Source of the DNA: Oxalobacteraceae bacterium
Lineage (GTDB): Bacteria; Pseudomonadota; Gammaproteobacteria; Burkholderiales; Burkholderiaceae_D
Direction: 5' to 3'
NCBI GenBank assembly: GCA_027490725.1
Contig: JAIXXN010000018.1
Location: forward strand, 1 to 64,000
DNA length: 64,000 nt
In this document: piece by piece, positions 1 to 64,000 of the stretch
Position numbering within the stretch: the first letter of the stretch is position 1
How the letters are laid out: every line of letters begins with the position of its first letter
Made by a program: the position numbers and the translations under genes
The notes under the pieces: generated by a model
Databases searched by the model: none
Told to the model about the DNA's origin: nothing
The model's input: only the letters and a program-made list of their open reading frames with translations

Positions 1-1094
1 GCGGCGCGCGCGATGCGCGCTATGTACGCCGTTTGCTGACCATCCACCGCTGCCTGGAAATCGGCGGCCGCCTCGGCATCTACGCCAGTCTGGCGCTGCT
101 GCCGCAATGGGGCCACGCGCTGGCCGGCTGGGCCTTCTTCTGGCCCGTCATGCTGCTGGGCATACTGACCCTGGGCGCCGCCAAGATTCTGGAAAACATG
201 GAGATTGGCCACAACGTACTGCATGCCCAGTGGGACTGGCTGCGCGATCCTGAAATCCAGTCCGGCCGCTGGGAATGGGACCACGTCTGCCCGTCCGACC
301 AGTGGAAACACGCCCACAACGTCAAGCACCACACCTGGACCAACGTACTGGGCAAAGACGCCGACGTGGCCGGTTACGGCCTGCTGCGCATGTTCTCCGG
401 TCAGCGCTGGAAGCCCTTCAATCTGGGCAATCCGCTGTGGGCGCTGCTGCTGGCGATCTTCTTCGAATGGGGCATTGCGATTCAGGAACTGGAACTGGGC
501 CGCGTGCTTCAGGGCCGCATGAAATGGTCGGCACTGCGTCCGATGTGGCTGCGCACCCGCGCCAAAATCTGGCGCCAGATGCGCAAAGACTACCTGCTGT
601 TCCCGCTGCTGGCCGGACCGTTCTTCCTCTACGTCGCCGGCGCCAACGCGGCGGCTAACATCGTGCGCAATCTGTGGACCTACCTGATTATTTTCTGCGG
701 CCACTTCCCGATGGACGTCCACGTCTTCACCAAAGCCGAGGTCGAAAATGAAACGCGCGCCCACTGGTACGTACGCCAGCTGCTGGGCTCCTGCAACATC
801 TCGGGCGGCAAGCTGTTCCACATCATGAGCGGCAACCTGAGCCACCAGATCGAACACCACCTGTTCCCCGACATGCCAAGCAACCGCTACGGCGAAATCG
901 CACCGCGCGTACGCGCCCTGTGCGCCCAGTACCGCCTGCCCTACAACACCGGCTCCCTGACGCGCCAGTTCGGCACCACCGTCCTGCGCATCGTACGCAT
1001 GAGCTTCCCCGGCTACAGCCCATATCTGGACGGTCCACCACCGAAGCGCACGCCCCGCGTCCGCACCACCGACGAATCCGCCACCCCCGCTTAA
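1..1094 (+). CDS. Membrane fatty acid desaturase (5' truncated by window)
   Basis: The reading frame is open to the window edge, so the true start lies upstream; a TTG at 33 is only the first internal start-like codon. The three histidine clusters of the membrane di-iron desaturase family (FA_desaturase) are visible: HNVLH, HNVKHH and QIEHH, near residues 60, 95 and 272 counted from the TTG. Hydrophobic segments lie before the first box and around residues 190-230. The family introduces double bonds into acyl chains of membrane lipids or acyl-CoA using O2 and an electron donor; which substrate and position cannot be read from sequence. The stop codon directly abuts a pair of short direct repeats. 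Confidence 0.9.
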   Translation, partial: GARDARYVRRLLTIHRCLEIGGRLGIYASLALLPQWGHALAGWAFFWPVMLLGILTLGAAKILENMEIGHNVLHAQWDWLRDPEIQSGRWEWDHVCPSDQWKHAHNVKHHTWTNVLGKDADVAGYGLLRMFSGQRWKPFNLGNPLWALLLAIFFEWGIAIQELELGRVLQGRMKWSALRPMWLRTRAKIWRQMRKDYLLFPLLAGPFFLYVAGANAAANIVRNLWTYLIIFCGHFPMDVHVFTKAEVENETRAHWYVRQLLGSCNISGGKLFHIMSGNLSHQIEHHLFPDMPSNRYGEIAPRVRALCAQYRLPYNTGSLTRQFGTTVLRIVRMSFPGYSPYLDGPPPKRTPRVRTTDESATPA

Positions 1095-1199
1095 CCCGGG
1101 GTCAGATCCGACATCCGGACACGATCTGAACTATTGACCCGGGGTCAGATCCGACATCCGGACACGGACCGAACTGTTAGCAAATAGTTCGGTCCGTGT
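1094..1199. repeat. Two direct repeats plus a 14-bp inverted repeat
   Basis: A 30-bp unit containing GGGGTCAGATCCGACATCC occurs at 1094-1123 and again, identical, at 1137-1166. The second copy runs into a perfect inverted repeat, ACACGGACCGAACT (1162-1175) and AGTTCGGTCCGTGT (1186-1199), with a 10-nt loop. There is no U-tract, so it is not a classic terminator. Related copies lie at 18.1-18.3 kb. It resembles the short palindromic (REP-like) repeats of betaproteobacteria; that assignment is inference. Confidence 0.8.
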
Positions 1200-1377
1200 A
1201 GCCTTCCCACCGACCGTCGCGCCACCTTTGAATCGCCGCAGACCGCCCCCAGTAGCGCCACTTCTCTCCACCGAAAACGCCAAATGTTATGATCATCGAA
1301 TTGGCACGGCCGCCTGCGCGCCCCGACGTCAGGCCTTGATCGAAAAGCCCGTGCGCTCTGCTCTCAGGAGAGCTCTG

Positions 1378-2115
1378 ATGAAACAGACACTTATTAGTTT
1401 GATTTTCACTCTGCTGGCAAACACTGGCTGGGCGGCACCGATCAGCATTCTGCTGGCGGCCGAGGATAACTGGTATCCCTATTCTGCCAAAGTCAACAAT
1501 CAGGCCGAGGGGCGCTCGGTCGATATCATCAAAGCGGCCTATGAAGCGGCTGGTGCCGAAATAACGCTGGACGTGATCCCCTTCAACCGTGCCATGATCC
1601 TGACCAAGAACGGTCGCTACGCCGGCTTGTTCAACTCCGGACTGAACGAGGAAGTGCATCGTGACTATCTGATCCCGCGCAACCATATCGCCCTGAGCGA
1701 GCAGGTGGTGATTGCACGTGCCGGCACGCCCTATCAAGATCAGCAATCCTTTCACCACAAGCGCCTGGCGCTGACGCTCGGTTACACCTATCCCACCGAG
1801 ATCACCAGCGATCCGCTGAACCGTATCGAGCGCGCGGCAAGAGATCGCAACAATCTGGCGAAACTCATGGTGGGCCATGCGGATTTCACCATTAACGACC
1901 GGCTCGTTTTCCTGTCACTGCTCGCCACAGAGCCCGCTTTAAAACAAAAGCTGGAGATTGTCGGCAATCTCGATCCGATCAAAATCTATGTGCTGTTTGC
2001 GAAGACGGAGCAAGGTCAGCAGTCATTAAAATTATTCGATCTGGGCATGGATAAAATCATCCAGAACGGCACACTGAAAGCCATCGACGAGCGCTGGAAA
2101 AAGAAACTGCAGTGA
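1378..2115 (+). CDS. Periplasmic solute-binding protein (SBP_bac_3-like)
   Basis: The ATG at 1378 is chosen because it follows a CAGGAG ribosome site and starts a clear signal peptide (hydrophobic stretch, then GWAA cleavage region near residue 20); the frame is open further upstream but lacks signal features. The 245-residue protein begins its mature part with ISILLAAEDNWYPYS, followed by GRSVDIIKAAYEAAG and a FNRA segment, typical of the family 3 extracellular solute-binding domain. No ABC permease or ATPase is adjacent, so it may be an orphan sensor-like or lone binding protein. Ligand unknown; polar amino acid is the family default. Confidence 0.8.
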   Translation: MKQTLISLIFTLLANTGWAAPISILLAAEDNWYPYSAKVNNQAEGRSVDIIKAAYEAAGAEITLDVIPFNRAMILTKNGRYAGLFNSGLNEEVHRDYLIPRNHIALSEQVVIARAGTPYQDQQSFHHKRLALTLGYTYPTEITSDPLNRIERAARDRNNLAKLMVGHADFTINDRLVFLSLLATEPALKQKLEIVGNLDPIKIYVLFAKTEQGQQSLKLFDLGMDKIIQNGTLKAIDERWKKKLQ

Positions 2116-2118
2116 CGC

Positions 2119-2148
2119 GCAGTGCGCCGCCCAGGCGCCCCGCACTGC
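2119..2148. terminator. GC-rich hairpin between convergent genes
   Basis: GCAGTGCG (2119-2126) pairs with CGCACTGC (2141-2148) just after the solute-binding gene and before the convergent TonB receptor gene. No long T-run follows, so it is a plausible but weak terminator. Confidence 0.45.
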
Positions 2149-2261
2149 TTGCCACATACCAGCAGCATTCCCATCCGCCTCAGAGATACCGCGCTCTCTG
2201 ACCTGACGACCAGCAAGTGCCGAGGCCGTTGCCCCGGCACTCACCCGCTATGCCGCGTCGC

Positions 2262-4436
2262 TCAGAAACTCGTCGACAGACCAGCGTACAGCGTACGACG
2301 CGCACCATACTGCGGCGCACCGACACCCACGCCCGATCCATCGCGCAACAGATACGACTTATCGAACAGATTCACCACGGCCAACCGCGCCTCAACCATC
2401 CCGACCGGCGTGTGCTTCCACGTATGCGTCAGCGTAGCATTAACGGTGGTGTAGTGCGGCAGCGAACCCGAGTTCGGCGCAGCACCATCGGGCGTCATGC
2501 GCAAGCCACTACCGTAGAGCACATCGGTGCTCAGCTGCGAATCGCCGAAGTGATAGTGGGCACCAGCGGACATGCTGAGCTTCTGATCATGGTCGACATA
2601 AATCGCATGCTGGGCGATGTAGTCCAGCTCGTCCTTGCCGAACAGCGCCTGCCCCGACACGATGTGCTGGCCCGTTGCTTTTTGCGTCGTCACGTTCCAG
2701 TAAGCGCCCCAGTCTTTCTGGCTATAGATCGCGGCCAGCTCCAGCCCCTTGGCAACGCCACGCTCATAATTAAATGGCGAGAGTATCAGCGCCTGACCGA
2801 ACTGCCCCTCATCGAGCAGGTTGTGGATTTTCTTGTAGTAAGCATCGGCCGTCACGGTCAGCGCATTGCTGAGCTGATGACTCACACCCACATCGTAATA
2901 GTGGGTGCGCTCCGACCTAACGTTGTCGGATACCGGCACTTCCGGCGCATTGCTGGTATTCGCATACAGATTGATGCTCGACTGCGCTGCAAGTTCCTGT
3001 GGCGGCGGCGTGAAGTAGCGCGAGTAAGCAGCATGCAGCGAGGTGCCTTCACGAATCTTGTAGGCTAGGTTGATACGCGGGCTCCACTGCTGCTCATCAA
3101 CGAAGGCCGACACCTTGTCGAAGCGCACACCATAGTTGACCGTCAGCGGCGCCAACAACTGCCACTCGTCTTGTAGGTACAGACTCGCCAGACGGCCAGT
3201 CTTGGCGCCGTTGTCGACGATCATCTGCGGCGTATTGCTGGTCTGTGCGCCACTGTCGTCGGTGGGAAACACCGCCACGGTATTGTCGCTATGCGTGGTT
3301 TGCCGCGTGTACATCGCGCCAGCGCGCACGGTGTGGCTGGCATTGAGCTTGTAGCCCAGATCGAACTGCAACCCGCTGGCACTGTTGGAGCGCATCGAGT
3401 TCGAAGCAACGCCATTGAACACCAGATCGCCCGCCGCATCCGGCAGATAGTGCAGTTCCGAATACTGGTGGAAGCCCGACAACTGGTAACTCAGATCACC
3501 GAGACTTTTCTGCAGCGATAACACCGCGAAGCGATTCACTTCGCGCTGACTTTCGTTGAGCTGCTCGGAAGCAATCGTGCTGGTGCCAGCACCGATATCG
3601 CTCACGCCTGCCAGCGAGAAAGCCGGCGCCTGCGCGGGATTGTTCGGAATCTGGAAGTGCCCCAGATAGGTGCCGAACATCAAGCCCAGCCGGGTATTCT
3701 CATCGACGAAATAAGACAGATTGCCGAAGGACTTGGACTGGTGCGTCTGGTCGTGCAGCGCCGTGCGCGTAGGCTGCGGATTCTCGATGCCGAGCTGGTT
3801 GCCCAGATAGCTGCCGGACAGGTAGTAGTTAAACGCCCCGGAGCTGCCGAACAGTTCGGCACTCGGCTGGACATAGCTATTGCTGCCAACCAGCACGCCT
3901 ACCCGACCGCCCGGCTTGACGCCTTCCTTGGTCTGGATATCGATGATGCCGGCCGTGCGCAAGCCGTACTGTGCCGGCAAGGCGCCGGTGAGGAAATCGA
4001 TCTGATCGACCAGACGGGTGTCGATAGACTGGCCGAAGCCGGTGATGCTTTCCGGCAGTTGCACACCGTTGATGCGGTATTGCACGTTGGCGTGGTCGTC
4101 GCGCACGTGGATGGAACCGGACGCTTTCGAGTCCTGCGCTACCCCCGGCAAGCGCAGCAGTACTTCATTGAACGGCGTGTCCGCGCCCTGACCGAGGTTC
4201 TCGATCATGTGCTTGTCGATGGAGTAGACGGTGGTGCCGACTTTGGGGGAAAGCTCCATCCGCTCGCTGCGCAGGTGGGCAGCGGTGACTTCGACGCGCT
4301 GCATGTCGGCGGGCGCGCCGGCCGACGGATCGGAGGCATCGGGCGCCTCGGCTGCGAAAGAAAACGATGCTGGTGCAGCGGCGCACAGGGTGGACAGGAC
4401 AAGCGCGCGCTTGCCCAGCTTAGGAAGCTGATACAT
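2262..4436 (-). CDS. TonB-dependent outer-membrane receptor
   Basis: 724 residues with an N-terminal signal peptide (ends near FSFAAEAP), a plug domain (VQYRINGVQLPES, GALPAQYGLRTAGIIDIQTK at about residues 115-170) and a long beta-barrel ending in the terminal aromatic STSF expected for outer-membrane insertion. Such receptors import metal chelates, vitamin B12 or oligosaccharides using TonB energy. The gene just upstream on the same strand encodes a small DUF2946-like protein with His and Cys pairs, which is often found beside metal (copper) receptors, so a metal ligand is the best guess. Substrate not determined. Confidence 0.9.
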   Translation of the reverse strand: MYQLPKLGKRALVLSTLCAAAPASFSFAAEAPDASDPSAGAPADMQRVEVTAAHLRSERMELSPKVGTTVYSIDKHMIENLGQGADTPFNEVLLRLPGVAQDSKASGSIHVRDDHANVQYRINGVQLPESITGFGQSIDTRLVDQIDFLTGALPAQYGLRTAGIIDIQTKEGVKPGGRVGVLVGSNSYVQPSAELFGSSGAFNYYLSGSYLGNQLGIENPQPTRTALHDQTHQSKSFGNLSYFVDENTRLGLMFGTYLGHFQIPNNPAQAPAFSLAGVSDIGAGTSTIASEQLNESQREVNRFAVLSLQKSLGDLSYQLSGFHQYSELHYLPDAAGDLVFNGVASNSMRSNSASGLQFDLGYKLNASHTVRAGAMYTRQTTHSDNTVAVFPTDDSGAQTSNTPQMIVDNGAKTGRLASLYLQDEWQLLAPLTVNYGVRFDKVSAFVDEQQWSPRINLAYKIREGTSLHAAYSRYFTPPPQELAAQSSINLYANTSNAPEVPVSDNVRSERTHYYDVGVSHQLSNALTVTADAYYKKIHNLLDEGQFGQALILSPFNYERGVAKGLELAAIYSQKDWGAYWNVTTQKATGQHIVSGQALFGKDELDYIAQHAIYVDHDQKLSMSAGAHYHFGDSQLSTDVLYGSGLRMTPDGAAPNSGSLPHYTTVNATLTHTWKHTPVGMVEARLAVVNLFDKSYLLRDGSGVGVGAPQYGARRTLYAGLSTSF

Positions 4437-4520
4437 GGTGGACCTCTGAATAGTTAACGACGAGCGCAGCCGGACACATGCCGGCTAACTGCCCGAATAC
4501 ATTGGATAGACGTTAAGGAA

Positions 4521-4850
4521 CTACGCAGAGGCGCGTGGCGGGCCACGGCCGGGAGGGAGCAGCTGGGCGGTGGCGTACGCCGCCACATACAGCGTTGCGG
4601 CGACGATGCAGAAGTAGGCTAGTTGAATCGCGTGGACCAGCGCCGGTGGTGTCGGGACATCGGCCAGGGTGTCGCCGACTACCGCGCAGATGACGCAGTC
4701 TTCGAGGGCGGCTGTGCTCTTGTGGATGTGCGTGGTCGACGCGGAGACGACCAGCAGGAAGCTCAGCGCCGCTAGCAAACTCACGGCATAACGCCAAAAA
4801 CCGCGCTGCTGCGCGGTTGCTGACAAAACTGACCGTGAGAATTGGGACAT
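4521..4850 (-). CDS. Small DUF2946-like membrane protein with HxH and CxxC
   Basis: 109 residues. An N-terminal hydrophobic segment (YAVSLLAALSFLLVVSAS) is followed by THIH and DCVIC, potential metal ligands, then a second hydrophobic segment and a C-terminal GRGPPRA tail. This layout matches what I know of the DUF2946 family, small exported or membrane proteins that often accompany copper-related TonB receptors. It lies 84 bp upstream of the TonB receptor on the same strand and probably forms an operon with it. The exact role is unknown; family assignment is by motif layout only. Confidence 0.65.
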   Translation of the reverse strand: MSQFSRSVLSATAQQRGFWRYAVSLLAALSFLLVVSASTTHIHKSTAALEDCVICAVVGDTLADVPTPPALVHAIQLAYFCIVAATLYVAAYATAQLLPPGRGPPRASA

Positions 4851-5035
4851 CTAGCTGATTTCGGGTTGGGGCTTTTTTTATGATAGCAAAGAATTGGCGA
4901 GCTGGTGGGAGGCTGAGTTTATTTCGCTGGGGATAGGGTCGATTGTTCATCGGCCACGCTGATCTAATCACTTACAAAAAAAGTCGCGGATCGTAACTCC
5001 AGCGTTTGATCGTGGTGGCCGCAAGCGCTTTTTGC

Positions 5036-6241
5036 CTAATGAGTACTAACAGAATTCATCGGCTTGGCAAAAAGATGTATTCCATCCTTACGATCGAGAC
5101 GCCCCGCCAGGGTTGTCAGCGCAAACGCAGCGAGTACCACAATCGCCCCAATCCAAGGGGTGGCCAACAATCCAAGATGTTCAACAATCAAACCACCGCC
5201 CCATGCACCGCCAGCAATACCAAGATTGAAGGCTGCGATATTCAGTCCGGAAGCCACGTCAACAGCTTGTGGTGCATCCAGCTCTGCCCGCTGCACAACA
5301 TATACCTGTAAGCCCGGTACGTTCCCAAATGCTACTGCTCCCCAAACTAGTACCGTCGCCAAAGCCAGCCATGTGTTGCTTGCGGTGAAGGTAAGCGTAA
5401 GCAATACCAGCGCCAAGGAAAAGAACACTATTTGCAATGCACGAATCGGCCCCTTTTTGTCTGCCAGTTTGCCGCCCCAAATGTTTCCGAAGGCGACCGA
5501 CACGCCGTAGACCAGCATGACCAGACTGACGCTAGAAGCAGAGAATCCAGATACTTCCTGCAGAATCGGCGCGAGATAAGTAAAGGCGATAAACGATCCG
5601 CCATAGCCTAGCGCAGTCATTGCGTACACCAGCAACAGGCGGGGTTTTTTGAGCACAGATAACTGTGTCAACAGGGATGCCGGCTCTCTATGAGGAATAT
5701 TATCCGGCACCAGAATCCAGCTACCGATAAACGCGACTATCCCCAGCATCGATACTGCAAGGAATGTCGCCTGCCAGCCAAATATCTGGCCGATGAAAGT
5801 GCCCAGAGGTACACCTGTTACGAGGGCGACGGTCAGTCCGGTGAACATCAGTGCAATCGCACTTGCAGCCTTTTCTTTTGACACGAGTCCTGTGGCAATC
5901 GTCGAACCTATCGAAAAGAACACGCCATGCGCTAAACCGGTCAGCACCCGGGCTGCAACGAGTGCTGTATAACTTGGCGCCATCCATGCGACCAAATTGC
6001 CGATGGTGAACAGCGCCATCAAACTCAACAACAAATTCTTGCGCTTCACGCGGCCAGTCAATGCTGTCAATACCGGTGCGCCGATGGCAACCCCCAGAGC
6101 ATACAGGCTGACTAAAAGCCCGGCAGACGGAACCGAGACATTAAGGCTTGCGGCAATAGTAGGGATCAGGCCGACAATTACGAATTCTGTCGTCCCGATC
6201 GCGAAAGCACTGAGTGTCAGCGCCCAGAGTGCGAGAGGCAT
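5036..6241 (-). CDS. MFS efflux transporter (DHA1, AraJ/YdhP-like)
   Basis: 401 residues, about 12 hydrophobic segments. It starts MPLALWALTLSAFAIGTTEF, the typical beginning of the AraJ/YdhP sugar and drug efflux branch, with the motif-A-like LTGRVKRKN loop between helices 2 and 3 and GLAHGVFF in helix 4-5. The frame is open upstream for another 113 codons, but those residues look non-coding and overlap the regulator promoter, so the ATG at 6241 is preferred. It is divergent from a LysR gene that probably controls it. Substrate unknown. Confidence 0.9.
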   Translation of the reverse strand: MPLALWALTLSAFAIGTTEFVIVGLIPTIAASLNVSVPSAGLLVSLYALGVAIGAPVLTALTGRVKRKNLLLSLMALFTIGNLVAWMAPSYTALVAARVLTGLAHGVFFSIGSTIATGLVSKEKAASAIALMFTGLTVALVTGVPLGTFIGQIFGWQATFLAVSMLGIVAFIGSWILVPDNIPHREPASLLTQLSVLKKPRLLLVYAMTALGYGGSFIAFTYLAPILQEVSGFSASSVSLVMLVYGVSVAFGNIWGGKLADKKGPIRALQIVFFSLALVLLTLTFTASNTWLALATVLVWGAVAFGNVPGLQVYVVQRAELDAPQAVDVASGLNIAAFNLGIAGGAWGGGLIVEHLGLLATPWIGAIVVLAAFALTTLAGRLDRKDGIHLFAKPMNSVSTH

Positions 6242-6344
6242 GATTTTCTTTCTGAGTTGAGTGGTTGAGGCCTCGCAGTGTGCGCGTTGCACTGTCAAAG
6301 AAAAACTATGTTGACTACAATACACTTTTACCTGGGAGTCACTA
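6242..6344. promoter_or_regulatory. Divergent promoter between MFS and LysR genes
   Basis: The 103-bp gap holds both start regions. A TTGACT (6311-6316) lies on the plus side, and a GGGAG ribosome site (6334-6338) precedes the LysR ATG. LysR regulators normally bind T-N11-A sites in such gaps; I did not identify one confidently. Confidence 0.5.
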
Positions 6345-7241
6345 ATGCTGAATGTTGATGCGCTGATTGCCTTCGTAGCGGTGATAGATACCGGTTCATT
6401 TTCTGCAGCAGCCGAGCGACTCAAGCAGACTCCATCTGGTGTCAGTCGCGCCATCTCGCGACTGGAATCGCAGTTGGGCTTGGCGCTGATAACGCGTACT
6501 ACTCGCCGACTTGATCTCACTGAAGAAGGAAAATGGCTACTGGCACGTGCCCGGAAAGTGATCGCTGATTTGCAGAACACGGAGGAACAACTGACCGCCC
6601 GCCTTTCTCAGCCCGCAGGATTGGTGAGAGTCAGTGCCGCGACGCCTGTATTGGACCATATGGTTGCGCCATTGGCTGCGGCGTTTATGGATAGCTACCC
6701 GCAAGTCCAACTTGAGCTAATTAGTGGCGAAACGGTGATTGATCTGATCGAAGCTCGTATTGATCTTGCCATTCGCATCGGCCCTTTAGCGGACTCGACG
6801 CTTAACGCCAGACGATTGGGAACCAGCCGCCTGCGCTTGCTTGCATCGCCAGAATATCTTGCGCGCTACGGCGCCCCTAAAAATATCGAGCAACTTGCGG
6901 AACATAGGCTGATCGGCTTTACAGTGCCTTCTTCGCTCAATATCTGGCCATTGAAACACATCAATGGTGATGGATTACCAATACACCCAAACATCGCCGC
7001 ATCCAGTGGTGAGACTGTACGGCACTTAACTTTAGGGGGAGCTGGTATAGCCTGTCTGGCTGAGTTCCTGACACGCAGCGATGTAGAAAACGGGCGCTTG
7101 CTACCGATTCTTGAAGCTGAGCTATTGCCATGGAGCCAGCCGGTGTGGGCGGTATTTTACAAACAGGAAGCACTGGCACCGCGCATTAGTGCATTAGTGG
7201 ATTTCTTGGCGAAAAGACTAAGCGAGGTGTTAGATGACTGA
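6345..7241 (+). CDS. LysR-family transcriptional regulator
   Basis: 298 residues. The N-terminal winged helix (about 1-60: DALIAFVAVIDTGSFSAAAE, then SGVSRAISRLESQLG) is classical LysR, followed by a periplasmic-binding-like effector domain (from about residue 88). It belongs to the branch with TRTTRRLDLTEEG after the helix. Divergent from the MFS pump, which it likely controls in response to a small molecule exported or sensed by that pump. Start chosen from the GGGAG ribosome site. Confidence 0.92.
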   Translation: MLNVDALIAFVAVIDTGSFSAAAERLKQTPSGVSRAISRLESQLGLALITRTTRRLDLTEEGKWLLARARKVIADLQNTEEQLTARLSQPAGLVRVSAATPVLDHMVAPLAAAFMDSYPQVQLELISGETVIDLIEARIDLAIRIGPLADSTLNARRLGTSRLRLLASPEYLARYGAPKNIEQLAEHRLIGFTVPSSLNIWPLKHINGDGLPIHPNIAASSGETVRHLTLGGAGIACLAEFLTRSDVENGRLLPILEAELLPWSQPVWAVFYKQEALAPRISALVDFLAKRLSEVLDD

Positions 7242-7438
7242 CCTCAACATTGCGCCTCGTTGACCTAAGCAGAGCATTAAACTAGCCGCAATTGGCAGAA
7301 CTCAGCTGTTCGGAATACTAGCTCGCATATAAGCCAAGTTCTCAGAATATCGCATGCCTGCGCTTGCATTTTCGCTTGTTTTCTAGCGGCTGGGAATTGA
7401 ATAGCTTGGTTGTGGCGTGATGCCCGATCCCGCTCTGC

Positions 7439-8188
7439 GTGGCCGGGTTTCTTTATTTTCGCTTCTCTTTACCTTGTTCCGCTCCGGCCATCGACGCCAA
7501 CTCGGCGATCTCGGTCCGGAATTTGCAGGCAGAGCTGGTTCGGCCTGAAACGCTGGCAGCCCTCGGTGCGTTGGTCGCCGGCATGGCGCACGAACTCAAT
7601 ACGCCCATCGGCAATGGTCCTATCGCGTCGAGCACCCTAGCCGGTGAACTCGACGCCTTCGACCACATCGTCCAGCAGCAGTTCAGCCGTCGCGACCTGC
7701 TGCGCCAGCTCGAGGTGCTGCGCCACGGCACCAATCTGGTCGTGCGCAATTTGCAGCGGGCCGGCACGCTGATTACCAGTTTCAAGCAGGTGGCCGTCGA
7801 CCAGACCAGCGAGCAGCGCCGCCGCTTGCATCTGGCCGAACTGGTCGACGAGGTGCGCATTACGCTCGAACCGACTTACCGCGGGCGCTGCCAATTCCAC
7901 CTCGACGTCAACGTCGCGCTGCAGCTCGATACCGATGCCGGGGCACTGGTGCAAACTCTGACCAATCTGGTGGCCAATAGCGTGCTGCACGGCTTTGCCG
8001 GACGGGACAACGGCAATAATCTGATCAACGATCTGCTGCACGGCGAGATCGCCATTGCCAGCACGCCCGGTCAGGGCACTGAAGTCACTTTGCGTTTTCT
8101 GCGCGTCGGCCCGGCCAGTCGACAGCGCATTGCATCTGCAGCACTAGGGCCTCCTCGGCCGCACCGTCGGTGCGGCCGGCGCCTGTAG
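7439..8188 (+). pseudogene. Decayed sensor histidine kinase
   Basis: The sequence has a recognisable H-box (ALVAGMAHELNTPIGN) and N-box (LTNLVANSVLHGF), and it ends with the GEIAIASTPGQGTEVTL segment of a HATPase domain. Between N-box and this end the usual DxGxGI box, F-box and G2 box are missing: after GFAGRDNG the frame jumps to NNLINDLLHGEI, which normally follows GLGL. Roughly 50-60 residues seem deleted in frame. The N-terminus lacks any sensor domain and the start is uncertain. Without the ATP-binding loop it cannot be an active kinase. Confidence 0.8.
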
Positions 8189-8193
8189 ATGCA
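8131..8193. repeat. Nested inverted repeat after kinase remnant
   Basis: GGCCGCACC (8157-8165) and GGTGCGGCC (8169-8177) form a perfect 9-bp stem. It lies inside a weaker outer pairing, TGCATCTGCAG (8131-8141) against CTGTAGATGCA near 8183-8193 with one mismatch. There is no T-run. It may be a decayed terminator or a small palindromic repeat. Confidence 0.5.
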
Positions 8194-8257
8194 GAGGTCG
8201 TTGATGCGCGTTGAATTGGCATAGAATGTGAATGACTGACACGTAGAAATCCAAAAA

Positions 8258-9199
8258 ATGAATAGAATCAATGCGTTCACGAGTTCCAGCCTAAGCGCCC
8301 ATCATTTGGATTGGAATCTGGTTCGAGCGTTCTTGGCCGTCATCGATTACGGCTCGCTGACAGCGGCGGCCAATATGCTTGGCGCAAGCCAGTCTACATT
8401 GAGCCGTCAAATCACCGAACTCGAATCAGTTGTTGGTGTCGCTCTGTTCGAACGCATTGCGCGCGGCCTTTGCGTGACTGCGGCTGGTACCGCCTTGATC
8501 GAACCGGCCCGTCAGATGCAAATGGCTGCGCAGTCACTGTCCCTGCGCGTCCTAGGCCAGGCTCAGGAACTAGTGGGCACGGTGCGCATCGCAGTCAGTG
8601 AAATGGTGGCTGCCTATCTCTTGCCAGAAACCATTGCTGAACTGCGCAGCGCACATCCGGAAATCGAATTGGAATTGGTTGTCTCGAACCACAACGAAAA
8701 CTTGTTGGAGAGGCAAGCCGATATCGCCTTGCGTCATGTTCGGCCAAGCCAAACTGCTTTGATTGCTCGCCATGTCGGCGACCTCGACATGGGATTCTTT
8801 GCCCATGCGGACTACGTCGCCCGTATGGGCGGCAGCATCGAGCCTGATCGACTTGATCAGTATGAGTGGATCGGCTACGACCGTTCCGATCTGTTGGTGC
8901 GCGGATTCAACGCGGCTGGACGACCGGTGACGCGGACCTTTTTCGGTGTCCGCTGCGATAACCATATTATCGGATGGCAACTGGCACTGCACGGCGCTGG
9001 CCTTGCTTTCGCCCCTGTTTCGATCGCCCGCCGTTACCCTCAAATGCGCCGGGCATTGCCAGACATCGCCGTTCCTGGACTGCCAGTTTGGGTGACCGCA
9101 CACCGCGAACTACGCGATAGCCGCCGCATCCAATTGGTGTTTCAATGGCTCGCTGCCGGAATAGCGCCGATGACAGGTGCGCCATCGGGCAAAGATTAG
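8258..9199 (+). CDS. LysR-family transcriptional regulator
   Basis: 313 residues. The HTH is near residues 20-80 (LVRAFLAVIDYGSLTAAANMLG, then QSTLSRQITELE), and the effector-binding domain begins around GTVRIAVSEMVAAYLLPE. No divergent target gene is adjacent; upstream lies the kinase remnant. The target is therefore unknown and may be distant or lost. A separate LysR from the one at 6.3 kb, with little similarity outside the HTH. Confidence 0.9.
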   Translation: MNRINAFTSSSLSAHHLDWNLVRAFLAVIDYGSLTAAANMLGASQSTLSRQITELESVVGVALFERIARGLCVTAAGTALIEPARQMQMAAQSLSLRVLGQAQELVGTVRIAVSEMVAAYLLPETIAELRSAHPEIELELVVSNHNENLLERQADIALRHVRPSQTALIARHVGDLDMGFFAHADYVARMGGSIEPDRLDQYEWIGYDRSDLLVRGFNAAGRPVTRTFFGVRCDNHIIGWQLALHGAGLAFAPVSIARRYPQMRRALPDIAVPGLPVWVTAHRELRDSRRIQLVFQWLAAGIAPMTGAPSGKD

Positions 9200-9366
9200 A
9201 CAAATCGCCGAAACGCCAATCGGGCTTCGTTGAACAATTGCCAGGCAGATCAGATCTTGGCTCGGCGTTACGCTGCGCGCGCGTCAGCCCGGCCTAGCAG
9301 GAAAGGGATTGCCGATCCGAAATCAAACAGATTCCCATTGCAACGATAGAGAAAGCGGCCTGTGGC

Positions 9367-9834
9367 TTACTCCCCTTTCATGCGGGCCGCGGCCGATTGA
9401 AGTCCGGACTTGGCGGGAACGAGGATGCCGGCTTTGCCGATGCCAAATTCCGGCATGTTCACATAGACATTCTCATAGCTGCCTGGGCGCGCAACATAGG
9501 TCTCGTGCCAGATGCCGACGGAACCGTCGTCGCCGATCGCCTTGTTGAATTGCTGCCACGCCGGTAAATGGGCGGCGCTACGCGCACTGGCGTAGGCCAA
9601 TAACTGGTCCATGCTGCGCCAATATTGCAGCAGTATGGTGGTTCGGGAGAACCACATTTCGTGATGCAGCAGTCCCATACCGGGGTTGGCGTACAACTCC
9701 TTGATCATCTTGGGCATGGCCGTTGCGATAGGCAGCCACTTGTGGACGGCCAAGGGTCGGTTAATGCGCATGCCAATCAGAAAGACGACGAACTCGCCTT
9801 CCATGCGGGCCGTCATGCGTTGCGTATGCAGCAT
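9367..9834 (-). CDS. DUF4188 family protein
   Basis: 155 residues beginning MLHTQRMTARMEGEFVVFLI, with IGMRINRPLAVHKWLP and MPKMIKELYANPGMGLLHHE, hallmarks of the DUF4188 family (ferredoxin-like fold, related by name to monooxygenase/phenylacetaldoxime dehydratase-like proteins). The ATG at 9834 is chosen because GGAGGTG lies 6 nt upstream; the frame is open further. Function of the family is not established; stress-related haem or small-molecule chemistry is only a guess. The gene stands alone and is divergent from the serine hydrolase gene. Confidence 0.8.
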   Translation of the reverse strand: MLHTQRMTARMEGEFVVFLIGMRINRPLAVHKWLPIATAMPKMIKELYANPGMGLLHHEMWFSRTTILLQYWRSMDQLLAYASARSAAHLPAWQQFNKAIGDDGSVGIWHETYVARPGSYENVYVNMPEFGIGKAGILVPAKSGLQSAAARMKGE

Positions 9835-10016
9835 CCGGTTCACCTCCATCGATGTGATGGCTCGATTATACGGGTGGCTTGCGTCACAGTAGGTTGCAGT
9901 CTTCCATCCATTTTTGCATCCCTGGTTTGCGCTTTTCGCAATTGTCCACGACGCCATGATGCGCGCATACTCGCCACTCTGTTCAATTTCAGGTCCTATT
10001 TCACTCCGGAGTCCTT

Positions 10017-11414
10017 ATGCTGCGCCCTGCCATCCTTGCCACCCTCTTTGTTTCACTTAGTCATATTGCTATGGCAGCACCAAGCGCGCCGGCGGCGGCG
10101 CATATTGAGCAATACCTGCAGGCTGAAATGGAGCGGTTGCATATCCCGGGCCTGGCAGTGGCAGTCATTGGCGAAGGCAAGATCCTGTATGCCAAGGGCT
10201 TGGGGTACAGCAATCTTGAACACAAGACGCCAGTGGGCCTCGATGCGGTGTTTCAGTCTGCATCGACTGGCAAGCAATACACGGCACTAGCCATTTTGCA
10301 GTTGGTGCAAGCAGGCAAGCTCGGCCTCGACGAGCCACTGCGCATGTATATGCCAGAGGCACCACCGACGTGGTCGGGGATCACGCTGCGCCAACTGCTC
10401 AACCATACAGCGGGCTTGCCGCCAGTATTGTCCCAACTCAATTTGCAGCAGGAAATGAGCGATGCGGCCATGCGAAAGCGCATCTTCGCAGAGAAATTGC
10501 TATCCGAGCCAGGCAGCAAGTTTTCCTACAGCAATCTCGGCTATGTCTTGCTGGGCGATCTGATTGCCCAGGTGTCTGGCCACAGTCTGGGCGCGTATTT
10601 GCGCCAACACGTGTTCGCCCCACTGGGCATGCAACAAAGTCGGCTGGTCGATGAGCTTGCCCTCGTGCCTGGCCGTGTAAGTCCGTACGAGTGGGATGGC
10701 AAGCAATGGAAGAATGTGGCCTGGAGCGCGCCAGTCTATAACCGTGGCGGCGACGGCGCCTTGTGGCTCACCCTGCCCGATGTGGCGCGCTGGGACGGCG
10801 CCCTGTATGGTGATGCCCTGGTACCGGCACCCTTGTTGCGGCAAGCATTTACGCCGGGTAAGCTCAATGATGGCAGCCTGACCTCTTATGGTTTTGGCTG
10901 GTCGATCCGCTTGATCAACGCGCAGCCCGTTTATGAACACAGCGGTGTATGGCAAGGGTATTCAGCGCAGATTTCACGCTACGTCAATGCACGACTGACG
11001 GTCGCCATGTTTGCCAATCTGGATGGCGCGCCGCTGGACCGGCTGACCCATCACGTCGCCGGCCTGTGGAACCCCACCTTGATGCCGCCGGCGCCAACCG
11101 TGCTGGCCGACCACGAACCTGATGTGACCGCCATGCTCACCGAGAGGATCAAACAGCTGGCGCAAGGCACCCTCCCGGCGGACGCCCTCAGTGCCGAGTT
11201 TGCGGCGACATTCGTGCCCGATCAGGCCAAAGAATATCAAGCCATGCTGGCGCCACTGGGCCCGCTCGCGGACCTCAGCTTGAGCAAGCGTCGAGACGAT
11301 GGCGCCATTCGTGTGTATATCTATCGCCTTGCGATGGGCACGACACGATTGCTATGCCAGCTGCGGCTGACTGCAGACGGCAAGATAGCACTGCTGGCCT
11401 TCCGCCCAGAGTAA
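10017..11414 (+). CDS. Secreted serine hydrolase, beta-lactamase fold
   Basis: 465 residues with a signal peptide (ends near AMAAPS). The class C beta-lactamase/penicillin-binding-like triad is present: S83-T-G-K86, Y171-S-N173 and H308-S-G310. The catalytic domain fills residues 25-350; the C-terminal 110 residues form an extra domain of unknown type. Family members act as esterases, D-peptidases or lactamases in the periplasm; the HSG rather than KTG third box favours an esterase or peptidase. It is followed 35 bp later by a secreted SnoaL-like gene, possibly co-transcribed. Confidence 0.88.
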   Translation: MLRPAILATLFVSLSHIAMAAPSAPAAAHIEQYLQAEMERLHIPGLAVAVIGEGKILYAKGLGYSNLEHKTPVGLDAVFQSASTGKQYTALAILQLVQAGKLGLDEPLRMYMPEAPPTWSGITLRQLLNHTAGLPPVLSQLNLQQEMSDAAMRKRIFAEKLLSEPGSKFSYSNLGYVLLGDLIAQVSGHSLGAYLRQHVFAPLGMQQSRLVDELALVPGRVSPYEWDGKQWKNVAWSAPVYNRGGDGALWLTLPDVARWDGALYGDALVPAPLLRQAFTPGKLNDGSLTSYGFGWSIRLINAQPVYEHSGVWQGYSAQISRYVNARLTVAMFANLDGAPLDRLTHHVAGLWNPTLMPPAPTVLADHEPDVTAMLTERIKQLAQGTLPADALSAEFAATFVPDQAKEYQAMLAPLGPLADLSLSKRRDDGAIRVYIYRLAMGTTRLLCQLRLTADGKIALLAFRPE

Positions 11415-11449
11415 GCCTCCCCCTCTTAAACCACTGATAGAAAGAACCA

Positions 11450-11935
11450 ATGACGATGTTTCGCACTGCACTCCTCCTTGCGGCATTTTGTGCTTGCCAT
11501 GCAGCCAGCGCCCAAGTCCCTGTCGTTGCCAATCCCAATCATGAACAGCTGCTCTACAGCGCCGATCCGGTACTGGCGGCGAACAAACTGCTGGTGTACA
11601 ACTTTCAGCGCGAAGTCCTTGAAGCCGGACATCTGTCGCTGGCCGCGCAGTATCTGAGCGACGACTATATTCAGCATAACCCGAATGTTCCAACCGGTCG
11701 CGCCGGCTTTGTCGACTATTTTTCGACGTTCATGAAAGCGAGCGACATCCTGCCAAAAGTGTCGATGCCGATTGTGCAGTTGACCGCCGAGGGTGATCTG
11801 GTTATCTTGACGACCCTGGCCAGAATGCCACTACCAGGTGGCGCCGGCAAGACTTATACCACGAGCTGGTTTGATATGTTTCGCATCAAGGATGGTAAGA
11901 TTGTGGAGCATTGGGATCCAATGACCAAACGCTGA
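11450..11935 (+). CDS. Secreted SnoaL-like/NTF2-fold protein
   Basis: 161 residues with a signal peptide (ends at about ASAQVP) followed by an NTF2-like domain: AQYLSDDYIQHNPNVPTGRAGFV is the typical SnoaL polyketide-cyclase-like segment, and WFDMFRIKDGKIVEHWD closes the fold. Such proteins bind or transform small hydrophobic molecules; no specific reaction can be given. ATG 11450 is used; ATG 11456 is an alternative. It lies just downstream of the serine hydrolase and shares its orientation. Confidence 0.85.
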   Translation: MTMFRTALLLAAFCACHAASAQVPVVANPNHEQLLYSADPVLAANKLLVYNFQREVLEAGHLSLAAQYLSDDYIQHNPNVPTGRAGFVDYFSTFMKASDILPKVSMPIVQLTAEGDLVILTTLARMPLPGGAGKTYTTSWFDMFRIKDGKIVEHWDPMTKR

Positions 11936-12072
11936 AATGTATTGACGGTGTTCTCCGATACATTCATATGGCGCGCAATCGCCTTGTCTAACACGCCTTG
12001 GGCAATGCCGTGCAAAACGTCCCTTTGCCTCCTGGTCAGCAACGCACTAATGAACTCGACCGGTATTGCTCA
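11935..12072 (-). pseudogene. Fragment of LuxR-type HTH regulator
   Basis: On the minus strand the residues LLTRRQRDVLHGIAQG and KAIARHMNVSENTVNTF match the first two thirds of a LuxR/NarL C-terminal helix-turn-helix. An in-frame stop lies just upstream (12070-12072), and the homology ends at the 3' end of the SnoaL gene before the last helix. This is a relic of a response regulator, not a working gene. Confidence 0.7.
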
Positions 12073-12135
12073 GGATGGGCGTCATCGTGGCGACATGGGA
12101 GGCAATTCGGACGACGAATTGGGATGGAGGTGACG

Positions 12136-12345
12136 ATGAGAGCAGCACTGCGAGAAAAAATAGTGGCAGTATGTGATGAAAAGATCGCTAAGAAAGGGCC
12201 TGCCGTCGGCTTATCTTTTTATGCATTCTTCTCGAACAAGAATCACGATCCAGAATTACTGATGGAAGCAGCTCAATGGTGGATCCGCGAACACAGGTTA
12301 GACCACTTTGAAAAAGCAGTAAAGATCAAAAAAATGGTGCAATAA
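12136..12345 (+). CDS. Small hypothetical protein
   Basis: 69 residues, start chosen at the ATG 12136 preceded by GGAGGTGACG. The product is charged and has helical, soluble character (ALREKIVAVCDEKIAKK; AAQWWIREHRLDHFEKAVKI). I do not recognise it. It is convergent with the LytTR regulator gene. Good ribosome site and plausible composition support coding, but no homology is visible. Confidence 0.5.
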   Translation: MRAALREKIVAVCDEKIAKKGPAVGLSFYAFFSNKNHDPELLMEAAQWWIREHRLDHFEKAVKIKKMVQ

Positions 12346-12409
12346 CTGGCATCACTTAAGCGTGCCGAGCCATCCCTAAGGCCGTCCGGCTCTTCCTCTG
12401 GCCAAGACC

Positions 12410-13153
12410 TTACAACGCCGCCTTGACTGCTGCCACATAGCGATCGCTGACGGCCAGCTCGTGCCCACAGCGCAGTGTCAGGACATAACTACCTTCCGTG
12501 GATTGCCGTAGCGCCAGCAGCTGGTCACGCTGCGCCAGGGCGCGGCGGTGGACGCGCATGAACACTGCCGGATCAAGGTAGCGTTCCAGCTCGGCCAAGG
12601 TGCTTCGGTGCAGCAGCGTGCGCTGCTCCAGATGCAGCCCAACGTAATTGCCAGCGGTGTCGATCCACAGTACTTCAGCCAGGTTGACACGGTCGATCCG
12701 GCCCACCGAACGCACCGTCAGCTCACGCCAATAGCCTGGTTCCGGATCGACGAAGCGACGCAATGCACCAGCATAGGCGGCGCGCTGGTCGAGCAACGCG
12801 CCAGCGCGTTGCAGCGTCTGCCGCAATCGTGCTTCGTCGATCGGCTTGACGAGGTAGTCGAGTGCGTGAACATCGAAGGCGTCCAACGCATGACCACGGT
12901 GCGCGGTGACGAATACGATCAGCGGCGGCGCAGCCTGGCGGCTCAATTCGCGCGCCAGGTCCAGGCCCGACTCGACTGGCATCTGTACATCTAGCAAAAT
13001 CAGCTCAATCTCACCCTGCGCCAGCTGGGCGCGCGCAGCCTGCACGCTGGCGCATTCCGCCACCACATCCCACTCTGACAGCGGCGCCAGCGAAAGCCTC
13101 AGATTGGTGCGCGCATGCGCCTCGTCGTCGACGATCATGACCCGCACACTCAT
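12410..13153 (-). CDS. LytTR-type response regulator
   Basis: 247 residues. The receiver domain (1-120) has the acidic pair D9-D10, phosphoacceptor D55 in LILLDVQMP, the T/S in VTAH and K in YLVKPID. The LytTR DNA-binding domain (about 140-247) follows, with HRSTLAELERYLDP and FMRVHRRALAQRDQL. AlgR/LytR-type regulators bind direct repeats upstream of targets. It overlaps the kinase gene by 4 bp (ATGA), so the two are translated together. The divergent TonB receptor beyond the kinase is a likely target. Confidence 0.93.
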   Translation of the reverse strand: MSVRVMIVDDEAHARTNLRLSLAPLSEWDVVAECASVQAARAQLAQGEIELILLDVQMPVESGLDLARELSRQAAPPLIVFVTAHRGHALDAFDVHALDYLVKPIDEARLRQTLQRAGALLDQRAAYAGALRRFVDPEPGYWRELTVRSVGRIDRVNLAEVLWIDTAGNYVGLHLEQRTLLHRSTLAELERYLDPAVFMRVHRRALAQRDQLLALRQSTEGSYVLTLRCGHELAVSDRYVAAVKAAL

Positions 13154-14244
13154 CGGACGTTTCGTACCGGAAGGCGCAAGGTAGCGGTAAACCGGCCTAG
13201 CGCTGTTGTCGTATCGAGCGCGGCCGCACCACCGTAGGCCAATTGCAGGCGGGCGCGCGTGCCGCGCAAGCCGATGCCAAGGCCCGCGCTGGGCGCCGCA
13301 TTGGCGCGCACCGGGTTGCTGATGCTTACCTGAAGCATGCCGCCATCACGGGCAAAGGCGATGGCAATGTCGCTAGCGTCGGCGTGGCATTCCAGATCGT
13401 GGCGCAATGCATTTTCCACCAAGGGTTGCAGCAGCATGGGCGGGCAGTCGATGTCTTTGTCCAAGGCTTGCACGCCATCGATTCGCACTTGCAGCCGATC
13501 GCCGAAGCGCAGGCGTTGCAAATCCAGGTAATCCTGGACGAAGCGCAGTTCGTCCTCCAGTTCGATCCAGTTGCGCTCGCTGCCGGCCAGCGCGTATTGT
13601 AGTAGGTTCCCCAAGCGCGCCAGCCCCTGCAACGCCAGCGGGCGGTCGTCCAGCCGCACCAGTGCACCAATGGCGCTCAGGGTATTGAACAGGAAGTGCG
13701 GCTCGAGCTGGCCGCGCAGCGCCGTCAATTTCTGCACTTCCAGCGCCAAGCGCGCCTGTGCCAGTTCCGCTACCTGCTGCTGGCGCTGCAACCACAACAA
13801 GCCTGCCGTGACGGCACCGAATGCCATGGTCAGCATCACGAAGACGACGAACCACTCGAACTTGTTCATTGTCACCCAATAATGCAAGGCGTTCGCCAGG
13901 CTCACATCAAGGTCCAGCTTGTGGACACGGCGGAAAGCCAGCCCCAGCATGGCGATGGGCCAACCTGAACCGATAAACGCCAGGTAGCCCGCCGCAATGC
14001 GGCGTGGCGTGGCCAGCCAAGCCGGATGGCGCCGGTAAACCATGCACAAGCTGTAGCTTTGTACCATCATGACCAGATAGCCCACCCACCAGCCCAGGCA
14101 CATTTGCCAAAAACTGCGTTGATCGCCGTGTTGGTCGGCCTCGCCCCAGGTGGTCGCACCGGCTACCAGGCACAGCATGGTCCACAGGCTGAAGTTCAGC
14201 AGGAAGGCGCGCAGCCAATGGGGTAGAAGCGTGAATAGAGTCAT
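13150..14244 (-). CDS. LytS/YehU-type sensor histidine kinase
   Basis: 364 residues from the ATG at 14244; the frame runs 31 codons further upstream, but those are arginine-rich and unlikely. About four or five membrane helices lie in residues 10-152, followed by a short coiled stretch. The His_kinase motif QLEPHFLFNTLSAIGALV has the likely phosphorylated H183, and a HATPase_c domain has LVENALRHDLE (N-box) and GLGIGLRGTRARL (G-box). It partners the overlapping LytTR regulator. The input signal is unknown. Confidence 0.92.
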   Translation of the reverse strand: MTLFTLLPHWLRAFLLNFSLWTMLCLVAGATTWGEADQHGDQRSFWQMCLGWWVGYLVMMVQSYSLCMVYRRHPAWLATPRRIAAGYLAFIGSGWPIAMLGLAFRRVHKLDLDVSLANALHYWVTMNKFEWFVVFVMLTMAFGAVTAGLLWLQRQQQVAELAQARLALEVQKLTALRGQLEPHFLFNTLSAIGALVRLDDRPLALQGLARLGNLLQYALAGSERNWIELEDELRFVQDYLDLQRLRFGDRLQVRIDGVQALDKDIDCPPMLLQPLVENALRHDLECHADASDIAIAFARDGGMLQVSISNPVRANAAPSAGLGIGLRGTRARLQLAYGGAAALDTTTALGRFTATLRLPVRNVR

Positions 14245-14336
14245 GGCGCGCAGTATATCAGCCGGCTTTTCCCGTTCGCCCCTAGCGCGGCGGCGTTCAT
14301 CACACTCCGCCACAGGGCAGCGCGAAGTTCGCCACA

Positions 14337-16469
14337 ATGCGCGTCTTTCATCACTACCTGCCCTTGACTATGCACCCTACCTTGCTGCTCCCACCCTTGC
14401 TATTGCTTTACCTCGCCGCCCATGGCGAGGAATTGACACGTATTGAAATCAAAGGTGGCGCCGCCCAAGAGTTGCGCCGCGTGGATACGGCAGGACGCAT
14501 CATCGTCAGCCGCGAAGAGCTACACCGCTATGGCGATGCCAATCTGGCCGATGCGCTGCGCCGTCAGCCCGGCATTGCTATTGTCGATGGCATGGTGCAA
14601 ATGCGTGGGTTGGGCGGTGGACGCACGCAAGTGTTGATCAACGGCGAAGCTGCGCCGCCCGGGTTTTCGCCCGATTCGCTGGCGCCTGCCCTGATCGAAC
14701 GGATCGAAATACTGCGCAGTGCCAGTGCCGACAGCAGCACCCAAGGAATCGCCGGTGCCATCAATATCGTACTACGCAAGTCGGCCCCCGCCGCGCATCC
14801 GAAGGCCACATTGACGGCCGCGCACACCCAGGCTGGCTCGTTTCCGGAAAGCGCATTCGAGCTGCCACTGAAAGGCCAAGCTTATTCCGGCCTGCTCGCG
14901 GCCCATGCCGCACGCAGTCTTGATCCGTTCGACAGCAAGGTCTTTAGTAGCTCGACCAGTCCTGGCAAAGCGAACCAACGTGTGACCCAGGAATCCGGCC
15001 GCACCGTAATGGAGCGTGCAGGGCTGGCGCCGCGCATGAACTGGAAATTCGACGATGCCAGCACCTTGCTGTGGCAAGGCTTGTTCGACGTCAACCGCAT
15101 CGATAACCATGGCCAGGCACAGGAAACCATTGTGCGCGGCGCCGCCAGCGACTACCCCCGCAATCACTTCGACTCCCGCGCCCGCACCCTGACCGCGCGC
15201 AGCGATGCCAGTGGTGCCATGCGGCTGGGCGATCGCGGCCGCTTCGAATGGAAGGCCGGCCTGAACTTCAACCGGCGTGACAGCGATTACCTATTCACCG
15301 GCAGCGACCTGCACAATGCGCCAATATGGTTGCGCCAAGTCGTGTCGGATGCAGCCGACTATGGCGCCAGCAGCAGCGGCAAATGGAAGTTCGGCGCCGG
15401 GGCCGATGCTGGCCACGCGTTGGTGCTGGGTTGGGATGGCACCCTGGCACGCCGCTCGGAGGGGCGCCGCCAGCAGGATGCCGACGCTGGCGGTGCCCCG
15501 CTCGGCCTGCTCGACCAACGCTACATTGCGCGCGTGCAGCGGCTGGCATTCTATGCGCAAGACGAATGGTCGCCAACGCCAAAACTTGACCTGTATATCG
15601 GTTTGCGCTGGGAGGCTTTGCACACTCGGACCGAGGGCCGCGATTTGCCGCAAGTGGCGCACCACTCCAGCGTGTGGAGCCCGGTGGCGCAGGTGCTGTA
15701 TCGCCTTCCCGGCGGCCACCGGCAGTGGCGCGTGGGACTGTCTCGCACCTACAAGGCGCCGGCCACGCGCGACCTGGTGCCGCGCCGCTTTACCGTCAAT
15801 AACGACAACGACCCCACCAATCCTCATTTCCAGGGCAACCCCTCACTGCGACCAGAACTGGCATGGGGAATTGACTTAGCCTACGAAGCGTATTTCGGGC
15901 AGGCCGGCATGTTCAGCGCTTCCGCTTATGGACGCCGGGTTGACGATGTGATCTTGCCTTTCCTGTTCCAGGATCATGGGGCCTGGACCAGCACACCGCG
16001 CAATGCGGGACGGGCCGATGTGCGGGGCTTGGAATTCGATGGGCGTGTCGCGCTGGGTGCAAGTGGTGCCACGGTGCGCGCAGCCCTGTCGCGCAACTGG
16101 TCGACAGTGGCGGCGGTACCGGGGCCGGACAATCGCTTGGGCGAACAAATACCGTTGACATTCAATTTTGGTCTCGACTACCGGGTGCATGCCGGAGCGA
16201 CCGTTGGATTGAACTGGAATGTGCAAGCAGGCGCTTGGGCACACACCTCGTCGACGCAGTGGCGCGATCGTGGCCCTGTGCGCCGGCTCGATGTTTATGG
16301 ACGCTGGCAAGCAAACTCACGCTTGGCAGTGCGCTTGACGGCAGCCAATCTGCTGGCGCCGGCTGCCTCCAGTGCCCAATTATTTGTCGACGCCGGCAAT
16401 GATGTGTTGCGCAAAACGGTGACCAACGGCGGGCGCACATTAAAGTTCAGTGTCGAATTGCCAATATAG
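14337..16469 (+). CDS. TonB-dependent receptor (CirA/FepA-like)
   Basis: 710 residues. A signal-like hydrophobic N-terminus (MHPTLLLPPLLLLYLAAHG; ATG 14370 is an alternative start) precedes a plug domain with DALRRQPGIAIVDG, MRGLGGGRTQVLINGE and GIAGAINIVLRKS. The beta-barrel shows repeated aromatic strands. The last residue is isoleucine rather than the usual phenylalanine. Catecholate siderophores are typical ligands for such plugs; not proven here. It is divergent from the LytTR two-component genes with 92 bp between them, suggesting control by that system. Confidence 0.88.
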   Translation: MRVFHHYLPLTMHPTLLLPPLLLLYLAAHGEELTRIEIKGGAAQELRRVDTAGRIIVSREELHRYGDANLADALRRQPGIAIVDGMVQMRGLGGGRTQVLINGEAAPPGFSPDSLAPALIERIEILRSASADSSTQGIAGAINIVLRKSAPAAHPKATLTAAHTQAGSFPESAFELPLKGQAYSGLLAAHAARSLDPFDSKVFSSSTSPGKANQRVTQESGRTVMERAGLAPRMNWKFDDASTLLWQGLFDVNRIDNHGQAQETIVRGAASDYPRNHFDSRARTLTARSDASGAMRLGDRGRFEWKAGLNFNRRDSDYLFTGSDLHNAPIWLRQVVSDAADYGASSSGKWKFGAGADAGHALVLGWDGTLARRSEGRRQQDADAGGAPLGLLDQRYIARVQRLAFYAQDEWSPTPKLDLYIGLRWEALHTRTEGRDLPQVAHHSSVWSPVAQVLYRLPGGHRQWRVGLSRTYKAPATRDLVPRRFTVNNDNDPTNPHFQGNPSLRPELAWGIDLAYEAYFGQAGMFSASAYGRRVDDVILPFLFQDHGAWTSTPRNAGRADVRGLEFDGRVALGASGATVRAALSRNWSTVAAVPGPDNRLGEQIPLTFNFGLDYRVHAGATVGLNWNVQAGAWAHTSSTQWRDRGPVRRLDVYGRWQANSRLAVRLTAANLLAPAASSAQLFVDAGNDVLRKTVTNGGRTLKFSVELPI

Positions 16470-16541
16470 ATGAAATCAGGGCGGTCTATGCCATTCGCCT
16501 ACCGCCCTGTCGACGGGATGAAATCGGGGGAAGCTGGGGAA

Positions 16542-16661
16542 GCCAGCCTTGCCGCCAAATTTGACAGAGATCGTGCGCATCGCAACGTGCGCTTCACGCG
16601 CAATCAGTTCTAGGCTGACTCCGCCGTAGTCCTTTCGGCAAATGAGCGGGGTAGGTCGCAC
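16542..16661 (-). pseudogene. Fragment of TetR-type regulator
   Basis: The minus strand encodes YGGVSLELIAREAHVAMRTI followed by SVKFGGKAG, which is the helix-turn-helix of a TetR N-terminal domain. Nothing of the ligand domain follows, and the start region is unrelated. It sits in the 367-bp gap between the TonB receptor and the Sel1-repeat gene, in which I see nothing else. Confidence 0.65.
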
Positions 16662-16836
16662 TGCACGGAGGTTGTGTGACCTGTCTTTTCCTGAGCCCGT
16701 AAGGGGAATTGGAGCCAGTTCGCGGATGGGCTTCTTTACGCTTAATTCCTGGCAAACGGATTGGCGACTGCAGACTCACCGCGCAACACGCATTACTAAG
16801 CTGGTTACGTATCTCTGGTTCGTTAAAAATGGGGGA

Positions 16837-18018
16837 TTACCGATCGGCTTGCTGCGCTTTTTGCAGCCATTGCTTGGCTTCATCGGGCGTCGCTGCGATG
16901 GCTGCAAGCTGCCTCATCGCAATCGGCTCGCCACCCGCTGCTGAGCGCAACATCAACCTTTGGGCTTCTATTTTGTCCGCAGCGACGCCGGATCCTTCCA
17001 AGTACAGTGATGCCAGCAAGGCCTCGGCACGTGGTTGGCGTTGCTCGGCTGCCTTACGCAACCAATACGCGGCTTGCGCCGGATCCTTTTGAACACCAGA
17101 TCCAGACAAATAGCACTGTGCGAGCTTAAGTTGACCTAGATCATCTCCTGACTGAGCGGCTTTCTGGTACCAGCCTGCAATAGCCCGGTAGTCCGGTTGT
17201 GGTTCTGTTTGAGCGGCGAGCGCATCGCCCAGAGCGACTTGCGCTTCCTGACTGCCGTGGTCGGCCGCCTTCTTGAGCCAAGTAATCGCTTTACCGATAT
17301 TGGGCATGACGCCAACGCCGTTAGCATAGGCCATACCGATTTCATATTCGGAGTCCGCATGCCCCAATTCCGCTGCGGACATGAAGTAGCTCAGAGCCTT
17401 AGGCTGATTCATCGGTAGCCCCTTGCCGTGCCACATCGCATCCGCTAGTTGATGGATGGCGCCGGGGTGCCCGCGTTCGGCCGCAGCGCGGAACATAGGA
17501 ATAGTCTCAGCATCATCGCCAGTTTCGGAATGAATAGCTAAGGCGAGCTGAAAGTATGCGTCGAGGTCGCCTTCAAGTGCCTTACGCTGGGCGCGCAACA
17601 TTGCCCCTGAAGGGGCGCCATAGCCACCAGACATAATGAAGTGATAGTCCACCAACATCCACCGTGGCACGGGAGAACCGTTGACCAGTTTTGGCGTGAA
17701 TAGACATTTCTGGATGCCAAAGATTGCTGCTTTATCGAGCGCATCGTATTTGCTGGACTTGCGGACGACGGTGTCGATTACTTTCCCTTCCGCGCTGACA
17801 AGAAAGGCGAGCACGACGTCGCCCTTCATATCCTCCTGCAATCTTTGATGTGGCCAGTTAGGCTTATCGCAGCGAGAAAGCTCCGCCGAACTCGCCAACT
17901 CGATGCGCTCTGAAGGGACTGCATTTGATGGATGAGCGTACAGCTCAGTCGGTGCGAGCGTAGCAAATGTGAGAAGACCAAATATCAGGCTTTGGTAGGA
18001 TTGGTTCTGAAGGAGCAT
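16837..18018 (-). CDS. TonB C-terminal-like domain fused to Sel1 repeats
   Basis: 393 residues with a signal peptide (ends near LYAHPSN). Residues 45-130 look like an energy-transducer TonB C-terminal domain (WPHQRLQEDMKGDVVLAFLV, SAEGKVIDTVVRKSS, LDKAAIFGIQKCLFTPK). From about 140 on come six or so Sel1-like repeats of about 36 residues (for example SYFMSAAELGHADSEYEIGM, then AYANGVGV). No transmembrane anchor apart from the signal is seen, so it may be periplasmic. Such fusions probably mediate protein contacts in the envelope; no partner is indicated nearby. Confidence 0.82.
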   Translation of the reverse strand: MLLQNQSYQSLIFGLLTFATLAPTELYAHPSNAVPSERIELASSAELSRCDKPNWPHQRLQEDMKGDVVLAFLVSAEGKVIDTVVRKSSKYDALDKAAIFGIQKCLFTPKLVNGSPVPRWMLVDYHFIMSGGYGAPSGAMLRAQRKALEGDLDAYFQLALAIHSETGDDAETIPMFRAAAERGHPGAIHQLADAMWHGKGLPMNQPKALSYFMSAAELGHADSEYEIGMAYANGVGVMPNIGKAITWLKKAADHGSQEAQVALGDALAAQTEPQPDYRAIAGWYQKAAQSGDDLGQLKLAQCYLSGSGVQKDPAQAAYWLRKAAEQRQPRAEALLASLYLEGSGVAADKIEAQRLMLRSAAGGEPIAMRQLAAIAATPDEAKQWLQKAQQADR

Positions 18019-18125
18019 AGTTGGTTACATGGTTGCGGCATCAGCCGATGCGGCGAAGGATAGCAGTTTATCCTTTTAGAAAATGCGTGGATTCTCACCT
18101 GTGACTCGGGAGCATTTCCGTGACT

Positions 18126-18298
18126 CGGGGTCGGATCTATTACTCCAGGCGGCTCGGGGGTGTGCGGATCGGGGTTAGATCCGACATTCAGACACGGACT
18201 GAGCCATTGGCGGGTGATCACGACTCGCGACTCGCGGATCGGGGTCAGATCCGACATCCAGACACGCGACTCGGGGTCAGATCCGACATCCAGACACG
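18126..18298. repeat. Cluster of GGGGTCAGATCC repeats
   Basis: Copies of the short repeat seen near the desaturase: a partial copy at about 18126-18138, then 18171-18196, 18241-18266 and 18273-18298. Copies are often followed by GACTGAGCC and TTGGCGG, as the copy near 1166 is followed by a similar sequence, so the real unit is about 45 bp. No gene is in this stretch. It lies between the Sel1-repeat gene and the phage left end. Confidence 0.8.
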
Positions 18299-18331
18299 GA
18301 CTGAGCCGTTGGCGGATGATCAGGTGAGGTA

Positions 18332-18505
18332 CGCGCGCCCTCGGCGCGCGAAGCTGCCCGCACAGCGGGCAGCAGTCGGAGGATTCGGAGCGGCTCGCCC
18401 CTGCAGGGGCGATGCCTTCGAATCCCCCTCGCAAGGCCCGCAGGGGCCTTGCTTCTCTCCGCCAAGAAACAAATGCAAAAAGGCCACCCGAGGGTGGCCT
18501 TTTTT
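18332..18505 (+). ncRNA. Candidate structured RNA with nested hairpins
   Basis: Five consecutive paired elements: CGCGCGCC/GGCGCGCG (18332-18350); GCTGCCCGC/GCGGGCAGC (18353-18373); GGATTCGGAG (18381-18390) with CTTCGAATCC (18416-18425), enclosing the palindrome CGCCCCTGCAGGGGCG; GCAAGGCCC/GGGCCTTGC (18431-18452); and a 13-bp terminator (18477-18505). On this strand TTCGAATCCCCCTC and TCTCCGCCA, both found in the tRNA-Ser 3' end, occur separated by the fourth hairpin. It may be an expressed small RNA, a tRNA-like relic or a composite palindromic repeat. No promoter was identified. Confidence 0.4.
18477..18505. terminator. Strong bidirectional rho-independent terminator
   Basis: AAAAAGGCCACCC pairs with GGGTGGCCTTTTT around a GA loop, with A-tract and T-tract on the two sides, so it works on both strands. 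Before phage integration it would have been the natural terminator of tRNA-Ser on the minus strand. Confidence 0.85.
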
Positions 18506-18511
18506 ACATTT

Positions 18512-18560
18512 GTATCCTTGGCGGAGAGAGGGGGATTCGAACCCCCGATAGGCTATGAAC
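18512..18560. other. Left attachment site (49-bp core)
   Basis: These 49 bp are identical to 61401-61449 at the other end of the prophage. They contain the 3' 42 nt of tRNA-Ser(GGA), from the variable arm through CCA, plus 7 bp downstream. Sequence identity stops sharply on both sides. The copy here has no 5' half and is a tRNA fragment left by site-specific integration. Confidence 0.92.
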
Positions 18561-18695
18561 TTTTCGCGCCGGGAAATATGGGGAATTAGGGGGTGTGAAA
18601 TCAACTACTTAGCGGAAAAGCTTCCCCCGCTTGCCCATCAACTCCCCGACGTTAACCCACAAGTTAACCCAACTTCTACCATGAGCCAGATAGTC

Positions 18696-19319
18696 TTAGG
18701 CTTGGGGAGGATTGAAAGCCCATACAACGGAGGTCATCACTGTGTGGTATGTGTTGAAAATGAATGACTTGAGCGCCAAGAGCACGTAAAAAGTTAGCCC
18801 CCCTAACATGACGAACCCGGTGCTGATCCATGGGGCGCGGACCAACGTATAGCCGCCGATCGTGTGCACCTCAAAATATTTTATTAAAGAAATTACAAGT
18901 CCGCCTTCACCAGCAAACAGCTTGACAGCCAAGCAAATGACCACAAAAAAAATATAGACAACAAAGACTTCCACAAATGTGAAAAAATTAACCTGCAGGT
19001 ATGAAAGCTCAGTCTCCTTGTACTTAGTCTGGTGCATCCTGAGAAAAAGTTCAGGCTTCGATAAAGTAGCAAAAATCGTAAACCCTGCAATCAAGAAGCC
19101 TAGCACCGTCGTGCCCATACCGAGTCCCAAATCTCCGAGCGAACGAATTAGCGTAATCCGCTTTTGCGCATTCTCAGGAAAGAAGATGCAGTCACAAGCA
19201 AGAACAATAAACACAGCAAGAGTTGCGCCGATATTAAAGAAAGAAGGCTTTAGCCATCGCACACACTGGCGATATATCTGCCACAAGCTCTTCTCAGCAA
19301 GCAACTCCACTCCTATCAT
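18696..19319 (-). CDS. Four-helix membrane protein of accessory pair
   Basis: 207 residues with four predicted transmembrane segments at about 27-50, 62-86, 110-137 and 165-190, and short cytoplasmic ends. I do not recognise the family. Its start overlaps the stop of the upstream soluble gene by 4 bp (ATGA), so the two are translationally coupled. The base composition is clearly AT-richer than in the structural genes. The place (last genes before attL, outside the lysis block) and the soluble-plus-four-helix layout recall RexA/RexB and KwaB/KwaA phage-exclusion pairs. That link is inference; a small ion channel-like effector is one possibility. Confidence 0.75.
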   Translation of the reverse strand: MIGVELLAEKSLWQIYRQCVRWLKPSFFNIGATLAVFIVLACDCIFFPENAQKRITLIRSLGDLGLGMGTTVLGFLIAGFTIFATLSKPELFLRMHQTKYKETELSYLQVNFFTFVEVFVVYIFFVVICLAVKLFAGEGGLVISLIKYFEVHTIGGYTLVRAPWISTGFVMLGGLTFYVLLALKSFIFNTYHTVMTSVVWAFNPPQA

Positions 19320-20305
19320 GACCAGTACCTTTTCACGATGTCTGCAATTTTTTGAGCGGCCTTATCTCCTCCGCTTTTCAACGCAATTGTGCCCATTTGA
19401 ATCTGTGTTTTCAGCTTCTCATACACCTTGTCTCCAGCTGGAATAACCTCTGTCGGAAGCGCATTGATGATGAAGGAAGCGTTAAAACTCTCGTTGGTGG
19501 CAGTCAGGACATCGCCATTGATGCCTTTACCACGAAGAGTAATCCGCGCATTACCGTCTTCTGCCTGTGCAGAGATCAGCTTTGTAACGCCCCCCTTTTC
19601 TAGTCCGACCTCGCCGGTCTTATGAGTCTTCAACAGGACCTGATCGGCATGAATCCTGTCTTTTATATCACGCATCTCGCCAAAGATCGGAGAATTGTCT
19701 AGCTCATGATTAGAGTTCAACACTCGGACTTCCACCGTGTTAATGGTCCTAAACTTCTGGACAAACGCTGTCACAGAACTCTCAGTCGCCATTTGGGTCA
19801 CCTCCAGAGCTGGCGGCGGGTACATCTCACGCAGAGCCTTCCACGTTATCTTCTTACCTTGAAGCTTGGCATCGTTATATATCTTAGTACTCCATTCATT
19901 GTAAGCGCTACCAAGGAATGATCCCATAGTGGAGGCAAACTGCGACATGCTAGGAGCCCCTCGCCCCTCTGACACATATAGCAGCTTGTGGTTCGACAAA
20001 ATAAGGGCGAAGAACGCCGTAGGCGCACTATCCATGACGGCATAGTCCTTTTTAATCTTTCCGTCTACCATAACCTGATCACGCTCGACTTGAGTATCTT
20101 TAACATGGCGCCCGATGAACGCAATTTCACCGTCAGAAAATTTAACTAGCTTTGTGTCTAGGAGGAAATACTCAGCATCGGAATAGCTCCGTTTTCTCGG
20201 CTTTGTGAACGCAGGAAACACTACTTCATCAAACAGGTCCAGCATGACGAACTTCTCGCCAAAAAGGCAGGTGAAGTTCGCTAGTTGCATTTTACGGGTC
20301 GACAT
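19316..20305 (-). CDS. Soluble protein of accessory pair, unknown family
   Basis: 329 residues, no signal peptide or membrane segment. The middle has FFALILSNHKLLYVSEGRG and SMSQFASTMGSFL; the later part has ITLRGKGINGDVLTA. The latter stretch loosely resembles my memory of the RexA C-terminal region, which needs a profile search. DUF4868/KwaB is an alternative. No ribosome site is obvious before ATG 20305. It is followed by, and overlaps, the four-helix membrane gene. Probably a cytoplasmic sensor or DNA-binding partner in a phage-exclusion module, but no function is proven. Confidence 0.7.
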   Translation of the reverse strand: MSTRKMQLANFTCLFGEKFVMLDLFDEVVFPAFTKPRKRSYSDAEYFLLDTKLVKFSDGEIAFIGRHVKDTQVERDQVMVDGKIKKDYAVMDSAPTAFFALILSNHKLLYVSEGRGAPSMSQFASTMGSFLGSAYNEWSTKIYNDAKLQGKKITWKALREMYPPPALEVTQMATESSVTAFVQKFRTINTVEVRVLNSNHELDNSPIFGEMRDIKDRIHADQVLLKTHKTGEVGLEKGGVTKLISAQAEDGNARITLRGKGINGDVLTATNESFNASFIINALPTEVIPAGDKVYEKLKTQIQMGTIALKSGGDKAAQKIADIVKRYWS

Positions 20306-20427
20306 TTTTTTAGATTCAAGAAACTAACAATCTGCTAATTCTACTCCACCCTGCACTCAATCTTGCAATATAAACATCTAACTTTTAATACTACTTTGCA
20401 TTTCCGTACTTTTATACAGTAGATTGG

Positions 20428-20468
20428 GCAGGCGTCTGCAACGCAAATGAATCTGCGCAGACGCCTGC
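20428..20468. terminator. 12-bp hairpin isolating accessory pair from methylase
   Basis: GCAGGCGTCTGC (20428-20439) and GCAGACGCCTGC (20457-20468) pair perfectly around a 17-nt loop, just after the stop of the methylase gene. There is no T-run on the minus strand, so termination would be inefficient or need a factor. The gap 20306-20427 is AT-rich and may hold the promoter of the pair. Confidence 0.5.
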
Positions 20469-20477
20469 GCATTAACT

Positions 20478-21266
20478 TCAGAACAATCCGACAGGGTCGG
20501 ATGCCTTATCCCAGCTATAAATAATTAGCTCCTGCCGATCGACAGCCCTACCACCGCCGCCGACCGTATAGGAGATCCCGGTAACATCCATCTGAAACCT
20601 TGAAAAAATCCGCCGGATTTCCGGATGATCATTCAAACTGAGGATAGCCTTTCCCTTGATACGGGACATCAACTCGGCCATTCGTTCGTACTCGTTCAAC
20701 GGAAAATCTACGCCATAGCCTGCCGTTTCCAAATACGGTGGGTCCAAATAAAACAGAGTATGTGGTCGGTCATAGCGCTCCATGCATTTGTACCAGTCAA
20801 GGTTTTCAACATAGGCGCTAGACAGCCGGAGGTGGGCAGCCGATAGATTTTCCTCGATCCTCAGAAGATTCACCGGCGGTGCAGTTGTTGCTGTTCCCCA
20901 TGTTTGACCATCTACTTTCCCTCCGAATGCCTGCTGCTGAAGGTAGAAAAACCGAGCGGCCCGCTGAATATCAGTCAAAACGTGTGGTGGCGTCTCCTGA
21001 AGCCACTTGAACACGTCCCGACTAGACAATGCGTATTTGAACTGGCGGACAAACTCCTCCAGGTGGTTCTTCACTACGCGATACATGTTGACCAGCTCAC
21101 CGTTGATGTCGTTAATGACTTCAACTTCTGCCGGCGGACGCATGAAGAAAAGCGCTGCACCACCAGCGAAAACTTCAACATAACAACTGTGCGGTGGGAA
21201 CTGCGGAATGATGCGATCAGCAAGACGACGTTTCCCACCGATCCATGGAATGATTGGCATTGCCAT
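20478..21266 (-). CDS. D12-class DNA adenine methylase (first copy)
   Basis: 262 residues. Motifs of the D12/Dam family are in order: PWIGGKRRLAD near the N-terminus, YVEVFAGGAALFF (SAM binding) at about 29-41 and FYLDPPYLET (catalytic DPPY) near residue 170. It transfers methyl groups to the N6 of adenine. Located just past the spanin genes, it could protect phage DNA from host restriction. No restriction enzyme gene is adjacent. A second, different D12 methylase lies near the right end of the prophage. The recognition sequence is unknown. Confidence 0.92.
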   Translation of the reverse strand: MAMPIIPWIGGKRRLADRIIPQFPPHSCYVEVFAGGAALFFMRPPAEVEVINDINGELVNMYRVVKNHLEEFVRQFKYALSSRDVFKWLQETPPHVLTDIQRAARFFYLQQQAFGGKVDGQTWGTATTAPPVNLLRIEENLSAAHLRLSSAYVENLDWYKCMERYDRPHTLFYLDPPYLETAGYGVDFPLNEYERMAELMSRIKGKAILSLNDHPEIRRIFSRFQMDVTGISYTVGGGGRAVDRQELIIYSWDKASDPVGLF

Positions 21267-21356
21267 AGGTAAACCTTATTTTTTATGCTATTCTCCGATC
21301 GCCGTCCGGACGGTAGCAGAGCCTTGCTTGGTTCACTGGTCATTCAGTGGATTGAG

Positions 21357-21403
21357 GCTCGCCCAGGTTGTTAGCGCAATCTGGGCGAGCGCTCTGTTTT
21401 TTT
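21357..21403 (+). terminator. Plus-strand intrinsic terminator with no plus-strand gene
   Basis: GCTCGCCCAG (21357-21366) and CTGGGCGAGC (21381-21390) pair, then GCTCTG and seven T residues follow on the plus strand. All neighbouring genes read the other way, so this orientation implies a short plus-strand transcript, possibly a small or antisense RNA beginning in 21267-21340. Confidence 0.6.
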
Positions 21404-21407
21404 CGGT

Positions 21408-21656
21408 TTACGGGCAGCCTGCGACTATCGCCTCAAGATGGGCCTCATACGCCCGCCCGCGTGGCCAGTCCCGTGCCAGAGCCAAAACCTTGTCGCCGTC
21501 GCTTGCCGTTGCCGGCAGTCGGCCGAACTCGAACTCGGGCCGCGCCTGTCTTTCATGCACGCATGGCACCGTCACCGGAACTCGAACTTCGATCGGCGCC
21601 GGCGGCACGCTGCTGCATCCAGCTAGAACTACGCCCATTAACATGATTACCTTCAT
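21408..21656 (-). CDS. Rz1-like outer-membrane spanin lipoprotein
   Basis: 82 residues starting MKVIMLMGVVLAGCSSVPPA, a lipoprotein signal with lipobox LAGC (C14) and then a proline-rich stretch, as in o-spanins. It overlaps the Rz-like gene by 4 bp instead of being nested in it. With Rz it bridges inner and outer membranes and disrupts the outer membrane in the last step of lysis. Longer than lambda Rz1, in the range of separate-gene Rz1 proteins. Confidence 0.8.
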   Translation of the reverse strand: MKVIMLMGVVLAGCSSVPPAPIEVRVPVTVPCVHERQARPEFEFGRLPATASDGDKVLALARDWPRGRAYEAHLEAIVAGCP

Positions 21657-22018
21657 CTAATACTTTCCAGTAGTTGGTTTACGGCCGGCATAGCATCGGC
21701 GCATGTCACTGCCCGGGTCAATCCCAGCTTTACCAGTGCGGCGTCGTATCGGCGGCCAGCCGCAGCGGCAAGCTGCTGAGCAGCCTGCCCGCGTGCGTCG
21801 GCCTGTGCGGTCGCCGCCTGCATCGCACTAACGGCACTATTCTGAATTGCGATTGACGCCTTCAGTTCAGCGCTGACTACCCGTTCAGTCGCCAGCGCCG
21901 CACGTGCAGAGTCGCGATCATGGGCGGCCAACCACCAGCCGCCACCTAGCCCGGCGCTAGTGGCAAGCAGGACAGCCAGCAGCCCAATGGCGACAGCGCG
22001 CCACAAGACGGCTGTCAT
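21653..22018 (-). CDS. Rz-like inner-membrane spanin
   Basis: 121 residues: a single N-terminal membrane helix (about 5-32, with a GGG run and WWLAAHDRD at its edge), then a long alanine/glutamine-rich coiled-coil periplasmic domain, as expected for i-spanins. Overlaps both the endolysin gene (4 bp) and the Rz1-like gene (4 bp) in one lysis cassette. Confidence 0.78.
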   Translation of the reverse strand: MTAVLWRAVAIGLLAVLLATSAGLGGGWWLAAHDRDSARAALATERVVSAELKASIAIQNSAVSAMQAATAQADARGQAAQQLAAAAGRRYDAALVKLGLTRAVTCADAMPAVNQLLESIR

Positions 22019-22530
22019 GCCAGTACCCGATCAGCAACGGCATAGAGAGCCAGTCGGTCAGCTAGCCCATTCGTACCGCCGTTGACGCGCCGTGTGACGC
22101 GCACCTGATCGCCCGTATCAGCTAACTCGTTCAGACCACGCGTTTTCCAGAACCACGCTGCTGAGCGACAGGCGTTCACCGGCTGCTCGAGCAGTTCAGG
22201 CCGGGCCAGTAGGTCGAGGCCCAAGGCGATGCCACACGCAACATAATTTGCGCGGCCGGTAATCTGGATCAGGCCACGGCCCTTGAATCGCACGCCATCC
22301 CCAGGCTGGGAATTTCCAAGATCTGCCCTGCCCTCGTACGCGGCACCGCTGGCCAGCTCACGAACGTATAGCAGTTGGCCAGACTCATGGCCGATCTGCG
22401 CGAGAAATGACGACTGGCGCGCTGGTGTATCGATGTCAAACTCTGCCATCGCGGCATTCAGTGGATCAATGAATAATGCGGCCCGGTTCCGAGCATTGGG
22501 CATGATTTTCAATAGCTGGTCGATTTTCAC
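22015..22530 (-). CDS. Endolysin, glycoside hydrolase family 19
   Basis: 171 residues. The GH19/lysozyme-like signature has FLAQIGHESGQL with the likely catalytic E49, a second acidic region (AAYEGRADLGN, E66) and FKGRGLIQITGRANY. It would cleave peptidoglycan glycan strands once released by the holin. No signal peptide, so it depends on holin. It lies between the holin-like and spanin genes with 4-bp overlaps. Confidence 0.9.
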   Translation of the reverse strand: MKIDQLLKIMPNARNRAALFIDPLNAAMAEFDIDTPARQSSFLAQIGHESGQLLYVRELASGAAYEGRADLGNSQPGDGVRFKGRGLIQITGRANYVACGIALGLDLLARPELLEQPVNACRSAAWFWKTRGLNELADTGDQVRVTRRVNGGTNGLADRLALYAVADRVLA

Positions 22531-22763
22531 TTAGCACCTTTCTGTGCGAGCGATTGCGTGGTGCGAGCGCGCTGGAAAATGTTAAAAATGACGACGGCCA
22601 GCCCGACATTGCGGAATACATCCTCGGGAAGATATGGCTGCAAGGCCGGTAGGTTGTCCCGTACGGCCTGCATAATTTTGTCTGCGAATGGCCAGGCCGC
22701 CAGTAGCATGCCGTTGACCCAGACAGTTACAGAGCGCAGGGCGCCACGTATTTTGATTGGCAT
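22527..22763 (-). CDS. Putative holin
   Basis: 78 residues with hydrophobic segments at about 12-27 and 50-63 and charged ends. It is immediately upstream of and overlaps the endolysin gene by 4 bp, the normal place for a holin. The segments are moderate in hydrophobicity, and the gene after 22771 is another candidate. Assignment is by size, membrane character and position. Confidence 0.6.
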   Translation of the reverse strand: MPIKIRGALRSVTVWVNGMLLAAWPFADKIMQAVRDNLPALQPYLPEDVFRNVGLAVVIFNIFQRARTTQSLAQKGAK

Positions 22764-22770
22764 AATTCCC

Positions 22771-23127
22771 CTATTGTTTAATGGTGACTTTTATCGACTG
22801 CCAGATAGCCAGCGCAATGAATCCGCAGGCGCCGATTGCCCCTGCGCCGGCAACCTTGATCAACGCCTCGCGCACCAGTTTATTTCGCAGTTCACGCCAC
22901 TCAATGACCGCCTCGTGGTAACGCCGGTGCCCTTCAATATCGCCAGCTGGGAAGCCTTGTGACAGTTTCTGGATTGCGGCCTCGGTCGCCTGAAATTTCC
23001 CGACAGCGATGCCTAATTTCGCAATCGCATGCTCGGCAGCTCGCTCAGCAATCCGCTCGATTTGGGTCTCTGAGATATGGACTTCATGGCGCCGTTCCGG
23101 ACCACTGTATTCATTTCTTTCTGTCAT
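22771..23127 (-). CDS. Phage membrane protein, C-terminal anchor (holin or antiholin-like)
   Basis: 118 residues from the ATG at 23127. A polar N-terminus (NEYSGPERRHEVHISETQIE) precedes a helical region, and a single transmembrane segment lies at about 93-112 (VAGAGAIGACGFIALAIW). Proteins of this layout are common in prophages beside lysis genes. It may be part of the holin system. The frame is open upstream, but the first 90 codons overlap the next gene and are unlikely. Confidence 0.6.
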   Translation of the reverse strand: MTERNEYSGPERRHEVHISETQIERIAERAAEHAIAKLGIAVGKFQATEAAIQKLSQGFPAGDIEGHRRYHEAVIEWRELRNKLVREALIKVAGAGAIGACGFIALAIWQSIKVTIKQ

Positions 23128-23140
23128 CGCTTTCCTCAAC

Positions 23141-23440
23141 TTATTTACGCAACTGGGCGCGAAGAGCGGCTGCCTCCGCGTCGAGCATGGCAATCCGATC
23201 CGTGTCACCTTCACGTAGCGGCCGAATGGTCTTGGTATCGATCGCGGCCAATGCGGCGAGGATCGGCGCGTTGTGCTCGGCAACGCTGATAGTTGGTGGA
23301 ACCGGCACATATTCAGAAATTGAGGCATCGCCAAGTACACTGAACGGATACACGACCCCGTCGCAGATGTAATGATCCTCATGCGACTCCACATCACTGA
23401 ACGGGCCGAATGTGGCTGTGGCTGTAATTAGTTGTTTCAT
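23141..23440 (-). CDS. Small phage protein next to tail fibre gene
   Basis: 99 residues; an N-terminal beta-rich part (TATATFGPFSDVESHEDHYI) and a C-terminal helix with AMLDAEAAALRAQLRK. Its start overlaps the stop of the tail fibre gene by 4 bp. It could be a fibre-assembly chaperone by position. No family recognised with confidence. Confidence 0.65.
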   Translation of the reverse strand: MKQLITATATFGPFSDVESHEDHYICDGVVYPFSVLGDASISEYVPVPPTISVAEHNAPILAALAAIDTKTIRPLREGDTDRIAMLDAEAAALRAQLRK

Positions 23441-25491
23441 GCTGCCGCCTCGATGCGTTGGAAGGTTACGGGACTGGTTCCGGCAGTGCTGCCAGTCTGG
23501 AAATAGGATTCGTTGCTGGCCACACCAGCAATCCCAACATAATTCGACTGCAGCATCGGCGGAGCTTTCACCTGATAGAGTGCTGCGGATGTGGCCACTA
23601 TCGATTGCGCTGCAGCGTCAAACGCCAGTGACGTAATGCCAGCGGCAGTAACGAGCGCGAACGAGTGTCTCCCGCCTCTAGAGGTTGTGTTGGCAAATCC
23701 AGTCAGCAATGACCCCGCTACGGCGGAAGTACTTAGTAAAGCAGGTGAAGTCCCCGCGAAATTGACATCAACCTTGTGCACAGCGGTTCCCGTTCCATGT
23801 ACCAAGAAGGCTGCAATCCCGCTCAGAACTGCGGACGCTCCAATGTTGGACAGTGTTCCAATATTCGACACCTGCACCTCGGTACCGACGCTTGCCGTAC
23901 CGGCACTATCGGTCAGTGTGTTAAGGAAGATACTGCTGGAAGCAACCGTGCAATACACCAACTTAGCAGCCGTGACTGGCAATGCTGTTGTCTGGTTTAT
24001 GCCACTTGGAATTTGACCAAGATCGGCACTGTTCACCGCCTCGACAGTTCCAGACAACTTAAAGATCGAGGCAAAATGTGTCGTATTGGGATAATCAACA
24101 ACGATGTTGCCATTCCCGTTCAGGATCGCCCTGTACATGGAAGCGGTTGCGGTAACGGTGGCAGCTGTTCCGAGTGTTAGCGTTGACCCAGACACAGTGA
24201 ATGGGGAGCAACGCACCTGCGTTGCGCTCCAGGATACGCATCGGGCAATCGAGCCACTTGCGAAGACAATGGGAACATTGCCCACAAGCAAAGTCGATTC
24301 GGCGCCAATGGTCGGAGTAATACCGGAAATCGAAATCGCTCGGACACCAGCGTCATTAGTGCCGGGGGTGCGCATATAACCGACAACGAACGAGGCGCCG
24401 ACCGCAACAAGCGTCGGCGAGGCAGAGGACATTGATGTACTTAAGGTAGCTGCACCCTTCGATCCTGTATTAACGGTAATACCCGTGCCAGAGATCGTAA
24501 GCGTAACGGCTTCCAATGCAGTAGCGGAACACGACACTACAAGTACCTGGTTTGCCGCAGACAGCACGGCGGAAAACAGGCCCTGGTCGACGACTCGAAC
24601 AAGCGTTGGTGCCCCCCATGAAAGCGAGCTGGAGTCATAGACAATGGCGTAGCAATTTGCACCGCCGAAGATGAAACATACGCGCGTGGCATCCAGTGGA
24701 ACCGCAATCAGGTTTCCCAAATTGACACCGGCTACAGCTGGAAGCAGGAGCTTTGCAGTAACACCTGTTTTTTCAACGCCATAGAGTGTCCATACTCCAG
24801 CCGCCGAAAGGTTATCTGCCAAACCGATCACAGCCCCGGATTTCGGGCGAACCCAACCGAGCTGCACACCGGCGCTATTCTTGATGCCATAGTCAAAATC
24901 ACCGGCATTGTAAAAGCTAAAGAGGCTGGCAGCCTCTATGCATGTCGTAGCAACTGGCAACGTGGCATACAAGCCCGCAGATGCAGGCGTGATAGTCATC
25001 GCTGCAGGGGATGTCGCAGTCAATGCCACGGCACCGGTGATTACTGCACCTGCAAGCCCCGGGATTGGCTCCCAGCTCTCGTTTGTCCCGTTGGTGTATC
25101 TGTATTTCCCGGCATTGCCGGTCTGCAGAGGAGTTTGGCCTGGAGCCATCATCCAATTTGCGGAATCAACGGAAGGATCTTGTGTTCCGGAGCCGATGGT
25201 CGTCCGACGATAAATATAGGGTTTTCCAGGAACCGTACTATAAGTATTTTCACCAATTCCGTAGGTCTTCCCACTGACCCAGAGGGTTACATTCGCGGCT
25301 ACTGCAGCACTGTTCGCGGCCGCCTGAGCAGCCTCAACCTGATTAGCGGCTGCAGTAACCTTCGCACTCAAGTCAACAACCGCATCCGCCAACATCGGCA
25401 AAAGGACAGTACGGTGTCCACCGGCACCGAGGTTGTTTGGACCAGTATCGCCATCGTTGTAGCTGGTCCCATTCAGGGTAACGCTATTCAT
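23437..25491 (-). CDS. Tail fibre/tail spike protein
   Basis: 684 residues. The N-terminal 80 residues include an alanine-rich coiled stretch (AANQVEAAQAAANSAAVAA) and then a carbohydrate-module-like part (VSGKTYGIGENTYSTVPGKP). The remainder is glycine/threonine/serine-rich and beta-structured, as in receptor-binding fibres. It is in the terminal position of the tail operon and probably determines host range. It overlaps the upstream tail gene by 4 bp. Confidence 0.8.
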   Translation of the reverse strand: MNSVTLNGTSYNDGDTGPNNLGAGGHRTVLLPMLADAVVDLSAKVTAAANQVEAAQAAANSAAVAANVTLWVSGKTYGIGENTYSTVPGKPYIYRRTTIGSGTQDPSVDSANWMMAPGQTPLQTGNAGKYRYTNGTNESWEPIPGLAGAVITGAVALTATSPAAMTITPASAGLYATLPVATTCIEAASLFSFYNAGDFDYGIKNSAGVQLGWVRPKSGAVIGLADNLSAAGVWTLYGVEKTGVTAKLLLPAVAGVNLGNLIAVPLDATRVCFIFGGANCYAIVYDSSSLSWGAPTLVRVVDQGLFSAVLSAANQVLVVSCSATALEAVTLTISGTGITVNTGSKGAATLSTSMSSASPTLVAVGASFVVGYMRTPGTNDAGVRAISISGITPTIGAESTLLVGNVPIVFASGSIARCVSWSATQVRCSPFTVSGSTLTLGTAATVTATASMYRAILNGNGNIVVDYPNTTHFASIFKLSGTVEAVNSADLGQIPSGINQTTALPVTAAKLVYCTVASSSIFLNTLTDSAGTASVGTEVQVSNIGTLSNIGASAVLSGIAAFLVHGTGTAVHKVDVNFAGTSPALLSTSAVAGSLLTGFANTTSRGGRHSFALVTAAGITSLAFDAAAQSIVATSAALYQVKAPPMLQSNYVGIAGVASNESYFQTGSTAGTSPVTFQRIEAAA

Positions 25492-26351
25492 AGTAACTCC
25501 TTGATTTCAAAAGCCGTCTTGTTTATCAGCGGATATGGGTATTCAATTGGACTAAGTGTGCGAAGGCGGGCCAGAAATCGGCGTCGAATCGCATGGACGG
25601 TGTCATCCGGATCGTGTATCCAAAGCAGCTCTTTATCGATGCCGGCGCGCCGGAACAATTCGAATGCTTGTGAAAATGCCTCGTCCTGTTTCATCCAGTC
25701 CAGAGTGAACTGCTGGACGCGATATGGCACGCGTACATCGAAATACTCAGCGCCGGAACGCGCCTCTTGAACCTCTGTCTTTGTCTCCCATGCGAGAGAC
25801 GCGCCATAGCTCATATTTAAGGCTGGCTGCCAGACTGGGCCGATGAAGATCCTGCCAAACTGCAGATACCCCGCAGCATTGTCGGCATCAAAGATTTGCA
25901 GGCGCCAGTACCGAGCAATAACATTAGACTCGGCCAGCATGGTGAGCGTGGGGGTGTAACCAGTAATCTGTTCTGCCGTGTAGCGGCCGCTCCACCAGTT
26001 ATCATCTTCCCAGTCAAGCGCACTTGCGGGGAATACCACAGGCCAGACGTCTTTTGGCGTAGATCCCGTGTCATAAATAACGGTAGAGAAGTCACTAACA
26101 TCCGCGCCGCGCAAGCGGTATTTAGCGGCAAGCGAAAAATTATGGTTGACCACCGCCAGTGCTCGAATATTCCGTGCAATGCCCAAATCGATATCAAGCC
26201 AGGTGCTGGATGGCTGCGCATCCTGCGTACGCGCGAACTTGCCAAGCACACGGTTTTTTACGTTCGCCAGCGGTAACCCAGCAGTCCACGCCCCGCCAGA
26301 CAACGCCGCGCTGTCGACGCGATTGGGGAATCCCAGCATGCAATTAGCCAT
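25488..26351 (-). CDS. Phage tail protein, distal tail region
   Basis: 287 residues, aromatic-rich beta-structured sequence (STWLDIDLGIARNIRALAVV, RYWRLQIFDADN, LLWIHDPDD). The pattern recalls a discoidin-like or distal-tail fold. It is between the baseplate hub-like gene and the fibre gene, in the tail-tip cluster. Exact role unknown. Confidence 0.65.
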   Translation of the reverse strand: MANCMLGFPNRVDSAALSGGAWTAGLPLANVKNRVLGKFARTQDAQPSSTWLDIDLGIARNIRALAVVNHNFSLAAKYRLRGADVSDFSTVIYDTGSTPKDVWPVVFPASALDWEDDNWWSGRYTAEQITGYTPTLTMLAESNVIARYWRLQIFDADNAAGYLQFGRIFIGPVWQPALNMSYGASLAWETKTEVQEARSGAEYFDVRVPYRVQQFTLDWMKQDEAFSQAFELFRRAGIDKELLWIHDPDDTVHAIRRRFLARLRTLSPIEYPYPLINKTAFEIKELL

Positions 26352-26354
26352 GTA

Positions 26355-27869
26355 TTAGCCCCAGAGTGAAAGTGTTACGACGCGTCCCGAAAACGCGATC
26401 CCGATTAATCGAAAAGAACGCCCGGATGCCATGCCAAACCTCGGCTGCCTTCCCGCGATGACATCCATGATGCGGGGCGATGCCGGTGCGAAGAGATCTA
26501 TACTGATGGGCGCATCGAAAATGTCGCGGCGAACTTTATAGAGGGCGAGGAGACGTTCAGCCTCGGCCAGCGCATCGGCCTCAGTCACGAGAAGTGTATC
26601 GACGACCAATGTCCCTGCCATTTGCCACTGCGTCTTAACACTCGCGTCTACTGCTGTCGCTGAGCGGACATCACGTTCGACAAAGCCGCGCCGTGCGGCG
26701 GTAGTGACGCCAGCAAGGCCAGACTGCTGCAGCGTCCAGTTCCTGGCATAGTTAACGGTCACAGACCAGATCGGGGCGCCATTGTCTTTTGGCGGGCGGC
26801 GTTCGAATCCACTGAGGATGTCGTAATCAGACAATGTCACCACTGGTTGACTGCTGGGAACACTCAATCGTCCCATTCTAAGCACACCCTCAGAATCAAA
26901 TCCATACCAAGCACCAGCGCTCGCAGCGATCTGATCCATCGCACTGGCGAACGTGACACTGGCATCGTCGATCCAGATACCGACCATTGCACCACTGAGC
27001 GCATCAAGCGCCGCAACATCCGCCAGTGAGATTTCCCCCAAGCTCAGTCCGGAATCCAGCGCCAAGCGCTTGATAATCTGCCCTACCGTGCGATCCCCAC
27101 TAGCGGCGCCCTGGGTAACGTCGACGGTGATTTGTTCGGCCGAAAAGGATCCAAGACGGAAATAGCCACCGGCTGGCCACGCACGGTATTGCCCTGCGCT
27201 CGGCGGATTAGCCTCCATGTCCGCCTGCGATGTATAAGCGGCACCGGCGGTCAACGCCGCGCCATTGGAATAGACTGCGTCGACAGCGCTACATTGGCCA
27301 ACCTCAAGAATCAGCCGCGATGTATTCACCATTGGCGGGCTGACGTTTAACACCCGGCCATAGGATACTGGCCGCGCCTTGCCCTTAAGATCAGCAACAC
27401 CATCCAGGCCAGCGGGCAGTGCGTTGGTCCCGCCATAAAGCATTGCGGATCGCACAGGCAGCTGAAATCTGTACTGCTTATCGCGGAGGCGAATCACTAC
27501 CTGGGAAAATGTAGCCTCGATACTCTCGACGGTGGCCACCAGGATCGTCGTGAAGCCCGCAGGGTAAGCACCGCCTTCGCCTGATCGGATCGTCACAGGT
27601 CGACCATCGAACGAGTAATTGAGCCAGTCATCGAATTGACCGTCGACGTTGGCCAGCACAATTTCACCCGTTTCCAATTTCGTAGCCCCGCCAGTACGGC
27701 CATCTGCGAACGCATGCAAGCCTATCGAACCCGAGTCAATAACACATGGTTCGAATGCAGTATTCGCGGGCACATCAGTCGGAGACGTAGCAAACTGCAC
27801 GTCGGAAACATAAAACGTCGCGAGAGTTCCGGCAGCGTCAATTGCGGCGGTAAGTTCGATCAAAATCAT
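26355..27869 (-). CDS. Tail tip/baseplate hub-like protein
   Basis: 504 residues following the tape measure gene with a 4-bp overlap. It contains repeated beta-hub-like segments (SFSAEQITVDVTQGAASGDR, KPI-free) and AGAWYGFDSEGVLRMGRLSV, as in tail-tip hub proteins that attach the fibre and tape measure. Identification is from position, size and fold pattern only. Confidence 0.65.
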   Translation of the reverse strand: MILIELTAAIDAAGTLATFYVSDVQFATSPTDVPANTAFEPCVIDSGSIGLHAFADGRTGGATKLETGEIVLANVDGQFDDWLNYSFDGRPVTIRSGEGGAYPAGFTTILVATVESIEATFSQVVIRLRDKQYRFQLPVRSAMLYGGTNALPAGLDGVADLKGKARPVSYGRVLNVSPPMVNTSRLILEVGQCSAVDAVYSNGAALTAGAAYTSQADMEANPPSAGQYRAWPAGGYFRLGSFSAEQITVDVTQGAASGDRTVGQIIKRLALDSGLSLGEISLADVAALDALSGAMVGIWIDDASVTFASAMDQIAASAGAWYGFDSEGVLRMGRLSVPSSQPVVTLSDYDILSGFERRPPKDNGAPIWSVTVNYARNWTLQQSGLAGVTTAARRGFVERDVRSATAVDASVKTQWQMAGTLVVDTLLVTEADALAEAERLLALYKVRRDIFDAPISIDLFAPASPRIMDVIAGRQPRFGMASGRSFRLIGIAFSGRVVTLSLWG

Positions 27870-30800
27870 GATGCCCTCGCAAGCTCGCGCTGCGTCTTCG
27901 CCACACCGTCGGCTACCCGCTGCAACTTAGACAACGTCTGCGTACCAACCGCACCACCCTGCGCTACCGATGCCGAAAGGTGCGTGATAACCTCTCTGAG
28001 CAATCTGTTGGTTTCCTCGGCGGCGGCGGCATCATTTCGTACTCGAGCAGCAGTCTGCACGCGTTCGCCACGATGTAACTCGGCACGATAGCCGTCGAAT
28101 GGAACGAAATCCAATCCATTCGCGTGCGATCCATCCAACTTCTGCTGCGCCATGACACGAGCGTAAAAATCAAGCGAGAATGTGTCACCCAGTACGCTGG
28201 CAGCAGAATTTAAACCCATCGAACTACCGGAATTTACCGCTGCAGCGTTGACCTGAGCAACCTGATAGCTTGCCAGCGCATCGCGCACAGATAAGACAGA
28301 TTCGTTGATCTGAACAATCCCCGCCACCTGCAAATTCAGCACAGCCAATTGGCTCTGTGCCACTGTGGCTGCGGCGTCGGCCCGACTAGCAGCGATTGCG
28401 ATTGCCGCCTGGACTTTCGCGAAATCACGGGCGTACTGTTCATTCCCCCCGTTATAGCTCTTAGACGCATCGAGCAGAGCCTTAGCTGCAGACTCCATAT
28501 TTTCCGGTGTGGCAGCATCGAACTGACGCTGGGCTTCGGCGTATTTCTGCTCCGGCGTCAAAGTCGACGACTCACTGAGCAAAAGCGATTTGCCCAAACT
28601 ACGCATCGATACCGCTAGCGCCTGCGATTTTTCAATCACGGACTTCAGGGCGCTTGATTCTGCGTTATATGCAGTCGTTACAGCCGTCCGGGCCGAATCA
28701 AGAACTGTGGCCGCAGCTGACCGGGCCGACTCAAGCGCCGTAGCGGCCGCCTCATCGGCAGCAATCGAGGACTTCAGTGCCGCCAACCGATCGTATAAGG
28801 CAACCGTGCTCGCATCCATCCCTACGGTTTCAGCAGCGCGCAATTGTGCGACCGTCATCGTGCTCTTTAACAGTTCATCGATCTGTTGTTGGTAGCCCGC
28901 ATTTACCGACGCAAGATTACCTACGGTCGTTGCACCTGAAGATTTCGAGAACAGTGAAGTAAATGCATCGTTCACACCCAGCAATACCGCAGTTGCCTTA
29001 GCGCCGGACTCACCCAGAGCAATCTGGGTTTCGACTTGGGCGCGGAATGCCTCCATGGTTGTAGGCATGGTTAGGCCAACACTTGCAAAGGCATCCGATA
29101 CCTGACGCGTAACCGCTGCTGTCTTTTCACTTTCGCTATAGAAATTGTTGTAATAGGACGATGCGTTCGTGTTCAGAGCATCAATCCCTCCTGCCGCAGC
29201 CATCAGCGCGGCAGCAGCGGCATCACTCAGGTTGGAGAAACCGACCAACCGATTGCCCAAGTTGGCAAGCGCCTGTTGGGTTGCAACGATTTTGGCGACT
29301 GTCGACGTCAGCGTCTCGATAGTCGGTGCTGCGCCGAGACCATCCAGCATTGACGTCGCCCAAGACGGAAGACCGATGTCATCAAGCACCGTACGCACCG
29401 AACTACTCAGAGCAGCCAGATATTCGGCCTGTCCAGCCGCGCCGTCAGCGAATACCTTCGGCGCCCATGCACCAGTCTTTGTATCCTGCCAATCAAGTAT
29501 CTTGGCGCCCAGTTTCTCAATGACCAGGCCGCCCCATGCGCCATCGCCACTGGTGTCGTCCGCAAAGGCCGTTGCAGCGGTATAGCCAGCTGTCTTGCCA
29601 AACGCCTGGGCAGTAGTGTCAAGGATGCCGACAATACCCGACGCCAGCGCAGCGGTCAGTTTTTCAGTCTCAGCCGATACCTGAGTCGCCTCAAAATGGA
29701 GCGACTCGGCGCGGATCGTATTGACGCCCGCAGCCGAGGCGCTTGATGCGCCACCGGTATGGTAGGTGCCGCTGTTATCCATACTCTTCCAGATGGCCAC
29801 AGCCGCACCGATGCCGAGCGCGATCGGTCCAAGGACACCCACAACCGACGCAAAGCCAGCCGTCAGCCCCGATGCCGTGCCGGATGCAATAGCCGAAAAA
29901 CCTGCGCTCAGCGTACTGCTGAACCCGATCTCGCCAGCCAGCAATGCGCCGGATGTCTGAAGCGCGCCAGCACCAATGGCACCAATCGTGCCGGCAACCC
30001 CGGCACCGATCCCGGCAGCACCGGCAGCACTACCAGCGGCCGAAGCCACCCCGCTAGATGTCACGCCCAGGAGGCTCGCTACCAGCTTCATCACGAATGG
30101 CTGCGCGAACATCTTGTAGATCTGATCGGCGACTGAAGTCTTGAAGGTAGTGGCCAGAGATTTCGTGAACGACGCCCACCCCGATTTGCCGCTATTGAGC
30201 ATATCTGCAAAACCCTGGCGGAAAATGTCGTCATATTTTTTGACACTTTCCCGCCATCGGTCGATCATCGGCTTGTTCGTCTGGTTGGCATACCAGGTCA
30301 CATACTGCTCTTGCAGCAGACGCTGCGCTTCCGTCCCTTCACCTGCTAGTGCAATTCGCTCCTGCCACAATTTAGCGTCGATCGCCAGCAATGCAGCAGC
30401 CCGATCCTTCTCATCGAGAATAGATTCAGCCGCAAAACGCTCATTGTCGGTTTTCAGTTGACCGGCATATCCGAGCGCCTTGGATTGGGCCAGCGCCGCC
30501 CTTGTGACCTCAACGCGCGCCCCCATCTCACGCCGCATCTGCGCGATGGATTCTTCAGACAGTTTGCCGTTCTTCTTTTCAATCTCAGCGATTTCTTTCA
30601 GCAGTTCGGCTTCAGCCTTGATGGAAACCATCGCAATTTCGCGCGCCTCCGCCGACTTACCAAACAACTGATATTCAATAGCAAGCGCATCATTCGACGC
30701 AAGCCGGGCCTGCGTACTTTGAATGATCCATGCCAGCACATCCTTTTCGGCGGACTGGGCTTTGATCAACTGCTCGCTCGCTGACTGTTCCGCCAATGCC

Positions 30801-32731
30801 GCCCGGACCACCTCTTGGTGAGATGCTGAGAGTTTCAGCTTACCGCTGGCCAGCTCCTGAGTAATCTTGATACTGGTTTTCTGCGACTCAGTCGCATCAG
30901 TGCCGATTGCCAATTCGAGACGGTTTTCTTCCGTCTTGGTACGGATTGATGCGATCAGCATTTCGTAGGCTGTCGTCTCTTTGTTAATGGCAGCTGCAGC
31001 ACCTTTGTCTGCGTACTGTGCACGCACCAATTTCTCCATTTCTGGAGGTATCTCGCCGAACTGCTTTTTCAAACGTTCCAGTTCAGCAGCTAGCTTCTGG
31101 GCATTGGTACCGTTTTCCCCGAACCATTTGGCCAGTTGATCAGCTCGGGTACCATTTGCAGCCAGCGAGGTCTCTGCATTAAAAGCCTCGATCTTGGCGG
31201 TCAGTACACCATACTCACGTCCCAGAGTCTGCAATATCGCTTGGCGCGCAACCAAGTCCAGGTTGGCATACTCACCCTCCCCTTTGGCAACCTTTGGTAG
31301 CTCCGCTACGACCTCACCAAGACGCACTGAGGCTGCCGATTCGCTTTTGGTTGTGGAAATACCAGCCTTCGAAAGTGCGTTGCGTTCACGCAGCTTCTCG
31401 ATCTGTTTATCGAGACCTTCCACGATCTCTGCAGTCGATTGTCGTACATTTTCGCTGGCGGTTTTTGATGCGGTGGCGGAACTGGATCCGAAAAGAGACC
31501 ATGCAGTGGCAGCAAGTCCCAGAACCGTAACGACGGCACCAACGGGGCCACCCAGCAGGCCAAGCGCGCCTCGCAGAATCCCGCCGCCCACGGCTGCAGC
31601 ACCAGTCGCTGCAGTCTGCGCCGCCAGAGCTGCTGTATGTGCCTGCGCCGCAGCAGCTGCCCGGGCCTGAGCCGGAATCAGCGCATTTTGCGTCAAGGCC
31701 AGAATTGAATGTCCTTCAGCGGCGAGGACCGCCGCGCGTAATTCACGCTCACGCGCCGTTGCCGCAGCCAAGACAGCCGCCGTTTCGGCAACCGTCGCTT
31801 GCGTCAATGCTATGGTCTGGGTCGTCGCCAGTCGGTCGACAACAATTTTCTCGTATGTTTTTGCAATCCAGCCCGAAATGGTCGATGCCAATTTCGCAGC
31901 ACTAACCGTAGCAATCACATTCATCAGGAAGCCAAGGTTATCAGCCAGCAGTCCGATACCCTTCGTGAGGATGGCAACCGTGCCATTCGACTGCGCTTGA
32001 ACGGCCGTAAATTCCAGCACATTATTTTTCAGCACCGTGAAAGCACCGCCGATGCTCTGAACCTGCTTTGACTCTTCGCGCAACTGGGCCAGTGCTTTGG
32101 GAAGCACGTCGGCCATCACCTGAGAGGTGATCAGCCCATTCGACGCCATGTTCTTGAGTGCACCGACCGGCACGCCAATTCCATCAGCTAATGCCAACAT
32201 CAGCCGTGGTGCCGCCTCATTAACTGCGTTGAATTCTTCGCCGCGCAAAGTTCCGGACGCAAATGCCTGAGACAACTGGAGCTGCGCGGAAGCAGACTCA
32301 GCAGCAGTCGCACCAGAGACCTTCAGCCCTAAGCTCACGACCTCAGTAATATCTGCAACGCGTTGCTGGGAAACCCCCAGTTCGCGCGTTCCATTGGTAA
32401 TGCGGGCATACAGGGTGCCGGTACCAGCCAGCGCTTGTTGAGCATCATGAGCAATCCGACGCACCACCTCCAACGAGCTTGCATATTCGGTATTGGTTTG
32501 AGTAGCCAGTCGCAATTGGGACGTGTATTTCGTGTACTCATCCGACATTTGAATAATGCCGGCAATGCCCGATCCTAATCCGATCGTGCTCGCGAGCGTC
32601 TTGAATGCGGCCGAAACAGTATCAGAGACCCGATTCATCGAGGTAGCAACCGAATCGATTTGACGGCGCGACTCCTCCGCACCGTCTACACCGATCCTGA
32701 TTACTGCGCCTGAACTCGCCGTGTAAGCCAT
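27866..32731 (-). CDS. Tape measure protein
   Basis: 1621 residues, the longest gene in the window. It begins with an N-terminal tape-measure domain (about 60-250: TQTNTEYASSLEVVRRIAHD, GTLRGEEFNAVNEAAPRLML). Long alanine/glutamate helices, hydrophobic glycine-rich segments and coiled coils at 1400-1550 follow. Length sets tail length; at the usual 1.5 Angstrom per residue this would give a tail of roughly 240 nm or less, an inference from lambda-type phages. Hydrophobic segments may aid DNA entry. Confidence 0.93.
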   Translation of the reverse strand: MAYTASSGAVIRIGVDGAEESRRQIDSVATSMNRVSDTVSAAFKTLASTIGLGSGIAGIIQMSDEYTKYTSQLRLATQTNTEYASSLEVVRRIAHDAQQALAGTGTLYARITNGTRELGVSQQRVADITEVVSLGLKVSGATAAESASAQLQLSQAFASGTLRGEEFNAVNEAAPRLMLALADGIGVPVGALKNMASNGLITSQVMADVLPKALAQLREESKQVQSIGGAFTVLKNNVLEFTAVQAQSNGTVAILTKGIGLLADNLGFLMNVIATVSAAKLASTISGWIAKTYEKIVVDRLATTQTIALTQATVAETAAVLAAATARERELRAAVLAAEGHSILALTQNALIPAQARAAAAAQAHTAALAAQTAATGAAAVGGGILRGALGLLGGPVGAVVTVLGLAATAWSLFGSSSATASKTASENVRQSTAEIVEGLDKQIEKLRERNALSKAGISTTKSESAASVRLGEVVAELPKVAKGEGEYANLDLVARQAILQTLGREYGVLTAKIEAFNAETSLAANGTRADQLAKWFGENGTNAQKLAAELERLKKQFGEIPPEMEKLVRAQYADKGAAAAINKETTAYEMLIASIRTKTEENRLELAIGTDATESQKTSIKITQELASGKLKLSASHQEVVRAALAEQSASEQLIKAQSAEKDVLAWIIQSTQARLASNDALAIEYQLFGKSAEAREIAMVSIKAEAELLKEIAEIEKKNGKLSEESIAQMRREMGARVEVTRAALAQSKALGYAGQLKTDNERFAAESILDEKDRAAALLAIDAKLWQERIALAGEGTEAQRLLQEQYVTWYANQTNKPMIDRWRESVKKYDDIFRQGFADMLNSGKSGWASFTKSLATTFKTSVADQIYKMFAQPFVMKLVASLLGVTSSGVASAAGSAAGAAGIGAGVAGTIGAIGAGALQTSGALLAGEIGFSSTLSAGFSAIASGTASGLTAGFASVVGVLGPIALGIGAAVAIWKSMDNSGTYHTGGASSASAAGVNTIRAESLHFEATQVSAETEKLTAALASGIVGILDTTAQAFGKTAGYTAATAFADDTSGDGAWGGLVIEKLGAKILDWQDTKTGAWAPKVFADGAAGQAEYLAALSSSVRTVLDDIGLPSWATSMLDGLGAAPTIETLTSTVAKIVATQQALANLGNRLVGFSNLSDAAAAALMAAAGGIDALNTNASSYYNNFYSESEKTAAVTRQVSDAFASVGLTMPTTMEAFRAQVETQIALGESGAKATAVLLGVNDAFTSLFSKSSGATTVGNLASVNAGYQQQIDELLKSTMTVAQLRAAETVGMDASTVALYDRLAALKSSIAADEAAATALESARSAAATVLDSARTAVTTAYNAESSALKSVIEKSQALAVSMRSLGKSLLLSESSTLTPEQKYAEAQRQFDAATPENMESAAKALLDASKSYNGGNEQYARDFAKVQAAIAIAASRADAAATVAQSQLAVLNLQVAGIVQINESVLSVRDALASYQVAQVNAAAVNSGSSMGLNSAASVLGDTFSLDFYARVMAQQKLDGSHANGLDFVPFDGYRAELHRGERVQTAARVRNDAAAAEETNRLLREVITHLSASVAQGGAVGTQTLSKLQRVADGVAKTQRELARAS

Positions 32732-32740
32732 GCACTACCT

Positions 32741-33103
32741 TTACTGTCGTTTTTCGGAAAGCGCCTGGAGCACTCCGTGTTCCATTGCTTGGGTCATCAA
32801 AAATAGCTCCGACCGCTTTTTTTTCTTACAAGGCCAGTGATTGATACAAATCTGTACCGATCCGTAATTGAGCCCGGTTCGATAGCCCATTTCATAAATC
32901 CATTGGGACTGAACAGATCGCCAGAAATTGAATGCCTCAATGTTTTCCGGCCAGAGGATGAAATCTTCCTCAACAATTACGCTCCCTTCCGCTTTTAGAC
33001 CGAAGGCCGCCAGAGCCTCAGAAATCTGGGTCTCTGGCTCTGGCTCATCCGATCCTGGAATGCGTAGGTCGCCGCAAGCCAAAAGCCGTGCGGCGGCTAC
33101 GAG
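32741..33103 (-). CDS. Tail chaperone T extension (GT, read by -1 frameshift)
   Basis: This frame has no good start codon: a TTG near 33082 is preceded by no ribosome site. It is open up to the slippery site inside the end of the preceding chaperone gene. A slip there reads on into AAARLLACGDLRIPGSDEPE and then the DUF1799-like T domain (FILWPENIEAFNFWRSVQSQ). In lambda, G and GT chaperones bind the tape measure during tail assembly. The extension would be made at low level relative to G. Confidence 0.75.
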   Translation of the reverse strand, partial: LVAAARLLACGDLRIPGSDEPEPETQISEALAAFGLKAEGSVIVEEDFILWPENIEAFNFWRSVQSQWIYEMGYRTGLNYGSVQICINHWPCKKKKRSELFLMTQAMEHGVLQALSEKRQ

Positions 33104-33453
33104 TTTTTTGTGCGGGCACCGTTCTCTTTAATGTAGGACTTGACCACAACATCCAGTACGCCAACCGCGTTGTACATCACTGCCAATGCATCCTGGCAGA
33201 ACTCGGCCGGGGTGCCGTCATCGTTCAAAATGAACTCTTGACCTTTCCAGCCCGTCGTCAGGGAGAGCATTTTTTCGCATACCTTCGCATTGGTCGGCAC
33301 GCCATGCTCACCCTTGCAGCCCTCCTCAAATTCTGTCTCGCCCTGCCGCTCGATAAACAGCGTGAACGAAAATTGCTTGAGCTTGCCGCCATCGGCCTGG
33401 CTGAATTTCACTGGAACCGAAACGGTATCGGAGACTGCAAGTTTGTAAGCCAT
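33097..33453 (-). CDS. Tail assembly chaperone G-like
   Basis: 118 residues: MAYKLAVSDTVSVPVKFSQA, then the segment KLKQFSFTLFIERQGETEFE. The gene lies between tail tube and tape measure, the position of lambda G. The last codons before the stop contain A AAA AAC, so a part of ribosomes should shift into the T frame. Confidence 0.82.
   Translation of the reverse strand: MAYKLAVSDTVSVPVKFSQADGGKLKQFSFTLFIERQGETEFEEGCKGEHGVPTNAKVCEKMLSLTTGWKGQEFILNDDGTPAEFCQDALAVMYNAVGVLDVVVKSYIKENGARTKNS
33103..33109 (-). other. A AAA AAC programmed -1 frameshift site
   Basis: On the minus strand the heptamer A AAA AAC is in the correct phase (aca aaa aac tcg tag), two codons before the zero-frame stop. A shift of -1 joins the G-like chaperone to the T extension in frame. 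This is the standard X XXY YYZ pattern for tail chaperone genes. Confidence 0.82.
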
Positions 33454-33483
33454 GGTGTTGTCCTTCTTTATGTGAGTGAAAAA

Positions 33484-34455
33484 TTAAACGGAGATCAGAC
33501 GGAGTTCATCGTTGCCGGTACCGGCCGAAGTCGGAACCATCCGCAGGTCATAGCCGCACAAGCGTTTGCCGTTGAGCTCGACCTTCTTCGGATTGACCAG
33601 CTGCACTGCCGGCGCGTGAATCAGAATTTTGTTGCCGGTCGTGGTGCCCAGCGTGAGGCCGAGGCTCTGCGTGGTATTCGCCTTGACTGTGCCCATGAAC
33701 GTGACTTCCTGAGCAGCGGTCAAATCGAGCTCCATACTGCCGGTGACATCGCGGTCGGTGATATCGACACTCTCGCTACTCAGCAATGGTGTGAAGTTGA
33801 CGGTATTGCCGAGATTCAGCTCAATACCCGTGCTCGGGTACACGAGGCCACCAGTCAGCGCGCCCAGCGCATAGGTGGCGCCGAGGGTAATGTCCGTGAC
33901 GTTGGCTTTTGTGATTGCTACAGGAACCTTCCAGGCGGCATAGCTGGTGCCGCTTGGGTTAGCGGCTGCGATACCACCGTCGAGCCCGATGAATTCAAAC
34001 TTCAACTTGGGGCTGTCGCCGACCTTTGCACTGAGCATGCAGTTACCCATGACGCCCCACAGCTTATGGAGCACGCCGTCGTCGTAGTAGTAAATGGTCA
34101 GGGTTTTGAGTGCAGTAGATACCGGCGTGTATTCAACACGCGATGGCGACGATAGCAAGCCTTCGGCCATTGCGCAGGCCAACAACAGCTGCCCCCAAGC
34201 TGGGCCGACTGCGGCGCTGCCAGCGCCTGCCAGTTCGACAGTCAGACTGACCTTTACGCTGGCGGTACCAACCAGCTGCTCACTGGCGCCGAAATAGCCA
34301 CGCACAACATTTCGTTCAATGTTTTTAGCGTCCAGAGGCGTGATGCTCATTTCGGAGACCAGAATTGCATTGGCTGCGCCGGTGGGAACTGCATCAGTCC
34401 CGGCGGTCGTTTCGGCTTTTGCCAGGATGACGGTATTACGAATATAGCGGGGCAT
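33484..34455 (-). CDS. Major tail (tube) protein
   Basis: 323 residues, beta-rich, with VSEMSITPLDAKNIERNVVR at the N-terminus and a domain ending in NPKKVELNGKRLCGYDLRMV, typical of siphophage tail tube proteins with an extra C-terminal Ig-like part. It forms stacked rings round the tape measure. It sits just upstream of the G/GT chaperones. Confidence 0.82.
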   Translation of the reverse strand: MPRYIRNTVILAKAETTAGTDAVPTGAANAILVSEMSITPLDAKNIERNVVRGYFGASEQLVGTASVKVSLTVELAGAGSAAVGPAWGQLLLACAMAEGLLSSPSRVEYTPVSTALKTLTIYYYDDGVLHKLWGVMGNCMLSAKVGDSPKLKFEFIGLDGGIAAANPSGTSYAAWKVPVAITKANVTDITLGATYALGALTGGLVYPSTGIELNLGNTVNFTPLLSSESVDITDRDVTGSMELDLTAAQEVTFMGTVKANTTQSLGLTLGTTTGNKILIHAPAVQLVNPKKVELNGKRLCGYDLRMVPTSAGTGNDELRLISV

Positions 34456-34457
34456 AG

Positions 34458-34622
34458 TTATTCCTCGGTCGAGGCTGGCACGACTGGCTCAGCTGGTTTT
34501 TCAACGGGATCGTTGGATACCCATTCCTGACCATTCCAGGTCCAGCTACCGCCGCCTGGTGGATTCGGAATGGTGGCCGGCACGTCGCCGGCACTGGAAG
34601 ATGCAGTTTGTTTGGTCGCCAT
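34458..34622 (-). CDS. Small proline-rich phage protein
   Basis: 54 residues: MATKQTASSSAGDVPATIPN, a GGGSWTWNGQEW core and an acidic proline-rich end. Start at ATG 34622, following the stop of the next gene closely (2 bp). No known family; probably an accessory tail component. The WTWNGQEW core resembles small carbohydrate- or surface-binding repeats, weak evidence. Confidence 0.55.
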   Translation of the reverse strand: MATKQTASSSAGDVPATIPNPPGGGSWTWNGQEWVSNDPVEKPAEPVVPASTEE

Positions 34623-34624
34623 GA

Positions 34625-35062
34625 TCAGTTCAGTGTGTTGTTGGATGTACGATGGGAGACTGCGTAGGTAATACCAACCCAGCCGGTTTTTTGCCCTTGC
34701 GCGTCGTTTTGCGCCTCGATCTGGATACACTCCAAATCAGCGACAGTCCCGCCGAGAGTCGGATCTGCCGCCAGCCGCTCATAGACAGCAGCCAGTAATG
34801 GGTCGACTGCCAGATCTCCGCCAAGGGTTGCGCTGCGGGCATAGCATTCGACCGTGATACGCGACTGCCAGTCGATCGGCGCGCCAAAGATCACACCGCG
34901 CTGTGGTACGCCACCATCCCACTGGACGTTGATTGCAGTGGCATGGCTTTCGGCCAGCGTGCGCTCGCGTGCACGGAAAATATTAGGGGACACCGGCTGT
35001 CCAGCGGACAGCACAGCGACCATCGCGGCGACGATGTTGGAAAAAGCTGTCGGCGTCGTCAT
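34625..35062 (-). CDS. Minor tail/tail terminator-like protein
   Basis: 145 residues: VAAMVAVLSAGQPVSPNIFR, TVECYARSATLGGDLAVDPL, VYERLAADPTLGG. Size and place match lambda U or related tail-terminator proteins, which cap the tail tube. Overlaps the head-tail gene by 4 bp. Confidence 0.65.
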   Translation of the reverse strand: MTTPTAFSNIVAAMVAVLSAGQPVSPNIFRARERTLAESHATAINVQWDGGVPQRGVIFGAPIDWQSRITVECYARSATLGGDLAVDPLLAAVYERLAADPTLGGTVADLECIQIEAQNDAQGQKTGWVGITYAVSHRTSNNTLN

Positions 35063-35334
35063 GCGGATAGTTCCAGAAGGAGAACACTGACCCCAGTGCC
35101 GTCCGGTTGATGCTCAGCGACGAAGTACGACACCGTACCGATAACCAGTGCGCTGCCAACCACACTGGCAGAAACACCGACAGTCGGCAGGGTGAACGCA
35201 GGTACTGTGCAGGACATACCAAGCCCGGCACCTGCCGAAACATATGCACCGTCGAAGATGCCACGCACCGCTGCACCAGCCAGTACGGCATCTACGGCGA
35301 ATTCATCGCCGGCGAAGAATGGGGTTAGGTCCAT
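35059..35334 (-). CDS. Head-tail joining protein
   Basis: 91 residues: MDLTPFFAGDEFAVDAVLAG, then GIFDGAYVSAGAGLG, the pattern of lambda FII-type head-tail connectors (ATP-binding-sugar-transporter-like family). It connects the portal/adaptor to the tail. Located between capsid genes and tail terminator. Confidence 0.72.
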   Translation of the reverse strand: MDLTPFFAGDEFAVDAVLAGAAVRGIFDGAYVSAGAGLGMSCTVPAFTLPTVGVSASVVGSALVIGTVSYFVAEHQPDGTGVSVLLLELSA

Positions 35335-35337
35335 TAA

Positions 35338-35583
35338 TTAGCCGCCTGCAGGAGGTGGTTCGTTCTCTGGAGGTGGTTCGTTTTCTGGTGGAGGATCATT
35401 TTCCGGTGGGGGTTCATTCTCCGGTGGCGGCTCGCCGCCGCCACCGCCACCAGCGCGACCAGCCAACACTGCGGAACCGCATTCAATCAAAGCCTTAGCA
35501 GCAGCATCAGGCAGATTCACGACATCGTCCGGGGACAAACTGCGGAGGTCATGCTGCACCGGATTAACGATTTTGACTTTCAT
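35338..35583 (-). CDS. Small phage protein with PPPENE repeats
   Basis: 81 residues from ATG 35583, which is preceded by a GGGGGCGACG ribosome site. Residues 1-45 are globular (MKVKIVNPVQHDLRSLSPDD), followed by a GGGGGG hinge and five near-copies of PPPENE/D. The tail is a flexible acidic proline-rich extension. It lies between capsid and head-tail genes and may decorate the head or link proteins; function not known. Confidence 0.7.
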   Translation of the reverse strand: MKVKIVNPVQHDLRSLSPDDVVNLPDAAAKALIECGSAVLAGRAGGGGGGEPPPENEPPPENDPPPENEPPPENEPPPAGG

Positions 35584-35593
35584 CGTCGCCCCC

Positions 35594-36538
35594 TTACGCA
35601 ACCGCGTTTTGAATCAGGAAGCCTGCAGCGGCCGATGCCATCACGGGAGCTTCAGCGCGAGTAACCGGGAAGATCCACGATTTGCTGTTACGGTCGTAGT
35701 ACGGCTCTTCCGCAATTGGGTAACCATCGAGCTGATAGGTATAGCCGTAGCTCGGGGCACCAGCGCTGGAGACCGGCGCCGTATTCGTATAGGCAATGAC
35801 AACGTCCTTGCCCCAAACATCGGTGAATGCAGTACCCGCATCGTTCGAATAGATCGCTTCGCCAACCACAACGCGCTCAACACCAAACAGCATTGCCAGC
35901 AGTTCAGGCGTGGCAATATCACGGCCGGTGTATTTCACCCGGTCGACAACGATAGGATGTTGCTTCAGTGCAGCCATCACCAGTGCGCCCATCACGATGG
36001 TGTTCGGGCGCTTACCGATAGCTGCGCGAACCGCTTCCTTCGCCGCTTCGATCACTTTCACAGGATTGCTAACGCCCGAGAAATCGGACCACTGCGCGGT
36101 CCCGGACAAGACCAGCTTGTTATTCGCAGCATAGGTCGCAGCAGTACGAGCGATGTCTGCGGATTGTTTTTCCAAACGCAGAGCCATAATCGACAGTACG
36201 CCGTTCAGTGCCAGCGCCGATTTGTCGATCGGGATACTTTTCTGCGATTCCTGCAGGTTTTCGATTGGCAGCAGGCCTTCGAGCGAGTAGTCAACCAGTG
36301 CGTATGGGTTACCGCTATAGCCGAATTGCACACGACGAGTATTTTCGCCAGGAGCGCGCTGCGAGCCGTACAACATGAACGCTTCTTTACCGAAGGTGAT
36401 AATGTTTCCGCCGCGCAGTGGGACATCCACGGTGGGGAACAGTACCGATGCAACCATCTCGGAATTCTGATAGCCCTGTGCTACGGTCGACAAAACCGGA
36501 TCGACGACACGGGCATTGGCTGGAGTCATTTGTGGCAT
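35594..36538 (-). CDS. Major capsid protein
   Basis: 314 residues: VDPVLSTVAQGYQNSEMVAS, VPLRGGNIITFGKEAF, LSIMALRLEKQSADIARTAA, KHP-type loop ALKQHPIVVDRVKYTG. The pattern is of HK97-fold capsid proteins with N-terminal arm and central A/P domains. Situated after the protease/scaffold and decoration genes. It forms the head shell. Confidence 0.85.
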   Translation of the reverse strand: MPQMTPANARVVDPVLSTVAQGYQNSEMVASVLFPTVDVPLRGGNIITFGKEAFMLYGSQRAPGENTRRVQFGYSGNPYALVDYSLEGLLPIENLQESQKSIPIDKSALALNGVLSIMALRLEKQSADIARTAATYAANNKLVLSGTAQWSDFSGVSNPVKVIEAAKEAVRAAIGKRPNTIVMGALVMAALKQHPIVVDRVKYTGRDIATPELLAMLFGVERVVVGEAIYSNDAGTAFTDVWGKDVVIAYTNTAPVSSAGAPSYGYTYQLDGYPIAEEPYYDRNSKSWIFPVTRAEAPVMASAAAGFLIQNAVA

Positions 36539-36550
36539 GGTGGGTCCCTA

Positions 36551-36889
36551 TTAGTTAGTAATGATCAGGACTTCAACCTGATCACCAGCGCCGGTAGCGG
36601 CATTCAGTGCGCGGCCAATAGGCACGCCAGCGGATTTGGTGACGACAGCACCAGCGGCGCCAACTTCTAACAGCGCACCATTAGCGATTGCAGCACCAGC
36701 GATGCCGATGCCAGTACCACCAGCAACAACGGGGACGCGCGAACCAATCGCGCCAGCAGTTGCGGCAAAGCCAACCGCGTTACCTGCGGCAGTCGCAACG
36801 GCGCCCGTCGCAGTAACAGCGGCGTACTGGGTAATCGCAGTCGTCGCGGTGAGACCCAGCGTCAACTGGGAAATATTCGAAACAGCCAT
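36551..36889 (-). CDS. DUF2190-like capsid decoration protein
   Basis: 112 residues, alanine/glycine/threonine-rich: TAAGNAVGFAATAGAIG, VPVVAGGTGIGIAGAAIA. This low-complexity beta pattern is typical of DUF2190 decoration or cement proteins, which stabilise capsids. It lies between the protease-scaffold gene and the major capsid gene. No other function is suggested. Confidence 0.72.
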   Translation of the reverse strand: MAVSNISQLTLGLTATTAITQYAAVTATGAVATAAGNAVGFAATAGAIGSRVPVVAGGTGIGIAGAAIANGALLEVGAAGAVVTKSAGVPIGRALNAATGAGDQVEVLIITN

Positions 36890-36891
36890 GT

Positions 36892-38208
36892 TTAGACTCC
36901 TTTTTCGATGATGGTGACGGCGGCGATATAGGTCGTGCCGGGGTGTTCGGCCATGTAAGCCTTCGCTTTGGCATCGACTTGAGCGCGGGTCAGCGCCTTA
37001 CCGGCATCTGCTTCCGCTGGCGGGACGGCGGAAGCAGGCGCTTGAGCCAATGGGGTTGGTGCTTCGGCGCTCATCGCCGCTGCGTGTTTGCTGCGCGCAG
37101 TCTTTTCGGCAGACAGAACGGCCTGCGCGGCATCACCTGCCGTGGACTTGCCGTCAAATTTCAGGGTATTGATCAGGGCCTCGTGGCCCGGAATCGATTG
37201 GCTCTCGACGCTCTGGATGCGAGCGAGTTCAGCACTGGCGCCCTCGGCCCGGAATGCGGCCGCAATATCTGGGTGCTCAGCAGCGACTTTTTCTACTGTC
37301 AGCATGGTGGTTCCTTGGTTAGTTGATGCTGTGGATTTACGCGCCATGCCGGCGCGGGGTGAAATAGGATCTTTACGATCTGCATTGAGCTTGGCCACCA
37401 GCTGGTCGAGCGTGATGGTGCCAACGACAAGACCGGCATCGATTGCCTGTTGACCGATGAATACGCGACCATCTGCCATGTCGGCCAGCACAGTCTCTTC
37501 GCTCACGCCCAGGTTGGTGGCGACAGCACTCACGAACAACGAATAGGTGTAGTCGAGTTGATCCTGAATGCTTTGCTGACCTTCTTTGGTCAGCGGCCCA
37601 TATTGACTGGCGATACGCTTATACTTGCCGGCACTAATCTCGGTAGTCTTCACACCCCGAGCAGCTTCGGCAGCGCTAATATCGCGGTGCGAAGTGACGA
37701 CGCCGATCGAGCCGACAGAAGTGGTGCCGTCGGCAATGTAAGCGGCACTGGCCGCAGAACCGATCCAGTAAGCAGCACTGGCCATGGTTCCATCGGCAAG
37801 CGTGACAATCGGCTTAACGTCGCGCGCGGCGCGCACTGTATCGGCAAGCGCCTGAGTCCCATCAACAGTGCCACCTGGACTATCGATGGAAAGGATGATG
37901 CTGTGCACGGCAGGGTCTGCCAGCGCTGCGCGCAGACTGCCGGCAGTCATCTGGCTACTCATTCCGCCTGAGATCGCCGATAACATATTCATTTTCTTGG
38001 CGATGATGCCCTCAATAGGCAGGATCGCAACGCCATCGACAATTTCGTATGACTTTTGTTCGTTGGCCAGAGGGCGGCCGATGCGAGCCTCAACGGCCGC
38101 CAGATCGATTTGGTCGCCCTGCAGATGCGATGCATAAATCGCATGCATTTCGAGCAGCCTTGCTGGCTCGATGGCCCAAGGGCCGTTGAGAATATCGAGA
38201 ATTTTCAT
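36892..38208 (-). CDS. Head maturation S49 protease with scaffold tail
   Basis: 438 residues. The N-terminal ClpP/S49 domain (about 55-265) has the SPGGTVDG loop near 110, the nucleophile S144 in LADGTMASAAYW and the basic partner around K195 in SAGKYKR. The C-terminal 140 residues are alanine-rich helical and look like a scaffold (lambda C/Nu3 type). It cleaves portal or scaffold in prohead maturation. A 75-bp structured element precedes its start. Confidence 0.9.
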   Translation of the reverse strand: MKILDILNGPWAIEPARLLEMHAIYASHLQGDQIDLAAVEARIGRPLANEQKSYEIVDGVAILPIEGIIAKKMNMLSAISGGMSSQMTAGSLRAALADPAVHSIILSIDSPGGTVDGTQALADTVRAARDVKPIVTLADGTMASAAYWIGSAASAAYIADGTTSVGSIGVVTSHRDISAAEAARGVKTTEISAGKYKRIASQYGPLTKEGQQSIQDQLDYTYSLFVSAVATNLGVSEETVLADMADGRVFIGQQAIDAGLVVGTITLDQLVAKLNADRKDPISPRAGMARKSTASTNQGTTMLTVEKVAAEHPDIAAAFRAEGASAELARIQSVESQSIPGHEALINTLKFDGKSTAGDAAQAVLSAEKTARSKHAAAMSAEAPTPLAQAPASAVPPAEADAGKALTRAQVDAKAKAYMAEHPGTTYIAAVTIIEKGV

Positions 38209-38282
38209 AGCTCTACTGTAGGGATTTAGGTTGTCTCAAAACAGGGCAACTTGAGACGACTTTTAAATTTTCAGTAGAGCTA
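38208..38282. repeat. Nested inverted repeat element, copy 1
   Basis: An outer 11-bp inverted repeat, TAGCTCTACTG (38208-38218) and CAGTAGAGCTA (38272-38282), encloses an inner 7-bp one, GTCTCAA (38233-38239) and TTGAGAC (38251-38257). The stretch 38219-38258 matches 41253-41292 except at two transitions. It lies directly upstream of the protease start on the minus strand, so it may be an operator, promoter or RNA-processing element. Confidence 0.75.
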
Positions 38283-38292
38283 GTTGCAGGTG

Positions 38293-38991
38293 TTAGCCTG
38301 GCAGGACTTCAACGGTGTAGCCTTCGATGATGAACCACTCCGCCAAGCTTTGCAGCACGCCAGTTATCGTAAATACCTGATCGACAGTAGTGTCTACCGT
38401 CAGCGTGTAAGTACTACCGGAGCGGGCCGTAACCCAATCGTAAGAGCCATTGGGGAACCCAACAACCTGCCTGTTTGTACCGCGATTGCGCATCGAGTAA
38501 CGCGCACCGCCGCTAGCACTGGTCGTTGGGCTGAAGCCTCCTATTTGCTGCCCTGCTAGTTTAATGTTGAGCGTCTTTGTATTCGCACTATTAAACCAGT
38601 TCAGCAGGCAGTCAAACCGCAGTTGGCCATTAGGTCCGAGTGAACCGCCCGGAACCGTTACAGAGGCCAGTACCACCTCTGTAGTTCCACCTACGTAACT
38701 GCCGGGCGTGATACCGGTCGGGGTAACTGTAGCTGCTGCGTCGAGATACAACTGTAGGCTGGATGGGCTGGTGAACGTCGCGTAGTACATACCAGCGGCC
38801 AGACCAGCCTGCGCGAAGCAGTAGACCCTAACAACACCACTTGGCGTTGATGGTAGTGAGTTAGTGAGTGGACTAATGGCGCCCGTAGCGCTGATATTCG
38901 TACCTGATGGAAGCATAATAAGCGGCACAGCCGACTGTGCCAGAATATAAGACGAGCTATCCTGAGTTTTCTTCATCGAAGCAGCCATCAC
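38293..38991 (-). CDS. Hypothetical phage structural protein
   Basis: 232 residues. Beta-rich sequence (YYATFTSPSSLQLYLDAAAT, NGQLRFDCLLNWF, YSMRNRGTNRQVVGFPNG), resembling receptor-binding or decoration modules. It lies between portal and protease, an unusual place, and overlaps the upstream small gene by 4 bp. Role unknown; it may be a head-surface protein. Confidence 0.65.
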   Translation of the reverse strand: MMAASMKKTQDSSSYILAQSAVPLIMLPSGTNISATGAISPLTNSLPSTPSGVVRVYCFAQAGLAAGMYYATFTSPSSLQLYLDAAATVTPTGITPGSYVGGTTEVVLASVTVPGGSLGPNGQLRFDCLLNWFNSANTKTLNIKLAGQQIGGFSPTTSASGGARYSMRNRGTNRQVVGFPNGSYDWVTARSGSTYTLTVDTTVDQVFTITGVLQSLAEWFIIEGYTVEVLPG

Positions 38992-39380
38992 TTACCCCCG
39001 GCAGAAATGATCAGATCAGCATTACCAGCGGACTTGGCATTAATTCGCACATCAGACCAACCCGAGCAATCAACCTGCAGGAAGAAGGAGGCGCCAACCG
39101 GTGTAGTGTTAATGTCGGTACCGCTATCGGAACGGCCATATCCATTCAACTGACGGGGGGCAAGCTGCATCCATGCGCCATTGCTGTCCCCACGCACCCA
39201 GATCTCGACGCCTGTCAGCGCGGCAATAGCAACGGCACAGGTAACTGTCAGTGTCGTAATTGGCGTCACATTAAACTCGGCGACTGTGGCAAATGCGGCG
39301 GCGGCAACCAAGTCCGCTTGAATTGGCGGAACCTCCTGATAGACCGTGGTGTAACTCAATTTTTCGAACTTGGTCGGCAT
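38988..39380 (-). CDS. Hypothetical phage structural protein
   Basis: 130 residues: YTTVYQEVPPIQADLVAAAA, TTLTVTCAVAIAALTGVEIW, VGASFFLQVDCSGWSDV. Beta-sandwich-like, no signal peptide. It is coupled (4-bp overlap) to the following gene and lies just after the portal gene. Both appear to form a pair inserted between portal and protease; function unknown. Confidence 0.62.
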   Translation of the reverse strand: MPTKFEKLSYTTVYQEVPPIQADLVAAAAFATVAEFNVTPITTLTVTCAVAIAALTGVEIWVRGDSNGAWMQLAPRQLNGYGRSDSGTDINTTPVGASFFLQVDCSGWSDVRINAKSAGNADLIISAGGK

Positions 39381-39394
39381 GTTAAATTCCTTGA

Positions 39395-40996
39395 TTAATC
39401 GTTGGCGCCAGAGTTATCCAGCGTTACTGGTTGAGCCGGTATGGCAGGAGTACCCGCAGGAGGGAAATAGATCCCGTCGCGCTTTTCAGCATTGACCTCA
39501 CGGACGCGCTGTTCGTGCTTACTTTCCCAGTTCACGCCATCGTGCAATATGCTTTCGGCCTGCTTGGTGCTGATGCCCATCTCCACCCGCTTACGCGCCG
39601 CATCAACCTCTTTCCCTGGATCGATACTGCCTGGTCCATCACCAGTCCACGTAGCGGCGCACCAGCTGGCGCGCACGATCTCATCACTGAAGAATCCCGG
39701 CGCGCTAATGCGTCCCTCGGCCACCTCATCAGCCAGCCACAGTTCAACTACCGGCTGGCACAGGTAAGTGGCAAGCATGTCGCGCCGGCCACGCCACCCC
39801 TTCCAGGCCATCAGCAGCGCGGCGCGCGCGGCACTGTAAGAACTCTGGAAGTGCATTGTCAGCACTTCGAAGGGCAATTCCAGTGCAATCCCGATCTGGC
39901 GAACCATCGCAGACCAGAACGGATCGAACTCCGGATTGGGACGGCCAGGCGCCGGGCTCTCAACGCTTTCGCCGGGCAGCAAATTAATGGCCTTACCCGA
40001 TTCCATCTCACCGGTCCAGCTACCTGCCTTCTCAACAATTGCACCCTTGGCATCATCATCAAACAGAGTGTCAAATGCTTCGGGGTCCATTTTGATGAAG
40101 GTGGCGAACAGGCCGCTGATCACTGCGGCATTGAGTTCGGCATCAGACCAGCGGCCCAGCTGCTTCAGCGGTTCGAGAATTGGGGCAATCCAAGGGACAC
40201 CGCGAATCTGGCCGGGCCGCAGTGGCTTGAAGATGTGCAGCAGGTTGCGCCGGCCAGTGCTATCGCCACGAAAGACGACGCGGTCCCATTGGTTCCCAGC
40301 AGTCAGATAATCGCCTGGATGTTTTTGCGCTATGTGAGCTGCGATTGCCTCGCCGGTGTTGGGCGAGATCTCGATACCATCGATCACGGTTTCGCTGTCG
40401 TGCTTTCTGTTTGGATTGCATACGCGATCGGCCTCAATTAATTGCAATGCTAAGCGGGCTGAAAAACCAGCCCGCGCAATCCGTGGAGTTAGCACAAAAA
40501 TGTCGCCGCTCTCGAGCATGCTCCGGAATGCCAGCTCCTGAATGCCATAGAAATTGAGTCGGCGACCTACGTCGCAGTCGGTGGACATTGCCCATATTCC
40601 AAACCGACGTTGGGCATCCTGCCCCCACGCCTTGGCCTGCTCGGGAGTCAGTCCAAGAAAATCAGCATCGATTGCCGGGGTATAACTTAGGCCAGTCCCG
40701 ACGACGTGCGTGACCTCGGTATTGAGCGCCCCCAACGCCAGCGGGGAGTTGCGCATTTGATCCCGGCTACGGGCACGCAGCACTGGCAGATCACGAATAA
40801 TGTCGGCCGCCGGAGAGCCAGCATTGGGTTGCCAGCGATTCAGCGCGGAACGATCCATGCGCGCACCGGTATAGCCACCAGCAATTGCCAGCTGGGCGCG
40901 CGCTGCCATTCGAGCCGTTGCCCGCTTGGGCGAGACATAGGCAATTGCCTTGTCGAGCAAATTTTGCTGCATGAAGGGGTTCGCAGGACGCTTCAT
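39395..40996 (-). CDS. Portal protein (lambda B family)
   Basis: 533 residues: ALNRWQPNAGSPAADIIRDL, then RARSRDQMRNSPLALGALNT and TGLSYTPAIDADFLGLTPEQ; FSARLALQLIEADRVCNP in the middle. This pattern is the lambda-family portal, forming the dodecameric DNA entry ring at one capsid vertex. It follows the gpW-like gene. Confidence 0.93.
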   Translation of the reverse strand: MKRPANPFMQQNLLDKAIAYVSPKRATARMAARAQLAIAGGYTGARMDRSALNRWQPNAGSPAADIIRDLPVLRARSRDQMRNSPLALGALNTEVTHVVGTGLSYTPAIDADFLGLTPEQAKAWGQDAQRRFGIWAMSTDCDVGRRLNFYGIQELAFRSMLESGDIFVLTPRIARAGFSARLALQLIEADRVCNPNRKHDSETVIDGIEISPNTGEAIAAHIAQKHPGDYLTAGNQWDRVVFRGDSTGRRNLLHIFKPLRPGQIRGVPWIAPILEPLKQLGRWSDAELNAAVISGLFATFIKMDPEAFDTLFDDDAKGAIVEKAGSWTGEMESGKAINLLPGESVESPAPGRPNPEFDPFWSAMVRQIGIALELPFEVLTMHFQSSYSAARAALLMAWKGWRGRRDMLATYLCQPVVELWLADEVAEGRISAPGFFSDEIVRASWCAATWTGDGPGSIDPGKEVDAARKRVEMGISTKQAESILHDGVNWESKHEQRVREVNAEKRDGIYFPPAGTPAIPAQPVTLDNSGAND

Positions 40997-40997
40997 A

Positions 40998-41225
40998 TCA
41001 GCCGCCTACCACAACGGTTCGGCTACGAGTGCGGCCGGAAGCACTATTGGTGAGGGTGATCACGCGGCTATTCCAGGTGGTGATGCCGCGCTGGATGGAC
41101 TCCAGATCAGCACGGGTAAGCTTACGGCCTGCTATTTCGTACGACTGCGAGTTCAGCACCGCAGTCTCTGCCGCTAGGTATGCGTCAAGTTGCGCCTGCG
41201 CCTGCGCGAGGGATATTCCAGCCAT
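40998..41225 (-). CDS. gpW/DUF6148-like head-tail connector
   Basis: 75 residues: AQAQLDAYLAAETAVLNSQS, then YEIAGRKLTRADLESIQRGI, typical of the small helical W-type proteins found between terminase and portal. It joins head and tail. ATG 41225 follows an AGGAG ribosome site. A copy of the 40-bp repeat lies upstream. Confidence 0.82.
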   Translation of the reverse strand: MAGISLAQAQAQLDAYLAAETAVLNSQSYEIAGRKLTRADLESIQRGITTWNSRVITLTNSASGRTRSRTVVVGG

Positions 41226-41252
41226 ACAGTTCTCCTAAGGTAGCCCCCAGTT

Positions 41253-41292
41253 TAGGGACTTAGGCTGTCTCAAAACAGGGCAACTTGAGACG
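41253..41292. repeat. Repeated hairpin element, copy 2
   Basis: 40 bp matching 38219-38258 apart from two transitions, including the inner inverted repeat GTCTCAA-N11-TTGAGAC. Copy 2 lacks the outer 11-bp arms seen in copy 1. It lies after the Mor-like gene and before the gpW-like gene on the minus strand. Confidence 0.75.
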
Positions 41293-41299
41293 CCCCGCC

Positions 41300-41575
41300 C
41301 TAATCGCCCTTCATAATTCGATACAACGTGGCGCGCCCAATTTTGAACTTGGCAGTGATTTCGTCGGTGGGCAGGTTAGATAAGCCTTCCCGCCGAATTT
41401 CGGCACGCTGCTCGAGCGTCAGGTGCTTATTGCGCTTGGGGATGCGCATGCGTTGGCCTCCGTACTCGGCGCGGATCCGGCTCTCGATTAGCTCGGCCGT
41501 CTGGGCATCGAGGCCGCGCGCCCGGCACTCCAGAAGGATGATGTCGACAATATCCGGTTCTGGATCGTGGCTCAT
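41300..41575 (-). CDS. Mor-like transcriptional activator
   Basis: 91 residues. The central RAEYGGQRMRIPKRNK is the loop of the Mor/C family (Mu middle and late activators), followed by an HTH: LTLEQRAEIRREGLSNLPTD and KFKIGRATLYRIMKGD. Preceded by an acidic dimerisation helix. It is in the late operon between terminase and gpW, unlike in Mu. It may activate phage promoters or act on the repeat element next to it. Confidence 0.72.
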   Translation of the reverse strand: MSHDPEPDIVDIILLECRARGLDAQTAELIESRIRAEYGGQRMRIPKRNKHLTLEQRAEIRREGLSNLPTDEITAKFKIGRATLYRIMKGD

Positions 41576-43614
41576 GCAATCCTCCGCCGCGCTCCGGACA
41601 GCGAGATCTTCCCGCCAACGATGGCGGCTACTGGGCGCGGGGCGGCCGGCATCGAGGCCGGGGCCGGCGTTTGCTGTGCCACCGCCGCAATGCGCTCCTG
41701 ATTGTCCGAAGCGACGATCGATTCCAGCGGCGCTGCCAGCAGTGGAACAGGCCGGGCCGCACTAGCTGGCGGCAGGGCCTCAACGAAATTGAACAAATCA
41801 CGATTCGGCGGGCACAGTTTGTCGCGGCGGGCCTGCCAGAACGATTCAGATTTCTTATCGAGTCCCAGATGGTATGCTGCGGCCAGGTTATAGACCATCA
41901 GATCCAGTGCCTCATTGCGATCGCCGTTTTTCTTCTCCCACACGCTCACCTTGCGCCCACGTTTGTACACGCTGACTCGGTACTCGGCGGTCAGCTGCTT
42001 GTAGTAGTCCTCGGGAAGGTTGTCCGAGAAGTGCACGGTACCGGCGCCGGCACTGCGCTGCCACCGGCTGGCCAGATAGTCCTTGGCCGTGTCGGTACCG
42101 ACGAACCAAAGCTGCCCACCACGCTTTTCAACCTTGCCGCGATAGTTGATATCGATGATCGTAGGCTTCTTGCAGATGATGGGACGGTTCGGCCGCGATT
42201 CACCCTTGATCGCGAAGACGCCGCGCCGGCGGCGGGAGTAGGTGAAGTTGTACACGTCTTGCGTGTGGCCACCGCCGCTATCGATAAACGTCGCCTCGAT
42301 GCCCATCATCTCGCCGTAGGCATGCCGGTACTGCGATGCAATCAATTCATCGGCACGGCGCCAGGTCGAGTCTTCCGCCGGTGAGCCGTGGATGATCTGG
42401 TAATCGACTACCCAGCACTCCATAAACTCACCCCACGCGACGACCTTGAATTCCAGACGGTCATTCTGAGTATCGATCGCGGCCGTCAGTACCAGGCCAC
42501 CGGCGGGAACGGTACCGAGGCGATAGGGTTCAGCACGCTCCATCAGCTCGCCGAATTTGGTCTGCTCTTTGATGCGATCCCATGAACGTGCCAGCCGCGT
42601 GTTGTAGAACGTGATCATCAGCTCTTCGCTGCCATCGTCCAACTTGGCCTTGGCAGCGCGGTACTCACGGACCATGCCGATCCAGGAGAACCAGCCGTAT
42701 GGCAGGAACATGCCGTTGATCGTGAAGCTGACCGTCTCGCCGTCACCGGGCACGCCCTCGGACCACGCCCCGCGCTCAAACATCTTCCCCTTATCGCCTT
42801 CATACATCATGGCGCCGCATTCAGCGCACGGGTACATGGCGATCTCGCCATCTTCCGATACGACAAGGCGTTCGAATACCAGCGGCTGGGCGTGGCCGCA
42901 GTGCACGCAGTCGGCCAGCGCCTCTTCGCGCGTGCCTTTCTCAAACAGGCCTTCGATGATGGACTCGCCCCGGATGGTGGGCGAGCTGGGGAAGTAGGAT
43001 TTCCGATTGCGCTCGAATGTGGTCTGGCGCGCCTCGGCCAGCGCCACCGGATCACCCTCGCCGTTGACATTGCCTTCGGCACGGTCGACCTCATCGAACA
43101 GGATGCGCCGGGCCGAGACCTCGGACAGATTGGCTGCGGCGCCGGCGGTGACGATGTTCAGCGCCCCGCCGATGTATTCTTTGGTGTCCATCGTGTTGAC
43201 GGCGTCACGCGAACGGGGTGATGCAACGCGGTCGGCCACCTCGGGCACGGCCGCAATCGTTTTGGTCAAGCGCGCGCTGGTACGCTTTTGTAGCTTCCCG
43301 GTGGGCAGGATCCAAAGGAAGTTTGCCGGCGACTGGTGCACGGAGCAGCAGAACCAGTTCAGGCCCACCTGCGTTTTCAACATCTGCGATGCGCCCATCA
43401 CCACCACGCGCTTGCACGGGTGGCTATCCGACAGCGCCTGCATGACGCGGCGCGCGTGCGGCGTCCGGCTGGTGCGGTACTTACCGTATTCGTTTGCGCC
43501 CGAGTCCTTCGGGATCACCATGTACTGGTCCGACCATTCGTCGACGGTCAGGTTTGGATCTGGCTCCAGGCCGCGAGCGAAAGCCTCGCCGACGGTATCG
43601 CTGGCCATCATCAT
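41572..43614 (-). CDS. Terminase large subunit (lambda gpA family)
   Basis: 680 residues. N-terminal ATPase: RVVVMGASQMLKTQVG (Walker A-like), RRILFDEVDRAEG (Walker B). Two CxxC zinc-like pairs (CVHCGHAQ, CAECGAMM) lie near 237-265. The C-terminal nuclease domain has AIDTQNDRLEFKVVAWG with acidic residues. It packages DNA into proheads and cuts it. The alanine/proline-rich last 60 residues probably bind the portal. Overlaps both neighbours by 4 bp. Confidence 0.95.
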   Translation of the reverse strand: MMMASDTVGEAFARGLEPDPNLTVDEWSDQYMVIPKDSGANEYGKYRTSRTPHARRVMQALSDSHPCKRVVVMGASQMLKTQVGLNWFCCSVHQSPANFLWILPTGKLQKRTSARLTKTIAAVPEVADRVASPRSRDAVNTMDTKEYIGGALNIVTAGAAANLSEVSARRILFDEVDRAEGNVNGEGDPVALAEARQTTFERNRKSYFPSSPTIRGESIIEGLFEKGTREEALADCVHCGHAQPLVFERLVVSEDGEIAMYPCAECGAMMYEGDKGKMFERGAWSEGVPGDGETVSFTINGMFLPYGWFSWIGMVREYRAAKAKLDDGSEELMITFYNTRLARSWDRIKEQTKFGELMERAEPYRLGTVPAGGLVLTAAIDTQNDRLEFKVVAWGEFMECWVVDYQIIHGSPAEDSTWRRADELIASQYRHAYGEMMGIEATFIDSGGGHTQDVYNFTYSRRRRGVFAIKGESRPNRPIICKKPTIIDINYRGKVEKRGGQLWFVGTDTAKDYLASRWQRSAGAGTVHFSDNLPEDYYKQLTAEYRVSVYKRGRKVSVWEKKNGDRNEALDLMVYNLAAAYHLGLDKKSESFWQARRDKLCPPNRDLFNFVEALPPASAARPVPLLAAPLESIVASDNQERIAAVAQQTPAPASMPAAPRPVAAIVGGKISLSGARRRIA

Positions 43615-44165
43615 GCGTCGGCATCCTCATGCTCTTGCTGCTCGCTGATGTCCAGCTTGACCGTGATCGACTGGACCATGCTCAGCATCAGGGCGCGATG
43701 CTCCCGCTCGATCACTTCCTCGCACGCCTGGGCATCGCTCAGGCCGGCCACATCCGCAGCGATCCGGCGCGCCGAGTTGGTCAGTCCATCGCGCAAGGCC
43801 CGGGCGATCGCAAAGACGGCGGCGGCCACCTCCGCTTTCACCAAGTACTTACCCTGCATTTCGGCCAGCCGCATTTCCGAGATTGCCGCTTCCGCCTCTT
43901 CGCGCCGCGCCCGACTGCTGTCATAGCCGGTGGCCAGGGCATTCCCAGCGCTGGCGCCAGCAGCGTCCGCCGCGCCAGCGGAATTGGCGCCGCGTTTTCC
44001 GTTGGCACGCGCCCGCGTATGCTTTTGATAGAGCACGCCAGCAACATCGGGGTCGAGCCGGCCGTCCACCACGGGGATGCTGCAGCGGTTCACCGCCGCG
44101 TAGCCCTGCTGGCGCGAAATTCCCAGGCTCTTGGCCCATTCGGCGATTGTTGTCGTGTTCGGCAT
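43611..44165 (-). CDS. Terminase small subunit (Nu1-like)
   Basis: 184 residues: an N-terminal winged-helix (TTTIAEWAKSLGISRQQGYA), an alanine/glycine-rich linker and a helical coiled domain (ARREEAEAAISEMRLAEMQG, IEREHRALMLSMVQSITVKL). It recognises the packaging site and recruits the large subunit. It overlaps the large subunit gene by 4 bp. Sequence upstream is a candidate cos region. Confidence 0.85.
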   Translation of the reverse strand: MPNTTTIAEWAKSLGISRQQGYAAVNRCSIPVVDGRLDPDVAGVLYQKHTRARANGKRGANSAGAADAAGASAGNALATGYDSSRARREEAEAAISEMRLAEMQGKYLVKAEVAAAVFAIARALRDGLTNSARRIAADVAGLSDAQACEEVIEREHRALMLSMVQSITVKLDISEQQEHEDADA

Positions 44166-44312
44166 GTTTCTGGTCAGGTGTCAGGTTATTTGTCAGGAAA
44201 TTAGTGGGCCAGTGGCTAACGCGGCGACGGGGTCTGAACCACCCTCGGTTGCACTTCGTGCCGGAAGTACCTTGATGGGGGTGTCCCCCGGCAAGTTGTC
44301 AGGGAAGCGCGA
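44166..44312. promoter_or_regulatory. Gap upstream of terminase, possible cos region
   Basis: 147 bp without a gene, containing three closely spaced GTCAGG motifs (about 44167-44195) and a fourth near 44299. In lambda the packaging site cos lies just before the small terminase gene, and terminase-binding repeats are nearby. Assignment is positional only. Confidence 0.35.
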
Positions 44313-45071
44313 TCACCGCAGCCCCAGCCGCGTCACGATCTTCTCCATCTCGCTATCGAATCGGGCCGGGAAGGCTGCGCGCGCGGCGGCCTCACCCACT
44401 TCGAAGAACCGCAGGCGTGGCTGGTACCGGACATGGCTGACGAACAGGAATACCGGCCGGATTGCACTGCCCATCGCGAACTTCTTCTTGAGATAGATGC
44501 CGGGAGCGAGGCCGCGCGTGCGCGTCGTCAGCGCAAAATAAGTCTGGCCTTGCCGGCGCACGGTCCGGCGTGACGCTGCGCTACCGCTGGCACGCGACTC
44601 AAAGCCGGCGCCCAGCTGGGCCCGGAGCTGCGAAAGAATCTGTACGATCTGGCTGCGCTTGACGTTGCCGTTCGCATCGAGCTGTGCACCGGCAGCTGGA
44701 ACCGCGAAGTGACCAGCGGGCAGAAGGCGCGCCGCCTGCAGTGCACGTTCCATCCCTTTTTGCCGGCGCTCGCCGCCAAAGATCTGCGGCGCCAGATACC
44801 GATCAGCCGGTGTGCCTTTACCCGAAGGGTTGTCCTTGAGCCAGACCTTAGCCTCAAGGCTGCTCTTCGTCGCGCCTTTGACGAACATGCTGTTGAGCGT
44901 GTAGTTCGTCGGGCGATCAAAAACGCGCGCCATCTCAGCACGGATCGCAGGGCGTACGTCATCGATGGCGGTTCGCGTCAGTGCGGTGGCAGCTGCATAG
45001 TTCGACAGCTGGCCCAGTTGCTGAACGCGGGCAGCTACGGCAGGGAATGTGGTTTGCAGATTCAATCTCAT
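44313..45071 (-). CDS. Phage minor tail/virion protein (gpZ-like)
   Basis: 252 residues: TFPAVAARVQQLGQLSNYAA, DVRPAIRAEMARVFDRPTNY, VSHVRYQPRLRFFEVGEAAA. The pattern agrees with minor tail proteins of the gpZ type, placed here before the terminase and not in the tail cluster. If Z-like it would help complete the tail-head connection. Moderately sure. Confidence 0.6.
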   Translation of the reverse strand: MRLNLQTTFPAVAARVQQLGQLSNYAAATALTRTAIDDVRPAIRAEMARVFDRPTNYTLNSMFVKGATKSSLEAKVWLKDNPSGKGTPADRYLAPQIFGGERRQKGMERALQAARLLPAGHFAVPAAGAQLDANGNVKRSQIVQILSQLRAQLGAGFESRASGSAASRRTVRRQGQTYFALTTRTRGLAPGIYLKKKFAMGSAIRPVFLFVSHVRYQPRLRFFEVGEAAARAAFPARFDSEMEKIVTRLGLR

Positions 45072-45109
45072 GTGCGGCTCACCTTCATCAATAACTTTTC
45101 TCTGGCTTC

Positions 45110-45345
45110 TTTACTATGTCCCAATGTCCTAATGTCCCAATGAATAAAAGGTGACACACGTGCACGCACGCGGGTGTGCGCTCGTGTGTCACGCATACGC
45201 ACACACACATACGCACGCTTGCGCACACGCACGGAGGAACGCGTTAGGACAATGGGACATTGGGACATTGGGACAGAGGCCGTGAATGCAGCTATGTCCC
45301 ATTGTCCCGTCCCATTGTTTTGCACGTTGGGACATTGGGACTGTC
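45110..45345. repeat. Array of GTCCCAAT-type repeats around a purine-pyrimidine tract
   Basis: About a dozen copies of TGGGACATT or its complement AATGTCCCA: three on one strand at 45115-45142, three or four on the other at 45250-45280, then more at 45294-45318 and 45325-45343. Between the first groups lies an alternating purine-pyrimidine (CG/CA/TG) stretch at 45160-45235. It lies just past the end of the primase gene. It could be a replication origin or a decoy/processing region. Confidence 0.75.
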
Positions 45346-45348
45346 TGG

Positions 45349-47919
45349 TTAGAGCGCATCTTCGTCGCCCTCAATCTGATCGCCAGTAGCTGCATCACCA
45401 GCTGGGCGCTTGTAGATCCAATCACGCTTGCCATCAATCGACTTGCTGGCACGCTCACGGTGCCAGCCAATCTCCGACATGCAGCGGCCAATGCGCTGTT
45501 GCTCTGGCCGTGTCCACTTGGCGATGTCGAGCTTGAGTGCATCGCCCATAATCTCGGCCATGGTGGCCTGGCTGCGGCCCTGCAGCCATTCACGGATCAG
45601 CGTGATGTAGGCGTCACCCACATAGCGAGCATCCTGCTGCTCGACGAACATATCTTTCTCTGCAGAGGTTGGCCACCATTCGGCGCCGGCACGGTACTGG
45701 TGTACTGCCTCGGCCCAGATCTGATCCCGGCTAGCGGTCAGGCCTTCCAGATCAATCAGCGTGACCTTCACCGGCCAGTAGCGGCGATTACCAGTATCGT
45801 CCTTCAGGTATGCATCGGAATTGGTGGTGCCGGCGAACAGCTGCTGGCGCGGCACGTCGATGGCTCGCTTGCCATATGGGCTGCGGTACCGGTCCACGTA
45901 CTGGCCAAAGAACAGCTTTGCTCCGGTCGATTCGGCTTTGTTGAAGCTATCCAGTTCTGCCAGCTCCACCAGCCACTTGCCGCGAATGACGATATAGGCG
46001 TCTTTGTCACCCAGCCGGAACGGCGCATCGGTGAACCACTCGCCACCCAGCACCTTGAGCGCGGTCGACTTATAGATACCCTGGTCACCTTCGAGAATCA
46101 AAACGTTATCCGCCTTGCAGCCCGGCTGATAAATCCGGGCCACGGCCGCCACCAGCCATTTGCGGGCGACGACTTCGTTGTACGGGATATCCTGTGCACC
46201 GAGACGGTCAATCAACCACCGGTCGAGGCGCGGCGCGCCATCCCATACCAGCGCATTGAGATAGTTCCGGACCACGTGGTATTTGTTGATGTCGGCAATG
46301 AGCAGCACCGCACCCATCACCACATCCTGGCGCGGGGCGAAACCATATTTCTGCTGCATCCATAGCGTGCAACGCAGATCGTCCATATCGCTCCACTCGC
46401 CCAGCTCAGCGCCGGCAAACGGAGGATCGATCAATTTGACCACCACACCACTGAATTCGTCGTAGGCGATGACGCCCTTCCATCGCGGGTGATTTTCCAA
46501 AATCAGATAGACGTTCGACAGGGTCGGAAGAATTGCGTAGCTCTTTTCCGAGCGGGTCAGCTGCCGTTCCCAATTATCGTCGACTGCATTGGCTGGAACG
46601 CCCTCGCCACCGCCCGCCCATTCAGGAGGCTCGCCGGCGTCGCTATGCCCTTGCGCTGCGCCAGCGGATTTCGCGGCGCGGCGCTTCTTCGGCTCGGCCT
46701 GTGGTGCGGCATTGCCAGCTGGCGCATCCGCAGCAGCTGGTTGCACGTCATCGACGTTGGCCGGTGCCGGACCGCTGATGGAAGCCAGAATCGCGGCGGT
46801 AAGCTGCTCGCGCACTTGGTCCAGCGACTCGTGGACGTGGAGATCGTTGAAGTCGCTCCACTTGTTTTCGCCGCGCGCCGCAAAGCGTGGACAGACGATG
46901 GATGCATTTCCGACTGCGCGCGCGGCTTCGGTTGACCGCGACACACCGGCATTGGCGAAAACGCCAGTGAGCATCCGGCGGCCAGCGCGCGCATCAATCT
47001 CGATGAACGGAACGCCTCGAGCGTCCTTCTTCCAGATTGCCAGCAGCTTCACTTCTGTGCCGTCAGTAGCTTTAACCGTGCGATCCCGGCCATCAATAAT
47101 GATCGGGCAGTCTATCTTCCACTTTTCCAGCGCCCACTTGCTGGCCCGCGCCTCGAGCATCGAGTCGTCATCGGCACAAAGCAAGATGTGTTTGGTTGGA
47201 TGCAGTTTGCGCGCCATCTGCGCCACCGCCATGATGTTGCCAGCGTTGAAGGCTATGAAGCCACCCATAACACCATCGGTGGCCATGCTGATGCTGCGCG
47301 CCGTGGCATAGCCTTCGGCAATGAAGAGGATGCTGTTCTCGTCATCTATTCGACCAACAGGACAGCATGCCCCTTGCATAGCCATACCGGCATTGAACCG
47401 TTTGGTTCCATCCGGAGCGATCTTCTGCAGACCGACAAGACGCGGTGGCTCGCCCGGCTCCAGAACCGCCATAGGGATCAGGGCAGTACCATCTTCTTGA
47501 TAGCGGATGCCGGGCGCCGTAATCTGCTTGCGCTCGATGTAGGTTGACGTTCCTTCCTTCGAGGCAGCCGCCCACTGCTGGCCGGCCCGGATCGCAGCGT
47601 TAGATGCCGCCTGCGCTTTTTTCGCAGCCTCTTCACGCTCGAGTTTGCGGCGCTTCTCTTCTGCGCGTGCACGATCTTCAGGAGAAATATCGGTCCAGTC
47701 CATCGCGATATGCTGGGTATTTTCTTCGTCACCTTGCCAATACCCGAATGAGCCGGTAACCAACTCCTGGCCGGACTCGGTCGTGAACTCGAGCAGCCGA
47801 TACCAATATTTATTCTTAGGGCCGTAGCGATGGAATTTACCGTCTACGATAGGATGGCCGGCCGGTAGCTGTGGCCCGCCATCCTCAATTTGTAACTTTG
47901 CTTGTTCTTTAGTTGCCAT
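45349..47919 (-). CDS. Toprim primase fused to VapE-like helicase
   Basis: 856 residues. Residues 190-260 form a Toprim domain (ILFIAEGYATARSISM, HILLCADDDS), and residues 500-760 a VapE/virulence-E-like P-loop ATPase with Walker A G611-D-Q-G-I-Y-K617-S-T619 and LVELAELDSF. The two are joined by an alanine-rich linker (about 380-440). It primes and unwinds DNA for phage replication. It is the replication gene of the lytic operon and overlaps the upstream small gene by 11 bp. Confidence 0.93.
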   Translation of the reverse strand: MATKEQAKLQIEDGGPQLPAGHPIVDGKFHRYGPKNKYWYRLLEFTTESGQELVTGSFGYWQGDEENTQHIAMDWTDISPEDRARAEEKRRKLEREEAAKKAQAASNAAIRAGQQWAAASKEGTSTYIERKQITAPGIRYQEDGTALIPMAVLEPGEPPRLVGLQKIAPDGTKRFNAGMAMQGACCPVGRIDDENSILFIAEGYATARSISMATDGVMGGFIAFNAGNIMAVAQMARKLHPTKHILLCADDDSMLEARASKWALEKWKIDCPIIIDGRDRTVKATDGTEVKLLAIWKKDARGVPFIEIDARAGRRMLTGVFANAGVSRSTEAARAVGNASIVCPRFAARGENKWSDFNDLHVHESLDQVREQLTAAILASISGPAPANVDDVQPAAADAPAGNAAPQAEPKKRRAAKSAGAAQGHSDAGEPPEWAGGGEGVPANAVDDNWERQLTRSEKSYAILPTLSNVYLILENHPRWKGVIAYDEFSGVVVKLIDPPFAGAELGEWSDMDDLRCTLWMQQKYGFAPRQDVVMGAVLLIADINKYHVVRNYLNALVWDGAPRLDRWLIDRLGAQDIPYNEVVARKWLVAAVARIYQPGCKADNVLILEGDQGIYKSTALKVLGGEWFTDAPFRLGDKDAYIVIRGKWLVELAELDSFNKAESTGAKLFFGQYVDRYRSPYGKRAIDVPRQQLFAGTTNSDAYLKDDTGNRRYWPVKVTLIDLEGLTASRDQIWAEAVHQYRAGAEWWPTSAEKDMFVEQQDARYVGDAYITLIREWLQGRSQATMAEIMGDALKLDIAKWTRPEQQRIGRCMSEIGWHRERASKSIDGKRDWIYKRPAGDAATGDQIEGDEDAL

Positions 47920-48187
47920 TCACCGTGCTCTCAAATGTTTTCAGCCATGTCCGTGTCGGTTGATTCCGCATCGGGAATTGGCGCCGCACCTCTCGCTCAA
48001 GGTCGATCACGAACTCGGGGGTTTCTACAAAGCGCAGGTTTGCCACGAACTTCTGACGGGATTCCTTGCTCGGGATCTGGCAAATCCGACGCGCCAGATT
48101 GAACAAGATCCACTCGGGTGGTGATTTGCACACATGCCGGTCACTGACCGGATCATCCGGGACGTTTTCACGAATGCGGCTAGCCAT
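47909..48187 (-). CDS. Conserved small phage protein
   Basis: 92 residues from ATG 48187, which overlaps the end of the YdaT-like gene by 8 bp. Contains DDPVSDRHVCKSPPEWILFN, then ARRICQIPSKESRQKFV. I do not recognise a function. Coupling with the replication gene suggests an accessory replication or regulatory role. The frame is open 18 codons upstream, but those lack a ribosome site. Confidence 0.65.
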   Translation of the reverse strand: MASRIRENVPDDPVSDRHVCKSPPEWILFNLARRICQIPSKESRQKFVANLRFVETPEFVIDLEREVRRQFPMRNQPTRTWLKTFESTVNGN

Positions 48188-48791
48188 GTCGTGCCCGCCC
48201 GAAACTGCGCACGCGCGATGCACCTGCGCGGATTTTCTCAATGGCCTTGGTCAAGGCGCGACGTGCACGGCTCGATGCCTCATGCACGTCGCCGACTTCT
48301 TTGTATGCGTCCTCCAGCTGCTGCACGGTGGACAATGGTGAGATATTGATCAGGGCCAGCGCGGCCTCCGCCGATTCCTTGACCATTTCGCGCAAATGAT
48401 TCTGCGCATCAAACTCACCCTGGTCACCCGACTCGCTGCTGGATACCGTGACGCCGAGGGGGCGAAGGATGTCGCCAATGCAGTGGAGGCGGACATCCAT
48501 CGGCATGGCCGACAAGATCGAGTGGATGAAATTCGCCGGGAGCAAATTGTTGTCCTTCGATTCGTCGTCCAGCCAGCGGAAGATGCGGTCTGCATTCACC
48601 TTTTGACGCTCGAACAAATCGCGCGTCGTCGGGTCAAACACAATGCCGGTGACAGCTGGACCATTTAGACCATCATGCGCCTCAACAATCTGCTGGACGA
48701 CAGCCTCGCGGCTCCAGCCTTCGGCCTTACGCCATGATGAAACGTGGCGGCGCACTATGCCCACCAAAGTCTCCTGCGATTTGTCGCGCAT
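48180..48791 (-). CDS. YdaT/CII-like phage regulator
   Basis: 203 residues. ETLVGIVRRHVSSWRKAEGW and SREAVVQQIVEAHDGL form the CII/YdaT-like helical domain, followed by RDLFERQKVNADRIFRWLDD and a helical C-terminus. YdaT partners YdaS in lambdoid phages and behaves as a transcription factor in early lytic control. The pair is in the usual order here. The ATG 48791 is used. Family by pattern. Confidence 0.75.
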   Translation of the reverse strand: MRDKSQETLVGIVRRHVSSWRKAEGWSREAVVQQIVEAHDGLNGPAVTGIVFDPTTRDLFERQKVNADRIFRWLDDESKDNNLLPANFIHSILSAMPMDVRLHCIGDILRPLGVTVSSSESGDQGEFDAQNHLREMVKESAEAALALINISPLSTVQQLEDAYKEVGDVHEASSRARRALTKAIEKIRAGASRVRSFGRARHG

Positions 48792-49015
48792 GCTTTTTTT
48801 CCCTATGTTGCTAATCTTGATACATCGACCAAAATACGAAACCACTCCTATGACCAAGCGCATCTACGACCAAATTCCAGGCCTCGCAGCCAACAAGCAC
48901 CTCACCATTGAGCAACTGGAGACATTGGTCAGGGGACTGGCCAATTCTTTGTCCATAGGATTTGATGGGGTCGATTCGGATTTCGTGCGCAGGCACATAG
49001 CGGCTCGATTACCAG

Positions 49016-49270
49016 CTAACTGTGCGGTTGCAGACCATGTGAATCCGCCGGAGCCGCCGAACCCAGTTCAGGCCATACGTTCTGCCAGTCTGACGGCCGC
49101 AAGTCTTTGCGCGTCACCTTTCCGCCCGTGGCAATTTCGATGGAAAGGCAATGCTCAAATGGGACTCCACGCACGCGCCAGTTTCCGAGACGAGCTGAGC
49201 TTGCCCCGATTTTTTCGGCCAGCGAGGACAGCCCCCCACACAGCTGGATTGCTTTGTCTAGTGAGTTCAT
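49016..49270 (-). CDS. YdaS/Cro-like HTH regulator
   Basis: 84 residues: MNSLDKAIQLCGGLSSLAEK, SSARLGNWRVRGVP, IEIATGGKVTRKDLRPSDWQ is the typical YdaS/Cro-family fold (HTH near 14-36). It is divergent from cI and first in the lytic operon, so it takes the Cro role. PR with TTGACC and TAGCAT overlaps repressor operators. The 224-bp gap before the YdaT-like gene (48792-49015) has no convincing gene. Confidence 0.82.
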   Translation of the reverse strand: MNSLDKAIQLCGGLSSLAEKIGASSARLGNWRVRGVPFEHCLSIEIATGGKVTRKDLRPSDWQNVWPELGSAAPADSHGLQPHS

Positions 49271-49276
49271 GCGGCC

Positions 49277-49331
49277 ATGCTACACATATCGTGTACCAAG
49301 GTCAAACTATTTGTGTAACACGTTTTGTGAA
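49277..49331. promoter_or_regulatory. cI/cro operator-promoter region
   Basis: On the minus strand PR has -35 TTGACC (49300-49305) and -10 TAGCAT (49277-49282) with 17 bp between them. Operator 1, TACACATATCGTGTA (49281-49295), lies between these boxes; operator 2, AACACGTTTTGTGAA (49317-49331), is towards cI. Both have TACAC-like half sites 5 bp apart. CI and the Cro-like protein probably compete here, as in lambda OR. Confidence 0.72.
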
Positions 49332-49351
49332 GAAGTGACTATTCTCCGGAT

Positions 49352-50035
49352 ATGAACAAAAGAGCCAACATCCCATGGGAGCGAATTGAATCCCGCCTAG
49401 CCGAGATCGGAAAAGATCAGGCGTGGTTGCGCTCGACCCTAGGTATTGAGCCAAACGTGATCACAAACTGGAAATCACGAGGCGCCCCCTCTGGAAAAGC
49501 GGTTGCGATCGCACAAGCGCTTGACCTTTCAACCGATCAGCTACTGGGCCTCTCCAGCTCCCTAGTTCAGGTCCCGGGCGGGATCCGCGTGGTCATCGAT
49601 GATGGAAACTCCCCAAACCATTACCAGATCAAAAAAGTGAAGTTAAACCTTCGTGCTGGCGTTACCGGATTTCAAACTATTCCCGACATCTACGATGGTG
49701 ATACCGTTAGCATCGCTAAAAATTGGGTTGACCGAAGGGGTTTTCATCCAGGCACACTGATAGCTCTCACGGTCGTTGGTGAGAGCATGGAACCGAATCT
49801 ATACGAGGGCGATGTGGTGGTCGTAAACACGTCCGACACCGCAATGAAGGATGGGGCGGTTTTCGCGTTCAACTATGACGGCGAGGCTGTAATCAAACGC
49901 CTGGTGAAAGAGCGTGGTGACTGGTGGTTATTTTCGGATAATGTCGACCAAGCGAGGCATCGGCCAAAAGGATGCCGAAGTGGCGAATGCATCATTATTG
50001 GTCGAGTCGTAAAACGTGAAACCGACCATATTTAA
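49352..50035 (+). CDS. cI: CI-type phage repressor with LexA/S24 domain
   Basis: 227 residues. N-terminal HTH (about 10-45: RIESRLAEIGKDQAWLRSTL, PNVITNWKSRG) and C-terminal S24 peptidase domain with the nucleophile S145 (VVGESMEPNLYEGD) and lysine K182. A likely self-cleavage bond is A102-G103 in LRAGVTGF. It keeps the prophage silent by binding TACAC-N5-GTGTA sites; RecA-induced self-cleavage would cause induction. Divergent from the Cro-like gene. Confidence 0.93.
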   Translation: MNKRANIPWERIESRLAEIGKDQAWLRSTLGIEPNVITNWKSRGAPSGKAVAIAQALDLSTDQLLGLSSSLVQVPGGIRVVIDDGNSPNHYQIKKVKLNLRAGVTGFQTIPDIYDGDTVSIAKNWVDRRGFHPGTLIALTVVGESMEPNLYEGDVVVVNTSDTAMKDGAVFAFNYDGEAVIKRLVKERGDWWLFSDNVDQARHRPKGCRSGECIIIGRVVKRETDHI

Positions 50036-50079
50036 TTAATAATGACATTTGGATAGATTTCTATTCAGAGGCTCTCCAT

Positions 50080-50109
50080 ATAATCAATAATCGACTTTTT
50101 ATTGATTAT
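50080..50109. promoter_or_regulatory. 11-bp inverted repeat at the promoter of the lysogenic gene
   Basis: ATAATCAATAA (50080-50090) and TTATTGATTAT (50099-50109) pair perfectly with 8 nt between, directly before ATG 50111. It overlaps a TATAAT (50079-50084) -10 box. It is either an operator or a leader hairpin that hides the ribosome site. Confidence 0.6.
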
Positions 50110-50110
50110 C

Positions 50111-50578
50111 ATGCGAAAACTTATCCTGCCCGCAGCTGCTGTATTGATTATCGCGTCTGGAATATTTTGGTTTAAATTCGACAGCTGGGTAACGCTTCCG
50201 AAAGTAAGGCAAGCTGTAAGCGATCGCATGAGCGATCCGGCTAGTACGCAGTTTCGAAATGATCACGTCACGAACAACGGCTGGCATTGTGGCGAAGTTA
50301 ATTCTAAAAACGGCATGGGAGGCTATGCCGGCTTCAAGCGTTTTATTTCGAGCGCACCTCAAGGCCTACTTTACATCGACGGGATTGGTCTAGTCGGACA
50401 ATTGCCAACAGCCGAGGTGATAAAAGTCTTAGATATACAGATCAAATTGCTGGAGGCATCGAATCAACGCCGAGCACAGATCCCTGACTTACCAAAACCA
50501 TCAACCGCAGAAATCGAGCTCCAAGCAAACAACGAACTCTTCCAAGAGCGCTGGGTTGAGTTCTGCGAAGCAAATTAA
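50111..50578 (+). CDS. Membrane-anchored lysogenic-conversion protein, unknown
   Basis: 155 residues: one N-terminal membrane segment (residues 4-24) and a soluble outer part. DPASTQFRNDHVTN, NGWHCGEVNSKNGMGGYAGF is a pattern I know from uncharacterised prophage and Gram-negative proteins (SDPSSAQFRN type). Expressed downstream of cI from its own TATAAT promoter, so it is probably made in the lysogen. It could alter the cell envelope, for instance superinfection exclusion; not shown. Confidence 0.72.
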   Translation: MRKLILPAAAVLIIASGIFWFKFDSWVTLPKVRQAVSDRMSDPASTQFRNDHVTNNGWHCGEVNSKNGMGGYAGFKRFISSAPQGLLYIDGIGLVGQLPTAEVIKVLDIQIKLLEASNQRRAQIPDLPKPSTAEIELQANNELFQERWVEFCEAN

Positions 50579-50623
50579 TTCCATTTTTACGCATCCCTCT
50601 CCCCGTAGATCCTGCGCTCATTT

Positions 50624-50659
50624 ACACCTCAGGCCTGTGAGACTCAAGGCCTGAGGTGT
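50624..50659. terminator. 13-bp hairpin after lysogenic gene
   Basis: ACACCTCAGGCCT (50624-50636) and AGGCCTGAGGTGT (50647-50659) pair perfectly with a 10-nt loop. A T-run is lacking. It separates the immunity operon from the early operon. Confidence 0.55.
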
Positions 50660-50774
50660 CCGTTTACGCTTGATTTCCTCCTCCAACATCACTGGAAGAC
50701 ACATTGTCATACCCCTCGTATGAGGGAGAAAATTACACAAAAGCAACCCAACCACGCAACCTCTCGAAATAAAA

Positions 50775-50814
50775 TACACAAAACGTTTGCCTAGATACAC
50801 AATCAGTGTAATAC
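50775..50814 (+). promoter_or_regulatory. CI-controlled early promoter (PL-like)
   Basis: -35 TTGCCT (50787-50792) and -10 TAATAC (50809-50814) with 16 bp between. The operator TACACAATCAGTGTA (50796-50810) covers the spacer, and a half-matching TACACAAAACGTTTG (50775-50789) lies one step upstream, 21 bp or two helical turns away. Sites match those at the cI/cro region, so CI would shut off the PRTRC-integrase operon in the lysogen. Confidence 0.7.
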
Positions 50815-50848
50815 TTGATCCATCGAATCCCAACCGATGGAGCGGCAA

Positions 50849-51106
50849 ATGTCCACATCTCAGTTCTCACATGCCTTACCACCTACCCCCGAAGCGGTAA
50901 TCATCTACGGCCCACAGGGCTGCGGCAAGACGCGCAATGCCGATGCACTCATGAAGCACTACGGGAAGACCGTGGTCTACGACTACGAGCCCGGCATGCA
51001 GCCAATCTTTAAGCATCCGGCGCGTGCGCTGATCCTGACCGATATCGATCTGCCCGGCTCAATTCCGTTCGCCATGGCCATGCGTGCCGCTGGCCTGCAA
51101 TGGTGA
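50849..51106 (+). CDS. Small P-loop protein
   Basis: 85 residues with Walker A in VIIYGPQGCGKTRNADAL and DYEPGMQPIF, LILTDIDLP after it. Too short for a full ATPase: only the A motif and one strand. ATG 50849 has GGAG at 50839-50842; ATG 50837 is also in frame. It may be a nucleotide-binding regulator. It is the first gene of the early operon and overlaps the next gene by 7 bp. Confidence 0.7.
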   Translation: MSTSQFSHALPPTPEAVIIYGPQGCGKTRNADALMKHYGKTVVYDYEPGMQPIFKHPARALILTDIDLPGSIPFAMAMRAAGLQW

Positions 51107-51342
51107 TCGCCATGACCGTCGACGAACTCAAACAGGCGATCACTAACGCCGCCAAGGATGTTGAGCGGCACATCCCAAGCGGCACTCCAGCCGAGCGCGC
51201 CAATTGCTTCGTCGCGACGCTCGCGGGCCGGATCAATGGCAACAACGATCTCGAACTTGCCCGGGCAGTCTGGGCCGTCTATGGCGAGAAATATCCCCTC
51301 GCCCGCAGCCTATGCACACCATCTCTAATGGGGCGCGTATGA
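51100..51342 (+). CDS. Small early-operon protein
   Basis: 80 residues: MTVDELKQAITNAAKDVERH, then AERANCFVATLAGRIN. ATG 51100 overlaps the end of the previous gene; ATG 51112 is an alternative. Helical, soluble. I do not recognise it. Coupled to the neighbours (ATGA with the next). Confidence 0.6.
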   Translation: MVIAMTVDELKQAITNAAKDVERHIPSGTPAERANCFVATLAGRINGNNDLELARAVWAVYGEKYPLARSLCTPSLMGRV

Positions 51343-51479
51343 GCGCTTTCACCGTCACCGTGTGCCGACTCGACCGCCACCCCATCTATTTCTTCGCCAT
51401 CGGCACCAGTGCGGCTGCCGTTGGCGAAGCTGCGGCAGACCGGTTCGGCATCTGCGGCATCACCATCAAACCAATCTGA
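51339..51479 (+). CDS. Very small early-operon protein
   Basis: 46 residues: MSAFTVTVCRLDRHPIYFFA, IGTSAAAVGEAAADRFGI. Starts in the stop codon of the previous gene. Compact alpha/beta composition, unknown function. Confidence 0.55.
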   Translation: MSAFTVTVCRLDRHPIYFFAIGTSAAAVGEAAADRFGICGITIKPI

Positions 51480-51488
51480 GGAGCGAGC

Positions 51489-51590
51489 ATGCGCACCATC
51501 TATCACCTGTTTCGTTTCTATCGCCAGCGCGGCGCCACCCGTTATCAAGCGGCCGCCCGTGCACTGCACGTCTATCAAAACGGCTTCTAA
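51489..51590 (+). CDS. Very small basic protein (33 aa)
   Basis: MRTIYHLFRFYRQRGATRYQ then AAARALHVYQNGF; 33 residues, basic. Preceded by GAGGAGCGAGC, a good ribosome site, and followed at 4 bp by the next ORF. Short, so doubtful, but tightly packed between two others in the same direction. Confidence 0.45.
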   Translation: MRTIYHLFRFYRQRGATRYQAAARALHVYQNGF

Positions 51591-51594
51591 ATTC

Positions 51595-51804
51595 ATGGCC
51601 AGCGCAGATCACACGGAAGCCGAACTGCGCCGCGCCTGGCGCGAATGCGCGCTACTAGATACCTCGTTTTCCGAAGCCATGGGAAACAAGGCCCTTGCTA
51701 TCGCCATCCGGCTCAAAGCCGATAGCAACCGCCGCCGGCAGCAGCGTATCGCCAGCCAGCAGCAGTTTGACCACAAACGAGCCCAAGCAAACGACCACGA
51801 CTGA
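51595..51804 (+). CDS. Small early-operon protein
   Basis: 69 residues: MASADHTEAELRRAWRECAL, SEAMGNKALAIAIRLKADSN. Charged and helical; C-terminus rich in Q/R/H. Function unknown. It ends 2 bp before the next gene. Confidence 0.55.
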   Translation: MASADHTEAELRRAWRECALLDTSFSEAMGNKALAIAIRLKADSNRRRQQRIASQQQFDHKRAQANDHD

Positions 51805-51806
51805 AT

Positions 51807-52274
51807 ATGAGAAACCCTCTACCCATTACTCGCTTCGACCCTACCGCGCCCCTTGATCTGTCACCACTGATCATCGGCACGCATACCGTGCGGCGCCACC
51901 GACTAGCAGGCACAAACTACACGGTCTACAGCACCATGCACGGCGACGATGTCGCAGGCCGCCAGATCAGCCACCCTGACGCCTCGGACTGTGATTCGCA
52001 TATCAATCGCTTCATTGCCTCGACGCAGCCGCTGCGCGCCCGATCCGCCATGCTGGATACCCACCTGCATGACTCGATCGTTATGACCCTGAGCAAACGT
52101 GAACTGGATGCCCGCGATCTGTGCCGGATGTTCTCCAAGACGTCGGCCATCCTGTCTCCAGTGCTCAGCATGCTCGTTACCGAGAAACGCATCTTCTGCC
52201 GCGGCACCGCCCGCCGTCCTATCTTTACCGCCCCCGCCCTGCCGGCCCATTCCGTTACCCCAATGGAGCAATGA
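51807..52274 (+). CDS. Hypothetical protein upstream of PRTRC genes
   Basis: 155 residues: RFDPTAPLDLSPLIIGTHTV, RQISHPDASDCDSHINRFIA, HDSIVMTLSKRELDARDLCR. No known domain. Stop overlaps the start of PRTRC E, so it is translated with that set. It may be an additional partner of the cassette. Confidence 0.6.
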   Translation: MRNPLPITRFDPTAPLDLSPLIIGTHTVRRHRLAGTNYTVYSTMHGDDVAGRQISHPDASDCDSHINRFIASTQPLRARSAMLDTHLHDSIVMTLSKRELDARDLCRMFSKTSAILSPVLSMLVTEKRIFCRGTARRPIFTAPALPAHSVTPMEQ

Positions 52275-53047
52275 TGTTTATTGAAATCGAGGATCTGGCA
52301 CGCCAGACAACACTGCTGATCACCATCAGCAAAGAAGGCAGCGACCAGCTGCGCGTTGGCATCACGCCAGCACCAACCGACAGCAAGCAAACGCCGACGC
52401 TGAAGGCAATTTCGCTGGTTGGCACGGCAGCCGAGCTGGATGAAGGCCTCTCCGAAGCACTGGTTTTGTGGCAAGCGCCGAAGCGATCCCTCGCCGAACA
52501 AGTGCGCGCTGCCGTTGACGACGACGCTAAGCCTGTGGCTACGGCTAAGGCTCAGCCCGCGCCGGCCAAGGTAAAGGGCAAGCCCGGACCGAAACCCAAG
52601 AACACCGTTACAGCGGCTGCTGATGATGCCGCAGCTGGTGATGCTGTTGGCGATGCCGCTGGTGGCGATGCCGTTGACGATGCCGCCGGTAGCGATGCTG
52701 CTGCTGGCGATGCCGTTGACGATGCCGCTGGTAGCGATGCTGCTGCTGGCGATGCCGTTGACGATGCCGCTGGTAGCGATGCTGCTGCTGGCGATGGTGA
52801 TGGCGATGCTGCTTGCGATGCAGCCGCCGCCGCCGCCATTGATGCTGCCGCTGATGCTGGTGATGCCGCTTACGCAACCGAAGCTGCTGCTCGCGATTCC
52901 GCTGCTGCAGCCACGCCAGAACCAGTGCTGGCCGGCGACGACTCGACAGCCAGCCACAAGGGTGGATCGCAGAACCATCCTACTGCCGGCCAAGCACCGG
53001 ACGGTGACGATCCCGCCATTGATACCTTTACCCTCGAACTCTTCTAA
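52271..53047 (+). CDS. PRTRC system protein E
   Basis: 258 residues from ATG 52271 (52274 is an alternative). The N-terminal 75 residues (MFIEIEDLARQTTLLITISK, then AISLVGTAAELDEGLSEALV) match the PRTRC E pattern. A PKKN-like basic stretch (KVKGKPGPKPKN) and an Ala/Asp-rich low-complexity region follow. That region includes three 14-residue tandem repeats (42 nt each) at about 52664-52789. The C-terminus is TFTLELF. The role of E is unknown. Confidence 0.78.
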   Translation: MMFIEIEDLARQTTLLITISKEGSDQLRVGITPAPTDSKQTPTLKAISLVGTAAELDEGLSEALVLWQAPKRSLAEQVRAAVDDDAKPVATAKAQPAPAKVKGKPGPKPKNTVTAAADDAAAGDAVGDAAGGDAVDDAAGSDAAAGDAVDDAAGSDAAAGDAVDDAAGSDAAAGDGDGDAACDAAAAAAIDAAADAGDAAYATEAAARDSAAAATPEPVLAGDDSTASHKGGSQNHPTAGQAPDGDDPAIDTFTLELF

Positions 53048-53056
53048 GGAATTGCC

Positions 53057-53521
53057 ATGCAAACCACCGAACTGCAGCGCGAATTCAAATACAACAGCGT
53101 CAAACTGGCAGACCCAAACCCGGCTTTTACTTTGGTCCAGGTGCGCGACTTCTTCGCCAACGTCTACCCTGAAATTATTAGCGCCGACATCGAGGGTCCC
53201 GAGATGATCGGTAACAAGCAGGTCTACTCCTTCCGCCGTGCGGTCGGTACCAAGGGTATAACCGTTGCAGTTATGCACTACATCGGCGATGCGACACCGG
53301 CCAGCGCGCCAGCACTCCAACACGTAGCAAAGATGGTGCGCGATCTGGCCGAGCTGGAGCAGATCGGCTGGTTCTACTCGGAGCCGCGTACCGCAAACTT
53401 CATCCGTATCACCGCCGAATTTGTGACCGACAACCCCAACTTCCTGCTGTCCGACATGCACCAGGCACGCGTGCGCGAGCTGCATGTAGCCCACTGCCGG
53501 ATCGGGAGCGATGCAGCATGA
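53057..53521 (+). CDS. PRTRC system protein C (ubiquitin-like), extended
   Basis: 154 residues. Residues 8-70 carry the PRTRC C signature: EFKYNSVKLADPNPAFTLVQ, VRDFFANVYPEIISADIEGP and YSFRRAVGTKG, the small beta-grasp family classed as prokaryotic ubiquitin-like (Prok_Ub). Family members end at about 75 residues; here another 80 residues (about 71-154) follow with WFYSEPRTANFIRITAEF. No Gly-Gly end is visible. The stop overlaps the next start by 4 bp. Confidence 0.82.
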   Translation: MQTTELQREFKYNSVKLADPNPAFTLVQVRDFFANVYPEIISADIEGPEMIGNKQVYSFRRAVGTKGITVAVMHYIGDATPASAPALQHVAKMVRDLAELEQIGWFYSEPRTANFIRITAEFVTDNPNFLLSDMHQARVRELHVAHCRIGSDAA

Positions 53522-53730
53522 AACAGTCCGCCAGCATTAGGGCAACGCTGATCAAGCGACTGCGCGAAACCGGCACTCTGTCGGCCAGCGCGCGCCCAGC
53601 AAATGCAATCTCGGCGATTGAAGCGCGTGATCCGGTAGTCATGACGGTAGCGCGCTTGATCGACCGGAAAAACAGTCGCCGTGGTGCTCGATGGTTGGCA
53701 CCGGCGGCAAGCCATTCGGTGCTGCCATGA
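53518..53730 (+). CDS. Small coupled ORF between PRTRC C and F
   Basis: 70 residues: MKQSASIRATLIKRLRETGT, ISAIEARDPVVMTVARLIDR. It starts at ATGA with C and ends at ATGA with F, so all three are coupled. No recognised domain. If F began earlier, this ORF would overlap it; coupling favours a real gene, but homologues should be checked. Confidence 0.5.
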   Translation: MKQSASIRATLIKRLRETGTLSASARPANAISAIEARDPVVMTVARLIDRKNSRRGARWLAPAASHSVLP

Positions 53731-54821
53731 TGGCCACGTGCGCCGCCGGCGGGCTGGCCCTGCCAGTGCTGTCTACTAGCATCCCGCGCCAGATGTACAT
53801 TCCTGGGGAGACCGGCCTGACCGCCCCTCTGGCACTGGCACTATTGGAAACAGGGATAGTTACCGATGCGATGCTGGCCCCCGGGCCGAATGCAACGCTG
53901 GTGGAAGTATTCAACGAGCCCGATGAGCGCGAGATGTCGATCCATGCCCTGACTACTTGGTGGACGGCGCTGAAAATTAGATTCCCGATGCAGCGCTTCA
54001 ACTGGGATCTACACGTGCAAGACCTCAGCAACATCGAAGACCATACCGGCGGTGACCGAAACGACCATTTATCGGCTGGCTGGTTTTGCCTTACGCGAAA
54101 TCAAAATAGCGATATACCCCGCGTCTCGCTGGCGCGGCGCGCGAGACAACTCGAAGATTGCCTTGAGGGCTTCGGTCAGACAGCACTGGCGGTTCTGCAA
54201 GATGCGCTGAACCATCTCCCTGAGACGTTTTCTCCCTGGTTTGCACTCAGTGTCGCTGAACAGCTTTACTGGCAGGAGAGCGATACCGACGAGGAAATGA
54301 TCGCGCAGGCAATCGAGGAAGGGCGAATAGAAAACTTCGTCACCGGACTTCCCGCTGACGCGGGCACGGGCGATTTGATGACACGCGCACGCTTCTACGA
54401 GGACATGCCTAAATGGGTAACCGCGCCTCAGCGCGTCGTTTCGAGAAAAGCGATTGTGCGCGCTGCGCGCGGAAAACCTTACGAAAAAAACGTGATCGCG
54501 GCTTGCGACAAGATCATCGAAATAGTAAGCCGCCCGGGCTTCAGTCTGAATTCTTGGGATTGCGGGGTACAGGCCCACGGCCACTACAACATTGACGCCT
54601 GCGCGTGCGTGCTGTGGTCTGAAGGCGACACCTTGACCACAGCCATCGACGAATGGCTCGACGACGTCGGCAATGCCGGCGAATACGTCGACTTCATCTC
54701 GATGAATCAGGTGACGCTCAACGCGTCCCAACTGACGAAATACCTGCGCCATACGGAGTGCATGATGGAACTTGCCCAAGCCACCGAGACCTTGCTGTTC
54801 CTGCTGGGAGATGAATTATGA
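53727..54821 (+). CDS. PRTRC system protein F
   Basis: 364 residues from ATG 53727. It begins with LALPVLSTSIPRQMYIPGET, GLTAPLALALLETGI, the pattern known for PRTRC F, and has WTALKIRFPMQRFNWDLHVQ later. Function of F is not established. The frame is open to 53691, but the shorter start fits with the 4-bp overlap. It overlaps protein B by 4 bp. Confidence 0.75.
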   Translation: MMATCAAGGLALPVLSTSIPRQMYIPGETGLTAPLALALLETGIVTDAMLAPGPNATLVEVFNEPDEREMSIHALTTWWTALKIRFPMQRFNWDLHVQDLSNIEDHTGGDRNDHLSAGWFCLTRNQNSDIPRVSLARRARQLEDCLEGFGQTALAVLQDALNHLPETFSPWFALSVAEQLYWQESDTDEEMIAQAIEEGRIENFVTGLPADAGTGDLMTRARFYEDMPKWVTAPQRVVSRKAIVRAARGKPYEKNVIAACDKIIEIVSRPGFSLNSWDCGVQAHGHYNIDACACVLWSEGDTLTTAIDEWLDDVGNAGEYVDFISMNQVTLNASQLTKYLRHTECMMELAQATETLLFLLGDEL

Positions 54822-55552
54822 GCCGGGTCGCTGTTATTGCTGGTGGTGAGACGGAACTGACGCTCACCGATGCGCTGCTGATGTACCGATCCGGACGCGG
54901 CGAGGTCTACGCTACGGTGCACCCGGTGCACGCCGACGGCATTGAGCCGGGCCGCCAGATCATTGGCGCCGGAGTGCCGCTGACCAAGGGCGCGCTGGAC
55001 ACCTTCGCGCAGACGGTCGGACAAGCCACAAGCTTCGGCGGCTTTGTTCCGGATAACCTGCTCTATACGTCGCCGAATATGATCGCCTGGTGGACGCCGG
55101 AATCGATCCGGCGCTGCTGGTTCCGGTCGCAAAATAAGTTCATCGGCGAGATGGCAGCAGATGTCGCCCACCCCGCACTAGTGTTCGTAGTGGCCCCCAG
55201 TGGCTGGTACGTTTTCGCGCTGCGTGAGTCGGTACGGCCAACGCCACAGACGAAACTTTGCCACTCGCCGCACTTCAATGTTCATTCAGGCGGGAATATC
55301 TGCACCGGCAACGTCAAGCTGCCCTCGGCTATCGAGGCTGGCGCGATCGCCGACTACGAGGACGCTTTTTTCCGCACCCGATTTACGCACCCAAACCGCG
55401 AGGGCGCCACCACCTATAAGGGCGGCATGACCATGCTATGGCGAGCCCAAATCAAGCAGGCCAACCCCGATCAGATGCGCCGCGCCCTGCGCGGCACGAA
55501 CGAAACGCTGCAGCGCGCCATCGAGCGTATCGCAGCCAATGCAAAAATTTAA
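54818..55552 (+). CDS. PRTRC system protein B (E2-like, Prok-E2_D)
   Basis: 244 residues. The characteristic stretch CHSPHFNVHSGGNICTGNVK at about residues 148-167 contains H152, N154, H156 and C162, the histidine and cysteine that define the prokaryotic E2 family D; C162 is the probable thioester cysteine. In PRTRC sets it should accept the C protein from ThiF and pass it on. No direct evidence of conjugation here. Confidence 0.85.
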   Translation: MSRVAVIAGGETELTLTDALLMYRSGRGEVYATVHPVHADGIEPGRQIIGAGVPLTKGALDTFAQTVGQATSFGGFVPDNLLYTSPNMIAWWTPESIRRCWFRSQNKFIGEMAADVAHPALVFVVAPSGWYVFALRESVRPTPQTKLCHSPHFNVHSGGNICTGNVKLPSAIEAGAIADYEDAFFRTRFTHPNREGATTYKGGMTMLWRAQIKQANPDQMRRALRGTNETLQRAIERIAANAKI

Positions 55553-55567
55553 TTACCGGAGAATTTT

Positions 55568-56350
55568 ATGATGAATGCCCAAGAGTGCCTGATCAAGATG
55601 GACAGCCTGCTCGAAATGACGAAGGCCGCGTTCGAGGCGTTTGTTCAGAATACCGAAGCTGCGATCCGTGTCGAGCGGCCGCAGGTGCTGTCCATCGATG
55701 AGGACAATATTGAGACTGAAAAGCTACAGATGGATGTAGCGCTGTTGGCAGCAGCACCAGTAGCCGTGGTGCCAGCGAATAGCGACTTCTTCCCCCTGCA
55801 GGAGAACGGTCACCGTTTCTTACTGGCCTCCGACGGCATCTACCTCGAGGCACGTCGGCCATGGCTGCATTTCATCCAGCGACTCGCCGCCATAACCGGC
55901 GTGCGAGTACCGTACGGTTCGCTGACGACCAAGGTGGAGTTTCCATTCGGCCGACTGGGGAATGCATTAACCCAGTTGCAGGAATTCGCGCAGCACGCAA
56001 AAGCGGCGGCGCCGATCGAGGCGGCCGGCAGCGTGATCTGGAACAGTTCCACCGACGCCTGGCGAATTGAATACCCCGAAGTAATTGGCGAGGCCAGTTC
56101 CACCCACATCGAATTCAAACAGGTGACGCTGCAGGATAACGAACATCTGGTGATCGATCTACACAGCCACGGCAACGGTCCGGCGTACTTCAGCGGTCAG
56201 GACGATCTCGACGACGCCGGCAGCGTGAAGATTTCCGGCGTATATGGAAACTTAGATCAAGCCGAGCCTACCGCCGAATTCCGTATCTGCGTCCTGGGTA
56301 TGACCATTCCGCTGAACGTACCAGCGTCCAAAATTTTCGGCGAAGAGTAA
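55568..56350 (+). CDS. PRTRC system protein A (JAMM/MPN protease)
   Basis: 260 residues. The C-terminal half has the zinc-protease motif H199-S-H201 followed by S209 and D212 (DLHSHGNGPAYFSGQD), as in JAB/MPN+ deubiquitinases, with an acidic residue upstream at E151. N-terminal 100 residues have no clear domain. It may process or remove the ubiquitin-like C protein. A GGAG ribosome site precedes the tandem ATGATG start. Confidence 0.85.
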   Translation: MMNAQECLIKMDSLLEMTKAAFEAFVQNTEAAIRVERPQVLSIDEDNIETEKLQMDVALLAAAPVAVVPANSDFFPLQENGHRFLLASDGIYLEARRPWLHFIQRLAAITGVRVPYGSLTTKVEFPFGRLGNALTQLQEFAQHAKAAAPIEAAGSVIWNSSTDAWRIEYPEVIGEASSTHIEFKQVTLQDNEHLVIDLHSHGNGPAYFSGQDDLDDAGSVKISGVYGNLDQAEPTAEFRICVLGMTIPLNVPASKIFGEE

Positions 56351-56353
56351 ATC

Positions 56354-57097
56354 ATGCCGCACATGACTCCTAGCAGAATGCTCGACAGCCAAGTCGATAT
56401 CGCACTAGTCGGTTGCGGTGGAAACGGCTCTCAGATGCTTACTGGCCTTGCCCGGCTCAATCACGCACTCACTGCCCTCGGCCATCCCGGGCTGACTGTA
56501 AAGGCGTTTGACCCTGATACCGTCAGCGAGGCAAACATGGGCCGCCAGATGTTCGGCGCGTTCGATGTGGGCGCCAGCAAAGCCCATACCCTAGTGAACC
56601 GTATCAACGCCTACTTCGGCCTGAATTGGGAATCGCATTATGGCCGGTATGAAGGCGACATGAATCACTTCGACCTCATGATCGTGTGCGTAGATAGTGC
56701 GAAGGCCCGCTACGAGATATCCCAAAGCCTTCGAAGCTACAAAACGCACTATCTGATGGATCTCGGCAACCGCGCCGCAGATGGCCAGGTGCTGTTTGGA
56801 GAGATCCGGGAAACGGGTGACGATAGTGGCGATATCCATGGACACGTTCGTCTACCGTGCCCCTACGCCGTATTGCCCGAGCTGATCGACGTTCATGCGG
56901 TGGAAGATGACACTCCCAGCTGCGGACTGGCCGAAGCACTGGAGCGCCAGGAGCTATTCGTCAATCAGGCGATCGTGACGCCGGCGCTGAGCATTCTGTG
57001 GGAATTCTTCCGTTACGGCCGCCTCACCTGGCACGGTGCATTCGTCAACCTACGCACCGGCAGCATGCGGCCGATGATGGTGAAGGAGCCAGCATGA
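56354..57097 (+). CDS. PRTRC system ThiF-family E1-like enzyme
   Basis: 247 residues. Nucleotide loop G20-C-G-G-N-G25, then D53 in FDPDTVSEANMGRQ with N61 and R64, which position ATP and Mg; the late segment DDTPSCGLAEALERQ has C190 as a candidate catalytic cysteine. ThiF/E1 enzymes adenylate the C-terminus of ubiquitin-like proteins and pass them to E2. It is last of the PRTRC set, coupled to the next gene by 4 bp. Confidence 0.87.
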   Translation: MPHMTPSRMLDSQVDIALVGCGGNGSQMLTGLARLNHALTALGHPGLTVKAFDPDTVSEANMGRQMFGAFDVGASKAHTLVNRINAYFGLNWESHYGRYEGDMNHFDLMIVCVDSAKARYEISQSLRSYKTHYLMDLGNRAADGQVLFGEIRETGDDSGDIHGHVRLPCPYAVLPELIDVHAVEDDTPSCGLAEALERQELFVNQAIVTPALSILWEFFRYGRLTWHGAFVNLRTGSMRPMMVKEPA

Positions 57098-57552
57098 ATT
57101 CGCGCACGATCCATTTAACATCCGGCGATTTTGACTACACGTACCCAGAAACCAATACCCGCCGCTACTTCATCCTCGAGGAGGGAAATTTGAATCCACG
57201 TCCACCAGCTCCGTCACCCAATGCTCTGCAGCTCCTGCTTAACGACGATGCGCTGGCCAGCAGCTGCCAAAGCCTTGGCCAGTATCGCAGCATCTTGACC
57301 AAGAAGCTCAACGAGATTTATCCGCCAACACCGACGACGGTCTCGATCGGGAATGAGGCAAAACTAGCGGTCGGAGTGCACGCAAATAACCATGGTGTAA
57401 CAGTTGCAATTCACCTGAAACAGGGTGATGTAACCACGGCACTTTACGCGCAGGATCATCCATTAAATCGAGAAACGGTCGGATTTGTCACTGTATCTAC
57501 TGAAGTGTTCACCAACCCAGCGGCTGCACCGCTGCCCGGCAACCACGAATAA
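57094..57552 (+). CDS. Hypothetical protein coupled to ThiF
   Basis: 152 residues. Starts in the stop of the ThiF gene. Contains TYPETNTRRYFILEEGNLNP, LASSCQSLGQYRSILTKKLN and a beta-rich C-terminus (LAVGVHANNHGVTVAIHLKQ). Not in any family I recognise. Its coupling suggests that it is part of the same pathway or an associated target. Confidence 0.6.
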   Translation: MNSRTIHLTSGDFDYTYPETNTRRYFILEEGNLNPRPPAPSPNALQLLLNDDALASSCQSLGQYRSILTKKLNEIYPPTPTTVSIGNEAKLAVGVHANNHGVTVAIHLKQGDVTTALYAQDHPLNRETVGFVTVSTEVFTNPAAAPLPGNHE

Positions 57553-57563
57553 GGAATACACAT

Positions 57564-57758
57564 ATGAATGCCCCAGCAGTCAACCTCCAATGGGTTTTGA
57601 TCCCGGTCTTTGCAGCGATGACCGGCTACTCCGATAAGGCCGTACGCCGCAAAATCGAAGACGGTATCTGGATCGAAGGAAAACAGTACAAACGCGCGCC
57701 CGATGGCCGAATCACGATGAATCTGCAGGAGTATTACAAATGGGTCGAGCAAAAATAG
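57564..57758 (+). CDS. Excisionase
   Basis: 64 residues: WVLIPVFAAMTGYSDKAVRR, KIEDGIWIEGKQYKRAPDGR. The pattern is of phage excisionases (winged-helix DNA-binding) and it lies just before the integrase gene, overlapping it by 19 bp. It would direct integrase to excision on induction. Confidence 0.83.
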   Translation: MNAPAVNLQWVLIPVFAAMTGYSDKAVRRKIEDGIWIEGKQYKRAPDGRITMNLQEYYKWVEQK

Positions 57759-58900
57759 CAGGCGTAGAAGTCCGTGAGAACAGCATCCGTGTACTGTTCT
57801 CGTTTGGCGGGAAGCAGCGCAAGGAACCTGTCAAGCTCGATGGCGAGTTCCTTGCTCCAACGCCAGCCAATATCAAATATGCCGCACGCCTGATTGCCGA
57901 GGTGCGACAGCAGATCTCCAGCGGAACGTTTAACTACCGCGCCACCTTCCCTGACTCAGTCAACGCACCGCCCCCCAGCGGCCGGACTGGCGAAGAACTA
58001 TTCCACGACCTGATCGACCGCTGGTGGAATCTGTTGGAAGTGAAGGCATCAACAAAGATGCAATATAAGCGGCGCAAAGATAACTTCTGGAAGGTGGCGC
58101 TGGACAATAAGCCGGTCCGGGAATTTATCCACTCAGATATCAAGGCGGCGCTGATCAGCGGGACATGGAAGTCCAACAAGAGCCGCAACAACGAGCTGTC
58201 AATGATTCGCGGCGTATTCGAACTGGCCGTGCTGGACAAGCAGATCAAGGAAAATCCATGCGATGGTATTGATCACGCCGAATTCCAAGTCAAGGGGCCA
58301 GACCCCTTCACTCTGACCGAAGTGCGCAGTATCCTCGCCAGCGTATCCGAGCATTACAGCGAACAGTCGCGAAACTACCTGCAATTCCAATTTTTTACCG
58401 GCCTGCGCACATCGGAGGCCATTGCCCTCGAATGGGCAAATGTCGACCTCAACAAGGGCGAGATCCTGGTCGACGCGGTGCTGGTCTATGAAGAGGCACA
58501 GGATTCGACAAAGACATCGACATCGCGGATAGTGAAGCTGACCAAAGAAGCGCTTTCGGCACTGCTCCTGCAGAAACGGTTCACACATGCCAAAGGGGGG
58601 AAAGTTTTCCACGACCCGTACTACGATGAACCGTGGCTATATAGCAGAATCACCAGCGCACCGTTCTGGACGACTACGCTCAAGCGTTTGGAGATTCGCC
58701 ACCGCCGCGCCTACAACACACGCCACACATACGCGACGATCGGCCTGATGGCTGGCGTCAATCCAGCGTTCATGGCCCGCCAGCTGGGCCACAGCCTAGA
58801 AATGTTTTTCAAGGTCTATGCCAAGTGGATCGATGGACAGAATGATGATCGGGAGATGGCAAAGATACAGGCAGCACTAAGCGCTCAAAATCAGTTATGA
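57740..58900 (+). CDS. int: Tyrosine site-specific integrase
   Basis: 386 residues. Arm-binding N-terminus and core-binding domain (about 85-175), then catalytic domain with R223 (TGLRTSEA), K258 region, Y325-N-T-R328-H, H351 (LGHSLE) and the nucleophile Y360 (FFKVYAKW). It recombines attP and attB at the 49-bp tRNA-Ser core. The attR core is 2.5 kb away, because an accessory pair lies between. Confidence 0.95.
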   Translation: MGRAKIAGVEVRENSIRVLFSFGGKQRKEPVKLDGEFLAPTPANIKYAARLIAEVRQQISSGTFNYRATFPDSVNAPPPSGRTGEELFHDLIDRWWNLLEVKASTKMQYKRRKDNFWKVALDNKPVREFIHSDIKAALISGTWKSNKSRNNELSMIRGVFELAVLDKQIKENPCDGIDHAEFQVKGPDPFTLTEVRSILASVSEHYSEQSRNYLQFQFFTGLRTSEAIALEWANVDLNKGEILVDAVLVYEEAQDSTKTSTSRIVKLTKEALSALLLQKRFTHAKGGKVFHDPYYDEPWLYSRITSAPFWTTTLKRLEIRHRRAYNTRHTYATIGLMAGVNPAFMARQLGHSLEMFFKVYAKWIDGQNDDREMAKIQAALSAQNQL

Positions 58901-58901
58901 C

Positions 58902-58930
58902 AAAGGCCAGCGAAATGCTGGCCTTTCTTA
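58902..58930. terminator. Terminator after integrase
   Basis: AAAGGCCAGC (58902-58911) and GCTGGCCTTT (58917-58926) pair around GAAAT, followed by CTTAAAT. It separates the convergent integrase and methylase genes and can work on both strands. Confidence 0.8.
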
Positions 58931-58952
58931 AATATCTCGAGGATGCAAAGCA

Positions 58953-59810
58953 CTAGGCAGCTTGCATGGATGCTTTCAAACCGGGGCATTCCAAGGAGTG
59001 TCCCAAGAATATCGCCTCGGTCCCGCGATATCGATTCTGTGCCGTGTAATTAAGACTATAGCTCACGTATTGTAAGGGGTTATACAATTCGCGAATCTCC
59101 GGCACATCGTCATATGACACCATCACATGCTGCCTTATGTCCAGCGCTGCTGCTGCGACTGCGGCATGGTCGTCGTGCTGGTAGTGATGTTCGTATAGGT
59201 CGCCGCCTTTCACATAGTACGGCGGATCAAGATAGACCAGCGTCCGGTCCGGCAACCCTGGAACGACAGTCTCCAGAAGCTCCACAGCATCAAGCTGATA
59301 CAACACGATACGGTCATTATGCTCAGCGATCAGCTGTATTCGTTTAATCAGCTCTTCCTTTCGGAAGCGGGCATCAATTTTGAAATTACCGTTTTGTTCT
59401 TTTCCGCCTATGACACCGGCTCGCAGAATTCCAGATCGATTTGTGCGATTCAGGAAAAATGTGGAGAAACCCAATTCGAGAACGCCAGCGGAGTCCTTTC
59501 GCGACTGGACCTCTCGCTGTGCTCCCCAAGTTTCCATGTTCACTTCGGCATCTTCAATTAAAGCACACAGACTGTCAGCGTCGTTCAGCACCGAATGCCA
59601 AAAAGCCCACACTGAACGATCCAAGTCGTTAATATGCGCCGTTTCCACGAATTCCTGTATCACTAATTCTAGTGCCACCGATGCGCCACCGGCGTAAGGT
59701 TCCACATAGTGACCACCCATAAGCCGGTTGTGGCGAAAGAGCGCTTTGACATATTCCGTCAGCTTGGTCTTTCCACCAGGATAGCGTAATGGTGAATGGT
59801 AACTTGACAA
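58953..59810 (-). CDS. D12-class DNA adenine methylase (second copy)
   Basis: 285 residues: YHSPLRYPGGKTKLTEYVKA at the N-terminus, YVEPYAGGASVALELV for SAM binding and VYLDPPYYVKGGDLYEHHYQ with the catalytic DPPY. It is clearly different from the first D12 methylase at 20.5 kb. It follows the ParB-like gene after 61 bp, presumably in one operon. It could protect DNA from the ParB-like partner or from the host. Target site unknown. Confidence 0.92.
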   Translation of the reverse strand: MSSYHSPLRYPGGKTKLTEYVKALFRHNRLMGGHYVEPYAGGASVALELVIQEFVETAHINDLDRSVWAFWHSVLNDADSLCALIEDAEVNMETWGAQREVQSRKDSAGVLELGFSTFFLNRTNRSGILRAGVIGGKEQNGNFKIDARFRKEELIKRIQLIAEHNDRIVLYQLDAVELLETVVPGLPDRTLVYLDPPYYVKGGDLYEHHYQHDDHAAVAAAALDIRQHVMVSYDDVPEIRELYNPLQYVSYSLNYTAQNRYRGTEAIFLGHSLECPGLKASMQAA

Positions 59811-59871
59811 TTAGACCTCCGTTAAACAGGCGCTACTTTAACGCCTTTTGGCGGTGCTGGCCAGAGTCGCC

Positions 59872-61209
59872 TTAAACATGCGTAATCAAGCGCATAAATT
59901 CGGCAGTATTATCCCAAATCGTTAAAAGTTCGCTTGGCAATGGTGACGCATGACGGCTATGAACAAAGGCGTGAAGTGTTGTGATACTGTTCACATCAGA
60001 ACCGTCACCCACCAACCGCGTAGCCAAATCTTCTTGGTTCTTATTTAGCTTGCCTGCCTTCTTGAGATGCGCAGCAGCAGAATTCACCTTGTCAGCCAGA
60101 GTAAAGCGCTTCGGGTCTTTACGGATAATCGTTACACTCTCGCGCGGAAGATAATCATCCAAGCTCAGCTCAATAAATACGCGCAACAGTACTGCAGCCG
60201 CGTTTTTGTTCTGCTCTACTTGCAGCGTCTTCAGCTCACGATAAATCGCCGCTAGCCGAGGGCTCTGGCCGCTGGTCGAGATCACGAACGATTTCGGAAT
60301 CAAAGTCTTGCGCGTCAGTGATTGCTCGCGAACGCGGATCGTCGGCGGCGGGGATACGACTGCTGGCGCAACGTCCAGATCGACCGTCCAAGGACCATCG
60401 ACCGCCTGGGTCTTCGGCAATACCGACTTTGGTATTTGATTCAAGTAGTCCTGACGCTGCGCCTTACTCTTAAGAGTAGTGACGTTCACGTTTCCCTTCG
60501 CGATGTCCTGAACCACATGGGTCACTATTTTTTCCAGTTCCCCCATCGGCACCAGGCAGTCGACCTTATCGCCAGACTTCTCGATACCCATCGCTGCACG
60601 CACTGCCGGATCACCTAACAAGCGGTTAAAAGTGGTGATTGGGAATGGACCACGGACCGTCAACTGATCCTCAGTGAACCAGCCGTTTTGCTTTCCGAAA
60701 TCGAGGAGATTCAAACCAGCGTCGCCTTTACGGAAACGTGCCTTTTGCCTTCCGTCCCAAGGAACCGTACCAGCACCTTCATTTTCGCCTGTATGCTTAA
60801 GCAATATCCATACATCAGCCTCTTCACGTGTAGCAAATGGGACGACATTGATCTTGCTTACCTCATGCTTGCGTTGGGCAGAAAGCTGCTTCATCTTCTT
60901 GATGAACGCTGGCACTCCCGGCCCCGGAGGCAAAGAGTCCAGCATGACCGGCTTAGACAGTACCTTTAGTACCGCTGTACGGCGGTTACCCTCAAGAACC
61001 ACGTACCGGCGACCTTCAATTTCATAAACAGCCAACAAGTCGATTGGGTTCTGCCCATTCGTCGTAATATGCTCAGCAAGCTTTACAGTCTTTGCTGGAT
61101 TATCGAGCAAGATTTTTTCGAGGGCCTCACGCTGGCTCGTCTGCGATGGAAAGCGTGGATTATGCAGATCGAAGTCCAACTTGGTAACGGGTACTTGGAT
61201 AGGAGTCAT
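59872..61209 (-). CDS. ParB/sulfiredoxin-domain protein, possible defence effector
   Basis: 445 residues. N-terminal ParB/Srx-like domain: VTKLDFDLHNPRFPS, YVVLEGNRRTAVLKVL (E73-G-N-R-R77 signature). The middle is without recognised domain (WILLKHTGENEGAGTVPWDG). The C-terminal 130 residues are helical (LKTLQVEQNKNAAAVLLRVF) and end with TTLHAFVHSRHASPLPS, resembling HEPN/DUF4145-type domains. ParB-like domains may hydrolyse CTP or cut DNA. It is paired with a methylase at the attR end and may form a modification-linked defence pair; inference. Confidence 0.7.
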   Translation of the reverse strand: MTPIQVPVTKLDFDLHNPRFPSQTSQREALEKILLDNPAKTVKLAEHITTNGQNPIDLLAVYEIEGRRYVVLEGNRRTAVLKVLSKPVMLDSLPPGPGVPAFIKKMKQLSAQRKHEVSKINVVPFATREEADVWILLKHTGENEGAGTVPWDGRQKARFRKGDAGLNLLDFGKQNGWFTEDQLTVRGPFPITTFNRLLGDPAVRAAMGIEKSGDKVDCLVPMGELEKIVTHVVQDIAKGNVNVTTLKSKAQRQDYLNQIPKSVLPKTQAVDGPWTVDLDVAPAVVSPPPTIRVREQSLTRKTLIPKSFVISTSGQSPRLAAIYRELKTLQVEQNKNAAAVLLRVFIELSLDDYLPRESVTIIRKDPKRFTLADKVNSAAAHLKKAGKLNKNQEDLATRLVGDGSDVNSITTLHAFVHSRHASPLPSELLTIWDNTAEFMRLITHV

Positions 61210-61349
61210 ATTATTTAAGGTAGTTTTCCAATTGGAAATACTTAAATAATTTACACCTTTTTAGCAAAAGAAAAAAGAGGCAAGGTACCAAGAATTTCTA
61301 ATTTATCCCAGAGTTAACCAAAAAACCAAAAAATGAATCAGAAAAACGA

Positions 61350-61377
61350 AAAAGCCGACTATCTCTAGTCGGCTTTT
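61350..61377. terminator. Phage-supplied terminator for tRNA-Ser
   Basis: AAAAGCCGACTA (61350-61361) and TAGTCGGCTTTT (61366-61377) pair perfectly around TCTC. On the minus strand a T-rich run follows. It lies on the phage side of the att core, downstream of tRNA-Ser, replacing the host terminator left at 18.48 kb. Confidence 0.85.
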
Positions 61378-61400
61378 ATCTTTGTAAATCAGTGACTTAC

Positions 61401-61449
61401 GTATCCTTGGCGGAGAGAGGGGGATTCGAACCCCCGATAGGCTATGAAC
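61401..61449. other. Right attachment site (49-bp core)
   Basis: Identical to 18512-18560. The host part of tRNA-Ser lies to the right, so this copy completes an intact tRNA gene. It marks the right end of the prophage. Confidence 0.92.
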
Positions 61450-61498
61450 CTATACACGCTTTCCAGGCGTGCGACTTCAACCACTCATCCACCTCTCC
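61408..61498 (-). tRNA. tRNA-Ser (GGA)
   Basis: 91 nt with encoded CCA. The acceptor stem is GGAGAGG/CCTCTCC, the anticodon loop CTGGAAA holds anticodon GGA, a long class II variable arm follows, and the T-loop is TTCGAAT. Integration site of the prophage: the 3' 42 nt are within the 49-bp core, and the gene remains intact. Confidence 0.97.
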
Positions 61499-61529
61499 TG
61501 CTTCTCTTCCCCTTTCGGAGAAGCCGCAG

Positions 61530-61557
61530 ATTATAACAAAGATTCCACAGAGTACAA
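61530..61557 (-). promoter_or_regulatory. Promoter of tRNA-Ser
   Basis: On the minus strand TTGTAC (61552-61557) and TATAAT (61530-61535) are 16 bp apart, 31 bp before the tRNA. Good sigma-70 match. Confidence 0.75.
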
Positions 61558-61575
61558 AGTTTATTTCCCCGACTC

Positions 61576-63564
61576 TTAGGACGCTTCTTTTAACTGCTCC
61601 AGAATCGCTGGATTCTCTAAGGTCGAGACGTCTTGCGTGATCGTCTCGCCCTTCGCTAATACGCGCAACAGGCGACGCATGATCTTGCCCGAACGCGTTT
61701 TCGGCAGGTTGTCACCAAAACGAATCTCTTTTGGCTTGGCAATCGGGCCAATCTCTTTCGCGACCCAGTTACGCAACTCCAACGCCAGTTTCTTGGCTTC
61801 TTCACCGGTCGGACGCGCTTGCTTCAGCACGACGAAGGCGCAGATCGATTCACCCGTGGTTTCGTCCGGCTTGCCGACTACCGCCGCTTCCGCGACCAGC
61901 GGATTCGCTACCAGCGCCGATTCGATCTCCATGGTGCCCATGCGGTGACCCGATACGTTCAGCACGTCATCGATGCGGCCCGTAATCGTGAAGTAACCGG
62001 TGTCTTTATTGCGGATCGCGCCGTCACCTGCCAGATACATCTTGCCACCCAGCTCTTCCGGGAAATAGCTCGATTTGAAACGGTCCGGGTTGTTCCAGAT
62101 GGTGCGGATCATCGATGGCCATGGACGTTTCACCACCAGAATGCCGCCCTGCCCGTTCGGTACGTCAGCGCCGGATTCATCCACAATCGCGGCCATGATG
62201 CCCGGCAACGGCAGCGTGCACGAGCCCGGTACCATTGGGGTGGCGCCCGGCAGCGGGGTGATCATGTGACCACCCGTTTCAGTCTGCCAGAAGGTGTCGA
62301 CAATCGGGCATTTCTCGGCACCCACCTGGGTGTAGTACCACATCCAGGCTTCCGGATTGATCGGCTCGCCCACGGTGCCCAGCAGACGCAGGGTCGACAG
62401 GTCGAAGTTTTTCGGATGCACGCTCGGATCGACGTCCGACGCTTTGATCAGCGAACGGATCGCGGTCGGCGCGGTGTAGAAGATGCTGACTTTGTGCTTG
62501 GCAATGGTGTCCCAGAAGCGGCCGGCGTTCGGGAAGGTTGGAATGCCTTCGAAGACGACCTGGGTCGCACCAACAGCGGTCGGGCCGTAAGCGATGTAGC
62601 TGTGACCGGTTACCCAGCCGATGTCGGCGGTGCACCAGTAGACGTCGGTCGGCTTGATGTCAAACGACCATTTCATGGTCAGCGCGGCCCACAGCAGGTA
62701 GCCGCCGCTCGAGTGCTGCACGCCTTTCGGGGTGCCGGTCGAACCGGAGGTGTACAGGATGAACAGTGGATGCTCGGCATCGACCCATTCTGGCTCGCAT
62801 TCGGCCGGCTGGTTGGCGACCAGCTCGTGCAGCCACAGATCGCGGCCTGCAACGAAGTTGATGTTGCCGCCGGTGCGTTGGTAGACGATTACGTCTTTGA
62901 TGGTGTCGCAGCCACCCAGTGCCAGCGCTTCATCAACGATGGCTTTCAATGGCAGATGTTTGCCACCGCGCATTTGTTCGTCGGCGGTGATCACGGCCAC
63001 GGCGCCAGCGTCGATGATGCGCTCCTGCAGCGATTTGGCGGAGAAGCCGCCGAATACCACCGAGTGGGTGGCGCCGATACGGGCGCAGGCTTGCATCGCT
63101 GCCACACCTTCCACCGACATCGACATGTAGATGATGACGCGATCACCTTTCTTGATGCCGCGCGATTTCAGGCCGTTGGCAAATTTGCAGACTTTTTCGT
63201 GCAGTTCTTTGTAGCTGACGTGTACCGACTGGCCGTCGTCCGCTTCGAAGATGATGGCGGTCTTGTCGGCATTGCCGTTCTGCAGGTTGCGGTCGAGGCA
63301 GTTGTAGGACACGTTCAGGTGGCCGTCTTCGAACCATTTGTAGAATGGCGCGTTGTCTTCGTTCAGCACTTTGGTGAACGGTTTTTGCCACACCAGATTC
63401 TCTTTCGCCAGACGCGACCAGAAGCCTTCATAGTCGGCGGCGGCTTCTGCGCACAGGGCGTTGTAAGCGTCCATGCCAGCCACGGTGGCCTGGGCAACAA
63501 ACGCTGCTGGTGGTGCGAACACGCGGGATTCTTGTGGGCCTTGTTGGGTCGTAGTACTAGTCAT
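61576..63564 (-). CDS. acs: Acetyl-CoA synthetase
   Basis: 662 residues, the full length of the family. AMP-binding signature [36 protein letters not shown] and the C-terminal [14 protein letters not shown] motif ([13 protein letters not shown]), whose lysine is acetylated in the family to switch activity. It makes acetyl-CoA from acetate, ATP and CoA in the cytoplasm. It lies upstream of tRNA-Ser on the same strand, outside the prophage. Confidence 0.97.
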
Positions 63565-63797
63565 GCTGGTCTCCTGAGTTTGTAATCGTTTGAGTTATCG
63601 TTTGAATCAAACATAAACTTCATCGCTTACTGAGCCCTTACAGGCAGACAGTGGCAGACGATCAATGTTGACCTTATGGCATTTTACCAACTTCCCCGCC
63701 CATCAGGCAGACACGACTTTGCGCGACGACACCGGCTTTGCGCGTGTAAAATATCGGCAACTTCGCTCATCTGCACCACCTTTTGGAGATCCGCCGC

Positions 63798-64000
63798 ATG
63801 ACCAACCCCACCCCGAAACTTCGCCCGCTGCCAGCGTTTATCTTCATGTCGCGCTGGCTGCAATTACCCCTTTATCTGGGACTGATTCTGGCGCAGTGCG
63901 TGTACGTGTTCCACTTCTGGGTTGAGCTCAGAGACCTGATCGGCGCCGCGCTCGGCAATGAAGCAGCGCTGCAACACATCCTGCAAGCCGTGGCCGTACC
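63798..64000 (+). CDS. YqhA/TIGR00645-family membrane protein (3' cut by window)
   Basis: ATG 63798 after a TTGGAG ribosome site; 67 codons seen. MSRWLQLPLYLGLILAQCVY, then VFHFWVELRDLIG, is the beginning of the TIGR00645 (UPF0114) inner-membrane family, which has about three helices. Divergent from acs. The function of the family is unknown. Confidence 0.85.
   Translation, partial: MTNPTPKLRPLPAFIFMSRWLQLPLYLGLILAQCVYVFHFWVELRDLIGAALGNEAALQHILQAVAV

What the first reader, a model, noticed from the sequence alone, without database searches (positions are those of the whole stretch)
52271..57097. Complete PRTRC ubiquitin-like conjugation set in a phage early operon, without its ParB
Seen: six consecutive coupled genes match PRTRC E, C, F, B, A and ThiF, with E2-like His/Cys (H152, C162 of B), JAMM residues (H199, H201, S209, D212 of A) and E1-like loop and cysteine (C190 of ThiF). 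Known: PRTRC (ParB-related, ThiF-related cassette) is usually on plasmids or integrative elements and has a ParB homologue; its C, B, A and ThiF are related to ubiquitin-like, E2, JAB and E1 proteins. Here the ParB gene is missing, the set lies between an immunity region and xis/int, and a CI operator covers its promoter. A phage that makes a protein-conjugation pathway early in infection would be unusual and may modify host or phage proteins.
Basis: partly seen in the sequence, partly recalled or inferred. Interest (0 to 1): 0.9.

Follow-up and report, generated by a model that had tools for sequence, protein, structure and literature searches.

The report
Phage-borne ubiquitin-like tagging cassette
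This integrated phage, like dozens of relatives, carries a complete set of genes resembling the machinery cells use to attach ubiquitin to proteins; its tag protein is encoded with a tail that varies between relatives and that the cassette's own protease would likely trim off, predicted to let the phage tag proteins early in infection.

Summary
Six genes pass NCBIfam curated cut-offs for PRTRC E, C, F, B, A and ThiF, inside a 42.9-kb prophage bounded by 49-bp direct repeats at tRNA-Ser. No PRTRC ParB was found.

New here:
(1) The cassette is a phage lineage: 68 loci in one group, including the free phage BgVeeders33; 65 of 68 show all six genes.
(2) E1, E2 and JAMM catalytic residues are invariant or nearly so. 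B's conserved histidine is H191, not H152.
(3) C is a ubiquitin-like domain ending in AVGTKG in 72 of 72 loci, then 0-100 residues of exchangeable tail.
(4) An unnamed seventh component, "s", occurs in 67 of 67 loci with C: 25 fused after GTKG, 42 as the next frame.
(5) In 40 non-phage loci, 0 of 10 without A have a tail, against 13 of 30 with A.
(6) Its promoter repeats the phage's own CI operator; likewise in 24 of 59 phages (1.1 expected).
(7) E ends in a sliding-clamp-like peptide.

Best reading: CI-controlled ubiquitin-like conjugation with JAMM-matured pro-modifiers. Conjugation, cleavage, targets and clamp binding are untested. New variant of a known kind (PRTRC, Iyer 2006 type 6d).

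The parts
18512..18560 (.). att site, left end of the prophage
   Evidence: 49-bp perfect direct repeat with 61401-61449; its first 33 bases found exactly twice, 0 expected
61401..61449 (.). att site, right end, overlapping the 3' end of tRNA-Ser(GGA) 61408-61498 (-)
49016..49270 (-). YdaS/Cro-like repressor
   Evidence: PF15943 E 1.4e-17
49352..50035 (+). CI-like S24 repressor
   Evidence: PF00717 E 2e-19; phrog_4 E 9e-39
49281..49295 (.). predicted CI operator TACACN5GTGTA between ydaS and cI; a half-palindromic partner lies at 49303-49317
50796..50810 (.). same predicted operator upstream of the operon that holds the cassette; partner at 50775-50789
   Evidence: 2 exact matches in the window, 0.01 expected; a comparable arrangement in 24 of 59 loci, window included, 1.1 expected
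52271..53047 (+). PRTRC E: N-terminal domain (residues 2-84), long Ala-rich tail with a 42-bp repeat (3.7 copies, 52643-52796), terminal TLELF
   Evidence: TIGR03741 48/38 bits; terminal motif in 58 of 65 group E proteins; repeat
53057..53521 (+). PRTRC C: pro-ubiquitin-like protein, Ubl residues 1-67, helical tail 68-154
   Evidence: TIGR03738 100/46 bits; PF14454; AF2 model: beta-grasp 7-61, low-confidence segment 64-83, three helices
53246..53257 (+). codons of GTKG (residues 64-67), predicted cleavage/conjugation terminus
   Evidence: AVGTKG in 72 of 72 loci; the next position has 14 different amino acids or a stop
53518..53730 (+). s: unnamed small protein ending LAPAASHSVLP; homologue of the V-type tail that in 25 phages is fused to C
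   Evidence: 67 of 67 group loci with C carry it, 25 fused and 42 separate
53727..54821 (+). PRTRC F, alpha-helical protein (scored as the longest frame from 53691; start 53727 inferred from the ATGA overlap with s)
   Evidence: TIGR03742 63/58 bits
54818..55552 (+). PRTRC B, E2-like; C162 and H191
55568..56350 (+). PRTRC A, JAMM peptidase (E151, H199, H201, S209, D212) with a phage-type N-terminal extension
   Evidence: TIGR03735 221/102 bits; JAMM residues 99-100% of 88 rows; extension in 60 of 68 group rows, 0 of 20 others
56354..57097 (+). PRTRC ThiF, E1-like adenylating protein, C190
   Evidence: TIGR03736 306/145 bits; nucleotide-loop glycines and C190 in 93 of 93 rows
57564..57758 (+). 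putative excisionase
   Evidence: PF06806 E 0.007, below its cut-off
57740..58900 (+). tyrosine integrase
   Evidence: PF00589 E 5e-16; phrog_1 E 6e-54

Best explanation
The window's prophage encodes E1-like (ThiF), E2-like (B), JAMM-peptidase (A) and ubiquitin-like (C) proteins with conserved catalytic residues, and these likely work as a phage protein-tagging pathway in which A would trim the tail off C at GTKG so that ThiF and B could attach C to target proteins. Inferred order of events: CI cleavage, or infection of a naive cell, frees the PL-like promoter near 50.8 kb and the operon through xis and int is made early. C is translated as a pro-modifier. The JAMM protein cuts after Gly67, releasing the Ubl and a small tail domain (W-type here; the s domain in other phages). 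ThiF adenylates Gly67 and probably carries it on C190; B (C162/H191) passes it to targets; A can also remove it. E (short domain, flexible linker, terminal TLELF-like peptide) probably directs the machinery, most plausibly to the sliding clamp at phage replication forks. Shown: sequences, gene order, conservation, operator repeats, tail exchange, the s component. Inferred: cleavage, activation, conjugation, early timing, clamp docking and targets. My odds: active Ubl activation and conjugation 0.75; JAMM trimming at GTKG 0.75; CI-repressed lytic/early expression 0.85; clamp docking by E 0.3.
Confidence: 0.62

Rival explanations
1. A prophage-borne defence or superinfection-exclusion cassette: the Ubl pathway tags proteins of competing phages, as Bil and CBASS-type systems do, and protects the lysogen.
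For: Known bacterial Ubl systems act in anti-phage defence (recalled; see also PMC11153139, listing and start of abstract only). ThiF has weak PADLOC E1-E2 matches, best E 5.7e-8.
Against: The operon carries the phage's own predicted CI operator at its promoter, so it should be off in the lysogen; E, C, F, B and A have no PADLOC match; in the window it lies in the PL-type slot next to xis/int.
Confidence: 0.15
2. A plasmid-derived stability module retained by a phage with a plasmid-like stage; PRTRC serves maintenance or partition.
For: On plasmids the same gene order follows a ParB-family gene in 17 of 23 fetched loci (one of them with dnaN in between; in a further one, L170, the stretch begins at E, so upstream was not seen).
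Against: No ParB found in the phage group; the window has integrase and att repeats; the set carries a CI operator.
Confidence: 0.08
3. The tail is not cut: C acts as a Ubl-tethered adaptor, and ThiF/B perform sulfur transfer or another ThiS/MoaD-like reaction rather than conjugation.
For: ThiF resembles thiamine ThiF (TIGR02356 E 4e-8); Ubl/ThiF pairs also serve sulfur transfer (recalled).
Against: An E2-like protein with invariant Cys and an intact JAMM peptidase have no known role in sulfur transfer (recalled); tails are swapped, or absent, exactly at GTKG.
Confidence: 0.1

Closest known systems
PRTRC system of plasmids and integrative elements (TIGR03734-03742)
   Same: Same protein families and same order E-C-F-B-A-ThiF
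   Different: No ParB found in the phage group; CI operator; s in every group locus with C; tail over 10 residues on C in 56 of 67, against 7 of 40 non-phage loci; N-terminal extension on A
Iyer et al. 2006 operon type 6d (PMC1779556: section 14 and found passages read)
   Same: Ub-like protein with C-terminal Gly, JAB with N-terminal domain, E1-like, E2-like with downstream His, alpha-helical protein
   Different: They describe the Ub-like protein as small and standalone; phage carriage, C-terminal tails, s and repressor control of this type are not in the passages I read
Type II CBASS Cap2/Cap3, BilABCD and Bub bacterial ubiquitin-like pathways (recalled)
   Same: Bacterial E1/E2/JAMM-type conjugation logic
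   Different: Those fuse or pair other components and serve the host; PRTRC E1, E2 and JAMM are separate proteins and here belong to a phage
Eukaryotic ubiquitin/SUMO/NEDD8 precursors (recalled)
   Same: Modifier made with C-terminal extra residues or fused domains, cut at a terminal Gly
   Different: Here the predicted processing enzyme is a JAMM protein of the same operon and the terminal motif is GTKG, not GG
Lambda/T1 TAPI-TAPK Ub-JAB tail-assembly pair (PMC1779556 passages)
   Same: Phage Ub-like domain followed by a C-terminal domain, with a JAB peptidase encoded nearby
   Different: Tail-assembly genes; no E1 or E2 in the passages read

Membership tests
PRTRC system | C, B, A, ThiF, E, F orthologues over curated cut-offs | tested here: met
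   Six of six
PRTRC system | Gene order E-C-F-B-A-ThiF | tested here: met
   Same order as plasmid loci
PRTRC system | ParB-family member (part of the acronym) | tested here: not met
   Own genome: none over cut-off; 48 of 50 viral records none. Also not seen beside some plasmid sets (e.g. L127, L131), so not universal
PRTRC system | Protein D (TIGR03739) | tested here: inconclusive
   No match in the own genome, but the search rang in no control genome either
Iyer 6d operon type | E2-like with Cys and a conserved downstream His | tested here: met
   C162 93 of 93, H191 99% of 93
Iyer 6d operon type | Ub-like protein with highly conserved terminal Gly | tested here: met
   GTKG 72 of 72, as the end of the domain rather than of the protein in most phages
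Iyer 6d operon type | JAMM/JAB peptidase with an N-terminal domain | tested here: met
   DUF2016 + Prok-JAB; motif residues 99-100% of 88 rows
Ubiquitin-like conjugation system | Covalent attachment of C to other proteins | not testable with these tools
   Needs biochemistry or mass spectrometry
Ubiquitin-like conjugation system | E2 and beta-grasp folds | tested here: inconclusive
Sliding-clamp ligand (protein E) | Q-aliphatic-x-[L/M]-[F/L] peptide (PMC11139829, passages) | tested here: inconclusive
   Last four residues fit in 48 of 65, but position 1 is Q in 0 of 65
PADLOC defence systems | Complete known system | tested here: not met
   Only weak E1-E2 matches for ThiF; the other five proteins none

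The most novel reading that the evidence does not exclude
A clade of temperate phages has turned a plasmid cassette into an early, repressor-controlled ubiquitin-like pathway of its own: pro-modifiers with interchangeable C-terminal domains are cut at GTKG by a phage JAMM peptidase, releasing modifier and tail together, and protein E docks the conjugation machinery on the host's sliding clamp, a viral counterpart of PCNA ubiquitination/SUMOylation that rewires the replication fork.
Probability: 0.22. Interest if true: 0.93.

Novelty: new variant of a known kind. Interest (0 to 1): 0.8.

Why it matters
In the searches made here PRTRC appears as a named but unexplained system. The phage group gives it a setting where function is testable: a probably inducible operon, a free phage that carries it (BgVeeders33), many natural variants, and sharp predictions (a cut after Gly67 by A, an s peptide, a clamp-binding tip on E). 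If true, temperate phages run a ubiquitin-like conjugation pathway during infection, and modifier maturation by a JAMM protease with swappable tails exists in phages.

Tried and rejected
Rejected: the 445-aa protein at 59872-61209 as a missing ParB. A ParB-like string caught my eye (recalled motif), but it has no Pfam or NCBIfam ParB match and no similarity to one PRTRC ParB (E 0.29). Rejected: CI side = lysogenic operon. I first noted that the cassette lies on the cI strand; the operator upstream of 50.8 kb makes it a PL-type operon instead.

Led nowhere: phage collection at DNA level (no match); solved-structure sequence searches for C and ThiF (no match) and for B and A (two unrelated weak matches each, E 0.29 or worse); PRTRC D (uninformative); s in plasmid loci (one hit at E 0.0017, the fused C of L126; other similarly placed frames weak), so s as a general PRTRC part is suggested, not shown; genomes of the class gave 2 of 369 with C over cut-off, the own one included; independent-pairs test without power. 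Foldseek gave no hit at E 0.001 or better for C or B.

Counts against or mended: in the tree my labels were wrong for the window (tagged plasmid) and L095-L100 (tagged phage); the group was redefined by hand. L150's A first looked motif-less; its JAMM has a longer loop and I count it as present. I set two non-phage tails (L131, L169) at 63 by eye; they are 61, which changes no count. dnaN neighbourhood: 3 of 23 loci, weak support; a relative of the L172 dnaN occurs in 451 of 72,556 plasmid records, of the L169 one in 67, of the L168 one in 254. The s profile was trained on 17 of the 42 separate frames that it then recovered.

Literature, ten searches: 'PRTRC' found 26 papers, with 'ubiquitin' 1 (unrelated), with 'phage' 7 (seen as listing and start of abstract only); 'phage-encoded ubiquitin' 0. 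Subscription papers and preprints are not held, so absence from print is not shown.
Full report
1. The element. The window holds a 42.9-kb prophage between 49-bp perfect direct repeats (18512-18560, 61401-61449), the right one overlapping the 3' end of tRNA-Ser(GGA). It has terminase subunits, portal, head protease, tape measure, endolysin, primase and integrase genes. The window lies in a 5.14-Mb draft genome; nearest named ThiF loci are Massilia, Duganella and Janthinobacterium.

2. The cassette. E, C, F, B, A and ThiF pass NCBIfam curated cut-offs and, E excepted, Pfam's. The frames are tightly coupled: ATGA overlaps at p155/E, C/s, s/F and F/B, and gaps of 9, 15 and 3 bases after E, B and A. 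No PRTRC ParB exceeds its cut-off in the genome. One copy of ThiF is over cut-off.

3. A phage lineage. ThiF relatives: 3 of 50,697 phage records, best BgVeeders33 at 57.7%; 384 of 72,556 plasmid records, best listed 46.3%; 66 viral-contig loci; 19 genome-contig loci. In a tree of ThiF+B+A with 93 rows, 68 rows form one group with support 99: the window, BgVeeders33, 58 viral contigs and 8 genome contigs; ThiF identity to the window is 58-75%, against at most 52% outside. 65 of the 68 show all six genes; L011 lacks E and C, L014 and L046 lack E in the stretch held. BgVeeders33 is a sequenced sewage phage with capsid, terminase and tail genes. L062 and L064, which have ParB, fall outside. Of 50 viral records searched, 48 have no PRTRC_parB; the two hits are these; no frame in the stretches of the 68 resembles two plasmid ParB proteins. 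Records may be fragments. Terminase: 24 of 50 records match phrog_15 at E 0.001 or better, 17 of them strongly (E under 1e-170); 9 match phrog_2, 6 strongly; other terminase families were not tested. The window's own integrase finds a similar one in the held stretch of only 2 of 68, the window among them, so integrases differ or lie outside the stretches. Prevalence, own genome included: ThiF over cut-off in 8 of 195 genomes of the family; C over cut-off in 12 of 399 of the order, 5 of 398 of the phylum, 2 of 369 of the class.

4. Catalysis. In the alignments, B C162 is present in 93 of 93 rows and H191 in 99%; A E151, H199, H201, D212 in all 88 and S209 in 99%; ThiF glycines 20, 22, 23, 25, plus D53, N61, R64, Q65, K76, D114 and C190 in 93 of 93. 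H152 is not among the conserved columns. Iyer et al. 2006 (PMC1779556, section 14 read) describe this family (type 6d) with the histidine downstream of the cysteine.

6. Who cuts? Non-phage loci give a test. In 40 loci (23 plasmid, 17 other genome stretches; L160 without C and L166, a phage copy, left out), C ends at the conserved Gly/Ala with nothing after it in all 10 loci where no A was found, while 13 of 30 with A have 2-72 extra residues (Fisher two-sided 0.016). Long tails alone: 7 of 30 against 0 of 10, one-sided 0.11. Kinship was not removed: independent pairs were too few, and the tree needs 5 changes of A but well-supported branches force only 1. In the phage group A is present in all 68 rows. 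This fits A as the maturation peptidase.

7. Control. CI and YdaS diverge at 49.3 kb. TACACN5GTGTA occurs there and at 50796, upstream of the first gene of the rightward operon, and nowhere else in the window (0.01 expected); two partner half-palindromes add to it. In 59 group loci with a CI-type gene I asked whether a gapped palindrome near the start of cI recurs between cI and the cassette: 24 did, 1.1 expected from shuffled sequence, with many different operator sequences among them. A few of the 24 (e.g. L021, L048) rest on or include GC-rich palindromes; 35 gave none. So the cassette is most likely in a PL-type early operon, repressed in the lysogen.

8. Where does it act? E ends in a short hydrophobic motif (TLDLF, TLELF, GVDLL, GIDLL and the like) in 58 of 65 group proteins, against 21 of 7834 internal positions of the same tails; the pattern was written after seeing the ends. 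The sliding-clamp consensus is Q-aliphatic-x-[L/M]-[F/L], with Gln important but not essential (PMC11139829, passages); 48 of 65 fit in the last four residues, none has Q. Of 21 plasmid E proteins 7 end SLF, SLL or QLF. Three of 23 plasmid loci have an annotated DNA polymerase III beta gene within 7 kb of ThiF, in three genera. This points to the replication clamp but is weak.

10. Verdict. Known family, new phage branch with its own architecture: no ParB found, a repressor operator, seven components, mostly tailed pro-modifier, extended A (60 of 68 rows against 0 of 20). Function as a conjugation pathway is the best reading; no experiment has touched it here.

Noticed in passing
window 53518-53730: Unnamed seventh PRTRC component s (ends VLP), fused to C in 25 of 67 phages; similarly placed frames follow C in several plasmids (annotated hypothetical in L124, L127, L167, L170).
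   Followed up: partly
L168 2353-3507, L169 92-1216, L172 11554-12660: Plasmid-borne DNA polymerase III beta (sliding clamp) genes close to PRTRC cassettes in Aeromonas, Xanthomonas and Pseudomonas plasmids.
   Followed up: partly
window 20478-21266 (-) and 58953-59810 (-): Two related Dam-type adenine methyltransferase frames near the two ends of the prophage.
   Followed up: no
window 59872-61209 (-): 445-aa protein between integrase and tRNA, matches only unknown PHROGs (phrog_9592, E 6e-64); next to the Dam gene, possibly a cargo or defence pair.
   Followed up: partly
window 38219-38258 and 41253-41292: 40-nt near-identical repeat (95%) flanking the portal gene region.
   Followed up: no
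window 1086-1190 and 18159-18322: GGGGTCAGATCCGACATCC repeat family outside the prophage, one cluster just left of the left att.
   Followed up: no
proteins P0016 and P0021 (protein search): C proteins with tails of about 150 residues: an extra stretch between GTKG and a W-type end.
   Followed up: no
L063 7046 (+): A Ubl tail with a C-x2-C and H-x2-C-x2-C-like pattern, possibly zinc-binding.
   Followed up: no
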